Of a stretch of DNA of 64,000 bases, positions 1-64,000 are shown one piece after another. The stretch is taken from positions 558,001 through 622,000 of the forward strand of contig CP003096.1 of assembly GCA_000233775.1 (NCBI GenBank). The letters run 5' to 3'. Position 1 is the stretch's first letter, and the number at the start of each line of letters is the position of its first letter. Position numbers and translations under genes: made by a program. The stretch comes from Thermovirga lienii DSM 17291 (GTDB lineage: Bacteria > Synergistota > Synergistia > Synergistales > Thermovirgaceae). Below the pieces are notes generated by a model. The model worked only from the letters and a program-made list of their open reading frames with translations. It ran no database searches and had not been told where the DNA came from.

Positions 1-231
1 GACATAAAGTTCGAGACCTTTGGGTGCGCTTCAGCTATAGCTTCCAGCTCCATGGTTACCGAGATGGTTAAAGGAAAGACCTTAGATGAGGCCCTTAAGA
101 TAACGAACAAGGATGTTCTAGAGGAACTAGGCGGTCTGCCCCCTCAGAAGATCCACTGTTCCCTTCTTGCTGAGGAAGGCATCAAGGCTGCAATTGAGGA
201 TTACAGGAGGCGCAAGGAGGGTAAAAAATGA
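1..231 (+). CDS. iscU: Fe-S cluster assembly scaffold protein, IscU/NifU-type (3' end only)
   Basis: The frame is open from the first base of the window to TGA at 229-231, so only the last 76 residues are present. The fragment carries the scaffold family's C-terminal features: a cysteine in [11 protein letters not shown], the stretch [10 protein letters not shown], and a second cysteine in [12 protein letters not shown]. These are ligands on which [2Fe-2S] and [4Fe-4S] clusters are assembled before transfer to apoproteins in the cytosol. The stop overlaps the start of the MOSC gene (ATGA at 228-231), which indicates translational coupling. The 5' part, and whether a NifS/IscS desulfurase gene lies upstream, cannot be seen. 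Confidence 0.85.
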
Positions 232-671
232 TGGAGGGTAAGGTCGTTGCTGTATGTGTCTCTGAGAAGAAGGGAACGCCCAAAAAAAACATAAAGGAGG
301 CCTTCCTGGAGGAAGGGGTAGGCATCCCTCAGGATGCCCATGCATCCTTTGGTCATAGGCAGATAAGCATGCTGGCCTTTGAGGATATAGAGGAAGCGAA
401 AAAGAAGCTTCCAGAACTTGAGCCTGGGAGCTTTGCCGAAAACATAACCGTAAAGGATTTCGATTTGAAAAGCCTTGAGGTTGGCGACCGGGTACAGGTA
501 GGCGAAGCCATCCTGGAGCTTTCTCAGATAGGCAAGGAATGCCACACAAGGTGCGCCATCTACCATAAGACAGGGGATTGCATCATGCCCACCAGGGGGA
601 TTTTCTTCAAGGTCGTAAAGAGCGGTCGCGTAGCTGTAGGAGATAAAGTGACGAAAGTAATAATCGAGTAG
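228..671 (+). CDS. MOSC domain-containing protein
   Basis: A 147-residue stand-alone MOSC domain, the fold shared with the C-terminus of molybdenum cofactor sulfurases. It has the family's GSFAENITV segment, the [16 protein letters not shown] strand region and the conserved cysteine in GKECHTRC, which is thought to carry persulfide sulfur. The start could be either ATG of the ATGATG at 228-233; the first overlaps the IscU stop. Coupling to a Fe-S scaffold gene fits a role in sulfur trafficking or molybdopterin sulfuration, but the acceptor is not deducible. A good terminator follows at 698-731, so this is the end of a transcription unit. Confidence 0.8.
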
Positions 672-697
672 CAACACAATAAACAAATGAAACGAAG

Positions 698-731
698 ACG
701 GGGTGACAGATTAGCTGGTCGCCCCGTTTTT
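698..731 (+). terminator. Rho-independent terminator after the iscU-MOSC unit
   Basis: A 10-bp stem, ACGGGGTGAC (698-707) with GTCGCCCCGT (718-727) and one G-U pair, is followed by a run of T. Confidence 0.85.
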
Positions 732-786
732 ATTTTTGGTGCTTTTGAATTATAATCAAGAAGTCTTTAATTAGGAGGGAAAGCAA

Positions 787-1200
787 TTGAGAACTGTCGA
801 GACGAAAATCCGCGTCCGGTATGGTGAAACAGACCAGATGGGGATTGCTTTTTATGCCAATTACCTGTCGTGGTTTGAAGTGGGAAGGAGCGAGTTTTGC
901 AGAGCCCTTTCCCATCCATACAAACACTGGGAGGAAAAAGGGATAATATTGCCGGCAGTAGAGGCCTATGTGCGATACAAACATCCATTGCGATACGATG
1001 ACGTTGCCGTAATCAAGACGAGCGTCCAGGAGGTGAAGCCTTATTCTGTAACTTTCTCTTACGAGGTATTACTAGAGGAGAATGGAAGACTTGTTGCGGA
1101 AGGCTGGACAAGGCACGCTTTTTGCGACCCGACAGGAAAACTTGTCAAGGAGCCTGAACCTTTCTACAGTTGGATCAGAGAACAGTTGGAAAAAGAATGA
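787..1200 (+). CDS. Acyl-CoA thioesterase, YbgC/4-hydroxybenzoyl-CoA thioesterase family
   Basis: A 137-residue hot-dog-fold protein. The N-terminus has the family signature: VRYGETDQMGIAFYANYLSWFEVGR, given here only as key residues Y-x-E-T-D-Q-M-G (the catalytic aspartate is the D of ETDQMG) followed by ANYLSWFE. It should hydrolyse acyl- or aryl-CoA thioesters. The TTG start at 787 is chosen because AGGAGGGA (773-780) sits about six bases upstream. It is followed after 18 bases by iorA. Since IorAB makes aryl-acetyl-CoA species from aromatic amino acids, a linked role in releasing the acids is a reasonable inference but is not shown by the sequence. Confidence 0.8.
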   Translation: MRTVETKIRVRYGETDQMGIAFYANYLSWFEVGRSEFCRALSHPYKHWEEKGIILPAVEAYVRYKHPLRYDDVAVIKTSVQEVKPYSVTFSYEVLLEENGRLVAEGWTRHAFCDPTGKLVKEPEPFYSWIREQLEKE

Positions 1201-1218
1201 CTAAAGAGGTGATTCCGT

Positions 1219-3078
1219 GTGGGCAAGAAAATGATAATGCTAGGAAACGAGGCCATAGCCCGCGGAATAGTCGAAGCGGGGTGCGAGGTGGCCTGTGCTT
1301 ATCCAGGTACTCCTTCTTCGGAGATTCTGCCAGCTATTGCGAAGTGGGCCGATGAACTTAACACTAAAACTGCTGTCGAATGGGGAGCCAACGAAAAGGT
1401 GGCCTTCGAGATGGCTGCAGCTGCGTCTTTTGCGGGAAAGAGAGCCTGTGCGGTCATGAAGCAGGTGGGACTCAACGTGGCGGCTGACCCATTCATGAGT
1501 GTGGCTCATTTTCAGCTTAAAGGAGGCTTGTTACTGGTAGTTGCGGACGACCCAGGACCCCACAGCTCTCAGACAGAGCAGGACAGCAGATTTTTTGCCA
1601 TGTTTGCCAAGGTGCCGTGTTTCGACCCCTCAACGGCAGCAGAGGCCAAGGATATGGTTTTCGATGCCTACGACCTTTCGGAGAGGCACGGCATAGTGAC
1701 CATGCTTCGTCCAACGGTCCGGGTGGACCACTGCAGGCAGGACGTGGAGCTGTTGGATGTGGTTTCCTTGGAGAGGAAAGCTTCTTTTGAGAAGGATGTA
1801 AGAAGATGGGTATGCCTTCCTGCTCATGTCAGGATAAACCACCCACTGCTCAACCAAAAGAACGACGCCATAAGGGAAGAGTTCGAAAGGGATTTCTCCA
1901 AATACAACTATGAGGTTCCTGCGGAAGAAAAGGCCACGATGGGCATCATAGCTGGCGGAATATCCTTTGCCGTAGTCATGGACCTTTTGAACTCCATGGG
2001 AAGAAAGGACATATCGGTTCTCAAGATAGGTACTCCATACCCTCTGCCCACCAAGCTGGTGGACGATTTCATTGCAAAACACGACAAGGTTCTGGTGCTT
2101 GAGGAAACCTACCCGGTAATAGAGATGCAGATAAATGACAAAAGCAAGGTCCTGGGGAGATTCAACGGATGGGTTCCCAAAGCTGGAGAACTCCTTCCCG
2201 AGATAGTCGAGGGCGTTATTTTGAGGGCCCTTGGAGAGGAGGCCGCCTTACCTCCAGAGGAGGAATATTTGAAAAAGGCCCTAGAAGAGCTCAATATAAC
2301 TCCGAGAAAACCCATGCTATGTCCCGGCTGCCCTCACAGGGCGAGCTTCTTCTCCATAAGGCAGGCTCTGCCCAATGGCATCTACCCATCCGATATAGGC
2401 TGTTACACTTTGGGAGTCAACCAAAAGACAGTTGACGCAGTCATTGACATGGGAGCATCAGTGACCCAGGCATCGGGTCTTTACCTAGCCCACAAAGTGG
2501 ATGGGACCGAAAGACCTATCGTCGCGACCATAGGAGATTCCACGTTCTTCCACATGGGTATGCCAGGCCTTGCGAGCGCGGTGTACAACAAGCACGCCTT
2601 CGTCTTGGCCATATTGGATAACAGCATCACAGCAATGACTGGTGGACAATCTCACCCCGGAATAGGTGAGAAGCTCCGAAAAGGAGAGGAAGGCCGAAAA
2701 GTGGACCTTGAGGAAGCGGTGCGAGGCTGTGGGGTAAAATGGGTTAAAACCGTAGAAGCTTACGATGTAAACAAAAACAAAGAGCTGGTCAAGGAAGCAT
2801 GGGAGTACGCCAAGGAGAACGAGGAGCCCGCGGTGCTGATATTCAAACACCCATGTATGCTTTTGAGGCCCGAACAAGACAAGATCCCTGTGAAGGTGGA
2901 TCAAGAGAAGTGCATAGGGTGTAAGTTCTGCATAAACTTCTTCAACTGCCCGGGCTTGGTCTTCGATGAGGAAAAGAAGAAAGCCTACATTGATGAAAGA
3001 TTCTGCGTCCAGTGCGGTGTTTGCATAAATGTATGTCCCCATGGAGCTATTCTTGGGTCAAACGGGGAGGAGGCGTAA
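1219..3078 (+). CDS. iorA: Indolepyruvate ferredoxin oxidoreductase, alpha subunit
   Basis: A 619-residue protein that, with IorB, oxidatively decarboxylates aryl-pyruvates from aromatic amino acids to aryl-acetyl-CoA and reduces ferredoxin. The N-terminal half is the pyrimidine-binding domain of thiamine-diphosphate oxidoreductases (AYPGTPSSEILPAI). The middle contains the ThDP-binding region, with LCPGCPHR and IGDSTFFHMG...DNSITAMTGGQ. The C-terminus holds two 4Fe-4S motifs, CIGCKFCINFFNCP and CVQCGVCINVCP. GTG at 1219 follows AAAGAGGTG. iorB begins 3 bases after the stop. This points to anaerobic peptide fermentation, common in Synergistota and Thermococcales. Confidence 0.95.
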   Translation: MGKKMIMLGNEAIARGIVEAGCEVACAYPGTPSSEILPAIAKWADELNTKTAVEWGANEKVAFEMAAAASFAGKRACAVMKQVGLNVAADPFMSVAHFQLKGGLLLVVADDPGPHSSQTEQDSRFFAMFAKVPCFDPSTAAEAKDMVFDAYDLSERHGIVTMLRPTVRVDHCRQDVELLDVVSLERKASFEKDVRRWVCLPAHVRINHPLLNQKNDAIREEFERDFSKYNYEVPAEEKATMGIIAGGISFAVVMDLLNSMGRKDISVLKIGTPYPLPTKLVDDFIAKHDKVLVLEETYPVIEMQINDKSKVLGRFNGWVPKAGELLPEIVEGVILRALGEEAALPPEEEYLKKALEELNITPRKPMLCPGCPHRASFFSIRQALPNGIYPSDIGCYTLGVNQKTVDAVIDMGASVTQASGLYLAHKVDGTERPIVATIGDSTFFHMGMPGLASAVYNKHAFVLAILDNSITAMTGGQSHPGIGEKLRKGEEGRKVDLEEAVRGCGVKWVKTVEAYDVNKNKELVKEAWEYAKENEEPAVLIFKHPCMLLRPEQDKIPVKVDQEKCIGCKFCINFFNCPGLVFDEEKKKAYIDERFCVQCGVCINVCPHGAILGSNGEEA

Positions 3079-3080
3079 CC

Positions 3081-3638
3081 ATGCAGTACGTTATTGTAGG
3101 AATCGGTGGACAGGGAATTTTGTTTTCCAGCCGCGTTTTGGGCCATATAGCCCTCTCTAAGGGCGAGAGCGTTATGGGCAGTGAGGTCCATGGAATGGCT
3201 CAAAGGGGTGGATCGGTTATAAGCCATTTCAAGATCGGCAAGTACTCCAGCCCCTTGGTCAAGGCCAAGGAGGCCGACGTCCTACTGGCCTTTGACCAGA
3301 ATGAGGCCATAAGGAACCTTCACTTCTTGAAGCCGGGGGGCAAGGCCATAATCAACGTTCATGCTCCAGAGGCCTTGGAGAACCCCAATTTGAAGCGCTT
3401 CTTGGAGGAAAGATCCATAGAGCTTTATCCCATAAAGGGGTATGAAATACTTAAGGAGCACATGAACGGAAAGTTTTTGTTCCTCAACGTGCTGATCCTT
3501 GGAGCGATGTGTGGAGCTGGTATAGGAAACGTGACCTTGGAAGAAGTCAAAAGGGCCATAGAGGAGCTAGCCCCGCCCAAATATGTGGAGGCCAACTTGA
3601 AGGTGGTCGACCTTGGGTACGGGGCCATGGCAAAATAA
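3081..3638 (+). CDS. iorB: Indolepyruvate ferredoxin oxidoreductase, beta subunit
   Basis: A 185-residue gamma-type oxidoreductase subunit starting VIVGIGGQGILFSSRVLG, with the conserved GSEVHGMAQRGGSV segment typical of 2-oxoacid:ferredoxin oxidoreductase small subunits. It partners IorA. The ATG at 3081 has GGGGAGGAGG just upstream within the iorA end. The frame is open further 5' (to 3012), but that part overlaps iorA's ferredoxin domain and shows no family similarity. A GC-rich hairpin with a T-run (3658-3687) follows and should end the iorAB transcript. Confidence 0.93.
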   Translation: MQYVIVGIGGQGILFSSRVLGHIALSKGESVMGSEVHGMAQRGGSVISHFKIGKYSSPLVKAKEADVLLAFDQNEAIRNLHFLKPGGKAIINVHAPEALENPNLKRFLEERSIELYPIKGYEILKEHMNGKFLFLNVLILGAMCGAGIGNVTLEEVKRAIEELAPPKYVEANLKVVDLGYGAMAK

Positions 3639-4179
3639 AATACCGCAAGATCTGAAAGGGGGCCCCGCGAGGGGCCCTAAATTTTTTCTCCCCAGGAGGC
3701 AGAGAAAAAGGGCCTTCAGCTTGGTGGAGCTTCTTTTGTGCATAGCCATGTGGTCCGTTTTGGCGGGGATTTTGCTTCTGTCCCTGGATGTAGGGATTTT
3801 AACAGTCAAAAGTGAGGAGGCTGTGGTAAAGCCCAGTGTGGCCCTTAGGGAATCCAAAAACATTTATAGATGGCTCCAGAAGGTCATGATAAAAGCCTGT
3901 ATCGAAAGAAGGTCTTTCCAGGTAAAGTATTACAGTGGGTACAGGGATTTTATAAGAATTCAGTGGTTTGACCCCTTAGAGACTGAAACCTACAGGACTG
4001 AAGGCAGATGCTGGGTGGCCTTTGAGTCCTCTAAGAACCTTTTTTACAGTTACGCCCCTGCTTGGCACACCATGACTCCGGCTTTTACTTTGAAGATAAG
4101 CAATGGGCAGAAGAACGGCCAGGTGGTCTCCAGGATCTCTGTCTCTCCATACTGTCTGGTGACGCTGAAGGAGGAGTAA
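3613..4179 (+). CDS. Prepilin-type N-terminal methylation protein (start uncertain)
   Basis: The protein contains a type IV prepilin/pseudopilin leader end, RKRAFSLVELL, followed by a hydrophobic helix (CIAMWSVLAGILLLSLDV). The cleavage residue before FSLVE is alanine rather than the usual glycine. About 150 residues follow, without recognisable features beyond a ComGF/GspJ-like style. The only standard start in frame upstream is TTG at 3613, inside iorB and before the iorAB terminator. A perfect AGGAGG at 3694-3699 is followed by no ATG, GTG or TTG at normal spacing. The true start is therefore unknown: CTG at 3652, a non-standard codon near 3703, or a lost start codon are all possible. No other pilus genes lie nearby, though comM and dprA are within 5 kb. 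Confidence 0.6.
   Translation: MGTGPWQNKIPQDLKGGPARGPKFFLPRRQRKRAFSLVELLLCIAMWSVLAGILLLSLDVGILTVKSEEAVVKPSVALRESKNIYRWLQKVMIKACIERRSFQVKYYSGYRDFIRIQWFDPLETETYRTEGRCWVAFESSKNLFYSYAPAWHTMTPAFTLKISNGQKNGQVVSRISVSPYCLVTLKEE
3658..3688 (+). terminator. Rho-independent terminator after iorAB
   Basis: GGGGGCCCC with loop GCGA and GGGGCCC is followed by TAAATTTTTT. It lies inside the open frame of the following prepilin-like gene, so either that gene starts downstream of it or its transcript reads through. Confidence 0.75.
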
Positions 4180-4302
4180 AATTAAATTGTTGCGAAGTTT
4201 CCTATGTAAGAGTATAAAATGTATTCAGCCCTTGAGGTTAGATACGTTTTAAGCAGCTGGCTGAGTTTGAGCTGGTTTCCAATTTTATCAGGAGGTAAAG
4301 AG

Positions 4303-4815
4303 ATGGCTGGTAAACCGTGGTGGAGAGAGACTATCGAGACAGTTTTATGGGCTTTGGTGTTGGCCCTTATTTTGCGTTACTTCGTAGTGCAGGCCTTCTG
4401 GATACCTAGTGGTTCGATGATACCTACCTTGGTGCCAGGAGATAGAGTGCTGGTATCCAAGTTCTGGTACCATTTCCAGCCCCCAAAAAGAGGCCAGATA
4501 GTGGTGTTTAAGTACCCCCTGGATCCCAAGAGAGACTTCATAAAAAGGGTCATAGGCCTCCCAGGAGAGGTGGTCAGCATGGAGGAAGGGGTGGTCTACA
4601 TAGATGGAGAGCCCTTGGCTGAGCCATACGTGAAAAATCATGACTCCTTCAATATGAAGCCTGTCAGGGTTCCCGAGAACGCTTATTTCGTAATGGGGGA
4701 CAACAGGCCTAATTCACAGGACAGCCGTTTCTGGGGGTTCGTGCCAAAGGAAAACCTAATAGGACCGGCCTTTTTCAGGTACTGGCCTCTCTCCAGGATA
4801 GGTGGGATATACTGA
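4303..4815 (+). CDS. lepB: Signal peptidase I
   Basis: A 170-residue membrane serine protease that removes signal peptides from exported proteins. One N-terminal membrane helix (about residues 10-30) is followed by the catalytic serine in IPSGSMIPTL. The general-base lysine is in RDFIKRVIGLPGE, and the box GDNRPNSQDSR is near the C-terminus. The ATG at 4303 has AGGAGG 8 bases upstream; the frame extends to 4219 but without signal or family similarity. The stop is followed by one base before the rbgA start, so the two are probably co-transcribed. It would serve the signal peptides seen on BamA and the SLH porins. Confidence 0.95.
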   Translation: MAGKPWWRETIETVLWALVLALILRYFVVQAFWIPSGSMIPTLVPGDRVLVSKFWYHFQPPKRGQIVVFKYPLDPKRDFIKRVIGLPGEVVSMEEGVVYIDGEPLAEPYVKNHDSFNMKPVRVPENAYFVMGDNRPNSQDSRFWGFVPKENLIGPAFFRYWPLSRIGGIY

Positions 4816-4816
4816 T

Positions 4817-5659
4817 ATGGCCAGGACGGTTTGGTATCCCGGCCATATGGCCAAGGGGCTGAGGAAATTAAAAGAGCTTTCGGATAAGATCGATGTGGTC
4901 GTTGAGGTTAGAGACGCTAGGGCCCCCGATGTTACATCTTCATCCTTCTCCTCCGATATTGCTAAATTCAAGCCCCTGTTGGTCGTGCTTTCCAAGAAGG
5001 ACCTTGCGGATGACAAGGCTACGGCTGCCTGGCTTTCCCACTACAAGAAGAGGGGCATAAGTGCCTGGGCTTTCAACCTTCGGAGGCCCTCCTTTGGCGG
5101 TTTCCTTAAAGCCCTTTCCAAGCTTAGCCCTCCCTACCGGGATGTTAGGCTTGTGGTGGTAGGAGTGCCCAACGTGGGAAAGTCCCTTTTTCTAAACCAA
5201 CTAGTCGGTAAAAAGGCCTCAACTGTAGGAGGAGTTCCCGGAGTTACTAGGGGGGTCTCATGGTACAAAGGAAAAGGGTTCATGGTGGCTGATTCTCCTG
5301 GAATCGTTGACCCAAAAGCTGGAGCCGCAGTGCACAGGTGTCTTGCCTGGCTTGCGGGCTCCCGTTCCGATGTTATAGGAGGGTATCACGATATCGCCTT
5401 GGACTTTTTGGCTTACCTCAAAGAAAGGGATCTTCTGGATACAGCCCTAAGCCCTTGGGGTATAGATACTGCAGGGCTTGAACCCGACGAGATTTTAAAG
5501 GTCATAGGAAGAAGATTGGGGTGTCTTACCTCGGGCGGAGAAGTGGACATGGAAAGAGCCGGGAAGGCTCTTCTGGATAGCTTTTCTTCAGGTAAGCTCG
5601 GCAAGATAACCCTGGAACTTCCAGAAAGGCCTTTTTGCAGTCTGGAGGACGATGGATGA
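4817..5659 (+). CDS. rbgA: Ribosome biogenesis GTPase RbgA/YlqF
   Basis: A 280-residue circularly permuted GTPase. The order G4 (LSKKDL), G1/P-loop (GVPNVGKS), G2 (GVPGVTRG) and G3 (DSPGI) is diagnostic of the YlqF/YawG group. The N-terminal WYPGHMAKGLRKL is the classic start of YlqF proteins. It acts in the late assembly of the 50S subunit. ATG 4817 is used because the family signature begins directly there; a GTG at 4802 would only add five residues inside lepB. The end overlaps rnhB by four bases, the same neighbour as in Bacillus (ylqF-rnhB). Confidence 0.93.
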   Translation: MARTVWYPGHMAKGLRKLKELSDKIDVVVEVRDARAPDVTSSSFSSDIAKFKPLLVVLSKKDLADDKATAAWLSHYKKRGISAWAFNLRRPSFGGFLKALSKLSPPYRDVRLVVVGVPNVGKSLFLNQLVGKKASTVGGVPGVTRGVSWYKGKGFMVADSPGIVDPKAGAAVHRCLAWLAGSRSDVIGGYHDIALDFLAYLKERDLLDTALSPWGIDTAGLEPDEILKVIGRRLGCLTSGGEVDMERAGKALLDSFSSGKLGKITLELPERPFCSLEDDG

Positions 5660-6216
5660 AGGTCGTTGGAGTAGATGAGGCAGGACGAGGCCCCTTAGCT
5701 GGACCGGTCGTGGCCGCGGCTGTTTACCTTGAGAACTGGCAGACCAGGGAGCTTTTATCCCTGGGACTCAATGACTCCAAGAAACTTTCTCCCAAGAGAC
5801 GAGAGGCCCTTTTTGAGGCCGTGCTGAATATGGGTGTGTGCTGGAGGGCCCAGGCGGCTAGTCCAGCCAGGATAGACAAGTACAACATCCTCAATGCGAC
5901 CTTGTGGGCCATGAAGAGGGCAGTAGTACAGCTTCCTTTGAAGCCCGACCTGGTGGTGATAGACGGTAACATGCCCATTGGGTTGGATTTATGTACGGAA
6001 AAATCCATCGTTGGGGCTGACAGTAAGGTTCCATCGGTTGCGGTGGCCTCCATAATAGCCAAGGTTCTGAGGGACAGGGCCATGGTTAGATTTTCCAGGA
6101 TGTTTCCCCAATATGGTTTCGAAAGGCATAAAGGTTACCCAACCAAGGAACATTATGCAGTTCTGAGGGAGTTGGGGCCTTGCAAGCTCCACAGGAAGAG
6201 TTTTCGCCTCTTATAA
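5656..6216 (+). CDS. rnhB: Ribonuclease HII
   Basis: A 186-residue nuclease that cleaves the RNA strand of RNA-DNA hybrids and single ribonucleotides in DNA. The N-terminus has the metal-binding VDEAGRGPLAGP (Asp-Glu pair). Further acidic residues are in VIDGNMPIG and VGADSKVPSVAVASI, and the C-terminal RHKGYPTKEH is typical. The start ATG at 5656 overlaps the rbgA stop (ATGA); upstream in-frame codons back to 5635 lie inside rbgA and are not family sequence. Confidence 0.95.
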   Translation: MKVVGVDEAGRGPLAGPVVAAAVYLENWQTRELLSLGLNDSKKLSPKRREALFEAVLNMGVCWRAQAASPARIDKYNILNATLWAMKRAVVQLPLKPDLVVIDGNMPIGLDLCTEKSIVGADSKVPSVAVASIIAKVLRDRAMVRFSRMFPQYGFERHKGYPTKEHYAVLRELGPCKLHRKSFRLL

Positions 6217-6264
6217 ACAAAAAACCCATCTATTTATGACATGATGTAAAAGGCGGTGAAATCT

Positions 6265-6636
6265 ATGTCCAGCCATTTGAAGTTAGGCTCAAAGGGCGAA
6301 GATTTTGCTTGTCGCAAACTGGAGGAGTTGGGGTATGAGATCGTGTCCCGTAACGTCAGGTTCAAACTTGGCGAGATAGATGTGGTCGCCATGGAATCTG
6401 GCGAATTGGTGTTCGTGGAGGTAAGGACAAGGAGCGTAGGAATAATGTCTCCTCCAGAGGCTACCGTGGGCCCAAGGAAATTAAAGAAACTTGTAAGGTG
6501 CGGCCAAGCTTACGTTGAAAAGTCAGGGTGGAGCGGGCCGTGGAGAATAGACATAGCGGCAGTGACCGTAGATAAAGGAAACTCCATGAAATTTGAGCTC
6601 TTCAAGGACGTTACAGTGGGGTTGGTGGAAATATGA
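6265..6636 (+). CDS. yraN: YraN family protein (UPF0102), endonuclease-like
   Basis: A 123-residue member of UPF0102, a restriction-endonuclease-like fold. It shows the family order GEDFACRKLEELGYEIVSRN, the acidic GEIDVVAME and VFVEVRTR, i.e. the E...D...ExK-type core, with R in place of K in the last motif. The cellular role is unknown, though the family is consistently linked to rnhB and the comM/dprA cluster as here. ATG 6265 follows AAAGGCGGTGA; GTG 6256 is an alternative inside that ribosome-binding site. It overlaps comM by four bases. Confidence 0.88.
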   Translation: MSSHLKLGSKGEDFACRKLEELGYEIVSRNVRFKLGEIDVVAMESGELVFVEVRTRSVGIMSPPEATVGPRKLKKLVRCGQAYVEKSGWSGPWRIDIAAVTVDKGNSMKFELFKDVTVGLVEI

Positions 6637-8144
6637 GACCTGTGATGGGCGTAACCTTGCACGGAGTGGAAGCCAGGAAAGTGGAAGTTGAGGTGGAGAT
6701 AACCGGAGGATTGTTCTCGGTCTCGGTGGTAGGTTTGCCCGATACGGCAGTCAAGGAAGCAAGGGAGAGGGTGCGAGCTGCATTGAGGGCAGTGGGGTTG
6801 AACGTAAGAGGCCGGGTGGCCATAAACCTGGCTCCGGCGGACTTGCCCAAGGAAGGGGCCCTCCTGGACCTTCCCATGGCTGTTGGAATTGCAGTCGCCA
6901 TGGGAGAGGCCAGTCCACCGGAGGGTGCCATATTGATGGGGGAGTTGGCCCTTGATGGCAGGGTCAGAAAGGCAAGGGGAGTTGTCCCAGCGGCCCTCCT
7001 TGCGCTGCGTGAAGGGTGGAAAATCTTCGTGCCCAGGGAAAACGTGGATGAAGTCTCCCTCATAAAGGGTGTCTGTGCCTATGCAGTAGAGAACCTGGGA
7101 GAGCTTTTGGCCCATTTGCGCGGAGAAAGACCCCTTCAAAGGGTGAAGCCTCATCCAATTCCGGAAGACCCCCTCAAAGCAGATCCGGATCTATCGGAAA
7201 TAAAGGGTCACTCCCAGGCTAAAAGAGCCCTGGAGATAGCAGCAGCAGGGCACCACAATATCTTCATGATTGGATCACCGGGTTCGGGCAAGACCATGCT
7301 GGCCAGAGCTCTTAGGGGGATTTTGCCCCCTCTCTCGGATCAGGAGGCCATGGAGGTTCTTTTGGTGAAGAGCACCGTTGGACTTTCTCCTGGGAACGTT
7401 AAAGAAAGACCTTTCAGGATAGTCCACCACACTGCAAGCACCGTCGCTGTCTGTGGCGGCGGACCTAACTTGCGCCCTGGAGAGGTGAGCCTTGCCCATA
7501 GGGGCGTCCTGTTCCTTGATGAATTCACCGAATTCAGGAGAGAGTTGATAGAGGCGCTGAGGCAGCCATTGGAGGACGGTTCCATAGTCGTTAGCAGGGC
7601 ATCGGGAAGCGTTTCATATCCGGCTAGGGTGCTTTTGGTGGCAGCATGCAACCCATGCCCGTGCGGATACCTTGGTGACCCTTCAAAGCAGTGCAGGTGT
7701 TCGGCGGCTGCTATAGAAAGATACCAAAGAAAGATATCCGGCCCGATAGTGGACAGGATGGACCTTTATGTTTCCGTCCCCAGGCTTTCACCCCAGGAAC
7801 TGGTGTCTTTTTCCCCTGCTAAGTCTGAGGACAGTGCAACGGTAAGAGAAAGGGTTGCGGAGGCAAGGAAGCGTCAGCTTTCCCGTTGGGAGAAATGGGG
7901 TTACTCCTGCAACGCGGAGGTTCCGGAGAAGATATTGAAAAGACACCTCAACCTTTCCCCAGAGGCCCTTGGGTTCCTTGAGAAGATGGCCGGGAAACTT
8001 CAACTCACTGGAAGAGGCATAACCAGGATATTAAGGGTAGCTCGAACCATAGCGGACTTGGATGGTGCGTCTTTTGTGAGCATGGGACATCTTTCTGAAG
8101 CGTTGGCCTACAGGAAAGGAGCAAGTATGCCGTGGACAAGCTAA
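6633..8144 (+). CDS. comM: YifB/ComM family Mg-chelatase-like AAA+ ATPase
   Basis: A 503-residue protein, the usual length for the family. An N-terminal Lon-like/ChlI domain (VVGLPDTAVKEARERVRAAL) is followed by the AAA+ core, with Walker A GSPGSGKTMLAR, Walker B VLFLDEFTEF and the family's ACNPCPCGY cysteine-rich loop. ComM is a hexameric branch-migration helicase that helps integrate DNA during natural transformation. It overlaps both yraN and dprA, supporting a DNA-processing operon. Confidence 0.93.
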   Translation: MRPVMGVTLHGVEARKVEVEVEITGGLFSVSVVGLPDTAVKEARERVRAALRAVGLNVRGRVAINLAPADLPKEGALLDLPMAVGIAVAMGEASPPEGAILMGELALDGRVRKARGVVPAALLALREGWKIFVPRENVDEVSLIKGVCAYAVENLGELLAHLRGERPLQRVKPHPIPEDPLKADPDLSEIKGHSQAKRALEIAAAGHHNIFMIGSPGSGKTMLARALRGILPPLSDQEAMEVLLVKSTVGLSPGNVKERPFRIVHHTASTVAVCGGGPNLRPGEVSLAHRGVLFLDEFTEFRRELIEALRQPLEDGSIVVSRASGSVSYPARVLLVAACNPCPCGYLGDPSKQCRCSAAAIERYQRKISGPIVDRMDLYVSVPRLSPQELVSFSPAKSEDSATVRERVAEARKRQLSRWEKWGYSCNAEVPEKILKRHLNLSPEALGFLEKMAGKLQLTGRGITRILRVARTIADLDGASFVSMGHLSEALAYRKGASMPWTS

Positions 8145-9265
8145 GAGCCCTTATGCTGTTGAACGCTACGGGTACTGTGACGGCAAGGCTCTTCAAAGAA
8201 GTAGAAATGGCAAGCTCTAGAGAGCCCTTGGATCCCAGAGAGTTAATAGAGGAAGGGGAAAGTTTTTGGAGAAGAGTGGGCTTTTCCGAGGGGGCCGTTA
8301 GTTTTTTGAAGGTAGCCCTAAAGGAGAGTTGGGCGGAACGGGAACTGGAAAGATGCAGCGCCTTGGACGTTATGGTCATAACCTGGGGAAGTGACGAATA
8401 TCCAGCTCTTTTGGAGGATTTGGATGATCCACCTCTGGTGCTCTACGTTATAGGAGACAAACTGCCTTCTTTTGGCGTTGGAATAGTGGGAACCAGGCGT
8501 TGCACCAGCTACGGCAGCAGGGTCGCAGGCTTGATATCCGAAAATGTGGCTTCCTTGGGAATGGACGTTATAAGCGGCGGTGCTTTGGGAATAGATAGCG
8601 CTGCTCACAAAGGTTGTATGAGCGCAGGTGGTAAGACGATCGCCGTTTTGGGGACCGGAGTGGATGTGGTTTATCCTTCGAGCAACAGGTGGCTTTTCGA
8701 GGAAATAAAGGAAAGTGGATCTTTGGTGAGCGAGTACCCTTTGGGAACCAAGGCGAGACAGTGGACCTTTCCAAGAAGAAACCGCATCATTGCCGGGTTG
8801 TCGGAGAAATTGGTGGTGGTCGAGGCCCCAGTAAAAAGCGGTGCAATGATAACTGCAAGGGTGGCCATGGATTTGGGACGAGAGGTTTGGGCAGTGCCAG
8901 GTCGGATTACCGATGAAAGTTCAGGAGGTTCCAATTCCTTGATAGCAGATGGAGCCCATGTGCTTTACGACGTGTGTGCCTTCATGGAGAGTTTCAGGGG
9001 GCATCAACTGTTTTTGAAAGGATTGGACCTGGGGGTGTCCAAAAAACAGAGCCTGCCAAATCTTTCGGAAAAGCAAATGGAAATTTACGAATTTTTGTGC
9101 AAATATGGGGAGCAAACGGTTGACAACATAGCTGTCGGCTGTAAAATGGACGCCGCCCAAGTTTTACAGGAGTTAGGTTATTTGAGCATCGAAGAATTGG
9201 TTTTTCCATCAGGTCCAGGGCGGTGGAGCGCCATCCCGAAGGGAACTTGGACTGAAAAAAGATAG
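8132..9265 (+). CDS. dprA: DNA-processing protein DprA
   Basis: A 377-residue protein that loads RecA onto incoming single-stranded DNA. The Rossmann-like core contains GIVGTRRCTSYG, SGGALGIDSAAHKG, VLGTGVDVVYP and FPRRNRIIAGLS, all standard DprA motifs. An N-terminal SAM-like helical region and a C-terminal winged-helix-like part flank it. It starts at GTG 8132 inside the comM end. With comM and the prepilin-like gene it suggests natural competence may be possible, but the uptake machinery itself is not in the window. Confidence 0.93.
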   Translation: MDKLRALMLLNATGTVTARLFKEVEMASSREPLDPRELIEEGESFWRRVGFSEGAVSFLKVALKESWAERELERCSALDVMVITWGSDEYPALLEDLDDPPLVLYVIGDKLPSFGVGIVGTRRCTSYGSRVAGLISENVASLGMDVISGGALGIDSAAHKGCMSAGGKTIAVLGTGVDVVYPSSNRWLFEEIKESGSLVSEYPLGTKARQWTFPRRNRIIAGLSEKLVVVEAPVKSGAMITARVAMDLGREVWAVPGRITDESSGGSNSLIADGAHVLYDVCAFMESFRGHQLFLKGLDLGVSKKQSLPNLSEKQMEIYEFLCKYGEQTVDNIAVGCKMDAAQVLQELGYLSIEELVFPSGPGRWSAIPKGTWTEKR

Positions 9266-9281
9266 GATAAGGAGAAGGAGC

Positions 9282-9551
9282 ATGGCGGTTAGGTTTATAA
9301 ATGAACACGAAAGACGATTTTTCACGGAAGAGGCATTGAGTTTGGCTTATAGCATGTTCGCGGAGAAACTGTTTCCCGATCACATTGTGGAGGCGGTTAT
9401 GACCGAAGCAGTGAGATGGGGGTGCGACGGATACACTGTGGATGAGGCTCTTTTGTCCTCCATATTGTGGGCTATTTGCGAAAAGCCGTCTAGAGGGATG
9501 GATGTTCAAGGTGTTTTGGGTCATAACAGTAATAAGATCCGCCTTTCGTGA
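9282..9551 (+). CDS. Short Smg/DUF494-like protein
   Basis: An 89-residue acidic helical protein. The segment NEHERRFFTEEA followed by a hydrophobic, D/E-bounded helical region and LLSSILWAICEKP resembles the C-terminal half of DUF494 (Smg) proteins. Its place between dprA and topA is exactly where smg lies in proteobacteria (smf-smg-topA). At 89 residues it is shorter than usual Smg (about 150). The function of the family is unknown. The stop abuts the TTG of topA (TGA then TTG). The family call rests mainly on synteny and is moderate. Confidence 0.55.
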   Translation: MAVRFINEHERRFFTEEALSLAYSMFAEKLFPDHIVEAVMTEAVRWGCDGYTVDEALLSSILWAICEKPSRGMDVQGVLGHNSNKIRLS

Positions 9552-11714
9552 TTGGGGGTTTTGTTTGTGGCTGTGAAAAAGGCTAAAAATAGCAAGGCGA
9601 GTAAGAAAAAGACTTTGGTGATCGTGGAGTCACCTTCCAAGGCCAAGACCCTTACAAAGCTTCTGGGCAGAGGCTATGAGGTGAAAGCCAGTGTAGGACA
9701 CGTTCGAGACCTGCCCAAGAGCAGGCTCGCTGTGGACATAGAGAACAACTTTCAACCCGATTACATAGTGGTGAGAGGCAAGGGCCAAGTCGTCAAGGAG
9801 CTCAAGAAGAAAGCATCGGAGAGTTCAAGAGTCATTTTGGCTTCGGACCCTGACAGGGAAGGAGAAGCCATAGCGTGGCATTTGGCTGAGATACTTGGCA
9901 TATCCGCGGAAAGTCCCTGCAGGATGAGGATGTACGAGATAACCCCTAAGGGCGTCAAAGAAGCGCTGGGAGGTTTGGGACCTATAGATATGAACAAGGT
10001 GTATGCCCAGCAGGCCAGGCGAATAATGGACAGGCTGGTGGGTTACTCCATAAGCCCCATTTTGTGGAGGAAGATAAAGTGGGGCCTTTCGGCAGGAAGG
10101 GTTCAGTCTGCTGCACTGAAGATCGTGTGCGACAGGGAAAGGGCTATAGAGGATTTCGTCCCGCAGGAATACTGGAATATATCCGTAGAGGCTCAAAAAG
10201 AAAATGGCGCTTTGTACAACCTCCGAGTGGAGAAAAGGGGAGGCAAGACCTTATTAAAGGATGGAAAGACTCTACTCATAGATAGCGAAAAGGTCGCCGA
10301 TGAGATCATAGAAGTTATCGTTTCTAATCCTCTAGTCGTTAAGGATTTTACTTCCAAAGAGGGTGAAAGGAAGCCCCCTGCGCCTTTCAAGACCAGTACA
10401 CTTCAACAGGAGGCGGCAAGGAGACTTAAATTTTCGCCTCGAAAGACCATGTCCATAGCTCAGGAGCTGTACGAAGGCGTGGAGATCCCCGGAAGGGGAG
10501 TTATGGGTCTTATAACCTACATGAGGACCGATAGCTTGAGAATATCCCCCATTGCTATAGAGGAAGTTCGTTCTCTAATATCTCAAACGTTCGGTCAAAG
10601 CTATTTGCCTAAGAAGCCCAATAGCTTTGAAAGCAAGGTGCGGTCTCAGGATGCCCACGAGGCTATAAGGCCGACGGACGTAACCCTTACGCCCGAACAG
10701 GCAAAGCAGTACCTTTCGCGAGACCAATATAGGCTTTACGAGCTGATTTGGAAGCGCTTCGTGGCCTCGCAGATGAGCCCTTCGATCGTCGCCAGGGTTA
10801 CATTGGAGGCCGAAGCGAAGGACATAGGTTTGAAGCAGTCAGGAGTAAGGGTGCTCTTCGATGGGTGGAGCAAGGTTTGGCCATCGGATTTGCAGGAGGA
10901 GATCGTGCCGGAGGCTGTCCCGGGTGAAGAACTTTCCGTCACAAACATAAACAAAGAACAGAAGTTCACAAATCCACCATCAAGATATACGGAAAGTGGA
11001 CTGATAAAGGTTCTAGAGGATAAGGGTATAGGGCGTCCTTCTACTTATGCCACCATATTGCAGACTTTGAGCGACAGGCGCTACGTGGGTAAGGATGAAG
11101 AGAAGAAGTTGAAGCCAACGGAGTTGGGCAAATTGGTCAATGGATTCCTTGAAGAGTATTTCCCTGAGATAGTGGATGTAGGATTCACTGCGAAGATGGA
11201 AGAGGAGCTAGATGAGGTTGAGAGCGCTGAGAGAAAATGGGATCAAGTGGTAGGGGAGTTCTGGGCAGCCTTTGAGCCCACACTGCGCTCTGCAGAGGAG
11301 AACGCTGAGAAACTTGCTGCCCCTCAGGGAGAACCGATAGGTGAGAATTGTCCACTATGCGGGGCTCCCCTGGTCAAGAGGTTCAGTCGATACGGCGAGT
11401 TCATAGGTTGTTCTGCTTTCTCCGACCCTGAAAAGAAGTGCACGTACAGTCGTCCCATAGTTGACAAGATAGGAGTGACTTGCCCCAAGTGCGGCAAAGG
11501 AGACGTGGTCAGGCGTAGGGGCAAGAGAGGCAGGACCTTTTATGGGTGTTCCAGGTATCCCGAGTGCGATTACGCATCGTGGTATGAACCCACCGAGGAG
11601 CGCTGCCCCCAGTGTGGAGGAGTCGTGGTTCTGAAAGGAGCCAAAAGGAACAAGGTCTGTTCGGTATGTGATTGGAAAGAGGGTAAGAAGGATGATGGCC
11701 CCAATGAAGAATGA
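9552..11714 (+). CDS. topA: DNA topoisomerase I
   Basis: A 720-residue type IA topoisomerase that relaxes negative supercoils. The TOPRIM domain is N-terminal (VIVESPSKAKTL; SDPDREGEAIAWH). The catalytic tyrosine is in LITYMRTDSLRIS, and the RPSTYATI and YTESGLIKVLE motifs follow. The C-terminus has three cysteine clusters (CPLCGAPL, CPKCGKGD, CPQCGGVV) expected to bind zinc, in the order seen in Bacillus TopA. The TTG at 9552 directly follows the upstream stop; the GTG at 9567 is an alternative with a better placed G-rich site. It overlaps trmFO. Confidence 0.96.
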   Translation: MGVLFVAVKKAKNSKASKKKTLVIVESPSKAKTLTKLLGRGYEVKASVGHVRDLPKSRLAVDIENNFQPDYIVVRGKGQVVKELKKKASESSRVILASDPDREGEAIAWHLAEILGISAESPCRMRMYEITPKGVKEALGGLGPIDMNKVYAQQARRIMDRLVGYSISPILWRKIKWGLSAGRVQSAALKIVCDRERAIEDFVPQEYWNISVEAQKENGALYNLRVEKRGGKTLLKDGKTLLIDSEKVADEIIEVIVSNPLVVKDFTSKEGERKPPAPFKTSTLQQEAARRLKFSPRKTMSIAQELYEGVEIPGRGVMGLITYMRTDSLRISPIAIEEVRSLISQTFGQSYLPKKPNSFESKVRSQDAHEAIRPTDVTLTPEQAKQYLSRDQYRLYELIWKRFVASQMSPSIVARVTLEAEAKDIGLKQSGVRVLFDGWSKVWPSDLQEEIVPEAVPGEELSVTNINKEQKFTNPPSRYTESGLIKVLEDKGIGRPSTYATILQTLSDRRYVGKDEEKKLKPTELGKLVNGFLEEYFPEIVDVGFTAKMEEELDEVESAERKWDQVVGEFWAAFEPTLRSAEENAEKLAAPQGEPIGENCPLCGAPLVKRFSRYGEFIGCSAFSDPEKKCTYSRPIVDKIGVTCPKCGKGDVVRRRGKRGRTFYGCSRYPECDYASWYEPTEERCPQCGGVVVLKGAKRNKVCSVCDWKEGKKDDGPNEE

Positions 11715-13050
11715 TTTGAGAAGTGTACCTGAAGTTACGGTCGTAGGAGCCGGCCTTGCTGGGAGTGAGGCCGCATGGCAGCTTGCTCTGCGGGGTGTGA
11801 GAGTAAAGCTCTTTGAGATGCGTCCTCGAAAATACACTCCAGCCCACACCACCGACAAGTTCGCGGAGTTGGTGTGCAGCAACTCCCTGGGCTCCAACGT
11901 GGAAGATACCCCTGCTGGAATACTAAAGAACGAGTTGAGAAGATTCAAAAGCCTGGTAATGCAGTGTGCTGACGAGCACGCAGTCCCTGCTGGGAGGGCC
12001 CTTGCTGTAGATAGAGAGTCGTTCTCCCAATGTGTGACCGAAAAATTGAGGTCTCACCCCATGATAGAGATAAACTGCAAGGAAGTAGAGGATCTTCCTG
12101 ATGGATTAGCGATAGTGGCTACGGGGCCGCTGACTAGCGAGAGTTTGGCCAGCAGATTGAAAGAAGTGGTAGGAGAGGATTTCTTATATTTTTTTGATGC
12201 AGTAGCTCCTATAGTAACGGCCGAATCCATAGATATGTCCAAGGCTTATAGGGCAAGCCGCTACGGGAAGGGGGAGGACTACATCAACTGCCCACTGACG
12301 GAGGAGGAGTACTACGCTTTTTGGGAGGAACTGGTCTCAGCTGAGCGAATACCCCTGAAGGATTTCGAGAGGGATGGCAAGTTTTTCGAAGGGTGCATGC
12401 CCGTGGAAGTGTTGGCCCAAAGAGGCAAGGACACCCTGCGTTATGGACCTATGAGACCTGTGGGACTGGAAGACCCTAAGGATGGTAAGATGCCTTTTGC
12501 TGTAGTGCAGCTTCGGCAGGAGAACAAGGCGGGTACCATGTACAACTTGGTGGGTTTTCAGACCAACCTGAAGTGGAAGGAGCAAGAGAGGGTCTTACGG
12601 ATGATTCCAGCCCTCAAGAATGCAGAGTTCGTCCGTTTTGGAGTGATGCACCGCAATATATATGTGAACGCTCCCAAGGTGTTGGATGGACACCTTAGGT
12701 TGAAGGCAAGAAGCAATATATACCTCGCTGGCCAGATCACAGGCGTCGAAGGATACGTGGAGAGTACTGCCATGGGATTGGTGGCTGGGATAAATGCTGC
12801 ATGCCAAGCTCGTGGCCTGAGCCTTCCCCTTTGGCCCATGGAGACGGCAATAGGTTCCCTAATGAACCACCTTTCAGAGGAGAGGCCTCACGGCTTTCAG
12901 CCCATGAACATGAACCTCGGTCTTTTCCCTCCTTTGGGAGAACGAATAAAAGACCGATCCCAGAGACTGGCAAGGCATGCCGAGAGGGCAAAAAGGGCGT
13001 TGGAGGCCTTCTTGGCGGAGAACAAAATGCTTGTAATTGAAAAAGACTAA
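11704..13050 (+). CDS. trmFO: tRNA (uracil-54) methyltransferase TrmFO, folate/FAD-dependent
   Basis: About 448 residues. The FAD-binding GxGxxG is at the N-terminus (VVGAGLAGSEAAW), followed by the family's FEMRP and FAELVCSNSLGS. The second conserved part is GQITGVEGYVESTAMGLVAG. It uses methylene-tetrahydrofolate to make ribothymidine at position 54 of tRNA, and occurs in bacteria lacking TrmA. The start is taken as ATG 11704 because AAGAAGGA lies 11 bases before; ATG 11692 or 11695 are possible. It overlaps the topA stop, as in the Bacillus topA-trmFO pair. Confidence 0.94.
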   Translation: MKNDLRSVPEVTVVGAGLAGSEAAWQLALRGVRVKLFEMRPRKYTPAHTTDKFAELVCSNSLGSNVEDTPAGILKNELRRFKSLVMQCADEHAVPAGRALAVDRESFSQCVTEKLRSHPMIEINCKEVEDLPDGLAIVATGPLTSESLASRLKEVVGEDFLYFFDAVAPIVTAESIDMSKAYRASRYGKGEDYINCPLTEEEYYAFWEELVSAERIPLKDFERDGKFFEGCMPVEVLAQRGKDTLRYGPMRPVGLEDPKDGKMPFAVVQLRQENKAGTMYNLVGFQTNLKWKEQERVLRMIPALKNAEFVRFGVMHRNIYVNAPKVLDGHLRLKARSNIYLAGQITGVEGYVESTAMGLVAGINAACQARGLSLPLWPMETAIGSLMNHLSEERPHGFQPMNMNLGLFPPLGERIKDRSQRLARHAERAKRALEAFLAENKMLVIEKD

Positions 13051-13069
13051 AAATTCTCCATATAAAATA

Positions 13070-13113
13070 TTTATACAGAAAATTGTGCTTTTTCCCCCAC
13101 AAAATGCTACAAT
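13070..13113 (+). promoter_or_regulatory. Putative promoter of xerC-hslVU-codY
   Basis: TTGTGC (13083-13088) and TACAAT (13108-13113) are separated by 19 bases, with the -10 touching the first ATG of xerC. A later ATG (13120 or 13126) is therefore the more likely start. An imperfect CodY-box-like sequence (13070-13084, four mismatches to AATTTTCTGAAAATT) overlaps the -35. Weak evidence. Confidence 0.3.
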
Positions 13114-14016
13114 ATGTTCATGTCAATGAAGATAGAGGAAGCAGTAGATTTATATTTGGACTGGCTTAAGTATGGTCGTGGGAAGTCCGAGAACACTACG
13201 GTAAACTACGCTGTAGACCTGTGTCAGTTCTCCGACTACCTTGCGTCTCAGGGAGTGGAAGACGTGGAATCCATAAGTTCTGGCCACGTCAGGGCTTTCC
13301 TGAGGGATGTAGTCGGCTTTGGCTACGCCCGGACCTCCGCAGCCAGGAAGCTCTCTGCCATAAAGGGTTGGACTGCCTTTTTGAAGGAGAGGGGGCTTGT
13401 TGCTTCCGATGTGGCGGCCAGGCTGAAAGGCCCCAGGATCCCCAAGAGGCTTCCCCGGGCTTTGCCTTACGATGACGTGGTCAAGCTGATAGAGGAGGGG
13501 CCCAGGGGGGACAATGCCTCAAGAGACAGGGCGGTTTTGGAACTCCTTTACGGGTGCGGCCTTAGGATAGCTGAGGCAGCCGTTTTGAGGTGGGACCAGG
13601 TGGACCTGGAGGAAAGATGGATAAGGGTCGTCGGTAAAGGTGACAAAGAGAGGATCGTGCCTTTGGGCCGTTATGCCGTCAATGCGTTGAAAGAATGGAG
13701 AGCACAAAGGAGATCCTCTGATGTATATGTCTTTCCTGGTGAGAAGGGAGGCCCTATAACGGTTCGAACTTTGCGCAGGATAGTCGTGAGGTGTGCAAGA
13801 AACGTTGGCTTAAGCGGTGTTACTCCTCATGCCTTGAGGCATAGCTTCGCGACCCATATGTTGGAACGGGGTGCCAACCTCAGGGTTTTGCAGGAACTTT
13901 TGGGACATGAAAGCTTGTTGACCACTCAGCGGTACTTGAAGGTGACCGCTGAGCAGCTGAAACAAAGCTATATAAAGGCCCATCCCAGGGCGGTGTTCGG
14001 AGGGAAAGATGTTTAA
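13114..14016 (+). CDS. xerC: Tyrosine recombinase XerC/CodV
   Basis: A 300-residue site-specific recombinase with an N-terminal SAM-like DNA-binding domain and a C-terminal catalytic domain. The catalytic set is visible: Arg in YGCGLRIAE, Lys in GKGDKER, His-Arg in [12 protein letters not shown], His in LLGHES and the nucleophile Tyr in TQRYLKV. It resolves chromosome dimers at dif with a partner. Three ATG codons (13114, 13120, 13126) are in frame and none has a clear ribosome-binding site. It overlaps hslV by eight bases, the same arrangement as codV-clpQ in Bacillus. Confidence 0.93.
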
Positions 14017-14542
14017 GGGAACTACTATTTTGTGTGTCAGAAAGAACGGCAAGGTGGCCATGGTTGGAGATGGCCAGGTCACTTTGGGCAGTCAGGTAGT
14101 GAAGGCCAGCGCCAAGAAGGTAAGGCGGCTGTACAACGATAAGGTTCTATGCGGTTTCGCCGGTGCTACGGCGGATGCCATGACCTTGCTGGAGCGTTTT
14201 GAGAGACAGCTCGACGAGCAGTCAGGCAACCTGATGAGGGCTGCAGTGGCCTTGGTCAGGGATTGGAGAACCGATAAGGTTTTAAGAAGGCTTGAAGCCA
14301 TGATGCTGGTTGCCGATATCAACCAGACCCTGCTTTTGTCCGGAACTGGAGACATCCTGGAACCTGAGGGAGATGCTTCCTCTATAGGTTCGGGAGCAGG
14401 TTATGCCTTGGCTGCAGCCAGGGCGTTTATAGATGCGGGTCTTACGGATGCCGAGTTGATAGCTCGAAAGTCCTTGGAGATAGCCGCGGGAATATGTATT
14501 TACACCAATAGCGTATTGACTGTGGAGGTGCTTGAGTCTTGA
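14009..14542 (+). CDS. hslV: HslV/ClpQ peptidase subunit
   Basis: A 177-residue proteasome-like peptidase, active as a dodecamer with HslU. The N-terminus is MFKG followed by [10 protein letters not shown]. The first threonine after the four-residue propeptide is the expected catalytic residue, and GDGQVTLG is the signature. A short propeptide of this kind is common outside Enterobacteria and Bacillus. It overlaps xerC upstream, and its stop overlaps the TTG start of hslU. Confidence 0.95.
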
Positions 14543-15945
14543 ATTTTTACAACGAGGAGGCTTTGACTCCCCGTAAGATAGTAGAATACCTTGGAAAGTA
14601 TATTGTAGGACAGGAGAAGGCCAAAAGGGCGGTTGCCATAGCCTTGAGAAACAGGATGCGCAGAAAGAAGTTGCCCCAAGAGATGGCCAAGGAGATAACT
14701 CCTAAGAACATCCTCATGGTGGGACCCACAGGAGTCGGAAAGACGGAGATAGCCAGGAGGCTTTCGCAGCTCGTAAACGCCCCCTTTGTAAAGGTCGAGG
14801 CCACCAAGTACACCGAAGTGGGCTACGTGGGGCGAGATGTGGAGTCCATGGTTCGGGACCTGGTGGAAAGGGCTTACCACATGGTTAAGGAGAAGCACTT
14901 GCAAGAGGTGCAAGAGGAAGCCTCAAGAAGGGTTGAAGAGAGGTTGCTTGATGCCCTTCTGCCCAGGAAAAGGGTCCAGGAAAAGGTTACGAACATGGTG
15001 GAGTTCCTGTTGGGTCAAGGTGACTCTAATGAAAGGGAAGAAGAGACAGAAGATCCCAAGCGTCAGGCCACCAGGGAGAAGTTACGAAGGCTCCTTAGGG
15101 AGGGCAAACTGGACGCCAGGGAGATTGAAATCGAAGTAGTTGAATCTGCGCAGGTAGGTATACCCATCTTGGGGGCCCCAGGCATGGACGAGATGGGTAT
15201 AAACATTGGAGAGATGCTCAGCGGCCTGTTTCCCAAAAAGAAGAAGAAGGTCACCATGACTGTTGCCGAAGCCAAGCGGGTGTTACAGGCCGAGGAGGCG
15301 GAGAAGCTCATAGACCACGAGGCAGTGTCTAAGGAGGCGGTCAGAAAGGCTCAGGAGGAAGGGATAATATTCATCGACGAACTGGACAAGGTAGCCTCTG
15401 CATCGAGTTCCACCTCGGGGCCGGACGTGAGTCGAGAGGGAGTCCAAAGAGACCTTCTCCCTATCATCGAAGGTTGTACAGTCAACACAAAATACGGCCC
15501 CATACGTACAGATCATATTTTATTCATAGGTGCAGGGGCCTTCCACAAGGTAAAACCCTCTGATCTGGTTCCGGAGCTTCAGGGTAGGCTGCCTCTAAGG
15601 GTTGAACTTGATCCTCTCACGGAGAATGACCTTGCAAGGATCCTTGTGGAACCCGAGAACAGCCTTTTAAAGCAGTATAAGGCCTTATTGGAGACCGAAG
15701 GGGTAGAGCTGGTCTTCACGGAGGATGGGGTGGCGGAGATAGCTTCGATAGCCGCAAGAATGAATATTGAGATGGAAAATATAGGAGCGAGAAGGCTGCA
15801 CACCATAATGGAGGCCCTTTTGGAGGATATACAGTTTGAAGCTCCCGAGCGGAAAGGCGAAGTTATAACGGTGGATGCCAAGATGGTCAGGGAGAAACTC
15901 CATGATGTAGTGGCCGACACAGATTTAAGGAAGTATCTTTTGTAA
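14539..15945 (+). CDS. hslU: HslU/ClpY ATPase subunit
   Basis: A 468-residue AAA+ unfoldase that feeds HslV. Family motifs in order: [16 protein letters not shown], Walker [33 protein letters not shown], a middle I-domain (about residues 110-240), Walker [12 protein letters not shown], and C-terminal sensor 2 and [19 protein letters not shown]. The TTG start overlaps the hslV stop (TTGA at 14539-14542). The C-terminus ends DLRKYLL, as expected for docking into HslV. Confidence 0.96.
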
Positions 15946-16019
15946 CTTAAATTGACCTAAAAGTACGCAACAGGTACTGCAATTCAAATAAACGAGATAT
16001 CTGGAGGGATAAGCTAGCT

Positions 16020-16850
16020 ATGAATACTCCTAAGGAACTTTACGAATCTAGAGCTAAGATCAAAGATCCTACTGCTATGCAGGATTTGCTGGAGAAAACC
16101 AGGATTGTGAACAAAGTGCTCCAAAACATGAAAGAGGCAAATTCACAGGAATTCCAAAAGTTGGCCAAGGTTCTGTGCGATCTTTCCACTGCCAACGTAT
16201 ATATGATAGATAGTAAGGGGAAGATCCTTGGATACGCCTGGGTAAGTGAATATGACTGCCCTATAATGACGGACCTTTTGAAAAATGGCTACATGCCGGA
16301 AGAGTACGTGGAGAGGCTCAACAGGTTCAACGAGTCGGTGCTCAACCACACGGATCATGGCCTTTGTGCTTATGCAGATCATCCTTGCAACAATTCAAAC
16401 AAGCATGTAGTTTATGTTCCCATTTATGGAGGAGGGGAACGTCTGGGGACTTTGATATTGGCTCGCTTTGGGTACCCCTTCGACACCAGGGACCTGGTGC
16501 TAAGCGAATATCTGTCCACCGTCGTAGGGATCGAGATCCTCAATGCAAAAGCCAGAGAGATAGAGGAAAGGGCAAGGGAGAGGCTTATAGTCCAAATGGC
16601 CATGCGAGCTTTGTCTTACTCTGAGGTGGAGTCGGTCAGGCACATAATTTCGGAGCTAGGTTCCTCGGAGGGTGTCGTTGTGGCCAGTAAGGTTGCAGAC
16701 AAGGCTGGAGTTACAAGAAGCGTCATCGTCAACGCCCTGCGAAAGCTTGAGAGTGCTGGAATCATAGAGAGCCGAAGCCTGGGCATGAAAGGGACATACA
16801 TAAAGATATTGAGTCGACTTTTCATGGAGGAGTTGGGTTTTCAAGAGTAA
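16020..16850 (+). CDS. codY: GTP-sensing transcriptional regulator CodY
   Basis: A 276-residue protein closely matching CodY. An N-terminal GAF domain (about 1-160) senses branched-chain amino acids. The C-terminal winged-helix contains ASKVADKAGVTRSVIVNAL and ESAGIIESRSLGMKGTYIK, nearly identical to the Bacillus DNA-binding region. CodY represses nutrient-scavenging genes when GTP and branched-chain amino acids are plentiful. It follows hslU after 74 bases, reproducing the Bacillus xerC-hslVU-codY operon. A Firmicutes-type regulator in a diderm with lipid A genes is notable. AGGGAT lies about 11 bases before ATG 16020. Confidence 0.95.
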   Translation: MNTPKELYESRAKIKDPTAMQDLLEKTRIVNKVLQNMKEANSQEFQKLAKVLCDLSTANVYMIDSKGKILGYAWVSEYDCPIMTDLLKNGYMPEEYVERLNRFNESVLNHTDHGLCAYADHPCNNSNKHVVYVPIYGGGERLGTLILARFGYPFDTRDLVLSEYLSTVVGIEILNAKAREIEERARERLIVQMAMRALSYSEVESVRHIISELGSSEGVVVASKVADKAGVTRSVIVNALRKLESAGIIESRSLGMKGTYIKILSRLFMEELGFQE

Positions 16851-16869
16851 TGACCTTGCAAGGTTAAGG

Positions 16870-16878
16870 TGTTATAAT
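16870..16878 (+). promoter_or_regulatory. Extended -10 promoter before the S1-domain gene
   Basis: TGTTATAAT is a perfect extended -10, 114 bases before the start of the S1 gene. No good -35 is visible, as is normal for extended -10 promoters. The roughly 105-nt leader has no assignable structure. Confidence 0.5.
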
Positions 16879-16992
16879 CATCATAATAACAAAGCAGTTC
16901 ATGGAGGTGGTTAGGGCGGAAACAGTGTTTTACGGTCCTTTCGGCTCTTATTAAATTGACAATTATTCAAAAAACGGAGGTATCTGAACTGC

Positions 16993-17403
16993 ATGATTCA
17001 ACAAGAAGCTCCCCATTCTGAGGCGCTTAAAATAGGGGATGTAGTGGAAGGAACGGTTGAGCAAATAGTACCCTACGGCGTGTTCGTGAGGCTTAATAAC
17101 GGCAAGCGAGCCATGATCCATATATCCGAGCTGTCCCGAGGGTATGTCAAGAAAGTTGAAGACGTGATGGAGCTCAATCAGAAGGTTAAGGCCAAGGTCA
17201 TCAAAATAGACGAACGAGGTCGCATAGACCTCTCCATCAAGAAGCTCCAAGAGGAGAATGCACGCCCGGTGAGGGCCACCTCACCGGCAGAGGATTTCGA
17301 GAAAAAGTTGGCGTCCTTCTTAAAAGCGAGCGAAGAGAAAATGATGGATCTGAGTAAAAAGACTAAAGATGGAAAAGGTAGCAGGAGTCGTGGCAAGAAA
17401 TAG
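16993..17403 (+). CDS. S1 RNA-binding domain protein (YugI/GSP13-like)
   Basis: A 136-residue protein with one S1 domain at residues about 14-80 (IGDVVEGTVEQIVPYGVFVRL, key residues G-x-V-x-G-x-V...YGVFV; then MIHISELS and VKAKVIKIDERGRIDLSIK). A lysine-rich, low-complexity tail (KKTKDGKGSRSRGKK) suits RNA or ribosome binding. It resembles general stress protein 13 and the poly-nucleotide phosphorylase S1 domain. GGAGG at 16976-16980 precedes the ATG by 12 bases. A terminator (17431-17461) follows. Confidence 0.85.
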   Translation: MIQQEAPHSEALKIGDVVEGTVEQIVPYGVFVRLNNGKRAMIHISELSRGYVKKVEDVMELNQKVKAKVIKIDERGRIDLSIKKLQEENARPVRATSPAEDFEKKLASFLKASEEKMMDLSKKTKDGKGSRSRGKK

Positions 17404-18007
17404 GGTAATGGTTCCATTGGGCCTTAGGTGGAGGGGGAAGAACTTACCCCCTCTTTTTTTTGACAGGATCTTTCCAAAGGACCTAGATCTCATAAGAATG
17501 CAGGTAAAAAACCGCAAGTTTGACGAATCTTTGGTGTTGGGTGTTGCAAAGAGGTGTTCTTGGGGTGTACCTGCGGTAATAGTGTGTGCTCCCTTGAAGG
17601 CCTTGAAGCCTTTCCCTACATCTTTTTGGCTCACGTGCCCTTATATAACTAAGGCATGTGACAGATTGGAATCTTCCGGTGGAGTGGCTCAATTGGAATC
17701 TTATTTGGAACAAGGCAAAAGGCACGAATGGAGCGCATTCATCATGGCCCATGTCGCACTTCGCATGTCACTTCTTGATGAAAACAAAAAAAGATTTTTG
17801 ATCTCCAAAAGACCCCGCATGTGGGACGTTATTCGCAAGGGAGGCCCCGGGGGAATCCTTCCGAAAGGAAAAGTTACAGTCAAGTGCCTTCATCTTCAGA
17901 TTGCATCTTGGATGGCCCTCGGTTGGCATCCAGGGGAGCTTTGGCTCAAGGAGAGACTACCGGAACTTAAGTGTCCTAACTGCAATCAAGTCAACTGTTT
18001 TGGCTAG
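17369..18007 (+). CDS. DUF501 domain-containing protein
   Basis: A 212-residue protein, the DUF501 family core running from about residue 37 to the end. Key features are VAKRCSWGVPAVIV, PFPTSFWLTCPYITKACDRLES, RPRMWDVIRKGGPGGI, CLHLQIASWMALG and a terminal CPNCNQVNC. No function is established, but the family sits next to ppx/gppA in many genomes, as here (12 bases upstream). The 5' end is uncertain. ATG 17369 lies within the S1 gene and the first 30 codons cross its terminator hairpin; ATG 17498 would fall inside the conserved domain. Translation through a terminator-like structure suggests the two genes share regulation. Confidence 0.75.
   Translation: MEKVAGVVARNRVMVPLGLRWRGKNLPPLFFDRIFPKDLDLIRMQVKNRKFDESLVLGVAKRCSWGVPAVIVCAPLKALKPFPTSFWLTCPYITKACDRLESSGGVAQLESYLEQGKRHEWSAFIMAHVALRMSLLDENKKRFLISKRPRMWDVIRKGGPGGILPKGKVTVKCLHLQIASWMALGWHPGELWLKERLPELKCPNCNQVNCFG
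17431..17461 (+). terminator. Rho-independent terminator after the S1-domain gene
   Basis: GAGGGGG (17431-17437) pairs with CCCCCTC (17447-17453) and is followed by eight T. It lies within the open frame of the DUF501 gene, about 60 bases after its first ATG. Confidence 0.8.
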
Positions 18008-18019
18008 GAGGTAATTGGG

Positions 18020-18928
18020 GTGGATGTGAACCTAGGAGCCGTGGATTTAGGGTCCAACTCCTTGCGTTGTTTAGTCGTTGGTTACGCAAAGAAAAGGCTC
18101 ACATACAGGGCTTCGGGGCTTTGGATAACTCGAATAACGGAAGGTATAGGCTCTGGAAGTTTTGTAGCAGAGGGTCGGGCCGTTGATCGAACCATGGCGG
18201 CAGTGAGGGAAGCCTTGAAAATGCTCGATGCCTTCGGGGTAGAAAAAAGCATGACGAAGGTTTTTGCCACTGAAAGTCTGCGAGCAGCGGGGAACGGCCA
18301 TTCCATAAAGATGATGATAGAACAACTTTGTGCCCTTCCAGTAGATATTTTATCTCCTTCTGAGGAAGCCTACTTGAGCAGGAAGGGAGCACTGCTGGGT
18401 CTGGGGGGGCATGACGTGGTTTTCGACTTAGGAGGAGGGAGCCTGGAGCTAAGCGGGGAGGACTTCGCTCATTCCTTTCCATTGGGCGCTGTCAGAATGA
18501 CAGGCCTTTACGGTGAGGATTGGAAGAAGATAAAAGATGCAGTCAAAATAGCTTTGGCGGGAGCAAAGATTCATGGAAAAAAGCTTGCAGGCGTAGGCGG
18601 AACTTCCTCTAACCTTGCCATGATGGCAAAGGGACTTCCCAACAGCGAGTACCATCCTTCCAAGATCCACGGATGCAAAATCAGCTTGGAGTACTTGGCC
18701 CTTACTCGCCAAAGATTGAAGTCTCTTTCAGTTGATGAAAGAAAAAACGTACTTGGGCTTGAACGGGGGAGAGAGGATATTATAATAGCTGGGATAAGCG
18801 TCATAGAGGCTTTACTGGAAAGCCTGAACTTAAAGGAATACACTCACAGCGAAACCGACCTTTTGTGGGCCCAGTGTGCTGCAATGGCTGAGTCTCGCGG
18901 GCTTGAAGTAGAAGGAATCGTTTTATGA
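18020..18928 (+). CDS. ppx: Exopolyphosphatase/guanosine pentaphosphatase (Ppx/GppA)
   Basis: A 302-residue ASKHA-fold phosphatase. The first phosphate loop is AVDLGSNSLRCLV, the second is VVFDLGGGSLEL, and VGGTSSNLAMM forms the adenosine-type motif. It hydrolyses polyphosphate and/or pppGpp. The short length matches the two-domain type without the C-terminal HD domain. The GTG at 18020 has TAGGAGGT 8 bases upstream. argH follows 17 bases after the stop. Confidence 0.9.
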   Translation: MDVNLGAVDLGSNSLRCLVVGYAKKRLTYRASGLWITRITEGIGSGSFVAEGRAVDRTMAAVREALKMLDAFGVEKSMTKVFATESLRAAGNGHSIKMMIEQLCALPVDILSPSEEAYLSRKGALLGLGGHDVVFDLGGGSLELSGEDFAHSFPLGAVRMTGLYGEDWKKIKDAVKIALAGAKIHGKKLAGVGGTSSNLAMMAKGLPNSEYHPSKIHGCKISLEYLALTRQRLKSLSVDERKNVLGLERGREDIIIAGISVIEALLESLNLKEYTHSETDLLWAQCAAMAESRGLEVEGIVL

Positions 18929-18945
18929 GATAGGAGCTGATCACA

Positions 18946-20355
18946 GTGTGGCACGGAAGGTTTAGAGAAGATACCGCCGAGGTGGTGCAGGAGTTCACCC
19001 AATCCCTTGATATGGACTGGAGATTAGCCAAGTACGATATATACGGAAGCATAGCCCATGCCCGGATGCTTGGAGAGGTTGGAATCATAACCAAGGAGGA
19101 GTCCAAGCTTCTGGAGGAAGGCCTTAGACAGGTCTTGAAGGAAATCCAAGAGGGGACTTTTTCTCCCAAACTTTCCCTGGAAGATGTTCACATGAACATA
19201 GAGGCCCGCCTGACGGAGCTTATTGGCCCAGTGGGGGCTAAGCTTCATACCGGCAGAAGCCGTAATGACCAATCGGCAACAACGGTCAGACTCTTTTTAC
19301 GCAAAGAGATGGTCGATGTAGGAGATGGCCTGTTGACTTTAATGGATGCCTTGATAGACAGGGCAACGGCTCACAGGACCGTAATAGTGCCTGGCTACAC
19401 CCACCTGCAGCAGGCTCAGCCCATAAGCATGGGGCATTATTGGTTGTCCCATTTTTGGGCCTTTTCCAGGGACTTCAGAAGGGTGCTTTTTGCCTTGGAT
19501 TCCATAGATGAGTGTCCCCTAGGGGCTGGAGCGCTGGCGGGCTCGACCCTTCCTCTGGACAGGGAGCACACTGCAAGGCTTTTGGGCTTCAAGAAACCAA
19601 CGGACAACAGCTTGGATTCGGTGGGGCACAGGGACCACATGTTGGACTGCCAGTATGCACTGGCGGTGGTGATGCTTCATGTAAGCCGCCTTTCAGAGGA
19701 TTTGGTCATATACGGTTCCAGGGAGTTTGGATGGCTTGACCTGCCGGACTCTTTCTGCACTGGTTCAAGCATGATGCCCCAGAAGAAGAACCCAGATGTG
19801 TTGGAGTTGGCAAGGGGGAGGACCGGCGGAGTTTACGGGGATCTTATAAACCTTGCCGTCACCATGAAGGCCTTGCCTTCGACCTACAACAGAGACATGC
19901 AGGAGGATAAGCGCCCCCTATGGAACTCCCTTCAGGTGGTCAAGGACGTCCTTGAGGTGCTCCCTCTTCTGATATCCCGTGTTGAGATAGATCAGGAAAA
20001 GGCCCTTGAGTCCTTCAGGGAGGGTTTCGCCCTGGCGACCGATGTGGCAGAGTACCTGGTCTTGAAAGGTGTTCCTTTCAGAGAGGCTCACGCGAAGGTT
20101 GGAAAAGCCGTCAGGTGGTGCATAGACAACTACAAAGACCTGGAAGAGTTGTCCTTGGAGGAGTGGAAAGAGCTCATTCCAGAGGTGGAGGAAGACCTGC
20201 TTGAACTCATGAGCCTTGAACAATCGGTCAACAGAAGGGAAACCTACGGAGGGACTTCTTTCAAACAGGTGGCCCTTCAGATAGAAAGAGGCGTGAAGCT
20301 TCTTGAGGAATACAGGGAAAGGCTTGCTCTATATCCAGCGAAGTTCTCACTTTAA
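18946..20355 (+). CDS. argH: Argininosuccinate lyase
   Basis: A 469-residue enzyme of the fumarase/aspartase superfamily that cleaves argininosuccinate to arginine and fumarate. Motifs: EDVHMNIEARL, TGRSRNDQSATTVRLF, YTHLQQAQPISMGHYWL and the signature GSSMMPQKKNPDVLELARGR. The GTG at 18946 is the start. No argG or other arginine genes are in the window, so the pathway partners are elsewhere. Its stop overlaps the - strand transposase stop, and its terminator hairpin lies inside the read-through tail of the transposase frame. Confidence 0.95.
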   Translation: MWHGRFREDTAEVVQEFTQSLDMDWRLAKYDIYGSIAHARMLGEVGIITKEESKLLEEGLRQVLKEIQEGTFSPKLSLEDVHMNIEARLTELIGPVGAKLHTGRSRNDQSATTVRLFLRKEMVDVGDGLLTLMDALIDRATAHRTVIVPGYTHLQQAQPISMGHYWLSHFWAFSRDFRRVLFALDSIDECPLGAGALAGSTLPLDREHTARLLGFKKPTDNSLDSVGHRDHMLDCQYALAVVMLHVSRLSEDLVIYGSREFGWLDLPDSFCTGSSMMPQKKNPDVLELARGRTGGVYGDLINLAVTMKALPSTYNRDMQEDKRPLWNSLQVVKDVLEVLPLLISRVEIDQEKALESFREGFALATDVAEYLVLKGVPFREAHAKVGKAVRWCIDNYKDLEELSLEEWKELIPEVEEDLLELMSLEQSVNRRETYGGTSFKQVALQIERGVKLLEEYRERLALYPAKFSL

Positions 20356-21572
20356 ACAGAGTGGGGCTTCTTTAGGGGACCTCTAAAGAACGAAAAATTT
20401 TTTGCAAAAAAATTTACAAGATTGTAAGGGGCCACAAATTGCTTCCGTTTAATTAGTTGAAGGAGATGGTGGGAGTCCCAGGAGATGTTTTGAGCTCCCA
20501 CCATTTTTAGTATAAAGGTGTTTACTTTGTCCAAGAGTATAGGGGGTATGGAAGTAGCGGCTTTAGAACTGACTAGTGAGAGTTCAAATATTTTTTCCTT
20601 TGGAGTTTTCCCGTTCATATCTCTGCCTCCATGAGATCGTTTTTGATTGTAATATTTTACCCAGCTTGCGGCAGAAGTCATAAAGACCTTTCGGGATGTT
20701 ATGTGAGGTAGTGCAGGTATGTAGAATTCCTCATCATCGGTGCGATGACTTCGTTCCACAAAACCTTGGGCTTCTTTTTCTCCTTTTGGTATGGAGAGGA
20801 GAGTAACGCCTAAGGGTTCTAGGAATTTTTCCTGCAATATTTTTCTTTTTCTGCTTTCTTCAGATCCGCCGAATTCGCTCCCGTTGTCAGTTTGGAAGAA
20901 CATTCTATGTCTGATGCCCAAAGCCCGCATGAGGAAGGCGATGTAAAGTATGAAGGAGAAGCCATTTGCGAAAGAGCATTCATCGGAGAAGCATAAGATT
21001 CTCATTCTTGTTTTGATATCGATAGCGGTAAATTGGTATTTGGGAAGCCTGTATTTAAACAGGGCAGCATATGCTTTTGGTGGGAGAGTCTTTGCGTCTG
21101 CTATATGTTTTGAATCGATCTGGAAGTATTGTAGGGCTTCCCAGTGGTTTAGGTTGGCATAGTAGCGTTTATTTCCGTTTCTAGAACGTACTTTTTTAGT
21201 TTTAACGTTGTTTCTGCGTAAGATGTTTCTGATGGTGTAGGAAGATATATTCAGATTGAGGGTTCTTTTCAGCTCTCTTGCAAGTCTTCTAGGACCCATG
21301 TTGGTTTTCTGTTGAGTTTCAATAACCAAAGCTTCGATGTGAGGTTTAGTTCTTTTTGGATGAGGGGATCTGGGACCTTTTTTGTGCAATAATTCTTTGG
21401 CAGATAGGCCATCTTTTTTCCGTTTCATCAATGTTCTAACCCATCTTTCAGTAATTCCCATGATGTTAGCTATTTCTTTGGCTGTTTTACCTTTTTCTAT
21501 CAAGTCGCATATAACTTCCATAGGGGCTTTGGGATTCCCTGATTCCTTTAGTCGCTGGTATAATGAAGTCAT
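20352..21572 (-). CDS. IS481-like DDE transposase, C-terminus read into host DNA
   Basis: A 406-residue transposase. An N-terminal helix-turn-helix (KTAKEIANIMGITERWVRTL) and a second helical region (GPRRLARELKR) precede an rve integrase core with the DDE residues in FQIDSKH, FQTDNGSEFGG and GFVERSHRTDDEE. AAAAAGGAGG lies 8 bases before the ATG at 21572. The element's left end is at 20423, but the frame has no stop there; the last 22 residues and the stop at 20352-20354 are coded by host sequence, through the argH terminator. The stop overlaps the argH stop on the other strand. The gene is otherwise intact. Confidence 0.9.
   Translation of the reverse strand: MTSLYQRLKESGNPKAPMEVICDLIEKGKTAKEIANIMGITERWVRTLMKRKKDGLSAKELLHKKGPRSPHPKRTKPHIEALVIETQQKTNMGPRRLARELKRTLNLNISSYTIRNILRRNNVKTKKVRSRNGNKRYYANLNHWEALQYFQIDSKHIADAKTLPPKAYAALFKYRLPKYQFTAIDIKTRMRILCFSDECSFANGFSFILYIAFLMRALGIRHRMFFQTDNGSEFGGSEESRKRKILQEKFLEPLGVTLLSIPKGEKEAQGFVERSHRTDDEEFYIPALPHITSRKVFMTSAASWVKYYNQKRSHGGRDMNGKTPKEKIFELSLVSSKAATSIPPILLDKVNTFILKMVGAQNISWDSHHLLQLIKRKQFVAPYNLVNFFAKNFSFFRGPLKKPHSV
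20366..20403 (+). terminator. Rho-independent terminator after argH
   Basis: TTCTTTAG (20368-20375) and CTAAAGAA (20383-20390) form a perfect 8-bp stem, followed downstream by AAAAATTTTTT. Confidence 0.6.
20408..20422 (+). repeat. Left copy of the 15-bp target-site duplication
   Basis: AAAAATTTACAAGAT, identical to 21702-21716. It lies directly against the TGTA end of the insertion sequence. Confidence 0.85.
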
Positions 21573-21701
21573 GGCGGGTTACCTCCTTTTTCCTTTGTTT
21601 TGGTTGTTGTTGCAGCACCAGTATAAAGGAGAGGTACCCGCCTTTTCCATTATCTCTTTCACTTACCAAAGTAGACGGAACGAAATATAGGCTCATCTAC
21701 A
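20423..21701 (-). mobile_element. IS481-like insertion sequence with 15-bp direct repeat
   Basis: The element is 1,279 bp. Its ends both begin with TGTA and share GCC and TTCCGT at matching distances (left TGTAAGGGGCC...TTCCGT; right, on the other strand, TGTAGATGAGCC...TTCCGT), giving imperfect inverted repeats of about 27 bp. It is flanked by the 15-bp direct repeat AAAAATTTACAAGAT at 20408-20422 and 21702-21716. Family features (TGT ends, one open frame, direct repeats of up to about 15 bp, DDE transposase) match IS481. Removing the element and one repeat restores a short spacer between the argH terminator and the tRNA promoter, so the insertion appears recent. Confidence 0.85.
20466..20508 (+). 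terminator. Terminator-like hairpin inside the IS, facing away from argH
   Basis: ATGGTGGGAG (20466-20475) and CTCCCACCAT (20495-20504) form a perfect 10-bp stem followed by TTTTT on the + strand. It would stop transcripts that enter the IS from argH and so limit antisense to the transposase. Confidence 0.6.
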
Positions 21702-21716
21702 AAAAATTTACAAGAT
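21702..21716 (+). repeat. Right copy of the 15-bp target-site duplication
   Basis: AAAAATTTACAAGAT, identical to 20408-20422. It ends four bases before the -35 of the tRNA promoter. Confidence 0.85.
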
Positions 21717-21720
21717 ACCC

Positions 21721-21749
21721 TTGACAGAGAGGCCAATGCCGGGTATATT
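21721..21749 (+). promoter_or_regulatory. Sigma-70 promoter of the tRNA cluster
   Basis: TTGACA (21721-21726), a 17-base spacer and TATATT (21744-21749) lie 16 bases before tRNA-Lys. The IS ended its insertion within 20 bases upstream of the -35, so any upstream activating element was displaced by about 1.3 kb. Confidence 0.85.
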
Positions 21750-21764
21750 GTTCCCGCTCCATGC

Positions 21765-21840
21765 GGGCCGTTAGCTCAGTTGGCAGAGCACCGGACTTTT
21801 AATCCGGGTGTCACAGGTTCGAATCCTGTACGGCCCACCA
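21765..21840 (+). tRNA. tRNA-Lys (TTT)
   Basis: The acceptor stem GGGCCGT pairs with ACGGCCC. The anticodon loop CTTTTAA gives anticodon TTT. The T-arm contains GGTTCGAATCC, and the 3' CCA is encoded. First gene of a three-tRNA cluster. Confidence 0.97.
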
Positions 21841-21859
21841 CCTGGTAGTAGCTTAACGC

Positions 21860-21935
21860 GGTCCCATCGTCTAGTGGCCTAGGACACAGCCCTTTCAAGG
21901 CTGCGGCGCGGGTTCGAATCCCGCTGGGACCGCCA
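21860..21935 (+). tRNA. tRNA-Glu (TTC)
   Basis: The acceptor stem GGTCCCA pairs with TGGGACC. The anticodon loop CTTTCAA gives anticodon TTC. The T-arm is GGTTCGAATCC, and CCA is encoded. Confidence 0.97.
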
Positions 21936-21944
21936 CTTTTTATT

Positions 21945-22020
21945 GCCGGCGTAGCTCATTAGGTAGAGCAGCGCACTCGTAATGCGCAGGTAGGCGGTTC
22001 GAGTCCGCCCGCCGGCTCCA
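21945..22020 (+). tRNA. tRNA-Thr (CGT)
   Basis: The acceptor stem GCCGGCG pairs with CGCCGGC. The anticodon loop CTCGTAA gives anticodon CGT. The T-arm is GGTTCGAGTCC, and CCA is encoded. Confidence 0.97.
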
Positions 22021-22031
22021 GAATAGCAGAC

Positions 22032-22058
22032 AAGCCACGCAATGTGGCTTATTTTTTT
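22032..22058 (+). terminator. Rho-independent terminator after the tRNA cluster
   Basis: AAGCCAC (22032-22038) and GTGGCTT (22044-22050) flank a 5-base loop and are followed by ATTTTTTT. The next gene starts 15 bases further on, with GGAGG in between. Confidence 0.85.
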
Positions 22059-22072
22059 ATGGAGGTTCCAGC

Positions 22073-22726
22073 ATGACCCACAAGGTGCGGCTGATTTTGG
22101 CCAGGCACGGCCAGACGGACTGGAATGCCCAAAGAAGATTCCAAGGAAAGACCGACGTCCCCTTGAACGAGGCAGGCCTGAATGAGGCCAAGGCCCTCGC
22201 CGAGCGCCTAAAGAACTGGCCATTTGACGTTATATACGCCAGTCCCCTATCCAGAGCCCTCAAGACGGCTCAGATAATTTCCGAAGTCAACGTCAACGGT
22301 GGAAGCATCAAGGTCTGCAACGAGCTTGAGGAGATGGGATTTGGGATATGGGAAAAGCTATCGATACACGAGGTAATAAAAAACTTTCCAGGACAATACG
22401 AAGCTTGGAAAGATGACCCGTCGAAGATGATTCCACCAGGAGGGGAATCCTTCAAGGAAATAATAGGGAGAGTGAAACCGGTCTTGGAGGATATATTGAA
22501 TGGCCAAAATAGAGAGGTCCTGGTGGTGGCTCATGGTGGAGTAATAAGGGCCATTGTCGCGTCCCTTTTAGGACTTTCTCCTTCGGGCATATGGCATATG
22601 CGCCTGGATAACTGCGGTTTAGTAGGGCTGGTCTGCAAGGATGAGCAGGCGTCCCTTCTTTTTTGGAACGATGCCCTTCATCTTCACGTCCCCTTTGAAC
22701 TTATTGATAAACTGCCCATTCTTTGA
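22073..22726 (+). CDS. Histidine phosphatase family protein (phosphoglycerate mutase-like)
   Basis: A 217-residue member of the histidine phosphatase superfamily. The phosphohistidine motif LARHGQTDWN is at the N-terminus, YASPLSRALKTAQ supplies the second arginine, and VVAHGGVIRAI carries the second catalytic histidine. The substrate could be a phosphosugar, alpha-ribazole phosphate or a nucleotide; no cobalamin genes are nearby to support CobC. GGAGG at about 22060 precedes the ATG. Confidence 0.85.
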   Translation: MTHKVRLILARHGQTDWNAQRRFQGKTDVPLNEAGLNEAKALAERLKNWPFDVIYASPLSRALKTAQIISEVNVNGGSIKVCNELEEMGFGIWEKLSIHEVIKNFPGQYEAWKDDPSKMIPPGGESFKEIIGRVKPVLEDILNGQNREVLVVAHGGVIRAIVASLLGLSPSGIWHMRLDNCGLVGLVCKDEQASLLFWNDALHLHVPFELIDKLPIL

Positions 22727-22728
22727 AG

Positions 22729-22758
22729 ATGACAACACTCCCAGGTACATGATATAAA
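22729..22758 (+). promoter_or_regulatory. Putative promoter of the sigma factor gene
   Basis: ATGACA (22729-22734) and TATAAA (22753-22758) with an 18-base spacer lie just before the ribosome-binding site (AGAGGAGG) of the sigma factor gene. This may drive the whole downstream envelope block. Confidence 0.4.
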
Positions 22759-22785
22759 AGTCATGTGCCAAGAGGAGGTTGAAGA

Positions 22786-23376
22786 ATGGTTTCTTCCGGT
22801 AAGGTGGAGGAAGAGAGAAAGAAGCAGCTAGAAGAGGAAGTTCTTTTGTGGCAAAGGGCCGTTGAAGGAGATGAAAAGGCCCGCGAGGAGCTCATCTTGA
22901 TGCACAGGCCAATGGTCTTCTGGTTGGCCAGCAAGTTCAACGTTTCTCCTCAGCAATATCCCGACTTGATACAGGAGGGAATGGTGGCCCTCATAGAGGC
23001 CGTGGACCGCTTCGACCCATCCAGAAACATCAAGTTCTCTACCTTTGCTTACTACCGAGTTAAAGGGCAGATGGCTAATTTCCTTCAGAGAGTAGAGGCC
23101 AAGGCTCCCATGCCTGTGGATGAAACCTCACTCCACATTGTAAGTTCCGACGATTTCGAAAAGCTTGAATGGCTCATGAGCCTCACTGAGGAGCTTTCGA
23201 GGCTTCCAGAGAGGGAGGCAGAGATAGTCAGGGCGTTAGTCCTAGACAACGTTAAGGCTGCGGACTTGGCCAAGGAGAAGGGTTTTGACGTGAGCCACAT
23301 ATACAGACTTAAGCGGAAGGCCTTAGCAAAGTTGAGAGCAGTTTTAGGTCTGGAGGATGCAGTAAAAGGCCCCTAA
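22786..23376 (+). CDS. Small sigma-70 family RNA polymerase sigma factor
   Basis: A 196-residue sigma factor. Region 2 is clear: HRPMVFWLASKF, YPDLIQEGMVALIEAVDRFDP and FSTFAYYRVKGQM. Region 4 is C-terminal, with SRLPEREAEIVRAL and a helix-turn-helix ADLAKEKGFDVSHIYRLKRKALAKL. Region 3 is reduced to a short linker and region 1 is absent, so it is smaller than FliA/SigF types and close to ECF architecture. It opens the envelope block ending in waaL. The next gene codes for a single-span membrane protein that could be its anti-sigma factor. Confidence 0.85.
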   Translation: MVSSGKVEEERKKQLEEEVLLWQRAVEGDEKAREELILMHRPMVFWLASKFNVSPQQYPDLIQEGMVALIEAVDRFDPSRNIKFSTFAYYRVKGQMANFLQRVEAKAPMPVDETSLHIVSSDDFEKLEWLMSLTEELSRLPEREAEIVRALVLDNVKAADLAKEKGFDVSHIYRLKRKALAKLRAVLGLEDAVKGP

Positions 23377-23429
23377 GTTGTGATAATTATCAATGCAGGT
23401 TTCTTTGAGACAATTTGGGGGGAAGGGTT

Positions 23430-24011
23430 TTGGAGAAAAAACTTAGAAGGACCCAGAAATGGATAGAAAGGTGCATCCAGGCCTACAGAAGAGGCAAATA
23501 CATGTATGCAGTGTCCGAGCTGGAGAGCGCAAGGGCAGAACTGGAATCGGCGAGGAATAAGTTATGGGAAATAACGGCAGAAGAGGCCAAAAATGGTAAA
23601 GTAAAACTCGGTTACGCCGTTTCAATGGGAGTGAAGTCTGCGGCTTTTGCCCTTTTGATACTTATGATTGCTGCGCTTCCTACGTCCACTATGCGGGGGC
23701 TTCCTCTCCAGGTCGTGAAAGAAGACAACCTAACCCTCGAGTGGGTCACTCCCGATGAAAGGTCGGCCCTTGTTGCCTTGCGAAAGAGTTTGAGCGAGAT
23801 GAACCTTTCTGCCAGTGCTGTGGATGAAACGGACCTCAAGGTTGAAGGTGCACAAGTTGCCAAGGTGCCACAGAAGGATAGAAAGGTTCAAAACGTAGAA
23901 AACTCGGAACCAGAAAAGGATGAAGAAGGATCCCTGAGCGTAGAGGATGTTTTGTATTTGTACGAGGTGGGCCAGAGGGCTTTGAGAAAAGAGAGCATTA
24001 GAATAAAATAA
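23430..24011 (+). CDS. Single-span membrane protein, candidate anti-sigma factor
   Basis: A 193-residue protein of no recognised family. Residues about 1-58 are helical and charged (QKWIERCIQAYRRGKY; VSELESARAELESARNKLWE). One transmembrane segment lies at about 64-85 (KSAAFALLILMIAAL), then a mostly polar domain with an acidic, low-complexity stretch and a helical end. The topology (cytosolic helical N-terminus, one membrane span, outer domain) and position directly after a small sigma factor gene match a membrane anti-sigma factor, but no zinc HxxxCxxC motif is present, so this is inference. TTG 23430 follows GGGGGGAAGG; TTG 23415 is an alternative. Confidence 0.6.
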   Translation: MEKKLRRTQKWIERCIQAYRRGKYMYAVSELESARAELESARNKLWEITAEEAKNGKVKLGYAVSMGVKSAAFALLILMIAALPTSTMRGLPLQVVKEDNLTLEWVTPDERSALVALRKSLSEMNLSASAVDETDLKVEGAQVAKVPQKDRKVQNVENSEPEKDEEGSLSVEDVLYLYEVGQRALRKESIRIK

Positions 24012-24056
24012 AGAACATTGATGGGTAGTAAATTTGCGGGAAGGGGTGTTTCCTTA

Positions 24057-25802
24057 GTGAGAAAGCTTTTGTCGTTTGTTTTATTATCAGGTGCCTTGTT
24101 ATTGTGCTTTGCATCGTTTTCCTTTGCTCAAAACCCCCTGGTGGTAGGAGTTGGTGTGTCCGGTAACAAGGAAGTAGCTTCCAATTTCATATTAAGTGTA
24201 GTTGAAACCAAGGTAGGAGAGCCCCTGGACCGCGAAGTGGTTCAGAAGGACATAGACAACATATACGGCTTGGGATTTTTCTCCCTGGTCGATGTGAATG
24301 TCACCCCTCAGTCCGGCGGGGTATACGTGGAGTATGAAGTGGTAGAGAACCCCACCATCAAGGAAATAGTTTTCGAGGGAAACACGGTCTATTCCAGTGA
24401 GGAGCTCATGGAGTACGTATTCTCCAAGCCTGGAAGCGTGTTCAATAGGGTCTTTTTCAGGCACGACCTGCAGAGGATAAAGGAAAAGTACGAAAAGGAC
24501 GGTTACACTTTGGTGAGGATGGAGGACGTAACCTTTGAGGATGGCGTAGTAAAGATAAAGATCGTCGAACCCAGGGTGGGCGACATCATTATTCAGGGAA
24601 ACAAAAAAACCAAGACCTTCGTAATAAAGCGAGAGATACTCCTCAAGAAAGGGGATCTATTCAACGCCGTCTTGGTTAGGCACTCGCTGAACAACCTCAA
24701 CCAGCTTGGCTTCTTCGAGGACGTCAGCTTGGGATTTGAACCCAACGAGGAAAACCCCGATATGGTGAACTTGGTGTTCACGGTTACCGAGCAGAAGACC
24801 ACAAAGGTCGGCCTTTCCATAGGTCACGGTTCCAGTAGCGGATGGACCGGAGGCGCGACCTTGACCGAGACCAACTACAAAGGCCTTGGACAGAGGGCCG
24901 AGATTGGATTTGAGACTGGAGACAGGGAGCAGTACTGGATAAGCTTCACTGAGCCCTACATGGACCAGGAGCATTACTCCTGGAAGGTCGGAGTTTACAA
25001 GAGAAGCTGGGAGGACCTTGAGGAGTACGAAGATGGAACGCTCCAGCACTACTACGACGAGGACAAGAAAGGGGCTTACTTCGGTATAGGCAAGAAGTTT
25101 CGTTCCGACGATAGGCTTAGCTGGTATGCCCTTTTGGATTGGCACGATGTTGAGATCTTCAACGTGAGGAACCCTGACGAGACTCCAGGGACAATGGTGG
25201 ACGATGAGGATCGCGTAGGGACCAACTACTCCATTACGGGCACTTTCACCTATAATGACATGGTGAAGTACATATCCTATCCTGACGGGGCAGTGTACAA
25301 ATTGAACGTCGAACAGGGCTACTTTGAGCCGGACGACGGAGACAAGATGGATTACACCAAGTACTGGATAGAGACTAGATACTACAGGCCCCTCAAGGAC
25401 TTTTTGTCGGGGATAATGGACAATCTGGACATCGGTTCCGAGGATAACCCGGTGATATTTGCGACCCGACTGAGGTATGGTTCTTCTTCCGGTCAGGTTC
25501 CGTGGTCTGAACAGTACTTCCTGGGTGGATCCAGCACGTTGAGAGGGTACAACGACGACGAGTTCGAGGGTGATGAGATGGCCCTTTTGAACGCCGAACT
25601 AAGAGTACCAGTCAAGGATGCTTTCTCCGTGGTTTTCTTCTACGACACAGGTATGGCATCGGACAACTTCAGTTTCTCTGACTTGAAGGATGCTTACGGA
25701 ATCGGGGTCAGGGTTCGTACCCCACTGGGCAATCTAAGGCTGGATGTAGCCGAGGGAGAATATGAGACAGTTACTCATTTTGGCTTTGGGGAGATGTTCT
25801 AG
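24057..25802 (+). CDS. bamA: Outer membrane protein assembly factor BamA (Omp85)
   Basis: A 581-residue Omp85 protein. The GTG at 24057 gives a clean signal peptide (MRKLLSFVLLSG... ending SFAQ) and has GGGAAGGGG ten bases upstream; ATG 24021 would add 12 residues ahead of it. POTRA domains occupy about residues 30-265, including VSGNKEVASNF, FEGNTVYSSEEL and IQGNKKTKTFVIKREILLKKGD; about three are visible rather than five. The C-terminal barrel has the family loop-6 motif as GGSSTLRGYNDDEFEGD and ends in a terminal strand with phenylalanine (FGFGEMF), the usual BamA recognition end. It inserts beta-barrels into the outer membrane. Confidence 0.93.
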   Translation: MRKLLSFVLLSGALLLCFASFSFAQNPLVVGVGVSGNKEVASNFILSVVETKVGEPLDREVVQKDIDNIYGLGFFSLVDVNVTPQSGGVYVEYEVVENPTIKEIVFEGNTVYSSEELMEYVFSKPGSVFNRVFFRHDLQRIKEKYEKDGYTLVRMEDVTFEDGVVKIKIVEPRVGDIIIQGNKKTKTFVIKREILLKKGDLFNAVLVRHSLNNLNQLGFFEDVSLGFEPNEENPDMVNLVFTVTEQKTTKVGLSIGHGSSSGWTGGATLTETNYKGLGQRAEIGFETGDREQYWISFTEPYMDQEHYSWKVGVYKRSWEDLEEYEDGTLQHYYDEDKKGAYFGIGKKFRSDDRLSWYALLDWHDVEIFNVRNPDETPGTMVDDEDRVGTNYSITGTFTYNDMVKYISYPDGAVYKLNVEQGYFEPDDGDKMDYTKYWIETRYYRPLKDFLSGIMDNLDIGSEDNPVIFATRLRYGSSSGQVPWSEQYFLGGSSTLRGYNDDEFEGDEMALLNAELRVPVKDAFSVVFFYDTGMASDNFSFSDLKDAYGIGVRVRTPLGNLRLDVAEGEYETVTHFGFGEMF

Positions 25803-25820
25803 GTGGTGCACTTCTGAGGG

Positions 25821-27077
25821 ATGAACGTTTTCTTGAGGGTTGTGCTTCGAACTTTGTGGGCCTCGGTCGTCTTGGTTATGGCCGTGGCCTTTCTAATGAA
25901 TAAGGAGGCATGCGCCTTCGTTAAGGTAGACGGTGTGCAGCCGTGGCTTGCTGAGGCCACGGAGCGTTCCTTGGACGCTGTATGGAGCGAGGCAGTGAAG
26001 CGAAGCCTCCCAAACAGGGACGCGGTGCTGAAGCTTGTGGCCAAGAGGCTCTTTCCGGGGTTGGTCGTAGAGGATCTCAGGGAAGATGGAGGTAACCTTT
26101 ACGTCAGGTTTGCCCCCTCCCAAGATGGAAAGCAGTGGAAGGCGGTTTTCAACTATCCCAAGCTTTCACCCTTTCTTTCGAGGCTTTTTGAAAAGGATGC
26201 ACAAGCCTTGCGCGGTAAATTTGAAGAGATGTTGGATCACCTTCCCTTCGATGTCCTGAGATGGTCCTCTGGCGCATTTCAGGAGAAGGCAGAAGGCATG
26301 ATAGAGTCAAGCCTTCCTGGGTGGAAAGGCGCATTTGTCTTTTCTATGGAAGAAGAGTCTTTTGTGCTGGAGGTGAGCTTTACCCCGAAAGACCCTATCG
26401 TAGTGGCGTTCAGGACCAGCTTCTCTTCCCTTACTATCCCCAACATACTGCAAGCAGATTTGGAAGAGGAGACCTTGGAAGTGCTTTCCGATTACATAGG
26501 CCTTCCGGTCCAGTGGGTTTCCAAGCACAAAAAGGACATCTCCAGGCAGGTTGCAAGCTCCCTGGAGGAAAAGTGGCAGGCTAGGAAGCTAAAGGGGAAG
26601 GTGGAGGTGGATCTTACCCCACAGGCTGTTTCCTCCATGAAGGTCAACGTGGAGAGCCAAAAGTACGTGCTCAGGGCATGGCTTACCACTTATATTGGCT
26701 CTGAGGGAAGGTACCCAGAGGTGGGGATTCATTTTGGAAGACGAACGGTTCCCCTATCTGGTTTCGATCTGGAGCTATACGGCGAAGGGATAGTGCGAGT
26801 GGACAATGGCGACCTGGAAAGCCGACTAGGGGCTAGGTGGCTTTTATGGAAAGATGTTTGGGTTGGAGCGGAGCGAGTTTTCCCAGATGATGAGTATTGG
26901 GGGCGAGTCTGGTTTGACAAGATCCTGGATGGGGTTTATGGTTGGGCTCGCTTCAACGAAGAGAACGAGGTCGAAGCTGCCGTCGGATGGAGGTTAAGGG
27001 AGCACATATCCTGGGAGCTTTTTTACGATAGCAGAGAGGAAGACGAATTTTGCGTAAGGTTGGTAGGTAACCTTTAG
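25821..27077 (+). CDS. Exported protein of unknown function between bamA and lpxD
   Basis: 418 residues, no family recognised. An N-terminal hydrophobic segment (about 10-30, VVLRTLWASVVLVMAVAFL) ends near ACAF, a plausible signal peptidase site. The middle (about 40-260) is soluble in character and alternates strands and helices (FEEMLDHLPFDVL; IVVAFRTSFSSLTIPN). The last 140 residues contain alternating polar and aromatic strands (YVLRAWLTTYIG; LGARWLLWKDVWVGAERVF; HISWELFYDSRE) resembling a small barrel. It is 19 bases after bamA and 19 before lpxD, so it is probably an envelope assembly factor. No database call is offered. Confidence 0.7.
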   Translation: MNVFLRVVLRTLWASVVLVMAVAFLMNKEACAFVKVDGVQPWLAEATERSLDAVWSEAVKRSLPNRDAVLKLVAKRLFPGLVVEDLREDGGNLYVRFAPSQDGKQWKAVFNYPKLSPFLSRLFEKDAQALRGKFEEMLDHLPFDVLRWSSGAFQEKAEGMIESSLPGWKGAFVFSMEEESFVLEVSFTPKDPIVVAFRTSFSSLTIPNILQADLEEETLEVLSDYIGLPVQWVSKHKKDISRQVASSLEEKWQARKLKGKVEVDLTPQAVSSMKVNVESQKYVLRAWLTTYIGSEGRYPEVGIHFGRRTVPLSGFDLELYGEGIVRVDNGDLESRLGARWLLWKDVWVGAERVFPDDEYWGRVWFDKILDGVYGWARFNEENEVEAAVGWRLREHISWELFYDSREEDEFCVRLVGNL

Positions 27078-27096
27078 GAGGGAGTATTACATCAAG

Positions 27097-28143
27097 ATGA
27101 TCGTAGAGCGGGATATTACCATAGCCGAGCTAGCTGGATTGGTGGAGGGCAAACCCCTTGGGGACGAAAGAAAGATCGTTAGGGGTGTGCAGCTTCCATC
27201 GGGGCAGAGGCGGGACTATGTGGCAGTGGCATGGCAGAAAGAGGACTTTCATTTGGTGGGCGAAGATGTCCCAGTGGTTGTTCCTGAAGGGTGGCTTACG
27301 GAAGGAAGGACTGGTATAGAGGTAAAAGACCCGCAGCTTGCTTTTGCTAAAATATTGTCGTTTTTCTCCCCCAAGAAAGATTTCTCGCCAGGGATTCACG
27401 AAACGGCGGTAGTGGACGTTGCGGCCAAGGTGGATCCTTCAGCGAGCGTCGGCCCATACTGTGTCATCAAAAAAGATGCCGAGATAGGTCCAGGCGTGGT
27501 GCTGGAGTCAGGGGTATACGTAGGAGAGTCCGTCAAGATTGGGGCCAGAACACGAATTGAACATGGCGTTGTGCTCTATGATGGCACCATCGTGGGTGAG
27601 GATTGCCTTATCCACGCAGGTTCCGTAATTGGGTGCGATGGCTTCGGCTTTCTACTGAACAGGGCCCCCAAGCCCATAAAGATACCCCAACTGGGCAGAG
27701 TCAGGATTGGAAACAGGGTAGAGATAGGAGCCTGCAGCACCATAGATCGGGCTACGCTGGATGAGACGGTCGTGGGGGATGACACGGTGATAGACAACCA
27801 TGTCCACATAGGACACAACGCCAAGATAGGCAAAGGATGTGTGTTGGTGGCCATGGCAGGCATTGCAGGCAGCGCAGTGCTTGAGGACGGAGTGGTCATG
27901 GCTGCCCGAAGCGGCGTAGCTGATCACGTCAGGGTCGGAAAGGGGGCGGTGATAGCTGCTCACGGAGGCGCTACGAAGGACGTGCCTCCCGGGAAGGTGT
28001 ATTCAGGCTTCCCGGCGCGGGAGCACGATCAGGAAATGAAAAGACAGGTAATAGTAGGCAAGCTGGTGGAGCTTTATCCTAAGCTAAGGAAAGTTCTTAA
28101 GTCGTTGGATAAAGAACAAGAGGGTGCTGGTGAAAGTAAATGA
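27097..28143 (+). CDS. lpxD: UDP-3-O-acyl-glucosamine N-acyltransferase LpxD
   Basis: A 348-residue enzyme for the third step of lipid A synthesis. After an N-terminal uridine-binding domain comes a left-handed beta-helix of hexapeptide repeats (VDPSASVGPYCVIKKDAEIGPGVVLESG, given as repeats of I/V-G-x-x-x). The key histidine region is VIDNHVHIGHNAKIG. AGGAGGGA at about 27077-27084 precedes ATG 27097. It overlaps lpxC by four bases (ATGA). Confidence 0.95.
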   Translation: MIVERDITIAELAGLVEGKPLGDERKIVRGVQLPSGQRRDYVAVAWQKEDFHLVGEDVPVVVPEGWLTEGRTGIEVKDPQLAFAKILSFFSPKKDFSPGIHETAVVDVAAKVDPSASVGPYCVIKKDAEIGPGVVLESGVYVGESVKIGARTRIEHGVVLYDGTIVGEDCLIHAGSVIGCDGFGFLLNRAPKPIKIPQLGRVRIGNRVEIGACSTIDRATLDETVVGDDTVIDNHVHIGHNAKIGKGCVLVAMAGIAGSAVLEDGVVMAARSGVADHVRVGKGAVIAAHGGATKDVPPGKVYSGFPAREHDQEMKRQVIVGKLVELYPKLRKVLKSLDKEQEGAGESK

Positions 28144-28982
28144 CGCGAGGAAAGATAAAAAGGCTTAAAAGCCCCATGGTGCTCCAAGGAAAGGGGCTTC
28201 ATACAGGGGTAGAATCTACTCTCAGGCTCTACCCGGTGGATGAGCTTGGAATATGGGTGGAAAAGGAGGGGAAAAGGTACAACCTCCAGGATCTTGAAGT
28301 CGACGGTTCGGCGAGAGGAACGGCCCTCCTTTTTCCTGATGGAAAGAGCTTAAAGACGGTGGAGCATCTCTTGGCGGCCTTGTCAGGACTGGGAGTGTGG
28401 CAGGTGGCTTTTTCCGTAGAGGGGCCTGAGGTGCCTGCCATGGACGGCTCGTGCTTCCCTCTGGCAAAGGAGCTTTCTGGAAACGTGGAGGAGATTTCCC
28501 TGGAGAAGGACCTTTGTGTGGATGTGGCCTTTCCCATTTGGGTGCACGACGAAAATAGAAAGGCTTTCGTGGCGGCCTTCCCTGGTGAGGGCTTTCAGAC
28601 ATCGGTGGTAGTTAATTATGGAACGGAAAGGGGCATAACGCAGGCCTTTGAGTACGTTCACAGCGAAGGGGCCTTCCTTGAGGAAGTGGCCAAGGCAAGG
28701 ACCTTCGTATTGGAAGAGGAGATAGAGTTTGTGATATCCAGAGGGTTAGGCCTGGGAGGGTCGAAGGATAACACGGTAGTGGTCCCTTTGAGGGGGCCAA
28801 TGGAGGGATTGAGGTATCCTGACGAACTGGCAAGGCATAAGACCCTGGATCTTATAGGTGATCTCTCACTTTTGGGGTCTCCCGTGAGAGGTATTGTGGT
28901 CTCATACAAGGGAGGGCATGCCCTTAACGTGGAACTTGCTAGAAGGCTAAAAAGACTTTTAGTGCGGGATAATGTATGTTAA
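28140..28982 (+). CDS. lpxC: UDP-3-O-acyl-N-acetylglucosamine deacetylase LpxC
   Basis: A 280-residue zinc deacetylase, the committed step of lipid A synthesis. Zinc and active-site residues are visible: histidine in VEHLLAALSGLG, the ARHKTLDLIGDL motif (second histidine and aspartate) and GGHALN near the end. DGSCFPLAKEL is also typical. Slightly shorter than the E. coli enzyme (305). It overlaps the lpxD stop; fabZ follows 35 bases later. Confidence 0.95.
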   Translation: MTRGKIKRLKSPMVLQGKGLHTGVESTLRLYPVDELGIWVEKEGKRYNLQDLEVDGSARGTALLFPDGKSLKTVEHLLAALSGLGVWQVAFSVEGPEVPAMDGSCFPLAKELSGNVEEISLEKDLCVDVAFPIWVHDENRKAFVAAFPGEGFQTSVVVNYGTERGITQAFEYVHSEGAFLEEVAKARTFVLEEEIEFVISRGLGLGGSKDNTVVVPLRGPMEGLRYPDELARHKTLDLIGDLSLLGSPVRGIVVSYKGGHALNVELARRLKRLLVRDNVC

Positions 28983-29017
28983 AAAAGCGACTATATAGGT
29001 TTGAAGGAGGCGCAGCC

Positions 29018-29458
29018 ATGGACATTCTAAAGATAAGAAGTTTTCTACCCCATAGGTATCCCTTCCTTTTGGTTGACCGGGTGCTGGAGGTAGGCGAAGA
29101 CAGGGTGGTAGGATACAAAAACGTAACTATAAACGAACCATTCTTTGTAGGCCACTTCCCTGAGGAGCCGGTAATGCCTGGAGTGTTGGTTTTGGAATCC
29201 ATGGGGCAAGTTGCAGCCATGATGATAGCTACCAAGCCGGAGGCGAAGGGCTTGGCAATGTATCTTACTGGGATAGAGAAGGCCAAGCTGAGAAAACCGG
29301 TAGTGCCAGGGGACAAGCTGGTGACCGAGGCCAAGTTAGTGAGGCTTCGAGGCAAGGTTGGAAAGGTCGAGGCAGTGGCAAAGGTGGAAGGCGAAGTAGT
29401 GGCGGAAGCCCTTTTTAGCTTCGTGGTCGCAGAGAGGCTTACAGGGGAGAAAGATTGA
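29018..29458 (+). CDS. fabZ: 3-hydroxyacyl-ACP dehydratase FabZ
   Basis: A 146-residue hot-dog-fold dehydratase. The catalytic histidine is in FLPHRYPFLLVDRV and the glutamate in GHFPEEPVMPGVLVLESMGQ. ATG 29018 is used because GGAGG lies 9 bases upstream; the frame extends 14 codons further into lpxC. Its place between lpxC and lpxA is the common arrangement and sets hydroxyacyl-ACP partition between lipid A and fatty acids. Confidence 0.95.
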   Translation: MDILKIRSFLPHRYPFLLVDRVLEVGEDRVVGYKNVTINEPFFVGHFPEEPVMPGVLVLESMGQVAAMMIATKPEAKGLAMYLTGIEKAKLRKPVVPGDKLVTEAKLVRLRGKVGKVEAVAKVEGEVVAEALFSFVVAERLTGEKD

Positions 29459-30270
29459 TGGCAACCTTTATCCATCCTACTGCACTGGTATCAAGCAAGG
29501 CAGAATTGGGAGATGGCGTGTCGGTAGGGCCTTACTGTATCGTCCATGACGACGTGGAGATTGGGCCAGGAACGAAACTTGAGGCTTTCGTTACTGTTCG
29601 GGATCATGTGAGAATCGGCCAAAACTGCCTTTTGTGCGAACACGTGACTTTGGGTCAGGCACCCCAGGATTTTGGATACAAGGGAGAGCTATCCTGGGTA
29701 AAGATAGGAGACGGCGTGACCCTAAGGGAGAACGTTACTGTGCACCTTGCCAGTGGAGAAGGAGCGACAACTACCGTCAGTGACGGTTGTTTCATAATGG
29801 AGGGTGTTCACATCGGACATAACGTCTTCGTGGGGCCCAACTGCGTAATAGCAAGCAAGGCAGGCCTGGCAGGATACGCTAGCATAGGCAAGGGAGCAGT
29901 TCTCGGGGGACTGTGCGGCATCCACCAGTTCGTGCGGATCGGTGATTACTGCATGATAGGAGGGTTATCCAAGGTGGTCAAGGATGTCCCTCCCTTTTTG
30001 ACTGCTGATGGCCACCCCGCCAAGATACGGGGGCTCAATGTAATAGGGCTCAGAAGGAACGGCTTCAGCCAACAGGACAGGAGCCTCATAAAGAGGGTGT
30101 ACAAGACCCTATTAAGGAGTGGGTTGATGCTCAAGGAGGCCGTGGAGGCGGTGGAGAAAGGGTATGATCTTGTTCCTCCGGTGAGGGAGATTTTGGCCTT
30201 CCTCAAAGAGAGCAAGAGGGGAATCTCCCCTTGGCCAGGCAAGGGCGAAAAGAGGTCATTCGATGATTAA
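29458..30270 (+). CDS. lpxA: UDP-N-acetylglucosamine acyltransferase LpxA
   Basis: A 270-residue hexapeptide-repeat enzyme that starts lipid A synthesis with a hydroxyacyl-ACP donor. Repeats begin at FIHPTALVSSKAELG. The catalytic region is MEGVHIGHNVFVGPNCVIASKAGLAG, with the histidine in HIGHN. The C-terminal helical domain is present (LIKRVYKTLLRSGL). ATG 29458 overlaps the fabZ stop; TTG 29455 is one codon earlier. Confidence 0.96.
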   Translation: MATFIHPTALVSSKAELGDGVSVGPYCIVHDDVEIGPGTKLEAFVTVRDHVRIGQNCLLCEHVTLGQAPQDFGYKGELSWVKIGDGVTLRENVTVHLASGEGATTTVSDGCFIMEGVHIGHNVFVGPNCVIASKAGLAGYASIGKGAVLGGLCGIHQFVRIGDYCMIGGLSKVVKDVPPFLTADGHPAKIRGLNVIGLRRNGFSQQDRSLIKRVYKTLLRSGLMLKEAVEAVEKGYDLVPPVREILAFLKESKRGISPWPGKGEKRSFDD

Positions 30271-30748
30271 GCTTTTCGTGATGGACGTAGATGGTACCAT
30301 GACCGATGGTGGCATTTTGGTGGACGGCTGTGGGAACGAGTGGAAGCGTTTCGATGTCAAGGACGGCATGGGGATAGCGAGGCTCAAAAAGAGTGGAGTG
30401 GAAGTGTGCATCATAAGTGGCCGTCCGTCCAAGGCAACCGCCGCTAGGGCTGAGGAGTTGGGGATAACTAGGGTGTACCAAGGAGTGGATGACAAGCTTG
30501 CTCTTTTAAAGAGCATAGCGGAGGAAATGGGTTTGACTCCTAGCGAGATCGCTTACATAGGGGATGACGTGAATGACGTGCCCTGCCTTGAATGGGTAGG
30601 GCTTGGATTTGCGCCGTCTGATGCTCTTTTGGAGGCTCAAAGGGTTTCAGACGTGGTGACCCCATCAAGGGGAGGTTATGGAGCGGTGCGAGATGCGGCC
30701 GAGTTCGTACTGCAGAAAAATCAATCTGAAGGGACTTCCAAGGGATGA
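30263..30748 (+). CDS. kdsC: 3-deoxy-D-manno-octulosonate 8-phosphate phosphatase KdsC
   Basis: A 161-residue HAD-family hydrolase of the C0 type with no cap domain. Motif I is FVMDVDGTMTDG, motif II is IISGRPS, and motif IV is YIGDDVNDVPCLE. It follows KdsA in Kdo synthesis. It overlaps lpxA by eight bases and the permease gene by four. The other Kdo genes are 8 kb downstream in the same block. Confidence 0.93.
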   Translation: MIKLFVMDVDGTMTDGGILVDGCGNEWKRFDVKDGMGIARLKKSGVEVCIISGRPSKATAARAEELGITRVYQGVDDKLALLKSIAEEMGLTPSEIAYIGDDVNDVPCLEWVGLGFAPSDALLEAQRVSDVVTPSRGGYGAVRDAAEFVLQKNQSEGTSKG

Positions 30749-31854
30749 GCAAAAAGCGCCACTTGCTGAGAACGCTAGATAGATACATCCTTTCAGAGGT
30801 TTCTGGGGCGTTCTTCTTTGGTATAGCAGCCTTCGCAGTGCTTTTGGTGGCAGGGGACCTTTTGTTCGACATTGCTGATCTGATAGTCGAAAAGGGGGTT
30901 TCCGCCTGGGCTGTAGCGAAGCTTTTCGCATACAAGCTTCCCGAGGTCATAGTTATGACTTTGCCCATGGCATCTCTTTTGGCTTGCCTTTTGACCTTCA
31001 GCAGGCTTTCATCCCAAAGCGAGATAGTGGCCCTTAGGGCGTCGGGGGTTGCCTTTCAGAGGATACTGGTTCCCATATTGATTGCTGGCACATTGGTTTC
31101 CATGGTGGCCTTGGCTTTCAACGAGACTTTGGTTCCTCTCTCCAACAAGGCAGCGGACAACATACTCAGATTTGAAGTGGCAAAGGAAAAGCCCACAATG
31201 CTGAAGGAAAAGGTGTTTTTGAGGGAGGAGTCTGGAGGAACCTTGAAGAGGGTGGTCTACATAGCCAAGCTTCGATACAACAAGGGCGAGATGGAGGACG
31301 TGCTGATTCAGGATTTTGAGAAAGGAATCTTGAACAGAATAACCAACGCCAAGCGAGGTTATTGGACCAAGGAAGGATGGGTCCTCAGGGATGGCAAGGT
31401 CTTTGAGGTCAAAGGTGGAGAGAAGGTCCAGTTGCTTTTTTCCTTTGATACCCAGAAGATGCCGGTCCTTTTCGAACCGCAAAAGATGGTTAAGGTTTCC
31501 CGAAACCCCCAGGAGATGAGCGCGCTGGAGCTATGGGAATACATAAAGCTAATGAAGAAGCAAGGCTCAAACCTGTCTCCTTTGTGGGTTTTGTTTCACT
31601 TGAAACTGGCTCTGCCGTGGGCATGTGTGATATTGGCCCTTTTGGGCACTACCCTTGGGGTAAGGCCACACCGTTCAGGACACGGCACGGGGCTTGCAAC
31701 AAGCGTTTTCATAGTCTTTTTGTACTACGTTCTCATGTCCTTTTTCAAATCTTTTGGAGAGGCGGGGCATCTAAGCCCCCTCATCGCTGCTTGGATGCCC
31801 AATCTTACATTCTTCGCCTACGCGTTCAGGTTGGCGCTGAAGGCTAATGGTTAG
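30745..31854 (+). CDS. LptF/LptG family LPS export permease
   Basis: A 369-residue YjgP/YjgQ-family protein. Membrane helices are at about 18-40, 62-85, 100-125 and, after a periplasmic beta-jellyroll domain (about 130-265), three more at about 285-365. It works with LptB to lift LPS to the Lpt bridge. Only one permease is present here, whereas LptF and LptG normally act as a pair; the other may be elsewhere or this one may form a homodimer. It overlaps kdsC by four bases. Confidence 0.88.
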   Translation: MSKKRHLLRTLDRYILSEVSGAFFFGIAAFAVLLVAGDLLFDIADLIVEKGVSAWAVAKLFAYKLPEVIVMTLPMASLLACLLTFSRLSSQSEIVALRASGVAFQRILVPILIAGTLVSMVALAFNETLVPLSNKAADNILRFEVAKEKPTMLKEKVFLREESGGTLKRVVYIAKLRYNKGEMEDVLIQDFEKGILNRITNAKRGYWTKEGWVLRDGKVFEVKGGEKVQLLFSFDTQKMPVLFEPQKMVKVSRNPQEMSALELWEYIKLMKKQGSNLSPLWVLFHLKLALPWACVILALLGTTLGVRPHRSGHGTGLATSVFIVFLYYVLMSFFKSFGEAGHLSPLIAAWMPNLTFFAYAFRLALKANG

Positions 31855-31856
31855 GG

Positions 31857-32669
31857 GTGGTTCCTTTGTTCTCTGAAAGGATTGCGTTGATTGCAGGTGG
31901 GGGTGCTCTGCCTTTGGAGATACTTGGCAGGCTGCAGGGCAAGATAGCTGTCGTCTATTCATTGAACGAGGGGCTATCCAGTGGAGAGAGTGTCCCTGAA
32001 ACCACAGAGGTTATAAAGATGGTCTCGCCCGATCTGGAGTGGCTTTTGAGGGACCTAGAGAGAAGGAACATAAGGAAACTTTTGATGGCAGGTTACGTTC
32101 CCAAGAAACTCATGTATATGCCAGAGGCTCTGGACCCTGCCCTTCGGGCCGTCATCGGTAAACTTGCATCCAGGGACGATCATAGCCTTTTGGGAGCTAT
32201 CGTGGCGGCCATAGAGTCTCATGGAGTCGAGGTGATGCCCTATAGGGATGTAATCTTGGATATATTGGCTCCTGTTGGTGTGATAGCTGGCCGTAACCCG
32301 ACGGAGGAGGAAAAGGACGACATAGCATGGGGGGTAGAAATAATTAGACGCCTTTTGCCCTTGTCCTTTGGCCAGACTATAGTTGTGAAAAGCCGTTCAG
32401 TCGTCGCCGTGGAGGCCATGGAGGGTACCGACAGGACCATAGAGCGGGCGGGCACCCTTGTCAAAGGTGGAGTCGTAATAAAGATGATGCGGCCAGACCA
32501 GGACGAGCGGTATGACCTTCCCACCATAGGCCCGACCACGCTGGAGGCCATGGCTAAGGGAGGGCTTTCCTGTCTTGCAGTGGAGGCAGGAAGGACTATA
32601 ATCCTGGAGAAAGAGAAAACATTTGATATCGCCGAAAAATCGGGGATTGCCGTTTGGGGGATAGGCTAA
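31857..32669 (+). CDS. lpxI: UDP-2,3-diacylglucosamine diphosphatase LpxI
   Basis: A 270-residue protein of the LpxI (DUF1009) family, the alternative to LpxH. It hydrolyses UDP-diacylglucosamine to lipid X. Features are IALIAGGGALPLEI, LLMAGYVPKKLMY, GVIAGRNPTEEE, VVKSRSVVAVEAMEGTDRTI and MAKGGLSCLAVEAGRTI. GTG 31857 lies in the G-rich site; TTG 31866 is another possible start. It is directly joined to lpxB (TAATG). Confidence 0.93.
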   Translation: MVPLFSERIALIAGGGALPLEILGRLQGKIAVVYSLNEGLSSGESVPETTEVIKMVSPDLEWLLRDLERRNIRKLLMAGYVPKKLMYMPEALDPALRAVIGKLASRDDHSLLGAIVAAIESHGVEVMPYRDVILDILAPVGVIAGRNPTEEEKDDIAWGVEIIRRLLPLSFGQTIVVKSRSVVAVEAMEGTDRTIERAGTLVKGGVVIKMMRPDQDERYDLPTIGPTTLEAMAKGGLSCLAVEAGRTIILEKEKTFDIAEKSGIAVWGIG

Positions 32670-33787
32670 TGTCGATCTTTCTTAGCTGCGGCGAGGCCTC
32701 GGGGGACTATTACGTTGCCAAGCTTGCCGCCAGGCTAAGACAAAAAGGGTTCAGCGGTAAGATGTGGGGCCTTGTGGGTCCTCAGAGCGAAGCCTCAGGC
32801 GTGGAAAAGACCTGGTCCATGGGAGAGCTTCAACTTATGGGGATAGGAGAGGTTCTCTCGTCCATCCCCAGGCTCTTTTCCCTTAAGAAGCAGATAGAAA
32901 ACCGTATTATCCAAGAAGCTCCAAGGGCTGTGGTAGTAGTGGACAGCCCTGATTTTCATTTGAGGCTCCTGGAGGGGCTGCGATCCAAAGGGTACGGTGG
33001 AAAAGTTGTATATTTGTGCCCGCCAACCGTTTGGGCTTGGAGGAGTTGGAGGGTCAAGAAGCTGAGAAAGTTATGTGACCTCTGTCTTCCCCTTTTTGGC
33101 TTTGAACATCAGTTCTTGTCGGAAAGGGGAGTTAAAAGCCTTTGGGTGGGCCATCCTTTCCTGGATGAGTTTGATTTGAACAGTAGGTTTTTCCCGTCCT
33201 TTGACCCGGAGAAAAAGGACAAAGTTATAGGCCTTTTGCCTGGGAGCAGGCCATCGGAGGTAAACAAGATATTTCCTGTCCTGTTGGAGGTTGCCCACAA
33301 GCTTGAGCTTGAGGGTTTTGTGCCTGTTTTTTCAATTGCTCCTAACCTGTCGGAAGAAATGAAAGATTACGTTAGATCCAGGTCAAGGCCCTTTGAGGCC
33401 TACTCGGGGCCTGGAGCTGAGTTGATAGAACGTTCTGATGCCGTGGTCGGGGCGAGCGGTACTGTAGCAGTTGAAGCTCTTTTGCGAAAGAGGTTCATGG
33501 TGGTGTTATATAAGGCCTCTTGGTCTTCGTGGCTGGCTTATAAAATCTTCGTCAAGACTCCCTGGATAAGCATACCCAACATATTGGCTGGAAAGATGGT
33601 GTTTCCCGAGCTGCTGCAGAAGAATGCCACAGCTAGTGCTGTTTTGGAACACCTTTTGCCTTATCTTAAGGACTCTGCCTACAGGGGCAAAGTGCACGAG
33701 TTCATGGATAGAGCCTGCGACAAGTTGGGCCGGCCGGGCGCACTGGATTTGTGGGCAGAAGAGGTATTGAAGGGTGTTGAGCGATGA
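32669..33787 (+). CDS. lpxB: Lipid-A-disaccharide synthase LpxB
   Basis: A 372-residue GT19 glycosyltransferase that joins lipid X to UDP-diacylglucosamine. The N-terminus is FLSCGEASGDYYVAKL. PPTVWAWRSWRVKKL, LPGSRPSEVNKIFP and ASGTVAVEALL complete the conserved set. ATG 32669 overlaps the lpxI stop; the frame upstream lies inside lpxI. It overlaps the following paralogue by four bases. Confidence 0.94.
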   Translation: MSIFLSCGEASGDYYVAKLAARLRQKGFSGKMWGLVGPQSEASGVEKTWSMGELQLMGIGEVLSSIPRLFSLKKQIENRIIQEAPRAVVVVDSPDFHLRLLEGLRSKGYGGKVVYLCPPTVWAWRSWRVKKLRKLCDLCLPLFGFEHQFLSERGVKSLWVGHPFLDEFDLNSRFFPSFDPEKKDKVIGLLPGSRPSEVNKIFPVLLEVAHKLELEGFVPVFSIAPNLSEEMKDYVRSRSRPFEAYSGPGAELIERSDAVVGASGTVAVEALLRKRFMVVLYKASWSSWLAYKIFVKTPWISIPNILAGKMVFPELLQKNATASAVLEHLLPYLKDSAYRGKVHEFMDRACDKLGRPGALDLWAEEVLKGVER

Positions 33788-34863
33788 AGGAAGTGCTTTT
33801 GTTGGCCAATGGGCCAGGGGAGCTTTGGTGTTGGGTAAGGCCCATGGTCAAGGTGTTGAAGGCTAAGGGATACAGGGTGAAAATTGGGCTTTTGCCCTGC
33901 CAGTTCTCTTCGGGGGAGGAATCAAGAATAGCGAGCAGTCTTGGAGCCGATGAAGTTAAGGGGCCCTCTTTCTTTGTAAAGAGCGCCTTGGATATGTTGA
34001 GGGATTCTTCAGATCTGGTGTTTCAACTTGGAGGGGACCTTGTGTATGGCCTTTTGGCTTCCAGGGGTAAAAGGCCCTTTTTCTGCTATACTTATGGACC
34101 CAAACCTTTTATGGAAAAGGCTGACGTTGTCATGACAGCCTGGGATTTCCCTTTGGTTCCGGGGAGGGTCGTCGTAGGAGATCTGGTGGCCGATGCCTTG
34201 GACATGGATGAAGGAGCTTCTCCCTGGAAGAAGGAAGGGGCTTTACGCCTTGTGTTCTTTCCTGGCAGCAGGCCGGGGATAAGGAAGGCCTCCTTGAGGT
34301 TCCTTTCGGAGGTGAAAGGTACTTTGGAGGCCTTGTTGGATAACGTGGAAGTAGTGACTGCTCTCTCTCCCTTTGCAGCCCACTCGGAGATTGAGGCGTG
34401 GGAGAAGGAGGGGTTGAATCCTTCCCTCTCTGGCACTAGGGTGGTGTTAGAGGGGGCAGATCTTGCGCTGACTCAGCCGGGAACCAACACACTGGAGTTG
34501 ATGCATGTTGGGGTTCCTGCAGTGGTTGCCGTGCCCTTTTATTTTTTGGAACATGTTCCCCTTGGAGGGTTGAAGGGAATAATCCTTCAGACGCCTCTTT
34601 TGGGGAGAATGATAAAGGATAAAGTATTGAGAAAAGCCTCCGAGAGGAGGGGCTTTCTTGCTTGGCCCAACAGGATTGCCAAAGAGATGATAATGAAGGA
34701 AGTGGTGGGCGACGTTACTCCTGCTGATCTGGCAAAGCTTCTTGCAAAGCTTCTTTTGGACGAACGGCAGAGGCTTTGCCAGAGAGAGCGTCTGAGAGCC
34801 CTTTCGAAACCATATGGGGCTGCAGAAAACATATTATCCATTATCGAAGAGAGGATCGGCTAG
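33784..34863 (+). CDS. LpxB-like glycosyltransferase paralogue, role unknown
   Basis: A 359-residue GT-B protein. The start LLLANGPGELWCWVRP and the later FFPGSRPGIRKAS and LTQPGTNTLELMHVGVPAVV show the same two-domain layout as LpxB, but the LpxB acceptor motifs (GEASGD, PPTVWAW) are changed. Similar stand-alone proteins exist in cyanobacteria and other diderms and have no proven reaction. Overlap with lpxB and one-base spacing to msbA place it in lipid A synthesis. It may be a second sugar transferase or a partner of LpxB. Confidence 0.7.
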   Translation: MKEVLLLANGPGELWCWVRPMVKVLKAKGYRVKIGLLPCQFSSGEESRIASSLGADEVKGPSFFVKSALDMLRDSSDLVFQLGGDLVYGLLASRGKRPFFCYTYGPKPFMEKADVVMTAWDFPLVPGRVVVGDLVADALDMDEGASPWKKEGALRLVFFPGSRPGIRKASLRFLSEVKGTLEALLDNVEVVTALSPFAAHSEIEAWEKEGLNPSLSGTRVVLEGADLALTQPGTNTLELMHVGVPAVVAVPFYFLEHVPLGGLKGIILQTPLLGRMIKDKVLRKASERRGFLAWPNRIAKEMIMKEVVGDVTPADLAKLLAKLLLDERQRLCQRERLRALSKPYGAAENILSIIEERIG

Positions 34864-34864
34864 G

Positions 34865-36625
34865 ATGGCTAGTAAATGGAAGAAGAGTTTGTATTTGAGG
34901 CTTTTGAACTATGCCAGGCCTTACATGTCCAGGATAGGGGTTGGGCTTGTCTGCATGGTGTTGTCCTCGGTGTTTACCGTTGTGGCTCCGTGGATACTCA
35001 AGAACATTGTGGACGATGTTTTGATAAGCAAGAACCTATTAATGCTCAACGTTCTATCTTTAGGTTTGGTGCTTTTGTACCTGTTGAAGAACGTGGCAAA
35101 TTATGGCCACCAGTACTTGATGAATTGGGTTGGCCAGAAAGTGGTGATGGACCTCAGGCTTGAACTTTATGATCACATGCAGAGGATGTCCCTACGGTAC
35201 ATCTACGGCTCCAGGGTGGGGGAACTGGTTTCCCGCATCACCAACGACGTGGTCAAACTCCAGGAGATGGTGACCACCGCGGTCATAGACCTGGTGGTTC
35301 AGGGGTTGAGCTTCGTGGGCATGTTGGGTTTTCTGGTCTACCTCAACTGGAAGCTTACGGCCATTACCTTCATGGTTCTGCCCGTTGCGGCGTGGGTGTT
35401 GGATGTGGCATCCAGGAAGTTAAGAGCCGTGGGGTATGACATTCAGAGTCAGCTTGCAGCTCTTTCGGCGATAGCCTATGAGGCCCTCTCGAGCATCAGG
35501 ATAGTTCGTTCCTTTGCCACAGAGGACGAAGAATATGACAGGTTCAAGGATCGCAACCAGGCCCATTTCAAGGCTTTGATGAGGGGCACCCAGGTCAACG
35601 CTGCCCTTTCGGGCATAATAGAGGTCATATTGATAGGAGCTTTGTCCTTGATCCTTTGGTTTGGCGGCAGAATAGTCGTTGCGGGCGAGATGACCCCTGG
35701 AGAGCTGATAGCCTTTTTGGGGTATTTGGCCCTCTTGGTTCAACCCATAAGGACATTTTCAAAGGTCGTGGCCAAGATACAGCAGGGAATGGCCTCGGCG
35801 GAGCGAATATTCGAGGTTATGGACACTAAAAGCGAGATAACACCGCCCAAAAAGCCCATAGTGCTCTCACATATAACGGGAAAAGTGGACTACAAGAACG
35901 TGTCCTTTGCTTATGAGGATGAGCGTTGGATACTAAGGAACATAAACATTTCCGCCTATCCTGGGGAGAAGATAGCCATAGTGGGGCCGACGGGAGCGGG
36001 GAAATCCACATTGGTGGATATGATACCCAGGTTCTATGATCCCCAAAGGGGAGGGGTCTTCATAGATGGAATAGATGTTCGCAAGCTGGACCTAAAATCC
36101 CTGAGGAGGCAGATAGGCATAGTTCCCCAGGATCCCATCCTGCTCAAGGGCAGCATATCCTATAACATTGCCTATGGTTTACCCGGAGCCACCCTAAAGA
36201 GCATAAAAAAAGCGGCCGAGATGGCGGGAATAGGAGCTTTCATCGAAAGCCTTCCAAGGGGTTACGATACGGAGGTCGGGGAAAGAGGCGTAACATTGAG
36301 TGGCGGTCAGCGCCAGAGGCTTGCCATAGCCAGGGCCATAATAAGAGATCCTCGAATACTGATATTGGATGAGGCGACATCCTCCCTTGATGCCATGGTG
36401 GAGCAGGAAATTCAGATGGCGCTGAAAAAGGCATCTGAGGGCAGGACTACTTTCGTTATAGCCCACAGGCTGGCCACGGTAAAAGAGGCCGATCGGATAT
36501 TGGTCCTGGACAAGGGATCCATAGTAGAGGAAGGAACTCATGACGTTTTGATAAAAAATGGGGGCCTGTATGCCAGGCTCTGTGAACTTCAGTTTGGAGA
36601 TGTCAATGGGAAGGATATTAATTGA
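34865..36625 (+). CDS. msbA: Lipid A export ABC transporter MsbA
   Basis: A 586-residue half-transporter. Six membrane helices (about residues 20-310) are followed by the ATPase: Walker A GPTGAGKST, the Q-loop region GIVPQDP, signature LSGGQRQRLAIARAI, Walker B ILILDEATSSLD and H-loop VIAHRL. It flips lipid A-core to the periplasmic side. ATG 34865 is the first codon after the preceding stop; upstream codons belong to that gene's other frame. The position between the LpxB-like gene and lpxK is standard. Confidence 0.92.
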   Translation: MASKWKKSLYLRLLNYARPYMSRIGVGLVCMVLSSVFTVVAPWILKNIVDDVLISKNLLMLNVLSLGLVLLYLLKNVANYGHQYLMNWVGQKVVMDLRLELYDHMQRMSLRYIYGSRVGELVSRITNDVVKLQEMVTTAVIDLVVQGLSFVGMLGFLVYLNWKLTAITFMVLPVAAWVLDVASRKLRAVGYDIQSQLAALSAIAYEALSSIRIVRSFATEDEEYDRFKDRNQAHFKALMRGTQVNAALSGIIEVILIGALSLILWFGGRIVVAGEMTPGELIAFLGYLALLVQPIRTFSKVVAKIQQGMASAERIFEVMDTKSEITPPKKPIVLSHITGKVDYKNVSFAYEDERWILRNINISAYPGEKIAIVGPTGAGKSTLVDMIPRFYDPQRGGVFIDGIDVRKLDLKSLRRQIGIVPQDPILLKGSISYNIAYGLPGATLKSIKKAAEMAGIGAFIESLPRGYDTEVGERGVTLSGGQRQRLAIARAIIRDPRILILDEATSSLDAMVEQEIQMALKKASEGRTTFVIAHRLATVKEADRILVLDKGSIVEEGTHDVLIKNGGLYARLCELQFGDVNGKDIN

Positions 36626-38867
36626 TTATTTGCACTACATCAGAGGGTCGAAATCAAGTTTCCTTTGGAACGCCATGGTTCCTCTGGGGTGTCTTGCAGA
36701 TTTTTTGACCCTTATGCGCAACAAGGCGTACGACCACGGCATATTCGAGAGCCTTGAAAGCCCGGTGCCCGTAGTGAGCGTTGGAAACCTGACAGTGGGA
36801 GGGACCAACAAGACTCCGGTGGTTGAAATGCTGGCCAGGTTGTTTGATGGTTTTGGCTTGAAAGTGGGCATAATCTCAAGAGGTTACGGGAAGAAAAGTA
36901 AAGGCCCCCATCTGATAAGGGAAGGAAGCTCCTACTTGCCTGAGGATGTGGGGGATGAGCCTTTCTTGCTCTCTCAAAAACTGCCTAAGGCAACGGTATG
37001 CGTCTCCTCTGACAGGTTGGAGGGTGTGGACCTTTTGGCCAGGGAGGGGGTGGACCTGGTCATAGCGGACGATGCCTTCCAGCACCGGCGGATGGGAAGG
37101 GACGTGGACATACTGCTGGTGGACGCTACCTGCCCTTGGGGCAACGGGAGGATATTCCCTGCGGGGCTTTTAAGGGAGAGAAAAGGCTCCATAAAGAGAG
37201 CTCACATGGTTATTATCACCAAGGCAGACCAGGTAGAAAGAGAAAGCCTCAGGAAGTTAAAAGATGAGCTTTCAAGGTTTGTGGATAGTAAGTCTATCTT
37301 TGAGGCTCACCTTGAGCTTTCTGGATGGGCTTGCTGGAACGGGGAGTGGAAAGATCTAAACAGCCCCCCCAAGGGCGAAGCTTTAGTTTTTTCGGCCATA
37401 GGTAACCCCGCGAGCTTTGAAGCATTTTTGAGGCGCTCTGGAGTTGAAGTGAAAAGCCACTTGATCTTCAGGGACCACCATAGGTTCACGGAGAAAAACC
37501 TTGAGGAGATAGACGAAGTACGCCGAAAGATGGGATCTCAAGTAGTCATATGCACGGAAAAGGACGTGCTTAACCTGCCTGCGGGGTGCGAGATTCCTTT
37601 CGAGGTAGTGGTACCGAAAGTGCGCACCATGGTGGTCCAGGAGGAAAGGTTCTTGAAGGATTTGATCTCTGCCTTGAGGCCCAAGGTGGTCGTGGCGTCC
37701 AACGGCTACGGAGAGGACGCCATAGGTGCTTTACTGGCAGGAAAGCTCAAAAAGGAACTTCCTCACGCCGAGGTTATGGCCTTTCCTTTGGTCGGCAGAG
37801 GCAAAGAATACGAGGAAGCCGGAATAAAGGTATGTGCCCCTCCATATGAAATGCCCAGTGAGGGTGTGATAAAGTATCATTTGAAGGACCTTTTGAGGGA
37901 CCTCAAGAGGGGGCTTTTGCGCAACCTTTCGGAGCAGATGAAAGTCTGGGCATCGTTGAGGGGTAAGATAAGGACGGTTTTGTGTGTGGGGGATGTGTAC
38001 CTTCTTTTGAATGTCCTTTGGGGGCAGGGGACCACGCCTGTTCTTATGGCCACGGCCAAGACGGAAAAGAACAGAGGGCATTTCAGCCTTGAATACTTGG
38101 TTTTGCGCAGAAGGGCCAGGTGCGTGTGGACCCGGGACAAGGAGACCCGGGATAAAATGATAAAAAGAAAGGTGAACGCTGTATATTGCGGCAATCCAAT
38201 AATGGATCTTGCCGGTGATAATGTTTGTGAAGAAGGAAAGTTTTGGGAGGAAGGCCTGCCGGGGGTGCTTCTTTTGCCGGGCAGCAGAAGAAGGGCTTAC
38301 CAGGATGTGAAGATGCTCTTGGAAGCAGCGGAGTTGGTGAATAAAAAGGTGCGGTGCCGTTTCGTGATGGTCCTTGCGGCAACCATAGATGAAGAGACCT
38401 TGCTGCGATCCCTCGATGGATGGAAGAGGCTAGAAGAAGGGATGCTTGTAAGTCCTTCGGGGAATACCAAGGTGGTTCTCACCCGTGAGAGGGTGGGAAC
38501 GGTGGCCCGAGGTGCCAAGTTGGTGATAGGCCTTGGGGGGACGGCCAACCAGATATGTGCTGGATTGGGAGTGCCCGTGGTTTCCATATTGGAGAAAGGC
38601 AAGCTTGTGCAGAAAAAGCTCCTTGGAGAATCTGAAGTGTTGGTCGAACCGAGCAGCGAAGCCTTGAGCAGGGAGGTTTTGGCCATCCTGGAGGACAACA
38701 CAAGACGCATGAAGATGTCGAGGGCTGGAGTATACATGATGGGCCCTTCCGGAGCGGTAGAGGACGTGGTGCGTTACGCCCTGAAGGAGCTTGGATGGAA
38801 GAAGCGCCACGATGTTTGGAGACATCTTGACGAGGTTTTTGCGAAAGAGGAGGACGGAATATCATGA
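36606..38867 (+). CDS. lpxK: LpxK tetraacyldisaccharide 4'-kinase fused to an LpxB-like domain
   Basis: A 753-residue fusion. Residues about 1-335 are LpxK: VPVVSVGNLTVGGTNKTP (P-loop with N in place of the usual third G), GIISRGYGKKSKG, DVGDEPFLL, VIADDAFQHRR and NGRIFPAGLLRE. Residues about 360-753 form a GT-B domain of the lipid-A-disaccharide-synthase-related type found in cyanobacteria: VVVASNGYGEDAIGALLAGKL, FPLVGRGKEYEEAGI, GVLLLPGSRRRAYQD and IGLGGTANQICAGLGVPVV. GGAG precedes ATG 36606, giving a 20-base overlap with msbA. The two halves are normally separate. The fusion and the neighbouring LpxB paralogue give three LpxB-type modules in about 6 kb. Confidence 0.88.
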   Translation: MGRILIDYLHYIRGSKSSFLWNAMVPLGCLADFLTLMRNKAYDHGIFESLESPVPVVSVGNLTVGGTNKTPVVEMLARLFDGFGLKVGIISRGYGKKSKGPHLIREGSSYLPEDVGDEPFLLSQKLPKATVCVSSDRLEGVDLLAREGVDLVIADDAFQHRRMGRDVDILLVDATCPWGNGRIFPAGLLRERKGSIKRAHMVIITKADQVERESLRKLKDELSRFVDSKSIFEAHLELSGWACWNGEWKDLNSPPKGEALVFSAIGNPASFEAFLRRSGVEVKSHLIFRDHHRFTEKNLEEIDEVRRKMGSQVVICTEKDVLNLPAGCEIPFEVVVPKVRTMVVQEERFLKDLISALRPKVVVASNGYGEDAIGALLAGKLKKELPHAEVMAFPLVGRGKEYEEAGIKVCAPPYEMPSEGVIKYHLKDLLRDLKRGLLRNLSEQMKVWASLRGKIRTVLCVGDVYLLLNVLWGQGTTPVLMATAKTEKNRGHFSLEYLVLRRRARCVWTRDKETRDKMIKRKVNAVYCGNPIMDLAGDNVCEEGKFWEEGLPGVLLLPGSRRRAYQDVKMLLEAAELVNKKVRCRFVMVLAATIDEETLLRSLDGWKRLEEGMLVSPSGNTKVVLTRERVGTVARGAKLVIGLGGTANQICAGLGVPVVSILEKGKLVQKKLLGESEVLVEPSSEALSREVLAILEDNTRRMKMSRAGVYMMGPSGAVEDVVRYALKELGWKKRHDVWRHLDEVFAKEEDGIS

Positions 38868-39607
38868 GGACGTTGGCAGTTATTCCTGCTCGCTACCATA
38901 GCACTCGCCTTCCGGGCAAACCATTGGTGGAGATAGCAGGAATTCCTTTGGTCATAAGGGTACTCAGGCAGGCTAAGAGGTGTTCCCTGCTGGATCGGGT
39001 GATAGTTGCCACGGATGATGAACGCATAGCGGAAGTAGTTAGAAAGGACAAAGGAGAGGTTATGATGACTCCTCCAGACCTTCCAAGCGGCGGAGACAGA
39101 GTGGCATGGGTTGTAAAGTGCGTGGAGGATGCAGATGTAGTCCTTAATATACAGGTAGATGACCCCCTTGTAGGGCCTAAGATGATAGGCTCACTAGTGG
39201 AGGCCTTGGCGCAAGACGAAGATTGTGACCTGGCGGTGGCGGTAAAGGAGATAGAGAAACCAGAGGAAGTGGAAGATCCCAATATAGTCAAGGTGGTCTT
39301 CGACCAGTACTTTAAGGCATTGTATTTCAGCCGTTCCGTCATACCCTATCCCAGGGTGAAAGGTGCCTCGTATTATAAGCATATAGGCCCTTACGCTTAC
39401 AGGAGGCCCTTTCTGTTGGAGTTTGCAAGCTGGGAACCAACCCCCCTGGAGAGGTCAGAGAGCCTGGAGATGCTTAGGGTCCTGGAGCGGGGAAGAAAAA
39501 TAAAGTGTGTTCCAGTGGAGAGTGATACTATTGAGATAGACACGCCGGAAGACGTCGAGAGGCTGGAGGCATATTTTAGGGAACATGGAGATGATCTCAA
39601 ATGGTAA
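38864..39607 (+). CDS. kdsB: CMP-Kdo synthetase KdsB
   Basis: A 247-residue nucleotidyltransferase. VIPARYHSTRLPGKPL is the nucleotide-binding loop, and IQVDDPL and the PYPR...YYKHIGPYAYRRPFL segment are typical. It activates Kdo as CMP-Kdo. In Shewanella the equivalent enzyme prefers the 8-amino sugar made by KdnAB, whose likely homologues lie four to five genes downstream. It overlaps the LpxK fusion gene by four bases and kdsA by seven. Confidence 0.94.
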   Translation: MRTLAVIPARYHSTRLPGKPLVEIAGIPLVIRVLRQAKRCSLLDRVIVATDDERIAEVVRKDKGEVMMTPPDLPSGGDRVAWVVKCVEDADVVLNIQVDDPLVGPKMIGSLVEALAQDEDCDLAVAVKEIEKPEEVEDPNIVKVVFDQYFKALYFSRSVIPYPRVKGASYYKHIGPYAYRRPFLLEFASWEPTPLERSESLEMLRVLERGRKIKCVPVESDTIEIDTPEDVERLEAYFREHGDDLKW

Positions 39608-40455
39608 GGAGTTTTTCTTTAGGAAACTATAAAGTTGGAGAGGGCAGGCTGCTTGTGGCAGCCGGCCCTTGCGTGCTGGAGAGCCTGGATGTGGCCCTTG
39701 AGGTGGCCCAGACGGCGGGCAGGATATGCAGCAGCTTGGGGCTGGATTACGTCTTCAAGTCGTCCTTCGATAAGGCCAACAGGACGTCCATTCACAGCTA
39801 TCGCGGCCCAGGGATGGAGAAGGGGTTGAACTGGCTTGCCGAGATAAAAGCAAAGACAGGTTTTCCCATATTGACCGATATCCATGAGCCCTGGCAGGCC
39901 GCGAGGGTTGCAGAGGTGGCGGATATTCTTCAAATTCCTGCCTTTTTGTGCAGGCAGACGGATTTGCTGGTGGCTGCGGCCAAGACGGGCAAGGTGATAA
40001 ACATAAAGAAGGGGCAATTTTTGTCTCCGTGGGATATGGCCCAGGCTGCGAGAAAGTGCATGGAAGCGGGAAACAACAGGATAATTTTGTGTGAGAGGGG
40101 GACCACGTTCGGCTACAACCAGCTGGTGGTGGACATGCGCTCTCTGCCGATAATGAGGTCCTTTGGTTATCCCGTGATGTTCGACGGTACCCACAGCGTT
40201 CAGATGCCGGGAGGCCAGGGGGAAAGGAGCGGAGGAGACAGAAGGTTCGTTCTGCCCCTGGTAAGAGCAGCGGTGGCGGTAGGAATAGATGCCCTTTTCC
40301 TTGAGACCCACCCTGAACCGGACAAGGCCAAAAGCGATGGCCCCAACATGGTTTTGCTTTCCGAATTGGAAAAACTCCTGAAACAGGTCAAAAAGCTGCA
40401 CGATGTGGTCCAAACCATAGGTTACGTGAAACTTTCGGAGGAGGCACGGTCATGA
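39601..40455 (+). CDS. kdsA: 3-deoxy-8-phosphooctulonate synthase KdsA
   Basis: A 284-residue enzyme condensing arabinose-5-phosphate with phosphoenolpyruvate. LLVAAGPCVLES carries a cysteine at the position that marks the metal-dependent class (asparagine in the E. coli metal-free class). Other motifs are DKANRTSIHSYRGPGMEKGL, ILTDIHEPWQA, NIKKGQFLSPWDM, FDGTHSVQMPGG and LETHPEPDKAKSDGPN. The start ATG overlaps kdsB. Confidence 0.95.
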   Translation: MVRSFSLGNYKVGEGRLLVAAGPCVLESLDVALEVAQTAGRICSSLGLDYVFKSSFDKANRTSIHSYRGPGMEKGLNWLAEIKAKTGFPILTDIHEPWQAARVAEVADILQIPAFLCRQTDLLVAAAKTGKVINIKKGQFLSPWDMAQAARKCMEAGNNRIILCERGTTFGYNQLVVDMRSLPIMRSFGYPVMFDGTHSVQMPGGQGERSGGDRRFVLPLVRAAVAVGIDALFLETHPEPDKAKSDGPNMVLLSELEKLLKQVKKLHDVVQTIGYVKLSEEARS

Positions 40456-41459
40456 TAGCCCTTCCATGGGAGAGAGAGAGCAAGAACCTGGACGATGCTT
40501 ATCTACAGGAGTTGGGTAAGAGGATACTTATTTCCGAGGCGGAGGAGATACAAAAAGCCGCCCAGAGGTTGGGAAGCGAGCTGGTGCAGGCTGCGAGGAC
40601 CATCCATGATGCCAGCGGAAGGCTCGTGGTCGTGGGGATGGGTAAGTCCGGCCTGATAGGCCGCAAGATAGCTGCCACCTTTGCGTCATTGGGAACCCCT
40701 TCCTTTTTCCTGCACGCTGCAGAAGGGGCCCATGGGGACCTGGGCATGGTGTGCAGGGAGGATGTGGGGCTTTTCTTGAGCAACAGCGGTGAGACCAGGG
40801 AGACCCTTGAGATACTGCCCTATTTCAAACGTTTGGGGGCTGTCATAATAGCCCTTACTGGAAACCCCGCGTCCAGGTTGGCCAAAAACGCCGACATAGT
40901 CATAAATACGGGGGTGACGTCGGAAGCGGATCCACTGGGACTTGCCCCTACTTCCAGCACCACGCTGCAGCTTGCGGTGGGTGACGCCCTGGCAGGAATG
41001 GTGACCGAACTGCGGGGCATAAGGAAAGAGGATTTTGCCATGTTCCATCCCGGAGGTTCTCTGGGACGCAGGCTGCTTTTGAGGGTGCAGGACGTCATGG
41101 GGAGTGGCGAAAGGCTTCCTCTGGTGGGACCTCAGACCTTCGTAAGAGAGGCCATATTCGAGATGACCAGCAAAGGTTATGGGGCCGCCATAGTGGTTGA
41201 CGAAGCCAAGAGGCTTTTGGGGATATTCACCGACGGCGACCTCAGGAGGCTTTTGGAGGACCGAGGGGCCCAAGGCATGGACCTTCGCATCCAAGAGGTA
41301 ATGACCAAGGATCCTAAATCTATACATCCGGAGAAGCTTGCGGTGGAGGCGGTCCACATAATGGAGGAGCTGGAGATATCCTGTCTTGCAGTCGTAGAAG
41401 ACGACGTTGTGGTGGGGATAGTCCACATTCACGACCTTTTGAAAGCTGGGGTGGCTTAA
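40452..41459 (+). CDS. kdsD: Arabinose-5-phosphate isomerase KdsD/KpsF
   Basis: A 335-residue enzyme with an N-terminal SIS domain (VVGMGKSGLIGRKIAATF; SNSGETRETLEILPYFK) and two CBS domains (about residues 215-330). The LGLAPTSSTTLQLAVGDALA signature identifies the KdsD group. It provides arabinose-5-phosphate for KdsA, to which it is coupled by a four-base overlap. Confidence 0.95.
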   Translation: MIALPWERESKNLDDAYLQELGKRILISEAEEIQKAAQRLGSELVQAARTIHDASGRLVVVGMGKSGLIGRKIAATFASLGTPSFFLHAAEGAHGDLGMVCREDVGLFLSNSGETRETLEILPYFKRLGAVIIALTGNPASRLAKNADIVINTGVTSEADPLGLAPTSSTTLQLAVGDALAGMVTELRGIRKEDFAMFHPGGSLGRRLLLRVQDVMGSGERLPLVGPQTFVREAIFEMTSKGYGAAIVVDEAKRLLGIFTDGDLRRLLEDRGAQGMDLRIQEVMTKDPKSIHPEKLAVEAVHIMEELEISCLAVVEDDVVVGIVHIHDLLKAGVA

Positions 41460-41469
41460 TCTGCATAGA

Positions 41470-42693
41470 TTGTACAGGGCGATATCCAGCTTGGCTTATG
41501 TGGCTTCATTTCCATATTTGGCCTTTCGGTACAGAGAGGGGCTGAAGGAGCGCCTTGGGTACTACGAGAAACTAAAGGAAAGTCCCTTGTGGGTCCACGC
41601 TGTTTCCGTAGGCGAGGTCCAGGCTGCCTTCCCTATGGTCAAAGCTATCCAAGGCGGTGGGAACCACGAAGTCCTTTTGAGCACTATAACATCCACGGGC
41701 AGGTGTATGGCCCGTAAGCTTTTGGGGGACAGTGTAAGGTTGGTTTACTATCCCTGGGATGTTCCGTGGATAGTAAAGAGGACGCTGGACAGAGTGAACC
41801 CAAAAGCGTACGTGACCGTGGAGACTGAACTTTGGCCCAATTTGCTTTACGAGCTGAAAAAAAGGGGGATTCCAGCTTTTTTGGCCAACGCTAGGTTTTC
41901 GGAGCGGTCATTCAGGAAAGCCCGCAGGCATAGGGAGTTTTGGTGTTCATTATTGGACTGCTTCGAGAAGATAATGGCAAGGTCCGAAGAGGACATGACG
42001 AGGTTTTTGGAGATAGGAGTGTCCTCTGAAAAAGTGGTGGTAACCGGGGACTGCAAGATAGATGCCCTCCTGGCGCGGCGCTCCATGGTGGACGTGGAAG
42101 GGTTGAGAAGGAGCCTGAATCCTGAGGGCAAAAGGGTACTTCTTGCGGGGAGCACTCACGAAGGAGAAGACAGTGTGGTCTTGGAGGCCTTCAGCAGACT
42201 CAAGGATAAGGTCAGGGATGTTCGCCTCATTTTGGCTCCAAGGCACCCCCATAGGGCGCAGAAGTTATGGGAAGAGGCCAAAAAGGTAGGAAGGGCGGTC
42301 CTTTTGTCTAAAAAGGAGCCAGACTGGGAGATAATGGTGGTGGACCAGGTGGGCGTCTTGTTTGATCTTTACGGGATAGCAGATGCCGCTTTCATAGGGG
42401 GAAGTTTGGTCCCCAAGGGTGGACAGAACATACTGGAGCCCGCCTCGTGGGGTGTGCCCATACAGCACGGCCCTTTCATGGATGATTTCGGCAAGGTGTC
42501 AAGGGAGCTTATAAAATTAGGTTGTGCCAAGGTGGTTAAAACGGCGGCAGAACTGTATTATGAATGGGAAGCCGTATCGAACGAGGGCGCAGCAGGAGAA
42601 ATCAGGTGTCCCCAAGGCAAGTCCTACGTGGAGGGCCTTGGAGGGGCAGCTTTGAGGAACTGGGAGATAATAAACAAAAGCATGCAAGGATGA
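41470..42693 (+). CDS. waaA: Kdo transferase WaaA (KdtA)
   Basis: A 407-residue GT30 enzyme that adds Kdo to lipid A precursor. Conserved parts are LWVHAVSVGEVQAAFPMV, STITSTGRCMA, VETELWPNLLYELKKRGIP, LANARFSERS, LAGSTHEGED and AFIGGSLVPKGGQNILEPASWG. An N-terminal hydrophobic helix anchors it at the inner membrane. TTG 41470 is the start, ten bases after the kdsD stop. If KdnAB act as proposed, its donor may be CMP-8-amino-Kdo. Confidence 0.94.
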   Translation: MYRAISSLAYVASFPYLAFRYREGLKERLGYYEKLKESPLWVHAVSVGEVQAAFPMVKAIQGGGNHEVLLSTITSTGRCMARKLLGDSVRLVYYPWDVPWIVKRTLDRVNPKAYVTVETELWPNLLYELKKRGIPAFLANARFSERSFRKARRHREFWCSLLDCFEKIMARSEEDMTRFLEIGVSSEKVVVTGDCKIDALLARRSMVDVEGLRRSLNPEGKRVLLAGSTHEGEDSVVLEAFSRLKDKVRDVRLILAPRHPHRAQKLWEEAKKVGRAVLLSKKEPDWEIMVVDQVGVLFDLYGIADAAFIGGSLVPKGGQNILEPASWGVPIQHGPFMDDFGKVSRELIKLGCAKVVKTAAELYYEWEAVSNEGAAGEIRCPQGKSYVEGLGGAALRNWEIINKSMQG

Positions 42694-42696
42694 GAG

Positions 42697-43869
42697 GTGG
42701 GTAAATTGCAGTTTGGAATGCACATGGCTGGTAAAGTGTTTTTTGGGAAAGGGCAATCGGCTAAGGTCAAGGACCTGACGGAGGGCCTTGGTGCCAAGAG
42801 GGTCGTTTTGGTGACCGATAAAACCATGCAGGAACTTGGTATTGCGGAGAGGATAGCTTCTTACGTCAGGCAAGGGGGAGCTCTGGTTTGGATTTTTGAC
42901 GAGGTGGAGCCCGAGCCATCCGTTGAGACCACCGACAAAGCCGCAGAGCTTGCCAGGGAGAATAGGTGCGACCTGGTGGTGGGTCTTGGCGGAGGAAGCT
43001 CCATGGATGTTGCCAAGGCGGTCAGTGTCTTGGTGACCAATGAAGGCTCGGCAGCCAAGTATCAGGGGTTGGGTTTGGTGAAAAATCCGGGTGTGCCCAA
43101 GATCATGATACCCACCACTGCAGGGACCGGTTCAGAGGTTACCTTTACTGCCGTCTTGATCAGAAAGAGCGACGGAGTAAAGGGAGGCATAAACGACGAC
43201 AAACTCTATCCTGACTACAGTTTGCTGGATCCTGAGCTAACGGTGACCATGCCTCCTTCGGTGACTGCGTCCACTGGAATGGATGCATTGGCCCATGCCC
43301 TTGAGGCTTACACGAGCCGCCAGGCGTCGCCTTTCAGCGACATGTTCGCTGAGGAGGCCATGGTGAGGATAGGAAGGTGGATCAGGGTGGCTACCTGGAA
43401 CGGGGACAACATGGAGGCAAGAGAAGAGATGATGCTTGCTGCGTTCTTCGGCGGCGTTGCATTGGCCAATGCGGGTGTGGGTGCCTGCCATGCCCTTGCG
43501 TATCCTTTGGGGGGAATGTTCGGCGTGCCCCATGGTGTGGCCAACGCGCTTCTTCTTCCTTACGTCGTGCGCTTCAACAGCATTGCGTTTCCCGAGAAGT
43601 ACGCCCGAGCCGCAGAGCTTTTGAGTGGGGTGTCCTACGAGGACTGGTCTCTTTACGAGGCGGCCGGATCCTGCAGTGAGGTGATCGAGGAGATGGTGTT
43701 GGACCTCGAGCTGCCGGACACGCTGGACAAGTTGCAGGTTGGGATAAAAGAGGAGCATTTTGAGGAGATGGCGAAAAAGGCCATGGGAGTCTCAAGGCCT
43801 ATGGAGAACAACCCGAGGAAGATGACTATAGATGATTGTGTGAGAATATACGAGGAGGCGATGGAATAA
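42697..43869 (+). CDS. kdnB: Iron-containing alcohol dehydrogenase, probable Kdo 8-oxidase KdnB
   Basis: A 390-residue group III alcohol dehydrogenase. GGGSSMDVAKA and PTTAGTGSEVT bind the dinucleotide; metal ligands are in TGMDALAHALEAY and GACHALAYPLGG...PHGVANA. The general family oxidises many alcohols. The KdnB assignment rests on position: directly after waaA/kdsB/kdsA/kdsD and coupled (TAATG) to a KdnA-like aminotransferase. In Shewanella KdnB oxidises the C8 hydroxyl of Kdo and KdnA aminates it. Start GTG 42697 or TTG 42706. Confidence 0.78.
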   Translation: MGKLQFGMHMAGKVFFGKGQSAKVKDLTEGLGAKRVVLVTDKTMQELGIAERIASYVRQGGALVWIFDEVEPEPSVETTDKAAELARENRCDLVVGLGGGSSMDVAKAVSVLVTNEGSAAKYQGLGLVKNPGVPKIMIPTTAGTGSEVTFTAVLIRKSDGVKGGINDDKLYPDYSLLDPELTVTMPPSVTASTGMDALAHALEAYTSRQASPFSDMFAEEAMVRIGRWIRVATWNGDNMEAREEMMLAAFFGGVALANAGVGACHALAYPLGGMFGVPHGVANALLLPYVVRFNSIAFPEKYARAAELLSGVSYEDWSLYEAAGSCSEVIEEMVLDLELPDTLDKLQVGIKEEHFEEMAKKAMGVSRPMENNPRKMTIDDCVRIYEEAME

Positions 43870-45080
43870 TGCCAGGGTTTGAGCTTTTTGACCAAAAGGA
43901 GATCGATGCGGTAGTAGATGTCCTCAAGAGAAAGATAGTTCACAGGTACTCCTTCCAGGATGTCAGGGACGGCATTTACAAGGTAGCGGAGTTCGAGGAA
44001 GCGGTGGCGAAGAAAATGGGCTCCAGGCACTGTCTTGCCGTTTCAAGCGGCTCTGCGGCGCTTTATGTAGCCATGAGAGCCTGCGGCATTGGGCCAGGAG
44101 ATGAGATAATCACCACACCCTTCACGTTCATAGCGAGCATCGAGGCCATTTTGGAGTGCGGAGCTATCCCCGTACTGGCGGAGATCGACGAAAGCCTGAA
44201 CCTTGACCCTGATTCCGTGGAGGACCTCATAACCGACAGGACCAAGGCCATAATGCCCGTTCACATGTTCGGAGGAGCTGCCGACATGGAGAGGTTCCAG
44301 AAGCTCTGCGAGGACTACGGCCTTTATCTCTTCGAGGACTCTTGCCAGGCCATGGGGGCGACTTACAAAGGGCGCTACGTCGGTACCTTCGGCAAGTGGG
44401 GCACCTACAGCCTCGATCCTTACAAGCTTCTTACCGTGGGCGAGGGCGGTCTCATCGTCACAGACGACGAAGAGCTTTACAACCGCATGAGGTACTATCA
44501 CGATCACGGCCACATGCACGACATGAGCATACCAAGGGGAGCCGAAGGAAAGGCTTGTTTGGGCTTCAACTTCAGGATGGACGAGATAAGGGGAGCACTG
44601 GGATTGGCCCAGCTTGAGAAGCTGGACAAGGCCATAGGGATGCTCAAGGAGAACAAGAAGAAGGTGCTTGAGAACGTAGATCTTCCAAAAGATGTGAAGC
44701 TTCGCGACCTTCCCGACAGGAAGGGGGAGATAGCGACCCAACTTGTCTTCATCTTCCCCGATGAAGATTCAGCCAAGGCTTTCCAGAAGGCGGCAGGGGC
44801 TGCTGGGGCGCCCTGTGGAATTTTGTCGGGCAACACATGGCATTATGCAAGGCACTGGCAGACCTTGAGGGAGGGCGCTTACTACAGCAGGATAAGGTGC
44901 CCCTACGACTGTCCTCATGCCGACTACGTTCCTGAGTACCGACCCGTAGAGTGGCCCAAGACCCACGACATTTTGAGCAGGGCCGTTGTTTTCGGCCTGG
45001 ACATAATCATGGACGAGTCCAGGCTTCAGAAGATGGCTAGTGGCATAAACGAAGGTTTCAAGGCTGCCTTTGGTGGATAA
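43869..45080 (+). CDS. kdnA: DegT/DnrJ/EryC1 aminotransferase, probable Kdo 8-aminotransferase KdnA
   Basis: A 403-residue PLP-dependent sugar aminotransferase. The start MPGFELFDQKEIDAV, the SSGSAALYVAMRA phosphate-binding loop, EDSCQAMGA and SLDPYKLLTVGEGG with the PLP lysine are visible. The family makes many aminosugars; coupling to the kdnB-like gene within the Kdo cluster points to 8-amino-3,8-dideoxy-manno-octulosonate. ATG 43869 lies in TAATG; the frame upstream is inside kdnB. It overlaps the ELM1-like gene by one base. Confidence 0.8.
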   Translation: MPGFELFDQKEIDAVVDVLKRKIVHRYSFQDVRDGIYKVAEFEEAVAKKMGSRHCLAVSSGSAALYVAMRACGIGPGDEIITTPFTFIASIEAILECGAIPVLAEIDESLNLDPDSVEDLITDRTKAIMPVHMFGGAADMERFQKLCEDYGLYLFEDSCQAMGATYKGRYVGTFGKWGTYSLDPYKLLTVGEGGLIVTDDEELYNRMRYYHDHGHMHDMSIPRGAEGKACLGFNFRMDEIRGALGLAQLEKLDKAIGMLKENKKKVLENVDLPKDVKLRDLPDRKGEIATQLVFIFPDEDSAKAFQKAAGAAGAPCGILSGNTWHYARHWQTLREGAYYSRIRCPYDCPHADYVPEYRPVEWPKTHDILSRAVVFGLDIIMDESRLQKMASGINEGFKAAFGG

Positions 45081-46240
45081 TGATTCAAAAGGGACCTAAA
45101 CTGGTTGTAGTACTTAAAGACGGAATAAGGGGGCACGAGAACCAATCCTTGGGCGTGGCCTACTGGCTGGCCGCCCAAGGCTCAAGGGTGGCGGAGTTTT
45201 CTCTGCCCGTTCTTAAGGGGTTGAGGCGCTTCTTGAAGCTGAAAGTTGGTTCCCTTGCCCTCGCTAAAGGCAATGAGAAGCTCTGCAGAAGGTGGCTTTC
45301 GACCGGTGAAGCTGCAGGGCTTCTGGATGAAGTGGAAAAGTTGCTGACTAAAGAGGGCCTTCCTGCCAAGGAGGTCCTCTTTATTTCAGCTGGAAGTTCC
45401 GCTGCGCCTTACTGCCTTGCCCTTGCCCGGGCATTGGGGGGAAGGTGTTGTACCATAATGACTCCTTCCGTGTTGGGGATAGAGCCTTTCGATTTTGCCG
45501 TTGTGCCGGAACACGATAGGCCCAAGGCAAATGACAAGGTGATCCTAACTTTCGGGGCACCCAACAGGATGTGCCCGGAGGTCTTGGAGGAAGGTAAAAA
45601 GGAGCTTCTTAAGCGTTTTCCTCCCAGGGGGAGTAAGGCTTGGGGGGTGCTTTTAGGGGGAGACGACAAAAACTACCGCATAAGCCACCTTTGGGTGCAG
45701 GAGTTTATGAAGGAGCTTCTTTTTCATGCAGAAAGGGAGAATGCTGAGCTTTACATTACCACTTCCAGGAGAACCAGCAGAGAAGCAGAGGAAGCCTTAA
45801 TAAAGCTTTGTGAGGGGAACGAGCATGTGAACATGCTACTTTTGGCCTCTAGGGAGACATGGAGTCCTGTGGCGGGAATATTGGGATTGTGTGATCGAAT
45901 CTTGTGTACTGAGGACTCGGTATCCATGATATCCGAAGCTGCGACCTCAGGTCACAGGCCCATCGTCCTGCCCGTTGAAAGGCCCGGTTCCCTGAGGTCG
46001 GTTTTGGCAAATTCTTGTCTTTTCCTTGAGAGAGTTGGCCTTTTCAAGGGAGGGCTTTTGTGGGGGGCTCCCCGGTTCAGCCGAATGATTAGAAGCTTGG
46101 AGGAAAGGGGCCTCTGTTACGTGGCATCCAGCTTGGAGGATTTTGGAAGATTACTTCTTGATTGCAGTGAGGTTAAACGGGTAGAATTCAACGAGGCGAA
46201 AAGAGTAGCGGAGTGGATCGCTGAAAGGTGGAGTTCATGA
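45080..46240 (+). CDS. ELM1/GtrOC1 family putative glycosyltransferase
   Basis: A 386-residue protein of the ELM1 family (DUF1022), recognised by KDGIRGHENQSLG near the N-terminus and, later, WGVLLGGDDKNYR, LYITTSRRTSREAEEAL and CTEDSVSMISEAATSGHRPIVLP. The fold is GT-B-like, and bacterial members sit in LPS gene clusters, as here between kdnA and core glycosyltransferases. No activity has been assigned to the family with certainty; the eukaryotic members act in mitochondrial fission. Confidence 0.75.
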   Translation: MIQKGPKLVVVLKDGIRGHENQSLGVAYWLAAQGSRVAEFSLPVLKGLRRFLKLKVGSLALAKGNEKLCRRWLSTGEAAGLLDEVEKLLTKEGLPAKEVLFISAGSSAAPYCLALARALGGRCCTIMTPSVLGIEPFDFAVVPEHDRPKANDKVILTFGAPNRMCPEVLEEGKKELLKRFPPRGSKAWGVLLGGDDKNYRISHLWVQEFMKELLFHAERENAELYITTSRRTSREAEEALIKLCEGNEHVNMLLLASRETWSPVAGILGLCDRILCTEDSVSMISEAATSGHRPIVLPVERPGSLRSVLANSCLFLERVGLFKGGLLWGAPRFSRMIRSLEERGLCYVASSLEDFGRLLLDCSEVKRVEFNEAKRVAEWIAERWSS

Positions 46241-47265
46241 AGATAATACACATACTTCCCGAGCTGGAAGAGGGCGGAGTGGAGAGGCATGTCTTGTGGC
46301 TTTCCAATGAGCTTGTTAAGAGGGGGCACCATGTTATGGTGGTATCGGCGGGGGGAAAACTTTTCAGTCATTTCGACCCCGCAGTGACTCATTGGAGGCT
46401 TCCTGTGCATTTAAAAAACCCCTTGACTGCCCTTTTTTGTGCCCTGAGGATCGCTTCCAGAGCAAGGCGGGAAGGTTGGCAGCTGATCCACGCCCATTCT
46501 CGGGTTCCCGCGTGGATTGCTTGGTGGAGCAGTTCTTTCAGCGGAGTTCCATGGGTAGTGACAGCTCATGCAAACTACAGCAAAAATGCAGCCTTGTATC
46601 CTTTAAAAAGGGCGGATGCCGCCATTTGCGTAAGTAATGGGGTTTTGAAGCATCTTGAGGAGTTTTTGCCAGGTAATACCCGAGTGATATATAACGGTTT
46701 ACCCAAGGACTACAGCAAGTGGCAAGGAGGAAAAGGTTCCTTTAGGAATTTCCTTTTTGTTGGGCGCTTGTCCAAGGTGAAGGGGCTAGATGTGGTTCTC
46801 AAGGCCCTGGGGAGTTTGAAGTCCTATGAGTGGAAGCTTGATGTTTTAGGGGATGGCCCGCATCGTTTAGTTTTTGAGGACATAGCAAAGGAATATGGCA
46901 TAGCAGATAGAGTTAAATTTCATGGTTTTAGGGACGACACTGAGGAATGGATGAAAGAGTGTTCGTGCCTTGTGTTTCCTTCCTTGGAGGAGGGCATGCC
47001 CCTTGTCCTCATGCAGGCTATTTATATGGGAGTTCCCGTATTGGCTTCGGATATTCCCCCTGTCAGGGAACTGGTTATTGATTCCCACAAGAGCAACCTT
47101 ATCGCTCCTGGGGATGTAAGGGCTTGGGAGGAAAGCTTAAGAAAAATCTTCGAGGGAAAGATTGCCTTCCCCGAGTTTGACGTGAGTAAGATCTTTACTG
47201 TGAGGGAGATGGCTTCTCGCATTGAAGAGGTCTACCTAGATTTGCTCGGTCGTAAAAGAACATAA
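46237..47265 (+). CDS. Glycosyltransferase family 4, core
   Basis: A 342-residue GT4 enzyme. HILPELEEGGVERHVL opens the acceptor domain; FVGRLSKVKGLDVVLKAL, LDVLGDGPHR and VFPSLEEGMPLVLMQAIYMGVPVLAS form the nucleotide-sugar domain. ATG 46237 overlaps the preceding stop; GTG 46228 is a less likely start. From here on the genes are visibly AT-richer. It probably extends the inner core. Confidence 0.85.
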   Translation: MKIIHILPELEEGGVERHVLWLSNELVKRGHHVMVVSAGGKLFSHFDPAVTHWRLPVHLKNPLTALFCALRIASRARREGWQLIHAHSRVPAWIAWWSSSFSGVPWVVTAHANYSKNAALYPLKRADAAICVSNGVLKHLEEFLPGNTRVIYNGLPKDYSKWQGGKGSFRNFLFVGRLSKVKGLDVVLKALGSLKSYEWKLDVLGDGPHRLVFEDIAKEYGIADRVKFHGFRDDTEEWMKECSCLVFPSLEEGMPLVLMQAIYMGVPVLASDIPPVRELVIDSHKSNLIAPGDVRAWEESLRKIFEGKIAFPEFDVSKIFTVREMASRIEEVYLDLLGRKRT

Positions 47266-47283
47266 GTTTAGGAGTTCAATGGC

Positions 47284-48264
47284 ATGGTTTTTGAAAGAGG
47301 CCTGATATCGGGCAGCGAGAAAGTTCTTTTGAATAGATATAGTGCCATGGGTGATGTCCTCAGGGTAATGCCTTATGCCAAGGCGCTTAAGGATGCATAC
47401 CCTAACATTCACCTAACCTGGTTTGTCTGTAATCCTTGGGATGAATTGGTTCGCTGTCAACCCTATGTTGATGAAGTTATAGTATGGGAGCAAAGTGCAA
47501 GAAATTTGAATTTTATAAAAGCAATATCAGAAATTAGGAAGCGCAAGTTTGACATATTGCTGTGCTTCCAAGGTACAGATAGAGGGGCTTTATTGTCCTT
47601 GCTTTCCGGCATTCCGGTACGTGTGGGAGCTCATCGCTGGGCTGATTTCGCATATACTCACAACGCGGAAGATGTTGGCAAGTTCATAGGTTTGGATGTG
47701 AAGCAATTTGAAAGGCCTTGGATCTATGTTACGAAGGAAGCAGAGGAAAAAGCCAAAGGCATAAGGGAGAAGGTAAATGGCCCTCTGCTTTTTTCCATTG
47801 TTGGGGCAAGCAAGGCGGTCAAAAGATGGCCTGCTGGAAGATGGATAGAGCTTTCTGATTTATTGGGACATTTAGGGTGGTCCATGGTTTTAGTGGGTCA
47901 TGGCGAAGAAGAGGAGAACTTGGCATGGGAAATAGTGAGAAGTTCCAAGGGGCTTAAAGTAATCAACATGGTAGGAAAGTTAAACCTGGTGGAGACTGCA
48001 GCGCTTGCGATGGAATGTGATGCTGCCGTAGGAGGAGACACAGGTTTTCTGCACATGGCTAAGTTGATAGGCCTTCCTGCCGTTGGTTTGTTTGGTCCCA
48101 CCCTTCCAGGAAATGTGGGGTTAGATGATATAGGTGTTAACATTGTCGTTTCATGTGATGATGCTGGCTGCGAAAGATGGGGCTGCCCTAATCAGGATTG
48201 TCTTGGCTCCATAGATGCAAAACAAGTAATTGATTCCCTCAAAGAGCTTTTGAGGGATTTCTGA
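47284..48264 (+). CDS. Glycosyltransferase family 9 (heptosyltransferase-like)
   Basis: A 326-residue GT9. Features are LLNRYSAMGDVLRVMPYAKAL at the start, FSIVGASKAVKRWPAGRW in the donor site, and GGDTGFLHMAKLIGLPAVGLFGPT. GT9 enzymes use ADP-heptose in the inner core. A pair of cysteine motifs near the end (CDDAGCERWGCPNQDC) is shared with other GT9 members. First of three tandem GT9 genes. Confidence 0.85.
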   Translation: MVFERGLISGSEKVLLNRYSAMGDVLRVMPYAKALKDAYPNIHLTWFVCNPWDELVRCQPYVDEVIVWEQSARNLNFIKAISEIRKRKFDILLCFQGTDRGALLSLLSGIPVRVGAHRWADFAYTHNAEDVGKFIGLDVKQFERPWIYVTKEAEEKAKGIREKVNGPLLFSIVGASKAVKRWPAGRWIELSDLLGHLGWSMVLVGHGEEEENLAWEIVRSSKGLKVINMVGKLNLVETAALAMECDAAVGGDTGFLHMAKLIGLPAVGLFGPTLPGNVGLDDIGVNIVVSCDDAGCERWGCPNQDCLGSIDAKQVIDSLKELLRDF

Positions 48265-48287
48265 CATTGATCAAGGAGGATTTGCCA

Positions 48288-49451
48288 ATGCTTATAAAGG
48301 TTGATGAACTTAATACGGAGCGAGGCGAAAGATTTTTTCTGGCCAGGCATAAAGCATCGGATTATCCCTCTCAGCTGTTTGATGATTGGTACAAGGATCC
48401 GCCATACAAGAAACTATCCGTAAAAAAAGTGCTTTTTTATATAGGCGGCATGGCTTTAGGGGATTATGTCATGTTCAATCCTACATTGGCTAGTTTCAGG
48501 GAAGCCTTTCCTGAAGCGGCCTTTTCCATAGTGGGTTGTCCATCCAAGGCCGTCCAAATGTTGGCCCAAGAAGCTGGTTTGATTGATAAGCTTTTGTGGT
48601 CAAGGATAAGAAAGCACAGGCCTTGGGCCTATAAAAAGTACAAAGAGCTGTGGAATTACGGAAGAGCTGAGGGGACCATAGACCTGCTTGTGGACACCCA
48701 AAGGCAGTTTTTGCCGTCCTTGATCCTGTCGATATGTTTTGAATATAGAAACCGGATAGGTTATTCCAGCAAGTGCTTTTTTAGTGATTGGAAGTTTGAT
48801 GAACCCAACAGAAAAAACGTACATGACACGTATCAGAGCCTTATGTTGGCTAGGCGTTTAGGCATAAGGCCCATCCCAACCATGCACTCAATTAGAATAC
48901 CCGAATGGGTGGAGGAGCGGATATCCCGCCTGTTGAATAATATAAGTTCACGCAAAATAATTGCCATGTTTCCACTGGTTTCATGCGATGACCCTTGTAG
49001 ACAATGGCCTTTGGAGTATTGGGCTCAGCTAATTGGTTTGTTGCGTGAGAAGGGCTATGAATTGGTTTTACTGGGGGATCCAGGGAGAATAGATGTTCTG
49101 CGGAGCATGGGAAGAGGCAATGTAAGGATTTTTTGGGACATCTTGAGTGAAGAGGAAAGAGAATACGAAATATTTTTTTGTGCAGCGCTTCTTAAGCAGG
49201 TAGCTTGTGTGGTTGGCTTGGAGAGTGGGGGCAGTCATCTGGCCGCAGCTTGTGGAGCCAACACGTTGACCTTGGCTCCTGCTACTCGGCTGGGCAGGTA
49301 CGCTCCTTTTGGCGAAAGGTCGTGGGTGATATTTTCAGATCGCCTAGAGTTAGAGGAAGAAATGACCGAGGAAGACAGGGTGTCCATTATCAAATCTCTA
49401 ACGCCCCGAGTGGTTTGTAGCGCGATAGAAGAGATCCTCCATGAAAGGTGA
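48288..49451 (+). CDS. Glycosyltransferase family 9
   Basis: A 387-residue GT9 paralogue. YIGGMALGDYVMFNPTLASFREAFP marks the start of the Rossmann domain, given as G-x-x-x-G-D-x-x-x-x-x-P. CDDPCRQWPLEYWAQLIGLLREKGYELVLLG and GLESGGSHLAAACGANTLTL form the donor site. It has a 50-residue N-terminal extension compared with its neighbours. ATG 48288 follows AAGGAGGA at 7 bases. Acceptor unknown. Confidence 0.82.
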   Translation: MLIKVDELNTERGERFFLARHKASDYPSQLFDDWYKDPPYKKLSVKKVLFYIGGMALGDYVMFNPTLASFREAFPEAAFSIVGCPSKAVQMLAQEAGLIDKLLWSRIRKHRPWAYKKYKELWNYGRAEGTIDLLVDTQRQFLPSLILSICFEYRNRIGYSSKCFFSDWKFDEPNRKNVHDTYQSLMLARRLGIRPIPTMHSIRIPEWVEERISRLLNNISSRKIIAMFPLVSCDDPCRQWPLEYWAQLIGLLREKGYELVLLGDPGRIDVLRSMGRGNVRIFWDILSEEEREYEIFFCAALLKQVACVVGLESGGSHLAAACGANTLTLAPATRLGRYAPFGERSWVIFSDRLELEEEMTEEDRVSIIKSLTPRVVCSAIEEILHER

Positions 49452-49457
49452 CGCAAG

Positions 49458-50456
49458 GTGAAGGTGGATTCCGAAAAGGTCAAGAAAGTTGCGGTTGTGG
49501 GGCTTTCCTGCTTGGGAGACATGCTTTTGGCCTCGGCGGCATTATGGAACCTAAGAAATTTTTTGCCCAGGGCATATTTTGTCGTGTGGGTTGGACCAGG
49601 GGGCAAGGCCGCTGTAAAGGATGACCCTCTCTGGGACGAGGTGAGGATATACGACAAGGCTGGAAAATACGGCGGCATAAGGGGCCGTTTAAGGTTCATA
49701 AGGGAGCTGAGAGATGGTGGGTTTGACCTAATAATAGACTTAAGGTCCACTCTGGTTCCCCTGTTCAGTGGCTGCCGTTATACCCCCCTTTGGGGCCTTA
49801 GGGAGTTTTTCCTCCCCAAGAGAATTCACGAAGCGGAGCGCAACCTTTATGCTGTATCTACCTTGGGAGTTCCTATTTTGAGGCGCAACCTCCACTTTCA
49901 TGTTAGGAAAGAGGACAGAGAGCGGGTTTCTCAGGTCCTGAAGGATGTTTTACAGGGTAGAACCTTTGTGATGATGAACCCAGGAAGCCGAAATCCAAAA
50001 AAAAGGCTTCCGGTTAAGTTATGTGCGGAGGTAGGCAAGAAGCTAGCGGAAGAACATAGAGCATTGATAGGTGTAATAGGTTATTCGGAGGAAGAAAGAC
50101 GGGACGCCCAAGAGGTGTTGGAAGGGTTGAAGCCCCACTGCCTTGACTTATCGGGGCCCTTGGCATTGTCTCTTGTGGGAGCTTACATGGAGCGGGCAAG
50201 CCTGTTTGTGACGGGGGACACGGCCGCGATGCATTTGGCCAGTGCCTTAGGAGTTCCTACGGTTGGCGTATTCGGTCCGTCCAAGCCCGATAGGTACGGC
50301 CCGTGGGGCAATCAACACAGAGTCGTTCTGGCTCCTGTACCTTGTGCTCCTTGTAATGATAGAGGGTGCGTAATGGGAGATGATTTTAGGTGCCTCGAAT
50401 TGGTGGAAAGCCAAGAGGTTTATGGCGCTTGTGCTGAGTTGCTGTCGCAATTATAA
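49458..50456 (+). CDS. Glycosyltransferase family 9 (WaaF-like)
   Basis: A 332-residue GT9. VVGLSCLGDMLLASAALWNLR, MMNPGSRNPKKRLPVKL and TGDTAAMHLASALGVPTVGVFGPSKPDRYGPWG (key residues G-D-T-A-x-x-H and F-G-P-S) are standard heptosyltransferase motifs. CAPCNDRGC is a small cysteine cluster near the C-terminus. GTG 49458 follows the previous stop by six bases. Three GT9 genes in a row suggest a heptose-containing or related core. Confidence 0.85.
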   Translation: MKVDSEKVKKVAVVGLSCLGDMLLASAALWNLRNFLPRAYFVVWVGPGGKAAVKDDPLWDEVRIYDKAGKYGGIRGRLRFIRELRDGGFDLIIDLRSTLVPLFSGCRYTPLWGLREFFLPKRIHEAERNLYAVSTLGVPILRRNLHFHVRKEDRERVSQVLKDVLQGRTFVMMNPGSRNPKKRLPVKLCAEVGKKLAEEHRALIGVIGYSEEERRDAQEVLEGLKPHCLDLSGPLALSLVGAYMERASLFVTGDTAAMHLASALGVPTVGVFGPSKPDRYGPWGNQHRVVLAPVPCAPCNDRGCVMGDDFRCLELVESQEVYGACAELLSQL

Positions 50457-50478
50457 AGCAACATAGATTTAATTTGAG

Positions 50479-51540
50479 ATGGGGTGTTATGAGATGCCAC
50501 ATAGTAAAAATCTTATTTCCGTTGTAGTGCCTGTCTATAACGGGGTTAGTAAGTTCCTTTCTCAAACCCTAAATTTTTTGGAAAACCAGGATTACTCCCC
50601 GATGGAATATATATTTGTTGATGATGGTTCCGAGGATGATAGTTTGAGGTTGCTGGAAGATTTTGCTTCAAAGAGCAAGCACATGGTCAAAATAATATCT
50701 CAGGAAAATTCAGGTGTGTGTGTTGCGAGGAACAAGGGCTTTCATGCATCAAGAGGTGAATATATCGCTTTCTGCGACCAAGATGATATCTTTAGCCCCG
50801 CTTGGTCTAGGAGTCTTGTGGAAGCAATTGATAAGCACCAAGCTGATATGGCCTTTTGTGGTCACGATTTTGCCGATCCTTCCGGTAAGGTGTTTCGTCG
50901 TTACACTGATAAGTTTTGTTACCCCAATGAAGATTATGCCAAGGGAGAAGATATTTTAGTTGACTATATGCTTGGCAAAACTCCATTGTGGGGCGGTTCA
51001 GTCTTGTATCGCAGAAGTTTCTTGGAAGAAAATAATATTTCCTATACACCTGGATGTCTTTGTGCAGAGGATAATGAGGTGTTTGTCAAATCCCTTGCAA
51101 TGGCCAGAAAAGTAGCCATCGTAAAGGAAAGTCTTGCGATATGGAGACGGCATCAATTTGCAACTTCGTTTTCCAATGAGGGGTATAAGCTTTACTCCAA
51201 CCTTCATGAATTGGCCTCATATTTGCGATGTCTGGCTTTCATGAAAAGAAAGGGAAAACAAAACACGATGGCTTTTCAAGTCTTGTCGAACCTGATTCTT
51301 CCAAGTGCGTATGTAAACTACGTAGAGAAAATACTCATCGGAAATGGAATAAAGGAATTCGAGCGTGTTATCCGCAATAGAGCTTTCAAGGAGAGAATAA
51401 AGAAAAATTTCAAATGGCTTTTCCTGAAGAAAAGGCCTGATTTGTTTTTTAAGCTTTGCCTTGCAGTTTTTTCTCCTGGCGTTTATGCATCCATTACTTT
51501 GGCTAGGAAGCAAGGCAAAGTAAAGAAAAAGGAGGGCTAA
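50479..51540 (+). CDS. Glycosyltransferase family 2
   Basis: A 353-residue GT-A protein. ISVVVPVYNG, EYIFVDDGSEDDSLRLLEDF and NSGVCVARNKGFHASRGEYIAFCDQDD (nucleotide-binding aspartates) are clear. The C-terminal 130 residues are basic and helical. This is the most AT-rich gene in the block and has many ATT/AAT/TTT codons unlike its neighbours, suggesting transfer. ATG 50479 or 50494 is the start. Confidence 0.83.
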   Translation: MGCYEMPHSKNLISVVVPVYNGVSKFLSQTLNFLENQDYSPMEYIFVDDGSEDDSLRLLEDFASKSKHMVKIISQENSGVCVARNKGFHASRGEYIAFCDQDDIFSPAWSRSLVEAIDKHQADMAFCGHDFADPSGKVFRRYTDKFCYPNEDYAKGEDILVDYMLGKTPLWGGSVLYRRSFLEENNISYTPGCLCAEDNEVFVKSLAMARKVAIVKESLAIWRRHQFATSFSNEGYKLYSNLHELASYLRCLAFMKRKGKQNTMAFQVLSNLILPSAYVNYVEKILIGNGIKEFERVIRNRAFKERIKKNFKWLFLKKRPDLFFKLCLAVFSPGVYASITLARKQGKVKKKEG

Positions 51541-51542
51541 AT

Positions 51543-52643
51543 TTGGAGATTCTCCATTATATCGATGAAAACCACCTTTCCTGGAGCAAGCCCTGGATAG
51601 ACCTGCTCAAAGAAATGCGCAGACAGGACGAAACGTTAGAACACGTGGTAGTCTGCAGGCCGAGGGGGACCTTGAGGGATCGGCTTGTTAGCGAAGGTTT
51701 TAGGGTTTTCGAGTATAAACCGGCCTTTCCGTGGTTGCCAGCACTTTGTGCCGGTTTTGGACGTATCTTGGACGAAGTAAGGCCTTGCGTTATCCATACC
51801 AGGCTTTCCAGCGCAGCCTACATAGGGGGGTACTGGGGAGCTAAAAAGAAGATCCCGGTGATTTCGACGGTGGATAAGTTTCCCAAGGGCAGGTACTATA
51901 CCCATTCGGATGTTTTGATAGCTGTATCGACTGCTGTTGCTAAACACCTAAAGGAGCAGGGTTTTACATCAGAATGCATTAAGATTGTTCCAAACCCTGT
52001 GAATATTGAGAACTACAAGCTTGATGTAGGCAAGCGAAAGGATCTCAGGGATAAGGAAGGAGTGCAGGAGGGAGAGATTGTAGTCCTTGGTATGGGGAGG
52101 TTTGTCCCATGGAAGGGCTTTGATCTTTTGATCAGGGCCGTTTCGTCTTTGGATGTTCAAAGGCCTCTTCGGCTTTGGTTGGTGGGGGATGGGCCGATGA
52201 AGGACGAGCTCATGAAGCTGGCAAAGGATGTTACTGGTGATGATCCTGGCAAACATGTAAAGTTTTTCCCCTTTGCCAAGGACGTAAGACCTTTTTTATG
52301 GGCCTCTGACCTTTTCGTTCAGCCTTCGCATTATGTTCCGGGTTCAGGAGGGCCCGAGGCCTTTGGCCTTGCCCTGCTTGAGGCCATGGCTTCCGGGCTG
52401 CCGGTGGTGGCTTTCGCTTGTGGCGGCACGTTGGACTTGGTCAAGGATGGCGAAAATGGCTTGCTTGCAAAACCGGGGGATATTGAGTCTCTTAAAAATG
52501 CTCTAGAAATTGCCATTAGCGGAAAGTTCCTTGAGCAAGCAAGGGTTAATGTCTTGGCGAAGGCCAAAAATTACCATGTTAGCGGTATCGCAAAGAGTCA
52601 TCTTGACCTGTACAGAAAATTCAATGGGGGAATAAATTTATGA
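51543..52643 (+). CDS. Glycosyltransferase family 4
   Basis: A 366-residue GT4. The donor domain has GMGRFVPWKGFDLLIRAV, RLWLVGDGPMKDEL, FVQPSHYVPGSGGPEAFGLALLEAMASGLPVVA (glutamate motif E-A-F-G-L-A-L-L-E-A-M) and LVKDGENGLLAKPGD. The acceptor half begins ILHYIDENHLSWSKPW. TTG 51543 is the start, three bases after the previous gene. It overlaps waaL by four bases. Confidence 0.85.
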   Translation: MEILHYIDENHLSWSKPWIDLLKEMRRQDETLEHVVVCRPRGTLRDRLVSEGFRVFEYKPAFPWLPALCAGFGRILDEVRPCVIHTRLSSAAYIGGYWGAKKKIPVISTVDKFPKGRYYTHSDVLIAVSTAVAKHLKEQGFTSECIKIVPNPVNIENYKLDVGKRKDLRDKEGVQEGEIVVLGMGRFVPWKGFDLLIRAVSSLDVQRPLRLWLVGDGPMKDELMKLAKDVTGDDPGKHVKFFPFAKDVRPFLWASDLFVQPSHYVPGSGGPEAFGLALLEAMASGLPVVAFACGGTLDLVKDGENGLLAKPGDIESLKNALEIAISGKFLEQARVNVLAKAKNYHVSGIAKSHLDLYRKFNGGINL

Positions 52644-53869
52644 GAATGTTTAAAACTTCTTCGATTTCCTTGATTGAGGCAAGTTTTTTGTTTTCGGTCT
52701 TCTTTGAGCCCTGGGGGCCTGTGCTTCGGTACTTTGGGTGGCTTTTATGTCTTGTGGGTTTGTCCATCATGGTTTTTAGAGGGGAAGGAGGAAAGATAAA
52801 GGCTTTTGTGGAGCCGGTGACGAAAAAGTTGATGCTGGCGACTCTCCTTTGGTCCCTGTTGGTTACGTTTGTCAACACTAGGGGGCTTTATTTTGATCTT
52901 AAGGGACTTTCCGTACTGATAGAGGCTTTTTTTGCGGTGTGGCTGAGTTCGTTTGTCATTACAAGGTACAGGGGAGCTTTGGGTAGATTTATAGCTGTGT
53001 GGACGGCCTCCTTTGCCTGTGTTTGTCTTTGGTCTCTATGGCTGGCTTTTGATAAAGGCCATTTTGCCGGCCCCTTTAGCAACGTGAATACCATGGGACT
53101 TTATTCCATAGTGGTTTTGCCGATCATCCTTTACCAGGCCATGAGAAAACGAAGGAGTTTGTATCTGGAGTTTTTTTACATAGCCTTGTTTGCTGGGAAC
53201 GTTTTGCTGGTATTTCTGAGTTTCAGCTCCTGCGCATGGCTTGCTGGAGCTACTTTGGTCGCATCTTTTTCCCTTATCGTAGCAAAACATGAAAGGCGAA
53301 AGGTTCTAAAGGTGTTAGTAGCTTCCTGTGTGATCTTTGCGATTTTAGGGGGGCATTTTATTCTTGAAGACGGCAAGGTGTTGGCGTACGCGAAGCGCGA
53401 AGTTTCCCAGTTGATGAGCGTAAACAGCGATGTTGCCAGATTTACTACGTATCGAAACGTAATCTGGAATGCCGTGCTTAAACTGTGGAAGGAAAAGCCC
53501 CTGATAGGTTGGGGATGGTCGGATTTTCATCATCTTGCAGAAACCAAGATAGGCAAGTTGCCTAAGGTTGGAGTCCCCATGGAGCCCCATAATTTCTATA
53601 TTGAACTGCTCGTTAAGGGTGGCCCTTTGCTTTTGTTCTTGGGCGCGTTTCTTTTCTTCAGGGGGGCACAGATGGGGTACAGGAAGGTCAAACTTAGCAG
53701 CGACCAGTCTTCTAAGCTGTTTTATGCTGCGCTCTTTGCGGCAATTGTAGCGCAGTCTGTTTTCGGCCTGGGAGGCAGCATCCTTGCAGCTAGGCAAAAG
53801 ATAGGCTTTTTGTTCTGGGTTCTTTATGGTATAGCAGTTGCGGAGGATCCCAAAAACGAGGGCGTATAA
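52640..53869 (+). CDS. waaL: O-antigen ligase family protein WaaL
   Basis: A 409-residue polytopic protein with about ten to twelve membrane segments. The O-antigen ligase region includes the large periplasmic loop (about residues 235-320), with the VARFTTYRNVIWNAVLKLWKEKPLIGWGWSDFHH stretch, key residues R, G-W-G and PHNFYIELLVKGG with the conserved histidine. It attaches polysaccharide to lipid A-core, or may polymerise a repeat unit. The last gene of the envelope block. No wzx/wzy genes are present. Confidence 0.82.
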   Translation: MRMFKTSSISLIEASFLFSVFFEPWGPVLRYFGWLLCLVGLSIMVFRGEGGKIKAFVEPVTKKLMLATLLWSLLVTFVNTRGLYFDLKGLSVLIEAFFAVWLSSFVITRYRGALGRFIAVWTASFACVCLWSLWLAFDKGHFAGPFSNVNTMGLYSIVVLPIILYQAMRKRRSLYLEFFYIALFAGNVLLVFLSFSSCAWLAGATLVASFSLIVAKHERRKVLKVLVASCVIFAILGGHFILEDGKVLAYAKREVSQLMSVNSDVARFTTYRNVIWNAVLKLWKEKPLIGWGWSDFHHLAETKIGKLPKVGVPMEPHNFYIELLVKGGPLLLFLGAFLFFRGAQMGYRKVKLSSDQSSKLFYAALFAAIVAQSVFGLGGSILAARQKIGFLFWVLYGIAVAEDPKNEGV

Positions 53870-53878
53870 TTTGGATAC

Positions 53879-53907
53879 TTGTCAAAAAGGTCATTGTTAG
53901 ATAGTAT
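53879..53907 (+). promoter_or_regulatory. Promoter of the first SLH porin gene
   Basis: TTGTCA (53879-53884) and TAGTAT (53902-53907) with a 17-base spacer. It predicts a leader of about 205 nt. Confidence 0.6.
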
Positions 53908-53935
53908 ATATTTTGGTTTCATTCCAAGCTCCGCA

Positions 53936-54118
53936 TCTCGCGGTGACTCTGATGGCAGGGAAGGAGGTGCGACCCCCGAAGGCCACAAAGGGCAAGCGGG
54001 ATTGAGGAGGTCTCCGAAACAACAGGCAAAGGGAAGGCCCGAAAAGGAAACGAGGATACTTTAGGGATTCCCGGCTTGGTGTGAGGAGGCTAAATACACA
54101 TCAAGGGGGTAAGAAAAT
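53936..54118 (+). promoter_or_regulatory. Conserved 5' leader of SLH porin gene 1, candidate structured RNA
   Basis: 183 bases between promoter and start codon, nearly identical to 55660-55841 before the second porin. It is purine-rich and not coding in style. GCAGGGAA (53955-53962) can pair with UUCCCGGC (54068-54075), closing a roughly 105-nt domain; in copy 2 the unpaired base of this helix changes from G to A while the pairs are kept. The ribosome-binding site is AAGGGGG at 54103-54109, with a further AGGAGG about 30 bases before the start. No known riboswitch class was matched. Confidence 0.55.
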
Positions 54119-55489
54119 ATGAGAAAGCTAGTTGCATTAGTAGCAGTAGCAGCGCTCGTTGCCTTTGCGGCACCTGCGTTTGCAGCCAATCCTTTCATGG
54201 ATGTTCCTATGAACCACTGGGCCTATGATGCTGTCAGCCAGCTCGCAGCCCGTGGAATCGTTACCGGTTATCCCGATGGCGCCTTCAAGGGCCAGTGGAA
54301 GGCCACTCGTTACGAGATGGCTTCTGTAGTAGCCAGAGCTCTTGCCTATGTTGACATGAACAAGGCGAGCAAGGAAGACCTCGAGCTCTTGAAGAAGCTC
54401 GTTGTGGAGTTCAAGGACGAGCTTGATGCTCTCGGAGTCAAGGTCGAGGACCTCGACAAGAGGGTAGGTGTTCTTGAGGACGGCGTAGGCGGCTGGAAGT
54501 TCTGGGGAGAGCTTCGCTTCGATGCTAAGTGGGCCGATGATGGCGGAGCCTACGGTCTCACCGGCGACACTGATTTCACTATGAGCAGGTACCGCATTTG
54601 GATGAAGAAGAAGGTCGACGATAAGGTTACTTTCATTGCTCGTTTGGGTGGGGAAGATGTTGCCTTTGAGCGCTATTATGTCTCCGTTGCCCTTCCTTGG
54701 GATGCCACGGCTTGGATAGGCAAGTGGCTCTATGACTGGGAAGACGAGGACGGCTTCTACATCGATAACGATGCATGGTTCACCGACCAGACTGCTAAGG
54801 GTTTCTACTTCACGAAGCCCTTTAGCATGGGCCAGTTCGATGCTTTCGTCACCCATTCTGAGGCAACCACAGCTCGCGTGACTACCGGAGAGGCTTACTA
54901 CTATGGCGCAAGGTTGAAGTTCGCCTTCAACGACCAGTTTGGCATGGGTTTTGTCTACTTGAAGAAGGACTTTGATGAGGATGTAAACGACGAAGGTGCA
55001 GATTGGGATACCTACTGGGCCCAGGCTTACGTGAACTTCACTCCAGACGTAACCCTCCGCGGACGTTACATCTGGCAGGAAATCGACGGTTTCGATGACA
55101 CCAATGCATACCAGGCTATCTTGCAGGTTGGCCAGGACACCCTCGGCTTCACCAGCTTGTGGATTGAGTATGCAGACCTCGAGAAAGATTTCGCGATTGA
55201 TACCGCCGATCCTTATGCAAACTACGGTGCCGATATTCTTGGAACAGCAATGACTGAAGATACCGAAGTATGGTTCGTAAGGGCCGACCAGAAGTGGAAC
55301 GACACTTGGGGGACCTTCCAGCGCTACGTCACCGTTGATAAGGCAAGCGACGTAGATAACTTCACCTTCGGCGTTAACTACTGGTATACTCCGAACATCA
55401 AGTTTGAACTCGTCTACGACGATGTCGACTATGATAACGATACTCAGGACGACAGCCTCTTAAGGCTCCGTACCCACGTGTGGTTCTAA
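54119..55489 (+). CDS. SLH domain porin 1 (S-layer-homology outer membrane protein)
   Basis: A 456-residue outer membrane protein. The signal peptide (MRKLVALVAVAALVAFAAPA, cleaved after AFA) is followed by an SLH domain (about residues 24-70: FMDVPMNHWAYDAVSQLAARG, then GYPDGAFKG and TRYEMA), a coiled-coil (about 85-125, with LKKLVVEFKDELDALG) and an aromatic-rich beta-barrel of about 320 residues ending in WF. SLH domains bind the cell wall, so the protein should tether the outer membrane to peptidoglycan while acting as a porin, as OmpM does in Negativicutes. The first 125 codons match porin 2 nearly exactly. A strong terminator follows. Confidence 0.9.
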   Translation: MRKLVALVAVAALVAFAAPAFAANPFMDVPMNHWAYDAVSQLAARGIVTGYPDGAFKGQWKATRYEMASVVARALAYVDMNKASKEDLELLKKLVVEFKDELDALGVKVEDLDKRVGVLEDGVGGWKFWGELRFDAKWADDGGAYGLTGDTDFTMSRYRIWMKKKVDDKVTFIARLGGEDVAFERYYVSVALPWDATAWIGKWLYDWEDEDGFYIDNDAWFTDQTAKGFYFTKPFSMGQFDAFVTHSEATTARVTTGEAYYYGARLKFAFNDQFGMGFVYLKKDFDEDVNDEGADWDTYWAQAYVNFTPDVTLRGRYIWQEIDGFDDTNAYQAILQVGQDTLGFTSLWIEYADLEKDFAIDTADPYANYGADILGTAMTEDTEVWFVRADQKWNDTWGTFQRYVTVDKASDVDNFTFGVNYWYTPNIKFELVYDDVDYDNDTQDDSLLRLRTHVWF

Positions 55490-55512
55490 TATCGTCAGTA
55501 TAGTGTTACCGT

Positions 55513-55550
55513 AACAATGGGGACGGCATGTGCCGTCCCCATTGTTTTAC
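55513..55550 (+). terminator. Rho-independent terminator after SLH porin 1
   Basis: AACAATGGGGACGGCA (55513-55528) and TGCCGTCCCCATTGTT (55531-55546) form a near-perfect 16-bp stem followed by TTTTAC. It is long and strong, as expected for a highly expressed gene. Confidence 0.9.
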
Positions 55551-55628
55551 TTTTACATACTAGTTGGTTTTGCTTTTGTTACGGGAACTTAGCTAATCTT
55601 CCTATGGCATGTAAATCACTTATTATTA

Positions 55629-55640
55629 TATAATTGTAAT
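55629..55640 (+). promoter_or_regulatory. Putative -10 region of the second SLH porin gene
   Basis: TATAAT (55629-55634), or TGTAAT (55635-55640), which is at the position matching porin 1. No clear -35 is visible. The rest of the 55551-55628 gap is AT-rich with nothing recognisable. Confidence 0.35.
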
Positions 55641-55659
55641 CAAGATTTGGTTTCGTATA

Positions 55660-55841
55660 TCTCGCGGTGACTCTGATGGCAGGGAAGGAGGTGCGACCCC
55701 CGAAGGCCACAAAGGGCAAGCGGGATTGAGGAGGTCTCCGAAGCAACAGGTAGGGGAAGGCCCGAAAAGGAAACGAGGATACTTTAGGGATTCCCAGCTT
55801 GGTGTGAGGAGGCTAAATACACATCAAGGGGGTAAGAAAAT
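55660..55841 (+). promoter_or_regulatory. Conserved 5' leader of SLH porin gene 2, candidate structured RNA
   Basis: 182 bases, nearly identical to 53936-54118. Differences are concentrated in one loop-like segment (ACAACAGGCAAAGG in copy 1 versus GCAACAGGTAGGG here) and a single G-to-A change after TTCCC. Together with the preceding terminator and -10 region it fills the gap of about 350 bases between the porin genes. Confidence 0.55.
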
Positions 55842-57605
55842 ATGAGAAAGCTAGTTGCATTAGTAGCAGTAGCAGCGCTCGTTGCCTTTGCGGCACCTGC
55901 GTTTGCAGCCAATCCTTTCATGGATGTTCCTATGAACCACTGGGCCTATGACGCTGTCAGCCAGCTCGCAGCCCGTGGAATCGTCACCGGTTATCCCGAT
56001 GGCGCCTTCAAAGGTCAGTGGAAAGCCACCCGTTACGAGATGGCTTCCGTAGTAGCCAGAGCCCTTGCCTATGTTGACATGAACAAGGCAAGCAAGGAAG
56101 ACCTCGAGCTCTTGAAGAAGCTCGTCGTCGAGTTCAAGGACGAGCTCGATGCTCTCGGAGTCAAGGTTGAGGACCTCGACAAGAGAGTTGGAGTTCTCGA
56201 GAGCGACATCGGTGGTTGGAAGCTTTGGGGTGAGCTCCGCTTCGACGCCAAGTGGGCTGACAATAGCTGGCCTCCCTCATCAATAGGAGAGCCTTCAGGG
56301 ACTCATTTAGATGTGCCGCTAAATGCTTATTCGACGACCGGCGACACCGATTTCACCATGAGCAGGTACCGAATCTGGATGAGCAAGAAAGTTGACGACA
56401 AGGTCACTTTCTATGCTCGTCTTGGCGGAGAAGACGTTACATTTGAGCGCTACTATGTTTCTGTGGCCCTTCCCTGGGACGCCACTGCTTGGATAGGCAA
56501 GTGGAACTATGACTGGGAAGACGAATCAGGCCTTTATGTGGATAACGATGCGTGGTTCACAGATAGGGTGCTGAATGGATTTTATCTCAACAAAACCTTT
56601 TCAGGAGGAAATTTTTCAGTTTTCGTTGCCCACGAGGAAACGTCATATCCAGATGTGGAGTACATCGAAGATTTGCTGGACAGTGATCTTTCGGGAGTCA
56701 ATATAGATGGCTACACCTACGGTGCTAGGCTGAATTATAATTTTAATGAGAGGTTCCGGTTGGCAGGACAGGCTATCTGGCGCACGTTTGACGATCCAAT
56801 GCTGGACGACCTCACAAACGATTTATTCGATAAGTCCATCGATACGATGAACGTATACTGGGCAGATTTTGGGGTTAAATTTACTCCCAGCATAGAACTC
56901 AAAGGCGCATATTTTTGGCAGAATTATACGGGGCTAAATAATTGGGATATATTGACAGGTATCGATACAGATGCTTACAGTGATCTTTTGGATTACGCAG
57001 AGGACAATCTTACCCTTGTTGAGCATGATCCTAATGCTTGGAAGGTTATTCTCGACGTGAAGCAGGAGGCCACTGGGTTTACTAGCCTTTGGCTTGAGTA
57101 TGCCCAGTTTGATAAACACTTTATGACCTTTAATCCCCCTTACGATGATTACACTAATGGGTGGCTGTGGGGGACTATCACACCTACCTTGACAGGGTTC
57201 GGATTGCCTTATGTGGGCGGCATTCCTTACCTTGGTGCCATGGCATGGGGCGGCCTTCCTTCAGATGCTGATGCAGTGCTGGTTCATCTAAACCAGAAGT
57301 GGAACGACAAATGGGAGACTTTCCAGCGTTACGTAAAGTTTGACCTAGATCCCGTTGCAGTTTCCTGGTACAACTTGGACGAAAGCGGAGAGGCAGCTGT
57401 GGATGCAGATGTGACAGAGTGGAACCTTGGAGTTCGGTATTGGTACACGCCTAGTTTGATGTTTGAGCTATCGTACAGCAAGTATAAACTGGATGGTAGC
57501 CTTAATGTGACTCAAGAAGTGGTGGATCAAGAACCATATAGCGAAGGGTATTCTGCTTCTGTAGAGGATGATATGATCCGGTTTAGAACGTGGGTGTGGT
57601 TTTAA
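55842..57605 (+). CDS. SLH domain porin 2
   Basis: A 587-residue paralogue of porin 1. The signal peptide, SLH domain and coiled-coil (residues 1-about 125) are almost identical in protein and DNA. The barrel is longer (about 455 residues) and diverges soon after GGWKLWGELRFDAKW, with inserted loops (e.g. about residues 145-165) and a terminal WVWF. Segments such as WNDKWETFQRYVKF and WIGKWNYDWEDE still align. Different loops with the same anchor suggest different solute preference or surface variation. It has its own promoter, leader and terminator. Confidence 0.9.
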   Translation: MRKLVALVAVAALVAFAAPAFAANPFMDVPMNHWAYDAVSQLAARGIVTGYPDGAFKGQWKATRYEMASVVARALAYVDMNKASKEDLELLKKLVVEFKDELDALGVKVEDLDKRVGVLESDIGGWKLWGELRFDAKWADNSWPPSSIGEPSGTHLDVPLNAYSTTGDTDFTMSRYRIWMSKKVDDKVTFYARLGGEDVTFERYYVSVALPWDATAWIGKWNYDWEDESGLYVDNDAWFTDRVLNGFYLNKTFSGGNFSVFVAHEETSYPDVEYIEDLLDSDLSGVNIDGYTYGARLNYNFNERFRLAGQAIWRTFDDPMLDDLTNDLFDKSIDTMNVYWADFGVKFTPSIELKGAYFWQNYTGLNNWDILTGIDTDAYSDLLDYAEDNLTLVEHDPNAWKVILDVKQEATGFTSLWLEYAQFDKHFMTFNPPYDDYTNGWLWGTITPTLTGFGLPYVGGIPYLGAMAWGGLPSDADAVLVHLNQKWNDKWETFQRYVKFDLDPVAVSWYNLDESGEAAVDADVTEWNLGVRYWYTPSLMFELSYSKYKLDGSLNVTQEVVDQEPYSEGYSASVEDDMIRFRTWVWF

Positions 57606-57624
57606 CCACTAGTAAGCTTTCCCA

Positions 57625-57665
57625 GCAAATGAGCGAGGCTATTTTGCCTCGCTCATTTGCTTTTT
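57625..57665 (+). terminator. Rho-independent terminator after SLH porin 2
   Basis: GCAAATGAGCGAGGC (57625-57639) and GCCTCGCTCATTTGC (57646-57660) form a perfect 15-bp stem with loop TATTTT, followed by TTTTT. Confidence 0.92.
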
Positions 57666-57746
57666 GAAGCAACTTTCTGCGTAGGACTCTTATTATTGTT
57701 GTATAATATCAGGAGCTTGTTTTCTAAATATAGAGGGGGTTATTGA

Positions 57747-58496
57747 ATGAAAAAGTTTTTTGGGATATCAATACTATCTGGCATTCTTATGCTTACTTTG
57801 ATATCAGCAGTGGCTTCTGCGGCACCCTACGATGAAATAATTAGAAAATGGACTCGGCAAGAGACGTACAAAGATGATTTTCAGGCAGAGCTTACCATTA
57901 AAGTGACGTATTACGCATCAGAGTATATTGATGCCTTGATTCAGAAGGAAGCGGAGAAAAACCTGTGGACCAAGGATGAAATGGAAAACTACCAGTATCA
58001 GCTTTTAAAAAGCTTATCACTTGAGGAGTATGTTCCATTTTACATAGAATTTGATAACAGGGGGCCTGCCATGCACATGGCACCTTTCAACGAGCAAATC
58101 ACCCTGTGGGTAGGCAAAAAGCAATATAAACCAGTAGATTATGAGAAGAGATTCAATTTTGCACTGACAGGTAAACGAGGTGGATTCGTCTATTTCCCCA
58201 GATATGATGAAAAGGGCAAACCTATTCTGGAAGGTGTTAAAACCATAAGGCTTGTAATAAACGGCGGGATAAGTGCCCAAACGATAGGTAAGACAATAGA
58301 GTTCTATTGGGACATAGATAAAGATTCTGGGGGAGCCTATTTGGCAGGGAAAGCCGCCGAGCGTCTAGAGGCAGACAGGCTGATAAAACGCCTTGAAAAG
58401 CTCAACGACCAAAAGAAGGAACTTCAAAAACAGCTTGACGAGCTTGATAAGGAAATCCAAAAGATAGAAGAAAGGCTCAAGGAACTGCAGAATTAA
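57747..58496 (+). CDS. Secreted coiled-coil protein of unknown function
   Basis: 249 residues, no recognised family. A signal peptide (MKKFFGISILSG... ending VASAA) is followed by a globular region (about 28-200) with YYASEYIDALIQKEAEKNLW, FYIEFDNRGPAMHMAPF and FVYFPRYDEKGKPIL. A heptad-like coiled-coil closes it (about 205-249: RLEKLNDQKKELQKQLDELDK). Probably periplasmic. AGAGGGGGT precedes the ATG by about nine bases. It lies between porin 2 and pfkA, after a strong terminator, so it has its own promoter. Confidence 0.7.
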   Translation: MKKFFGISILSGILMLTLISAVASAAPYDEIIRKWTRQETYKDDFQAELTIKVTYYASEYIDALIQKEAEKNLWTKDEMENYQYQLLKSLSLEEYVPFYIEFDNRGPAMHMAPFNEQITLWVGKKQYKPVDYEKRFNFALTGKRGGFVYFPRYDEKGKPILEGVKTIRLVINGGISAQTIGKTIEFYWDIDKDSGGAYLAGKAAERLEADRLIKRLEKLNDQKKELQKQLDELDKEIQKIEERLKELQN

Positions 58497-58501
58497 ATGC
58501 C

Positions 58502-59461
58502 ATGAAAAAGATCGCCATTTTGACCAGCGGGGGCGATGCCCCTGGAATGAATGCCGCCATACGGGCCGTCACCAGAAGCGCCATAGGACGAGGGCTTACG
58601 GTGTACGGCTTCATGCGGGGCTACGAGGGGCTTCTGGATAGGGATTTCAGAGTGCTCAGCGCAAGGGACGTGGGGGGCATCATCCACAGGGGGGGTACCA
58701 TCCTCCAGACTGCCCGAAGCGACCGGTTCATGGAAAGCTTTTGGCAGGACAGGGCGGCAGAATTTCTTAAAGAAGAGGGCATAGAAGGTCTCGTGGTCAT
58801 TGGTGGAGACGGCTCCTTCAGAGGGGCTGCTGAGCTTGCAAAAAGAGGCATATCAGTTGTAGGTGTTCCAGGGACCATCGACAATGACATAGCAGAAACG
58901 GACCTGACCATAGGTTTTCGGACTGCCGTAGAGACCGCCCTGGATGCCGTAAAGCGCCTTAGGGATACCGCCTCAAGCCACGACAGGCTCTTCATAGTGG
59001 AGGTAATGGGAAGAAGGTCGGGCTTCATTGCCCTTGAGGTGGGAGTCGCAAGTGGAGCAGAGGCCGTCCTCGTGCCGGAAGTTCCCTTCAGTTTGGGCAT
59101 GCTCAACGACAAGCTTCATGCCGCCCGAAAGAAGGGCAAGACCCACTCTTTGATAATCCTAGCAGAAGGGGTAATGTCAGCTCAGGAATTAAAGACCCAG
59201 CTCAAGGACACAGGAGGCTACGAGGCAAGAGTTACCGTTTTGGGACACATACAAAGGGGCGGAAGCCCCTGTTCTGTGGACATTATCCTGGCCTCCCAGA
59301 TGGGAAAGTGCGCTGTGGACGCCCTCTTGGAGGGTGAAACCGCGGTCATGGCCGCTTCAAGGTGCGGCAAGGTCCAGCGAGTACCCCTGAGCTGGTCCTG
59401 GGAGCGGAGGAAACTTTTGGATCCAGACCTTATGGAATTGGTGGAGGTTTTAAGCATTTGA
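58502..59461 (+). CDS. pfkA: 6-phosphofructokinase
   Basis: A 319-residue ATP-type phosphofructokinase, the usual bacterial length. ILTSGGDAPGMNAAIRA binds ATP, VVIGGDGSFRGAAEL completes the site, VPGTIDNDI holds the catalytic aspartate, and VEVMGRRSGFIAL and GHIQRGGSPCSVD bind the sugar phosphate. It commits fructose-6-phosphate to glycolysis. Its stop overlaps the next start (ATGA), coupling it to the D-glutamate-cyclase-like gene. Confidence 0.96.
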   Translation: MKKIAILTSGGDAPGMNAAIRAVTRSAIGRGLTVYGFMRGYEGLLDRDFRVLSARDVGGIIHRGGTILQTARSDRFMESFWQDRAAEFLKEEGIEGLVVIGGDGSFRGAAELAKRGISVVGVPGTIDNDIAETDLTIGFRTAVETALDAVKRLRDTASSHDRLFIVEVMGRRSGFIALEVGVASGAEAVLVPEVPFSLGMLNDKLHAARKKGKTHSLIILAEGVMSAQELKTQLKDTGGYEARVTVLGHIQRGGSPCSVDIILASQMGKCAVDALLEGETAVMAASRCGKVQRVPLSWSWERRKLLDPDLMELVEVLSI

Positions 59462-60324
59462 TGACCTTGGCTTACAAACTGATCGATGCAGTGGCGTCAA
59501 ACAACTCGGGCCGGCTCATCAAGGGCCTGTGCCGCCCAGAAGACCTTCTCTGTGGGGCAAAGCTTTTAGAAAATGCCCAAAGGGTGGTTGTTGTGACGGG
59601 GTTTTACGTTCCAACGGCCCAGGCCCCCGAGACCGATGGCCCCCCAGGTGCGGCCGTGATGGCAAGGGCGTTGAAGTCCTTGAACAAGGACGTTCAAATA
59701 TTCACCGATCCTCTTAACGCGTCGGCGGTGGAGGCATGTTGCAAAACCCTGGGATTCGAAGGCCTTTATATAACGGAAGACCCAAAGGCCCTTTTTAAAG
59801 ACTCCCCTGACCTTTTGGTCTACATAGAGAGACTGGGTGCGGCTTCCGACGGGAGATACTACAACATGAGGGGCGAGGACATCACCCAGTGGACTGCCCC
59901 TCTGGACAAGGGGGCCTTAATGGCCCAGGATATGGGAGTTTCGGTCTTGGCGGTTGGAGATGGAGGCAACGAGGTGGGCATGGGACTGGCAAAGGACATC
60001 CTGCAGAAGGCCCTCCCGTCCTTCAAGAAGTGCCTGTGCTCCGTTGGATGCACCGTCCTTATCCCCTCGGACGTGTCCAACTGGGGAGCTTATGCCTTGG
60101 TGTCTCTCCTTTCCGCGTTGAAGGGAACATGGTTGGGGCACGACTCCCAGGAAGAAAAGGCTATGATAGATGCCATGATTGAAGCGGGCGCCGTGGACGG
60201 AAAGACATGTAAAAAAGTCCCTTCGGTGGATGGTTTCCCCTCTTCTGTTCATGAGGAAAAGGTAGAGAAGATAAAGGAGCTTTTCCTTGAGTGGCAAAAG
60301 AAAAGCTCCCCTCTTGTTCGGTAG
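59461..60324 (+). CDS. D-glutamate cyclase family protein (DUF4392)
   Basis: A 287-residue DUF4392 protein, the domain that in mammals forms D-glutamate cyclase (5-oxo-D-proline from D-glutamate). Conserved parts include VVVTGFYVPTAQAPETDGPPGAA, LVYIERLGAASDGRYYNMRG and VLAVGDGGNEVGMG. The bacterial role is not fixed. Linkage to pfkA by an ATGA overlap is odd for amino-acid metabolism and may reflect carbon-flow or cell-wall D-glutamate balance. ATG 59461 is used; the frame upstream runs inside pfkA. Confidence 0.8.
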   Translation: MTLAYKLIDAVASNNSGRLIKGLCRPEDLLCGAKLLENAQRVVVVTGFYVPTAQAPETDGPPGAAVMARALKSLNKDVQIFTDPLNASAVEACCKTLGFEGLYITEDPKALFKDSPDLLVYIERLGAASDGRYYNMRGEDITQWTAPLDKGALMAQDMGVSVLAVGDGGNEVGMGLAKDILQKALPSFKKCLCSVGCTVLIPSDVSNWGAYALVSLLSALKGTWLGHDSQEEKAMIDAMIEAGAVDGKTCKKVPSVDGFPSSVHEEKVEKIKELFLEWQKKSSPLVR

Positions 60325-60325
60325 A

Positions 60326-60823
60326 TTAAGATACCGATTTCCTGGACAGGCGTTTTTCTATGATTGGAACGAACATAAGGGCAAATAAGGCACCAACGCC
60401 TGTCTGAAGTACGTCGGTCAAAAGCTCCACTGGCGCTACCTTCCATCCGTAGAGTATCCCGGCGGTCGTGGTGTAGCCTGCTATCATTACTAGGGCTCCT
60501 AGCACTATGCCAAAGATCCTTCCTTTCGGGGCGAAGCGCCCCACCAGGAAACCTTCCAGGCCCTTTATGACGAAGGTTATGGGCGCCCAAAGGGGGTACC
60601 CCAGTAAGATGTCCGCCAGAGAGGCCCCTATGCTTCCGCTCAGGGCGCCGTACCGGGGCCCCAACAGGATTGCCACGGTGTATATGACCCCTTCCCCCAG
60701 GTTGAAGTAGATCCTAAGCCCAGGCATGGGCACATGAAGCATGGTGGCCAAGGTTACCGCTCCTGCAAGCATGGCACCAAGGGCTATTTTTTTCGGCGTA
60801 AAGTCAGCGTTCAACGAAATCAC
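60326..60823 (-). CDS. ECF transporter S component
   Basis: A 165-residue membrane protein with about five to six helices and the vitamin-type S-component pattern (KKIALGAMLAGAVTLA, FNLGEGVIYTVAILLGPRYGALSGSIGASLADIL, key residues N-L-G-E and G-P-x-x-G-A). It would capture a vitamin or small solute for a shared ECF module. The substrate is unclear. It starts at GTG 60823 or TTG 60814, which is better spaced from AAGGGGG. It converges on the D-glutamate-cyclase-like gene with a single base between stops. Confidence 0.82.
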   Translation of the reverse strand: MISLNADFTPKKIALGAMLAGAVTLATMLHVPMPGLRIYFNLGEGVIYTVAILLGPRYGALSGSIGASLADILLGYPLWAPITFVIKGLEGFLVGRFAPKGRIFGIVLGALVMIAGYTTTAGILYGWKVAPVELLTDVLQTGVGALFALMFVPIIEKRLSRKSVS

Positions 60824-60876
60824 CCCCTTGCTTTTATCTAAAATAAGTGTATTCTTTAAAGAGTAATCCGTGTAGA

Positions 60877-60909
60877 GCCAGCAATCAGGGTAAATGACCT
60901 ACAGCTGGC
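60877..60909 (-). promoter_or_regulatory. Small hairpin upstream of the ECF S-component gene
   Basis: GCCAGC (60877-60882) pairs with GCTGGC (60904-60909), a 6-bp stem with a 21-base loop, 55-85 bases before the S-component start on the - strand. It could be part of a riboswitch for the transported vitamin, but no known class fits, and the rest of 60824-61009 holds only the promoter of the small + strand gene. Confidence 0.25.
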
Positions 60910-60980
60910 CTCATGGTATAACCTCTTTTGAAGACATTTATAAGCTTTACATAAAAAAATCCGGTTTTTCTTTTGGGCCC

Positions 60981-61011
60981 TTGTCAAATAGCGGGTCCAC
61001 TAAGGTATAAT
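60981..61011 (+). promoter_or_regulatory. Putative promoter of the small anchored protein gene
   Basis: TTGTCA (60981-60986) and TATAAT (61006-61011) with a 19-base spacer. The -10 overlaps the first ATG (61010), so a promoter here would give a nearly leaderless transcript or mean that translation begins later. Confidence 0.4.
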
Positions 61012-61441
61012 GCATATGAAGAGATTGTTGCTTGTGCTCTCCCTCTTGTTTGTTGCGCTTAGTGCGGTGCTCTTATGCAGGTGGCGCGGTTATTTTTATT
61101 TGACCCAGCCTCCCCAGGTAGGGAACCTAGTTCTATGCGAAGCTCTGGACGAGGTAAACCATCCGATTAACACTGGTAGCGAGTTTAAGTGGGGAACCAG
61201 GAGCGTGTGCCTGCTTTTTGACTACAAGGCATTTCAGAAGGACACAACACTCTACGTTAGATGGCAGTATAAGGGGCACACCTTGGCGGAGGAACAGGTA
61301 ATTCTCACTGATGAAAGCGGTTTCTGTGCTTTTTACCTGATGAAGGAGGATGGTGCCCCTCTGCCCATCGGTGACTATTCAGTGGCGGTGGAGAGTATGG
61401 GCCATGTCCTCTCGAAGGCGTTCTTCGTGGTCACCAGGTAA
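61010..61441 (+). CDS. Small membrane-anchored protein of unknown function
   Basis: 143 residues. A hydrophobic N-terminal segment (about 4-24: RLLLVLSLLFVALSAVLL) is followed by a C at residue 24, but the sequence before it is not a clear lipobox. The outer domain of about 115 residues is rich in beta-strands (WQYKGHTLAEEQVILTDESGF; GDYSVAVESMGHVLSKAFFV), similar in style to Ig-like or anchoring domains. No family recognised. Either ATG 61010 or 61016 may be the start. 45 bases before transaldolase. Confidence 0.65.
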   Translation: MHMKRLLLVLSLLFVALSAVLLCRWRGYFYLTQPPQVGNLVLCEALDEVNHPINTGSEFKWGTRSVCLLFDYKAFQKDTTLYVRWQYKGHTLAEEQVILTDESGFCAFYLMKEDGAPLPIGDYSVAVESMGHVLSKAFFVVTR

Positions 61442-61486
61442 ATAACCTTACAAAAATAAAATAGATGTTTGAAGGGAGCATCAGTC

Positions 61487-62143
61487 ATGAGGTTTTTCAT
61501 TGACACGGCGGACATAGATCAGATCCGCACCGCCTATGGATGGGGCGTGATTAGTGGCGTGACCACCAACCCCTCCCTCATAGCAAAGGCCGGCCGCGAC
61601 CTCAAAGAGGCCATTCTCGAAATTTGCGACATAGTGGACGGCCCTGTAAGTGCCGAGGTTATATCCCTCGACAGGGAAGGTATGATTGAGGAAGGAAGAT
61701 CACTGGCAGCTTTGCATCCCAACGTGGTGGTGAAGATTCCCATGACCCCTGAGGGCATGGCGGCCACCAGCGTCCTGAGTGCTGAGGGCATAGACGTGAA
61801 CGTCACGTTGATTTTCTCCCCACAGCAGGCCCTCCTGGCGGCCCAGGCTGGAGCCGCGTACGTCAGCCCCTTCGTTGGGCGCTTGGACGACATAGGTGAG
61901 GACGGAATAGGGCTGATAAGCGATATAGCTAGTATTTTTAATCTCCACGACATACCAGTTGAGATAATAGCAGCGAGCATTAGGCATCCGAAGCATGTCA
62001 TGGATGCTGCACTCGCGGGAGCGGACATAGCCACGGTTCCTTTTGGTGTGTTGGAGAAATGTTTCAAGCATCCCCTTACGGACAGTGGCATAGAACGATT
62101 CCTTGCAGATTGGGAGGGAGCAGTAAGAGGCAATGGACGATAA
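61487..62143 (+). CDS. tal: Transaldolase (fructose-6-phosphate aldolase family)
   Basis: A 218-residue short-type transaldolase. [36 protein letters not shown] with the Schiff-base lysine, [20 protein letters not shown] and [10 protein letters not shown]-like [11 protein letters not shown] are standard. It links the pentose phosphate pathway and glycolysis; pfkA lies 2 kb upstream. ATG 61487 follows GAAGGGAG by 8 bases. The stop overlaps the rho start. Confidence 0.93.
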
Positions 62144-63581
62144 CTTAGAAAAAAAGGTGCAAGAGCCCCAGGAAGCGGCCGCCGAAGAAGAAAAAGCAGC
62201 AAATACGAAACCTCAGGAGGAAGCTAATCAGGAAACCAAGGAAGAAGCCCCTGTTGTTTCTGCTTCCAACGGCAACAAGCACGATAACAACGGAACCAAT
62301 GGCAACGGGGAATCCAAGAAGGTTCCCAAACCCAAGTACACCTTCAGCGAGTTGGAAAGAAAGAACATAACCGACCTCAGGAAGCTCGCGAAGAAGATGA
62401 AAGTTCAAGGTTTCTCAACCCTTCGCAAGGACGACCTCATAATTGCCATCTTGGCCAAGCAGTCAGAGGAAATGGGTTTTCGCTTTGGCGGGGGCACCTT
62501 GGAAATACTGTCCGACGGCTACGGCTTTTTGAGGCCCCGGGGGCTTCTGCCCAGCGATCATGACATATACATGTCGGCATCACAAATACGCAGGTTCGGC
62601 CTTCGAAATGGAGACGTAGTCTGGGGATTCATAAGGCCCCCCAAGGAACAGGAACATTACGAGGCCCTTTTGAGGGTAGAGGTGGTCAACTTCTCAGATC
62701 CAGAAGCGGCAAGAAGAAGGCCTCAGTTCGAGAAGCTGACGCCTATTTTCCCCAACGAGAGGTTGCACCTGGAGACGACCAAGGAAGAACTTACCACCAG
62801 ACTAATAGACCTTTTTGCCCCCATAGGCAAAGGCCAAAGGGCACTGATAGTTTCCCCGCCCAAGGCCGGCAAGACCACAGTTTTGAAAAAGATAGCCAAT
62901 GCTGTGACTGCAAATCACCCTGAGGTCATTCTGATGGTGCTTCTCATAGATGAACGCCCTGAAGAGGTAACCGACATGGAGCGGTCCGTGGATGGAGAGG
63001 TTGTGGCGTCCACTTTCGATCGTCCGGCGGAAGAACACCTGAGGGTGGCCAATTTGACCTTGGAGAAGGCCAAGCGCCTAGTGGAAGTGGGAAGGGATGT
63101 GGTGCTCCTCTTGGACTCCATAACCCGACTTGCAAGGGCGTCCAACCTTGTGGAGCCTCCCTCGGGTAGAACCCTTTCTGGAGGTATGGATCCTGCTGCG
63201 CTGTACTTCCCCAAGCGCTTCTTTGGTGCTGCGCGCAACATAGAGGAGGGCGGAAGCCTCACGATAATTGGCACGGCATTGGTGGATACGGGCAGTAGAA
63301 TGGACGAAGTAATATACGAAGAGTTCAAGGGCACGGGCAACATGGAGGTCCACCTTTCTAGGAAGCTGTCCGAGCAGCGCATCTTCCCTGCCATAGACAT
63401 AACCCGCTCGGGCACCCGGCGAGAGGAGCTCTTGATGGACCCTGATGAGCTTCAGAGGGTATGGCTCCTTAGAAGGAGGATTGCCAACGTCGACGAGGCG
63501 GAAGTTCTGAACTTGATAATGAGCAAACTCAAGGCCACGTCGAGCAATGAAGAATTTCTTGCAACAATTAAGATAAATTGA
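62133..63581 (+). CDS. rho: Transcription termination factor Rho
   Basis: A 482-residue hexameric helicase. An N-terminal extension (about residues 1-65) is low-complexity, rich in E, Q, N and K ([16 protein letters not shown]). After it come the Rho N-terminal domain ([20 protein letters not shown]), the RNA-binding cold-shock fold ([13 protein letters not shown]), Walker [13 protein letters not shown], Walker [15 protein letters not shown] and the R-loop. The extension is longer than in E. coli Rho and may tune RNA affinity. It overlaps transaldolase by 11 bases, the order also found in Firmicutes. Confidence 0.96.
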
Positions 63582-63620
63582 TAAGCTGAGCAAGGCCCAT
63601 ATTTTGAGAGGAGGAGCAAT

Positions 63621-64000
63621 ATGAGAGGCCAAAATTCCCGCAAGGCAAGTTTCCTATCTAGCAGGGTGGGTTTCTACCTGGTGATAACTACGATGTTGAG
63701 TATAACAGCGTTGGTTACCATCATAGCAGGACAGAGAGCACGAGTCGAAGTGCTACCCATCTTGGCCCAACCATCCTCCATCAGTGATAATTTAAGTCCA
63801 GAAACCTTCATCGTCTTAAACGTCTCCAGTGACGTTTCTGCGGGGTATGATTTGGCCTCATCAGAAGAAGATTCTTCATTCAAAGCTGCAGAGGGAATAG
63901 GACCTCTTCCTGCGTCTCCATCCATTTTTGACGATAATGTGAAGCTCGAGGAGGTTCAGCCTGAGGAGCTAGAACAAAAAGCAGCAGAAAAGCCCCAAAG
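63621..64000 (+). CDS. Membrane-anchored protein, 5' part only
   Basis: The frame is open from ATG 63621 (GGAGGAG 8 bases upstream) to the end of the window. The 126 residues seen are a basic N-terminus, one membrane helix at about 17-37 (FYLVITTMLSITALVTIIAG), then a proline-, serine- and glutamate-rich stretch (LEEVQPEELEQKAAEKP). This looks like a linker before an exported domain such as LysM or a peptidase, but that domain lies outside the window. The open frame continues past the right edge. Confidence 0.6.
   Translation, partial: MRGQNSRKASFLSSRVGFYLVITTMLSITALVTIIAGQRARVEVLPILAQPSSISDNLSPETFIVLNVSSDVSAGYDLASSEEDSSFKAAEGIGPLPASPSIFDDNVKLEEVQPEELEQKAAEKPQ

Follow-up and report, generated by a model that had tools for sequence, protein, structure and literature searches.

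The SLH porin locus and its two leaders

The window analysed here is a stretch of 64,000 nucleotides from Thermovirga lienii DSM 17291 (CP003096.1, positions 558,001 to 622,000). It carries two neighbouring genes for outer-membrane proteins of the SLH porin type, each with a leader in its 5' UTR, and the features discussed below are listed in Table 1. A nucleotide search of the whole genome (1,967,774 + 31,872 bp) found two copies of the leader, both in the window, and the only two SLH genes of the genome above the Pfam cut-off are those preceded by it.

According to an earlier reading of the DNA, made from the letters alone and hereafter called the sequence-only reading, the two leaders are near-identical, purine-rich, distinguished mainly by one short segment, and preceded by dissimilar DNA. 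All of this was borne out. Over 186 nt the leaders (53935-54118 vs. 55659-55841) share about 97% of their bases; most differences fall around 54019-54030 vs. 55743-55753, and a further base differs close to 54073. Their similarity sets in at 53935 and 55659, that is, at the first base of helix P1: 60 of the first 60 bases of the element are identical, compared with 24 of 60 just upstream. Purines make up 66% of the leaders and 55% of the window.

The similarity between the two copies runs on through the signal peptide, the SLH domain and the coiled coil, and ends in the barrel region, where it falls to 46 of 60 identical positions from about 54476 and then to indels. Up to that point the two porin genes (54119-54475 vs. 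55842-56198) are about 90-100% identical per 60-nt block. Since the high identity extends across the signal peptide and the SLH domain, the leader appears to be part of a larger unit, and the comparison suggests a homogenised 5' module in the porin pair, with the barrel meanwhile diversifying. Because a terminator-like hairpin lies between the two genes, gene 2 and leader 2 probably form a separate transcript. Within the leader itself, no terminator was found.

Two further observations concern the surroundings. Just 5' of P1 there is a string, CTTGGAT...GCTTC, which is conserved in many relatives (e.g., L029:2713-2730 and L018:1484-1500); it is unlike a typical sigma-70 promoter and may represent an unusual promoter or the RNA start. 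The gene 3' of the second porin (57747-58496) encodes 249 aa, belongs to no Pfam family and has a G-rich SD, AGAGGGGGTTA.

Table 1. Features of the two leaders and their genes (window coordinates).
Feature	Position	Strand	Remarks
Leader 1	53935..54118	+	conserved RNA element, 5' UTR of SLH porin gene 1; from sequence comparison
Domain 1 of leader 1	53934..54003	+	covariance model R1, 61.6 bits
P1, 5' strand ATCTCGC	53935..53941	+	pairs with 53996-54002; covaries in relatives
P2, CTC	53947..53949	+	pairs with 53990-53992, GGG
P3, GGC	53954..53956	+	pairs with 53982-53984, GCC
P4, 5' strand GGAGGU	53963..53968	+	pairs with ACCCCC, one conserved mismatch; also complements 16S 3' end
ACCCCC, leader 1	53972..53977	+	P4 3' strand and putative anti-SD
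P1, 3' strand GCGGGAT	53996..54002	+	covariation
P5, 5' strand GGTCTCC	54009..54015	+	domain 2; pairs with 54085-54091
P7 element AAGGAAACGAGGATACTT, leader 1	54044..54061	+	near-invariant motif specific to these leaders
P5, 3' strand GGAGGCT	54085..54091	+	domain 2
SD AAGGGGGT, gene 1	54103..54110	+	putative anti-SD target
SLH porin gene 1	54119..55489	+	456 aa; signal peptide, SLH domain, presumed outer-membrane barrel, SlpA/OmpM-like
Terminator-like hairpin	55513..55546	+	between both porin genes; 16-bp perfect inverted repeat, then T-rich tract
Leader 2	55659..55841	+	conserved RNA element, 5' UTR of SLH porin gene 2; from sequence comparison
Domain 1 of leader 2	55658..55727	+	covariance model R1, 63.6 bits
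P1 of leader 2	55659-55665 with 55720-55726	+	counterpart of leader 1 P1
ACCCCC, leader 2	55696..55701	+	P4 3' strand and putative anti-SD
P7 element, leader 2	55767..55784	+	same motif as in leader 1
SD AAGGGGGT, gene 2	55826..55833	+	putative anti-SD target
SLH porin gene 2	55842..57605	+	587 aa

Covariation defines two domains

Domain 1 is composed of the helices P1 (7-8 bp), P2 (3 bp), P3 (3 bp) and P4, in which GGAGGU faces ACCCCC. P1-P3 were recovered unprompted by RNAalifold, and all eight pairs of P1 covary. When the pairs of P1-P3 were counted, 86% of the cells were paired and 11 of the 14 pairs had changed on both sides; double-changed cells numbered 50, compared with 21.1 in shuffles (0 of 500 as good), and controls with slid partners scored far lower. 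The core of the domain consists of highly conserved purines that are partly unpaired. In P4 the outer pair covaries, being G-C, U-G, U-A, C-G or A-U, and GGAGAU goes together with AUCCCC. The third pair of P4 is a mismatch kept in at least 75 of the 93 leaders (A x C in 73, U x C in 2), as it should be if a second partner also depends on the C strand.

Domain 2 contains P5, which also covaries (own partners 13.91 vs. swapped 12.55; 0 of 5000 swaps as good, a count to be taken as support and not as a probability, since swaps ignore relatedness), and the P7 element. The latter, AAGGAAACNNGGNNACUU, is 18 nt long, hardly varies across 83 leaders and is almost exclusive to these leaders among the 61 genomes scanned. 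Its outer pairs covary, and in one clade it reads GAGGAAAC..ACUC, where the closing pair has changed from A-U to G-C by compensation. The sequence-only reading had instead closed the leader by a helix between 53955-53962 (GCAGGGAA) and 54068-54075 (TTCCCGGC). On paper it forms seven of eight pairs, but covariation in relatives lends it no support (own 8.68 vs. swapped 8.70; 1143 of 2000 shuffles as good), and it was given up.

Distribution of the leader among Synergistota

By nucleotide search, parts of the leader are found in 19 of 61 related genomes, and the regions upstream of SLH porin homologues in public genomes exhibit the same leader architecture. A covariance model of domain 1, R1, was built from 28 sequences. 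It matches 113 of 183 genomes of the order, representing 45 of 59 genera and all ten families, and also G187, a genome from a different branch of the phylum. For the R1 matches that had been fetched, the genes that follow were identified: at 30 bits or more, 69 of the 70 readable places have an SLH outer-membrane protein gene downstream. The spacing between match and gene is normally 124-204 nt, and shorter where an in-frame upstream start was taken. R1 matches that score less than about 30 bits should be checked by other means. Those at 23-28 bits are a mixed set, some of them chance matches within coding regions; the match L147 (28 bits) has neither P7 nor a porin gene, and a cyanobacterial genome scores 25.5 bits. 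In the phage collection, no match to the leader was found.

Some individual loci deserve mention. The single exception among the 70 (L142, G128:C66:9200-11400; 54.9 bits) is a complete leader with P7 that is followed by no SLH protein; it may be a relic, a rearranged copy, or the leader of a different regulated gene. In the genome G040 the leader occurs ten times, and a stretch of 9 kb (L202, G040:C4:105800-115000) holds five of these copies: a multi-copy porin family with one common RNA leader. A bin labelled 'Clostridiales bacterium Firm_16' (L044, LVAV01000038.1) contains a leader and an SLH porin that are both typical of Synergistota, so this label is probably wrong.

The sequence-only reading had supposed a cis-acting RNA, to be sought by a covariance search before SLH porin genes, and had named a lack of covariation or confinement to this locus by recent duplication as grounds for dropping the idea. 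Covariation is present, and the leader occurs beyond this locus. Judged by its compensatory changes, its near-exclusive place before one gene family and its phylum-wide distribution, the leader is a real and widely conserved cis-acting RNA, not a duplication artefact.

Predicted pairing between domain 1 and the Shine-Dalgarno sequence

The SD of both genes, AAGGGGGU, is of the GGGGG type (GGGGGU), and its complement, ACCCCC, forms the 3' side of P4. Most relatives have, in domain 2 behind P7, a further C-run that offers the SD another partner; a good second anti-SD of this kind is lacking in the two leaders of the window. Both segments match the SD of their own gene better than permuted ones do (domain 1, 19.3 vs. 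18.35; domain 2, 18.21 vs. 17.2; 0 of 2000 in each case, again as support only, since permutations ignore relatedness). Independently compensated pairs of anti-SD and SD include CUCCC/GGGAG (L030), UUCCCCC/GGGGGAA (L157), UUUCCCCC/GGGGGAAA (L099), CAACCCC/GGGGUUG (L012, L008), AAAGCUUCC/GGGGGCUUU (L050) and, in a deep branch, CUCCUUGG/CCAAGGGG (L151).

In five genomes (G012, G036, G043, G055 and G136) the same porin genes occur without domain 1, and here the SD is ordinary (GAGGAGG or CAGGAGG), with no matching CCCCC (loci L205, L207, L208, L212-L215, L217-L219 and L223; one readable locus each for G012 and G136). The joint absence of domain 1, the special SD and the anti-SD indicates that they are functionally tied, though essentially one clade is involved. 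In this clade the P7 element alone remains of the leader, and GGDEF proteins are not detectable in the genomes.

Energy calculations, which ignore tertiary structure and pseudoknots, predict that the leaders of the window are bistable, either with P1 formed and the SD free or with ACCCCC bound to the SD, and that the two states differ by no more than about 1 kcal/mol. For leader 1 the two states have -59.8 vs. -59.6 kcal/mol at 37 C and -33.2 vs. -33.7 at 58 C; for leader 2, -59.5 vs. -58.7 and -33.3 vs. -33.6, respectively. When folded without constraint, leader 1 adopts one state and leader 2 the other. Some points weigh against a switch, among them the lack of a good second anti-SD in the leaders of the window. 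The SD is free in the minimum-energy folds of 36 of the 93 leaders, and a GGGGG SD is not unique: of the 81 window ORFs with 150 aa or more, 6 have one. Moreover, C-rich stretches will always show some complementarity to an SD.

A putative translational switch and its alternatives

Based on the comparative and folding data, we consider the leader to be a two-domain cis-acting translational RNA switch of riboswitch type for the SLH outer-membrane protein, with a probability of roughly 0.6. The ACCCCC of domain 1 could pair either with the mismatched GGAGGU of P4 or with the SD, GGGGGU, of its own gene. If domain 1 is held in the P1/P4 fold, ACCCCC would be occupied, the SD free and the protein made; if not, ACCCCC would capture the SD and initiation would stop. 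The balance is probably set by a ligand, as in riboswitches, and its sign may be on or off. Since ACCCCC lies inside the domain closed by P1 and the SD lies outside, pairing of the SD with P1 intact would form a pseudoknot; the opposite sign, in which a ligand-stabilised pseudoknot is the OFF state, is possible on this model. As a riboswitch in general does, the leader couples, on computational grounds, an aptamer-like conserved domain to an SD expression platform. No metabolic pathway in the context of the porin genes hints at the ligand.

Alternatively, a protein could bind the leader and repress or activate the gene, as in feedback by the porin itself or control by CsrA or a ribosomal component. 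Autoregulation typically shows such a near-exclusive association with a single gene family, the genome has a gene for CsrA, and there is complementarity between the conserved AAGGAGGUG and the 3' end of the 16S RNA, GGATCACCTCCTTTCT. However, P7 does not conserve a GGA at its second GG, and CsrA is absent from some leader-bearing genomes, including G047, which is a single contig and 99% complete; as a general regulator it was therefore rejected. Similarly, relatives with GGUGGU, GGAGAU or UGAGGU have lost the complementarity to 16S but retain the P4 pairing, and 16S pairing was rejected as the main role of AAGGAGGUG. We regard a protein regulator as unlikely overall.

The leader might also be a constitutive element that stabilises the mRNA and enhances translation of a very abundant protein, its complementarity between C-rich strand and SD being incidental. 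Long and stable leaders are common among abundant envelope proteins, the porin is presumed to be the major envelope protein, and other genes in the window have GGGGG SDs too. Against this, both anti-SDs change along with the SD, domain 1 is lost together with the special SD and anti-SD while the gene is kept, and the conserved unpaired nucleotides of the core go beyond the needs of a stability hairpin. Such an element is thus quite improbable.

A cyclic-di-GMP riboswitch, which was suggested for the SLH motif described below (Stav et al., 2019; PMC6429828, as far as the available text goes), would fit the GGDEF proteins present in most leader-bearing genomes and missing from the clade without domain 1, a correlation that may be meaningful. 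It is disfavoured because two genomes that carry the leader, G141 (with two copies; 99% complete) and G059 (100% complete), have no detectable GGDEF domain, and the leader has no similarity to the Rfam cyclic-di-GMP classes at E up to 10, so we give this ligand very little credence. An RNA thermometer is disfavoured as well, since genomes from gut and rumen retain the element just as those of thermophiles do (according to record titles), and a likeness to the cobalamin riboswitch core (GGAA..GGUGC..CC) found no support in Rfam.

Returning to the translational switch, a bolder version is that the leader represents a new class of riboswitch or sensor, whose ligand is tied to the state of the outer membrane or cell wall, in which a persistently mismatched aptamer helix and the SD draw on the same C-rich strand, a back-up anti-SD being frequent, and which sets the amount of outer-membrane tether across the phylum. 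This is put forward tentatively, with the odds against it. SLH porins of the SlpA/OmpM type have been proposed to be what chiefly ties the outer membrane to the cell wall in diderm Terrabacteria, including Synergistetes (PMC9388160).

Comparison with known systems

With the Rfam 15 covariance models, no match to the leaders was found at E up to 10; the search returned only chance microRNA, snoRNA and sRNA matches outside the leader. In the literature, however, an 'SLH motif' riboswitch candidate from Thermovirga lienii (Synergistetes) has been published, with 80 examples and a proposed cis-regulatory role; in the available text about 60% precede SLH-domain protein genes, and matches in Firmicutes, in Clostridia and Negativicutes, are reported (Stav et al., 2019; PMC6429828). 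Consequently, of the earlier interpretation the cis-acting RNA stands and the closing helix falls, while the statement that no known class fits holds for Rfam and not for the literature. Judged by host and gene context as described in the available text, the leader is almost certainly this motif, and the locus in the window is very likely among those from which the motif was defined. The existence of the leader is therefore rated as already known.

The available description and the present leader share the Synergistetes host and the place before SLH-domain protein genes. They differ in that about 60% SLH association and Firmicutes matches are reported there, whereas here 69 of 70 readable matches at 30 bits or more precede an SLH gene. 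SD sequestration, proposed here, is not mentioned in that text as far as it was available; on the same basis, the second anti-SD, the clade that lost domain 1 and the GGDEF and CsrA comparison also appear to be new. The RNA has counted as a riboswitch candidate without a ligand since 2019; the proposed choice between two exclusive pairings pinpoints a few bases for a mutational test, and the genome comparisons speak against the published guess at its ligand.

Among established riboswitches, the preQ1 and SAM-II types act on translation by pseudoknots that sequester the SD. The leader resembles them in having an aptamer-like domain that holds the SD-complementary strand, but it is much longer, often has two anti-SD segments and has no match in Rfam. 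Another likeness, at the level of general description, is to the S-layer gene slpA of Thermus thermophilus, in which a long 5' UTR also precedes and controls an SLH-type envelope protein; there, the control is mediated by a protein, in contrast to the ligand-set switch proposed here.
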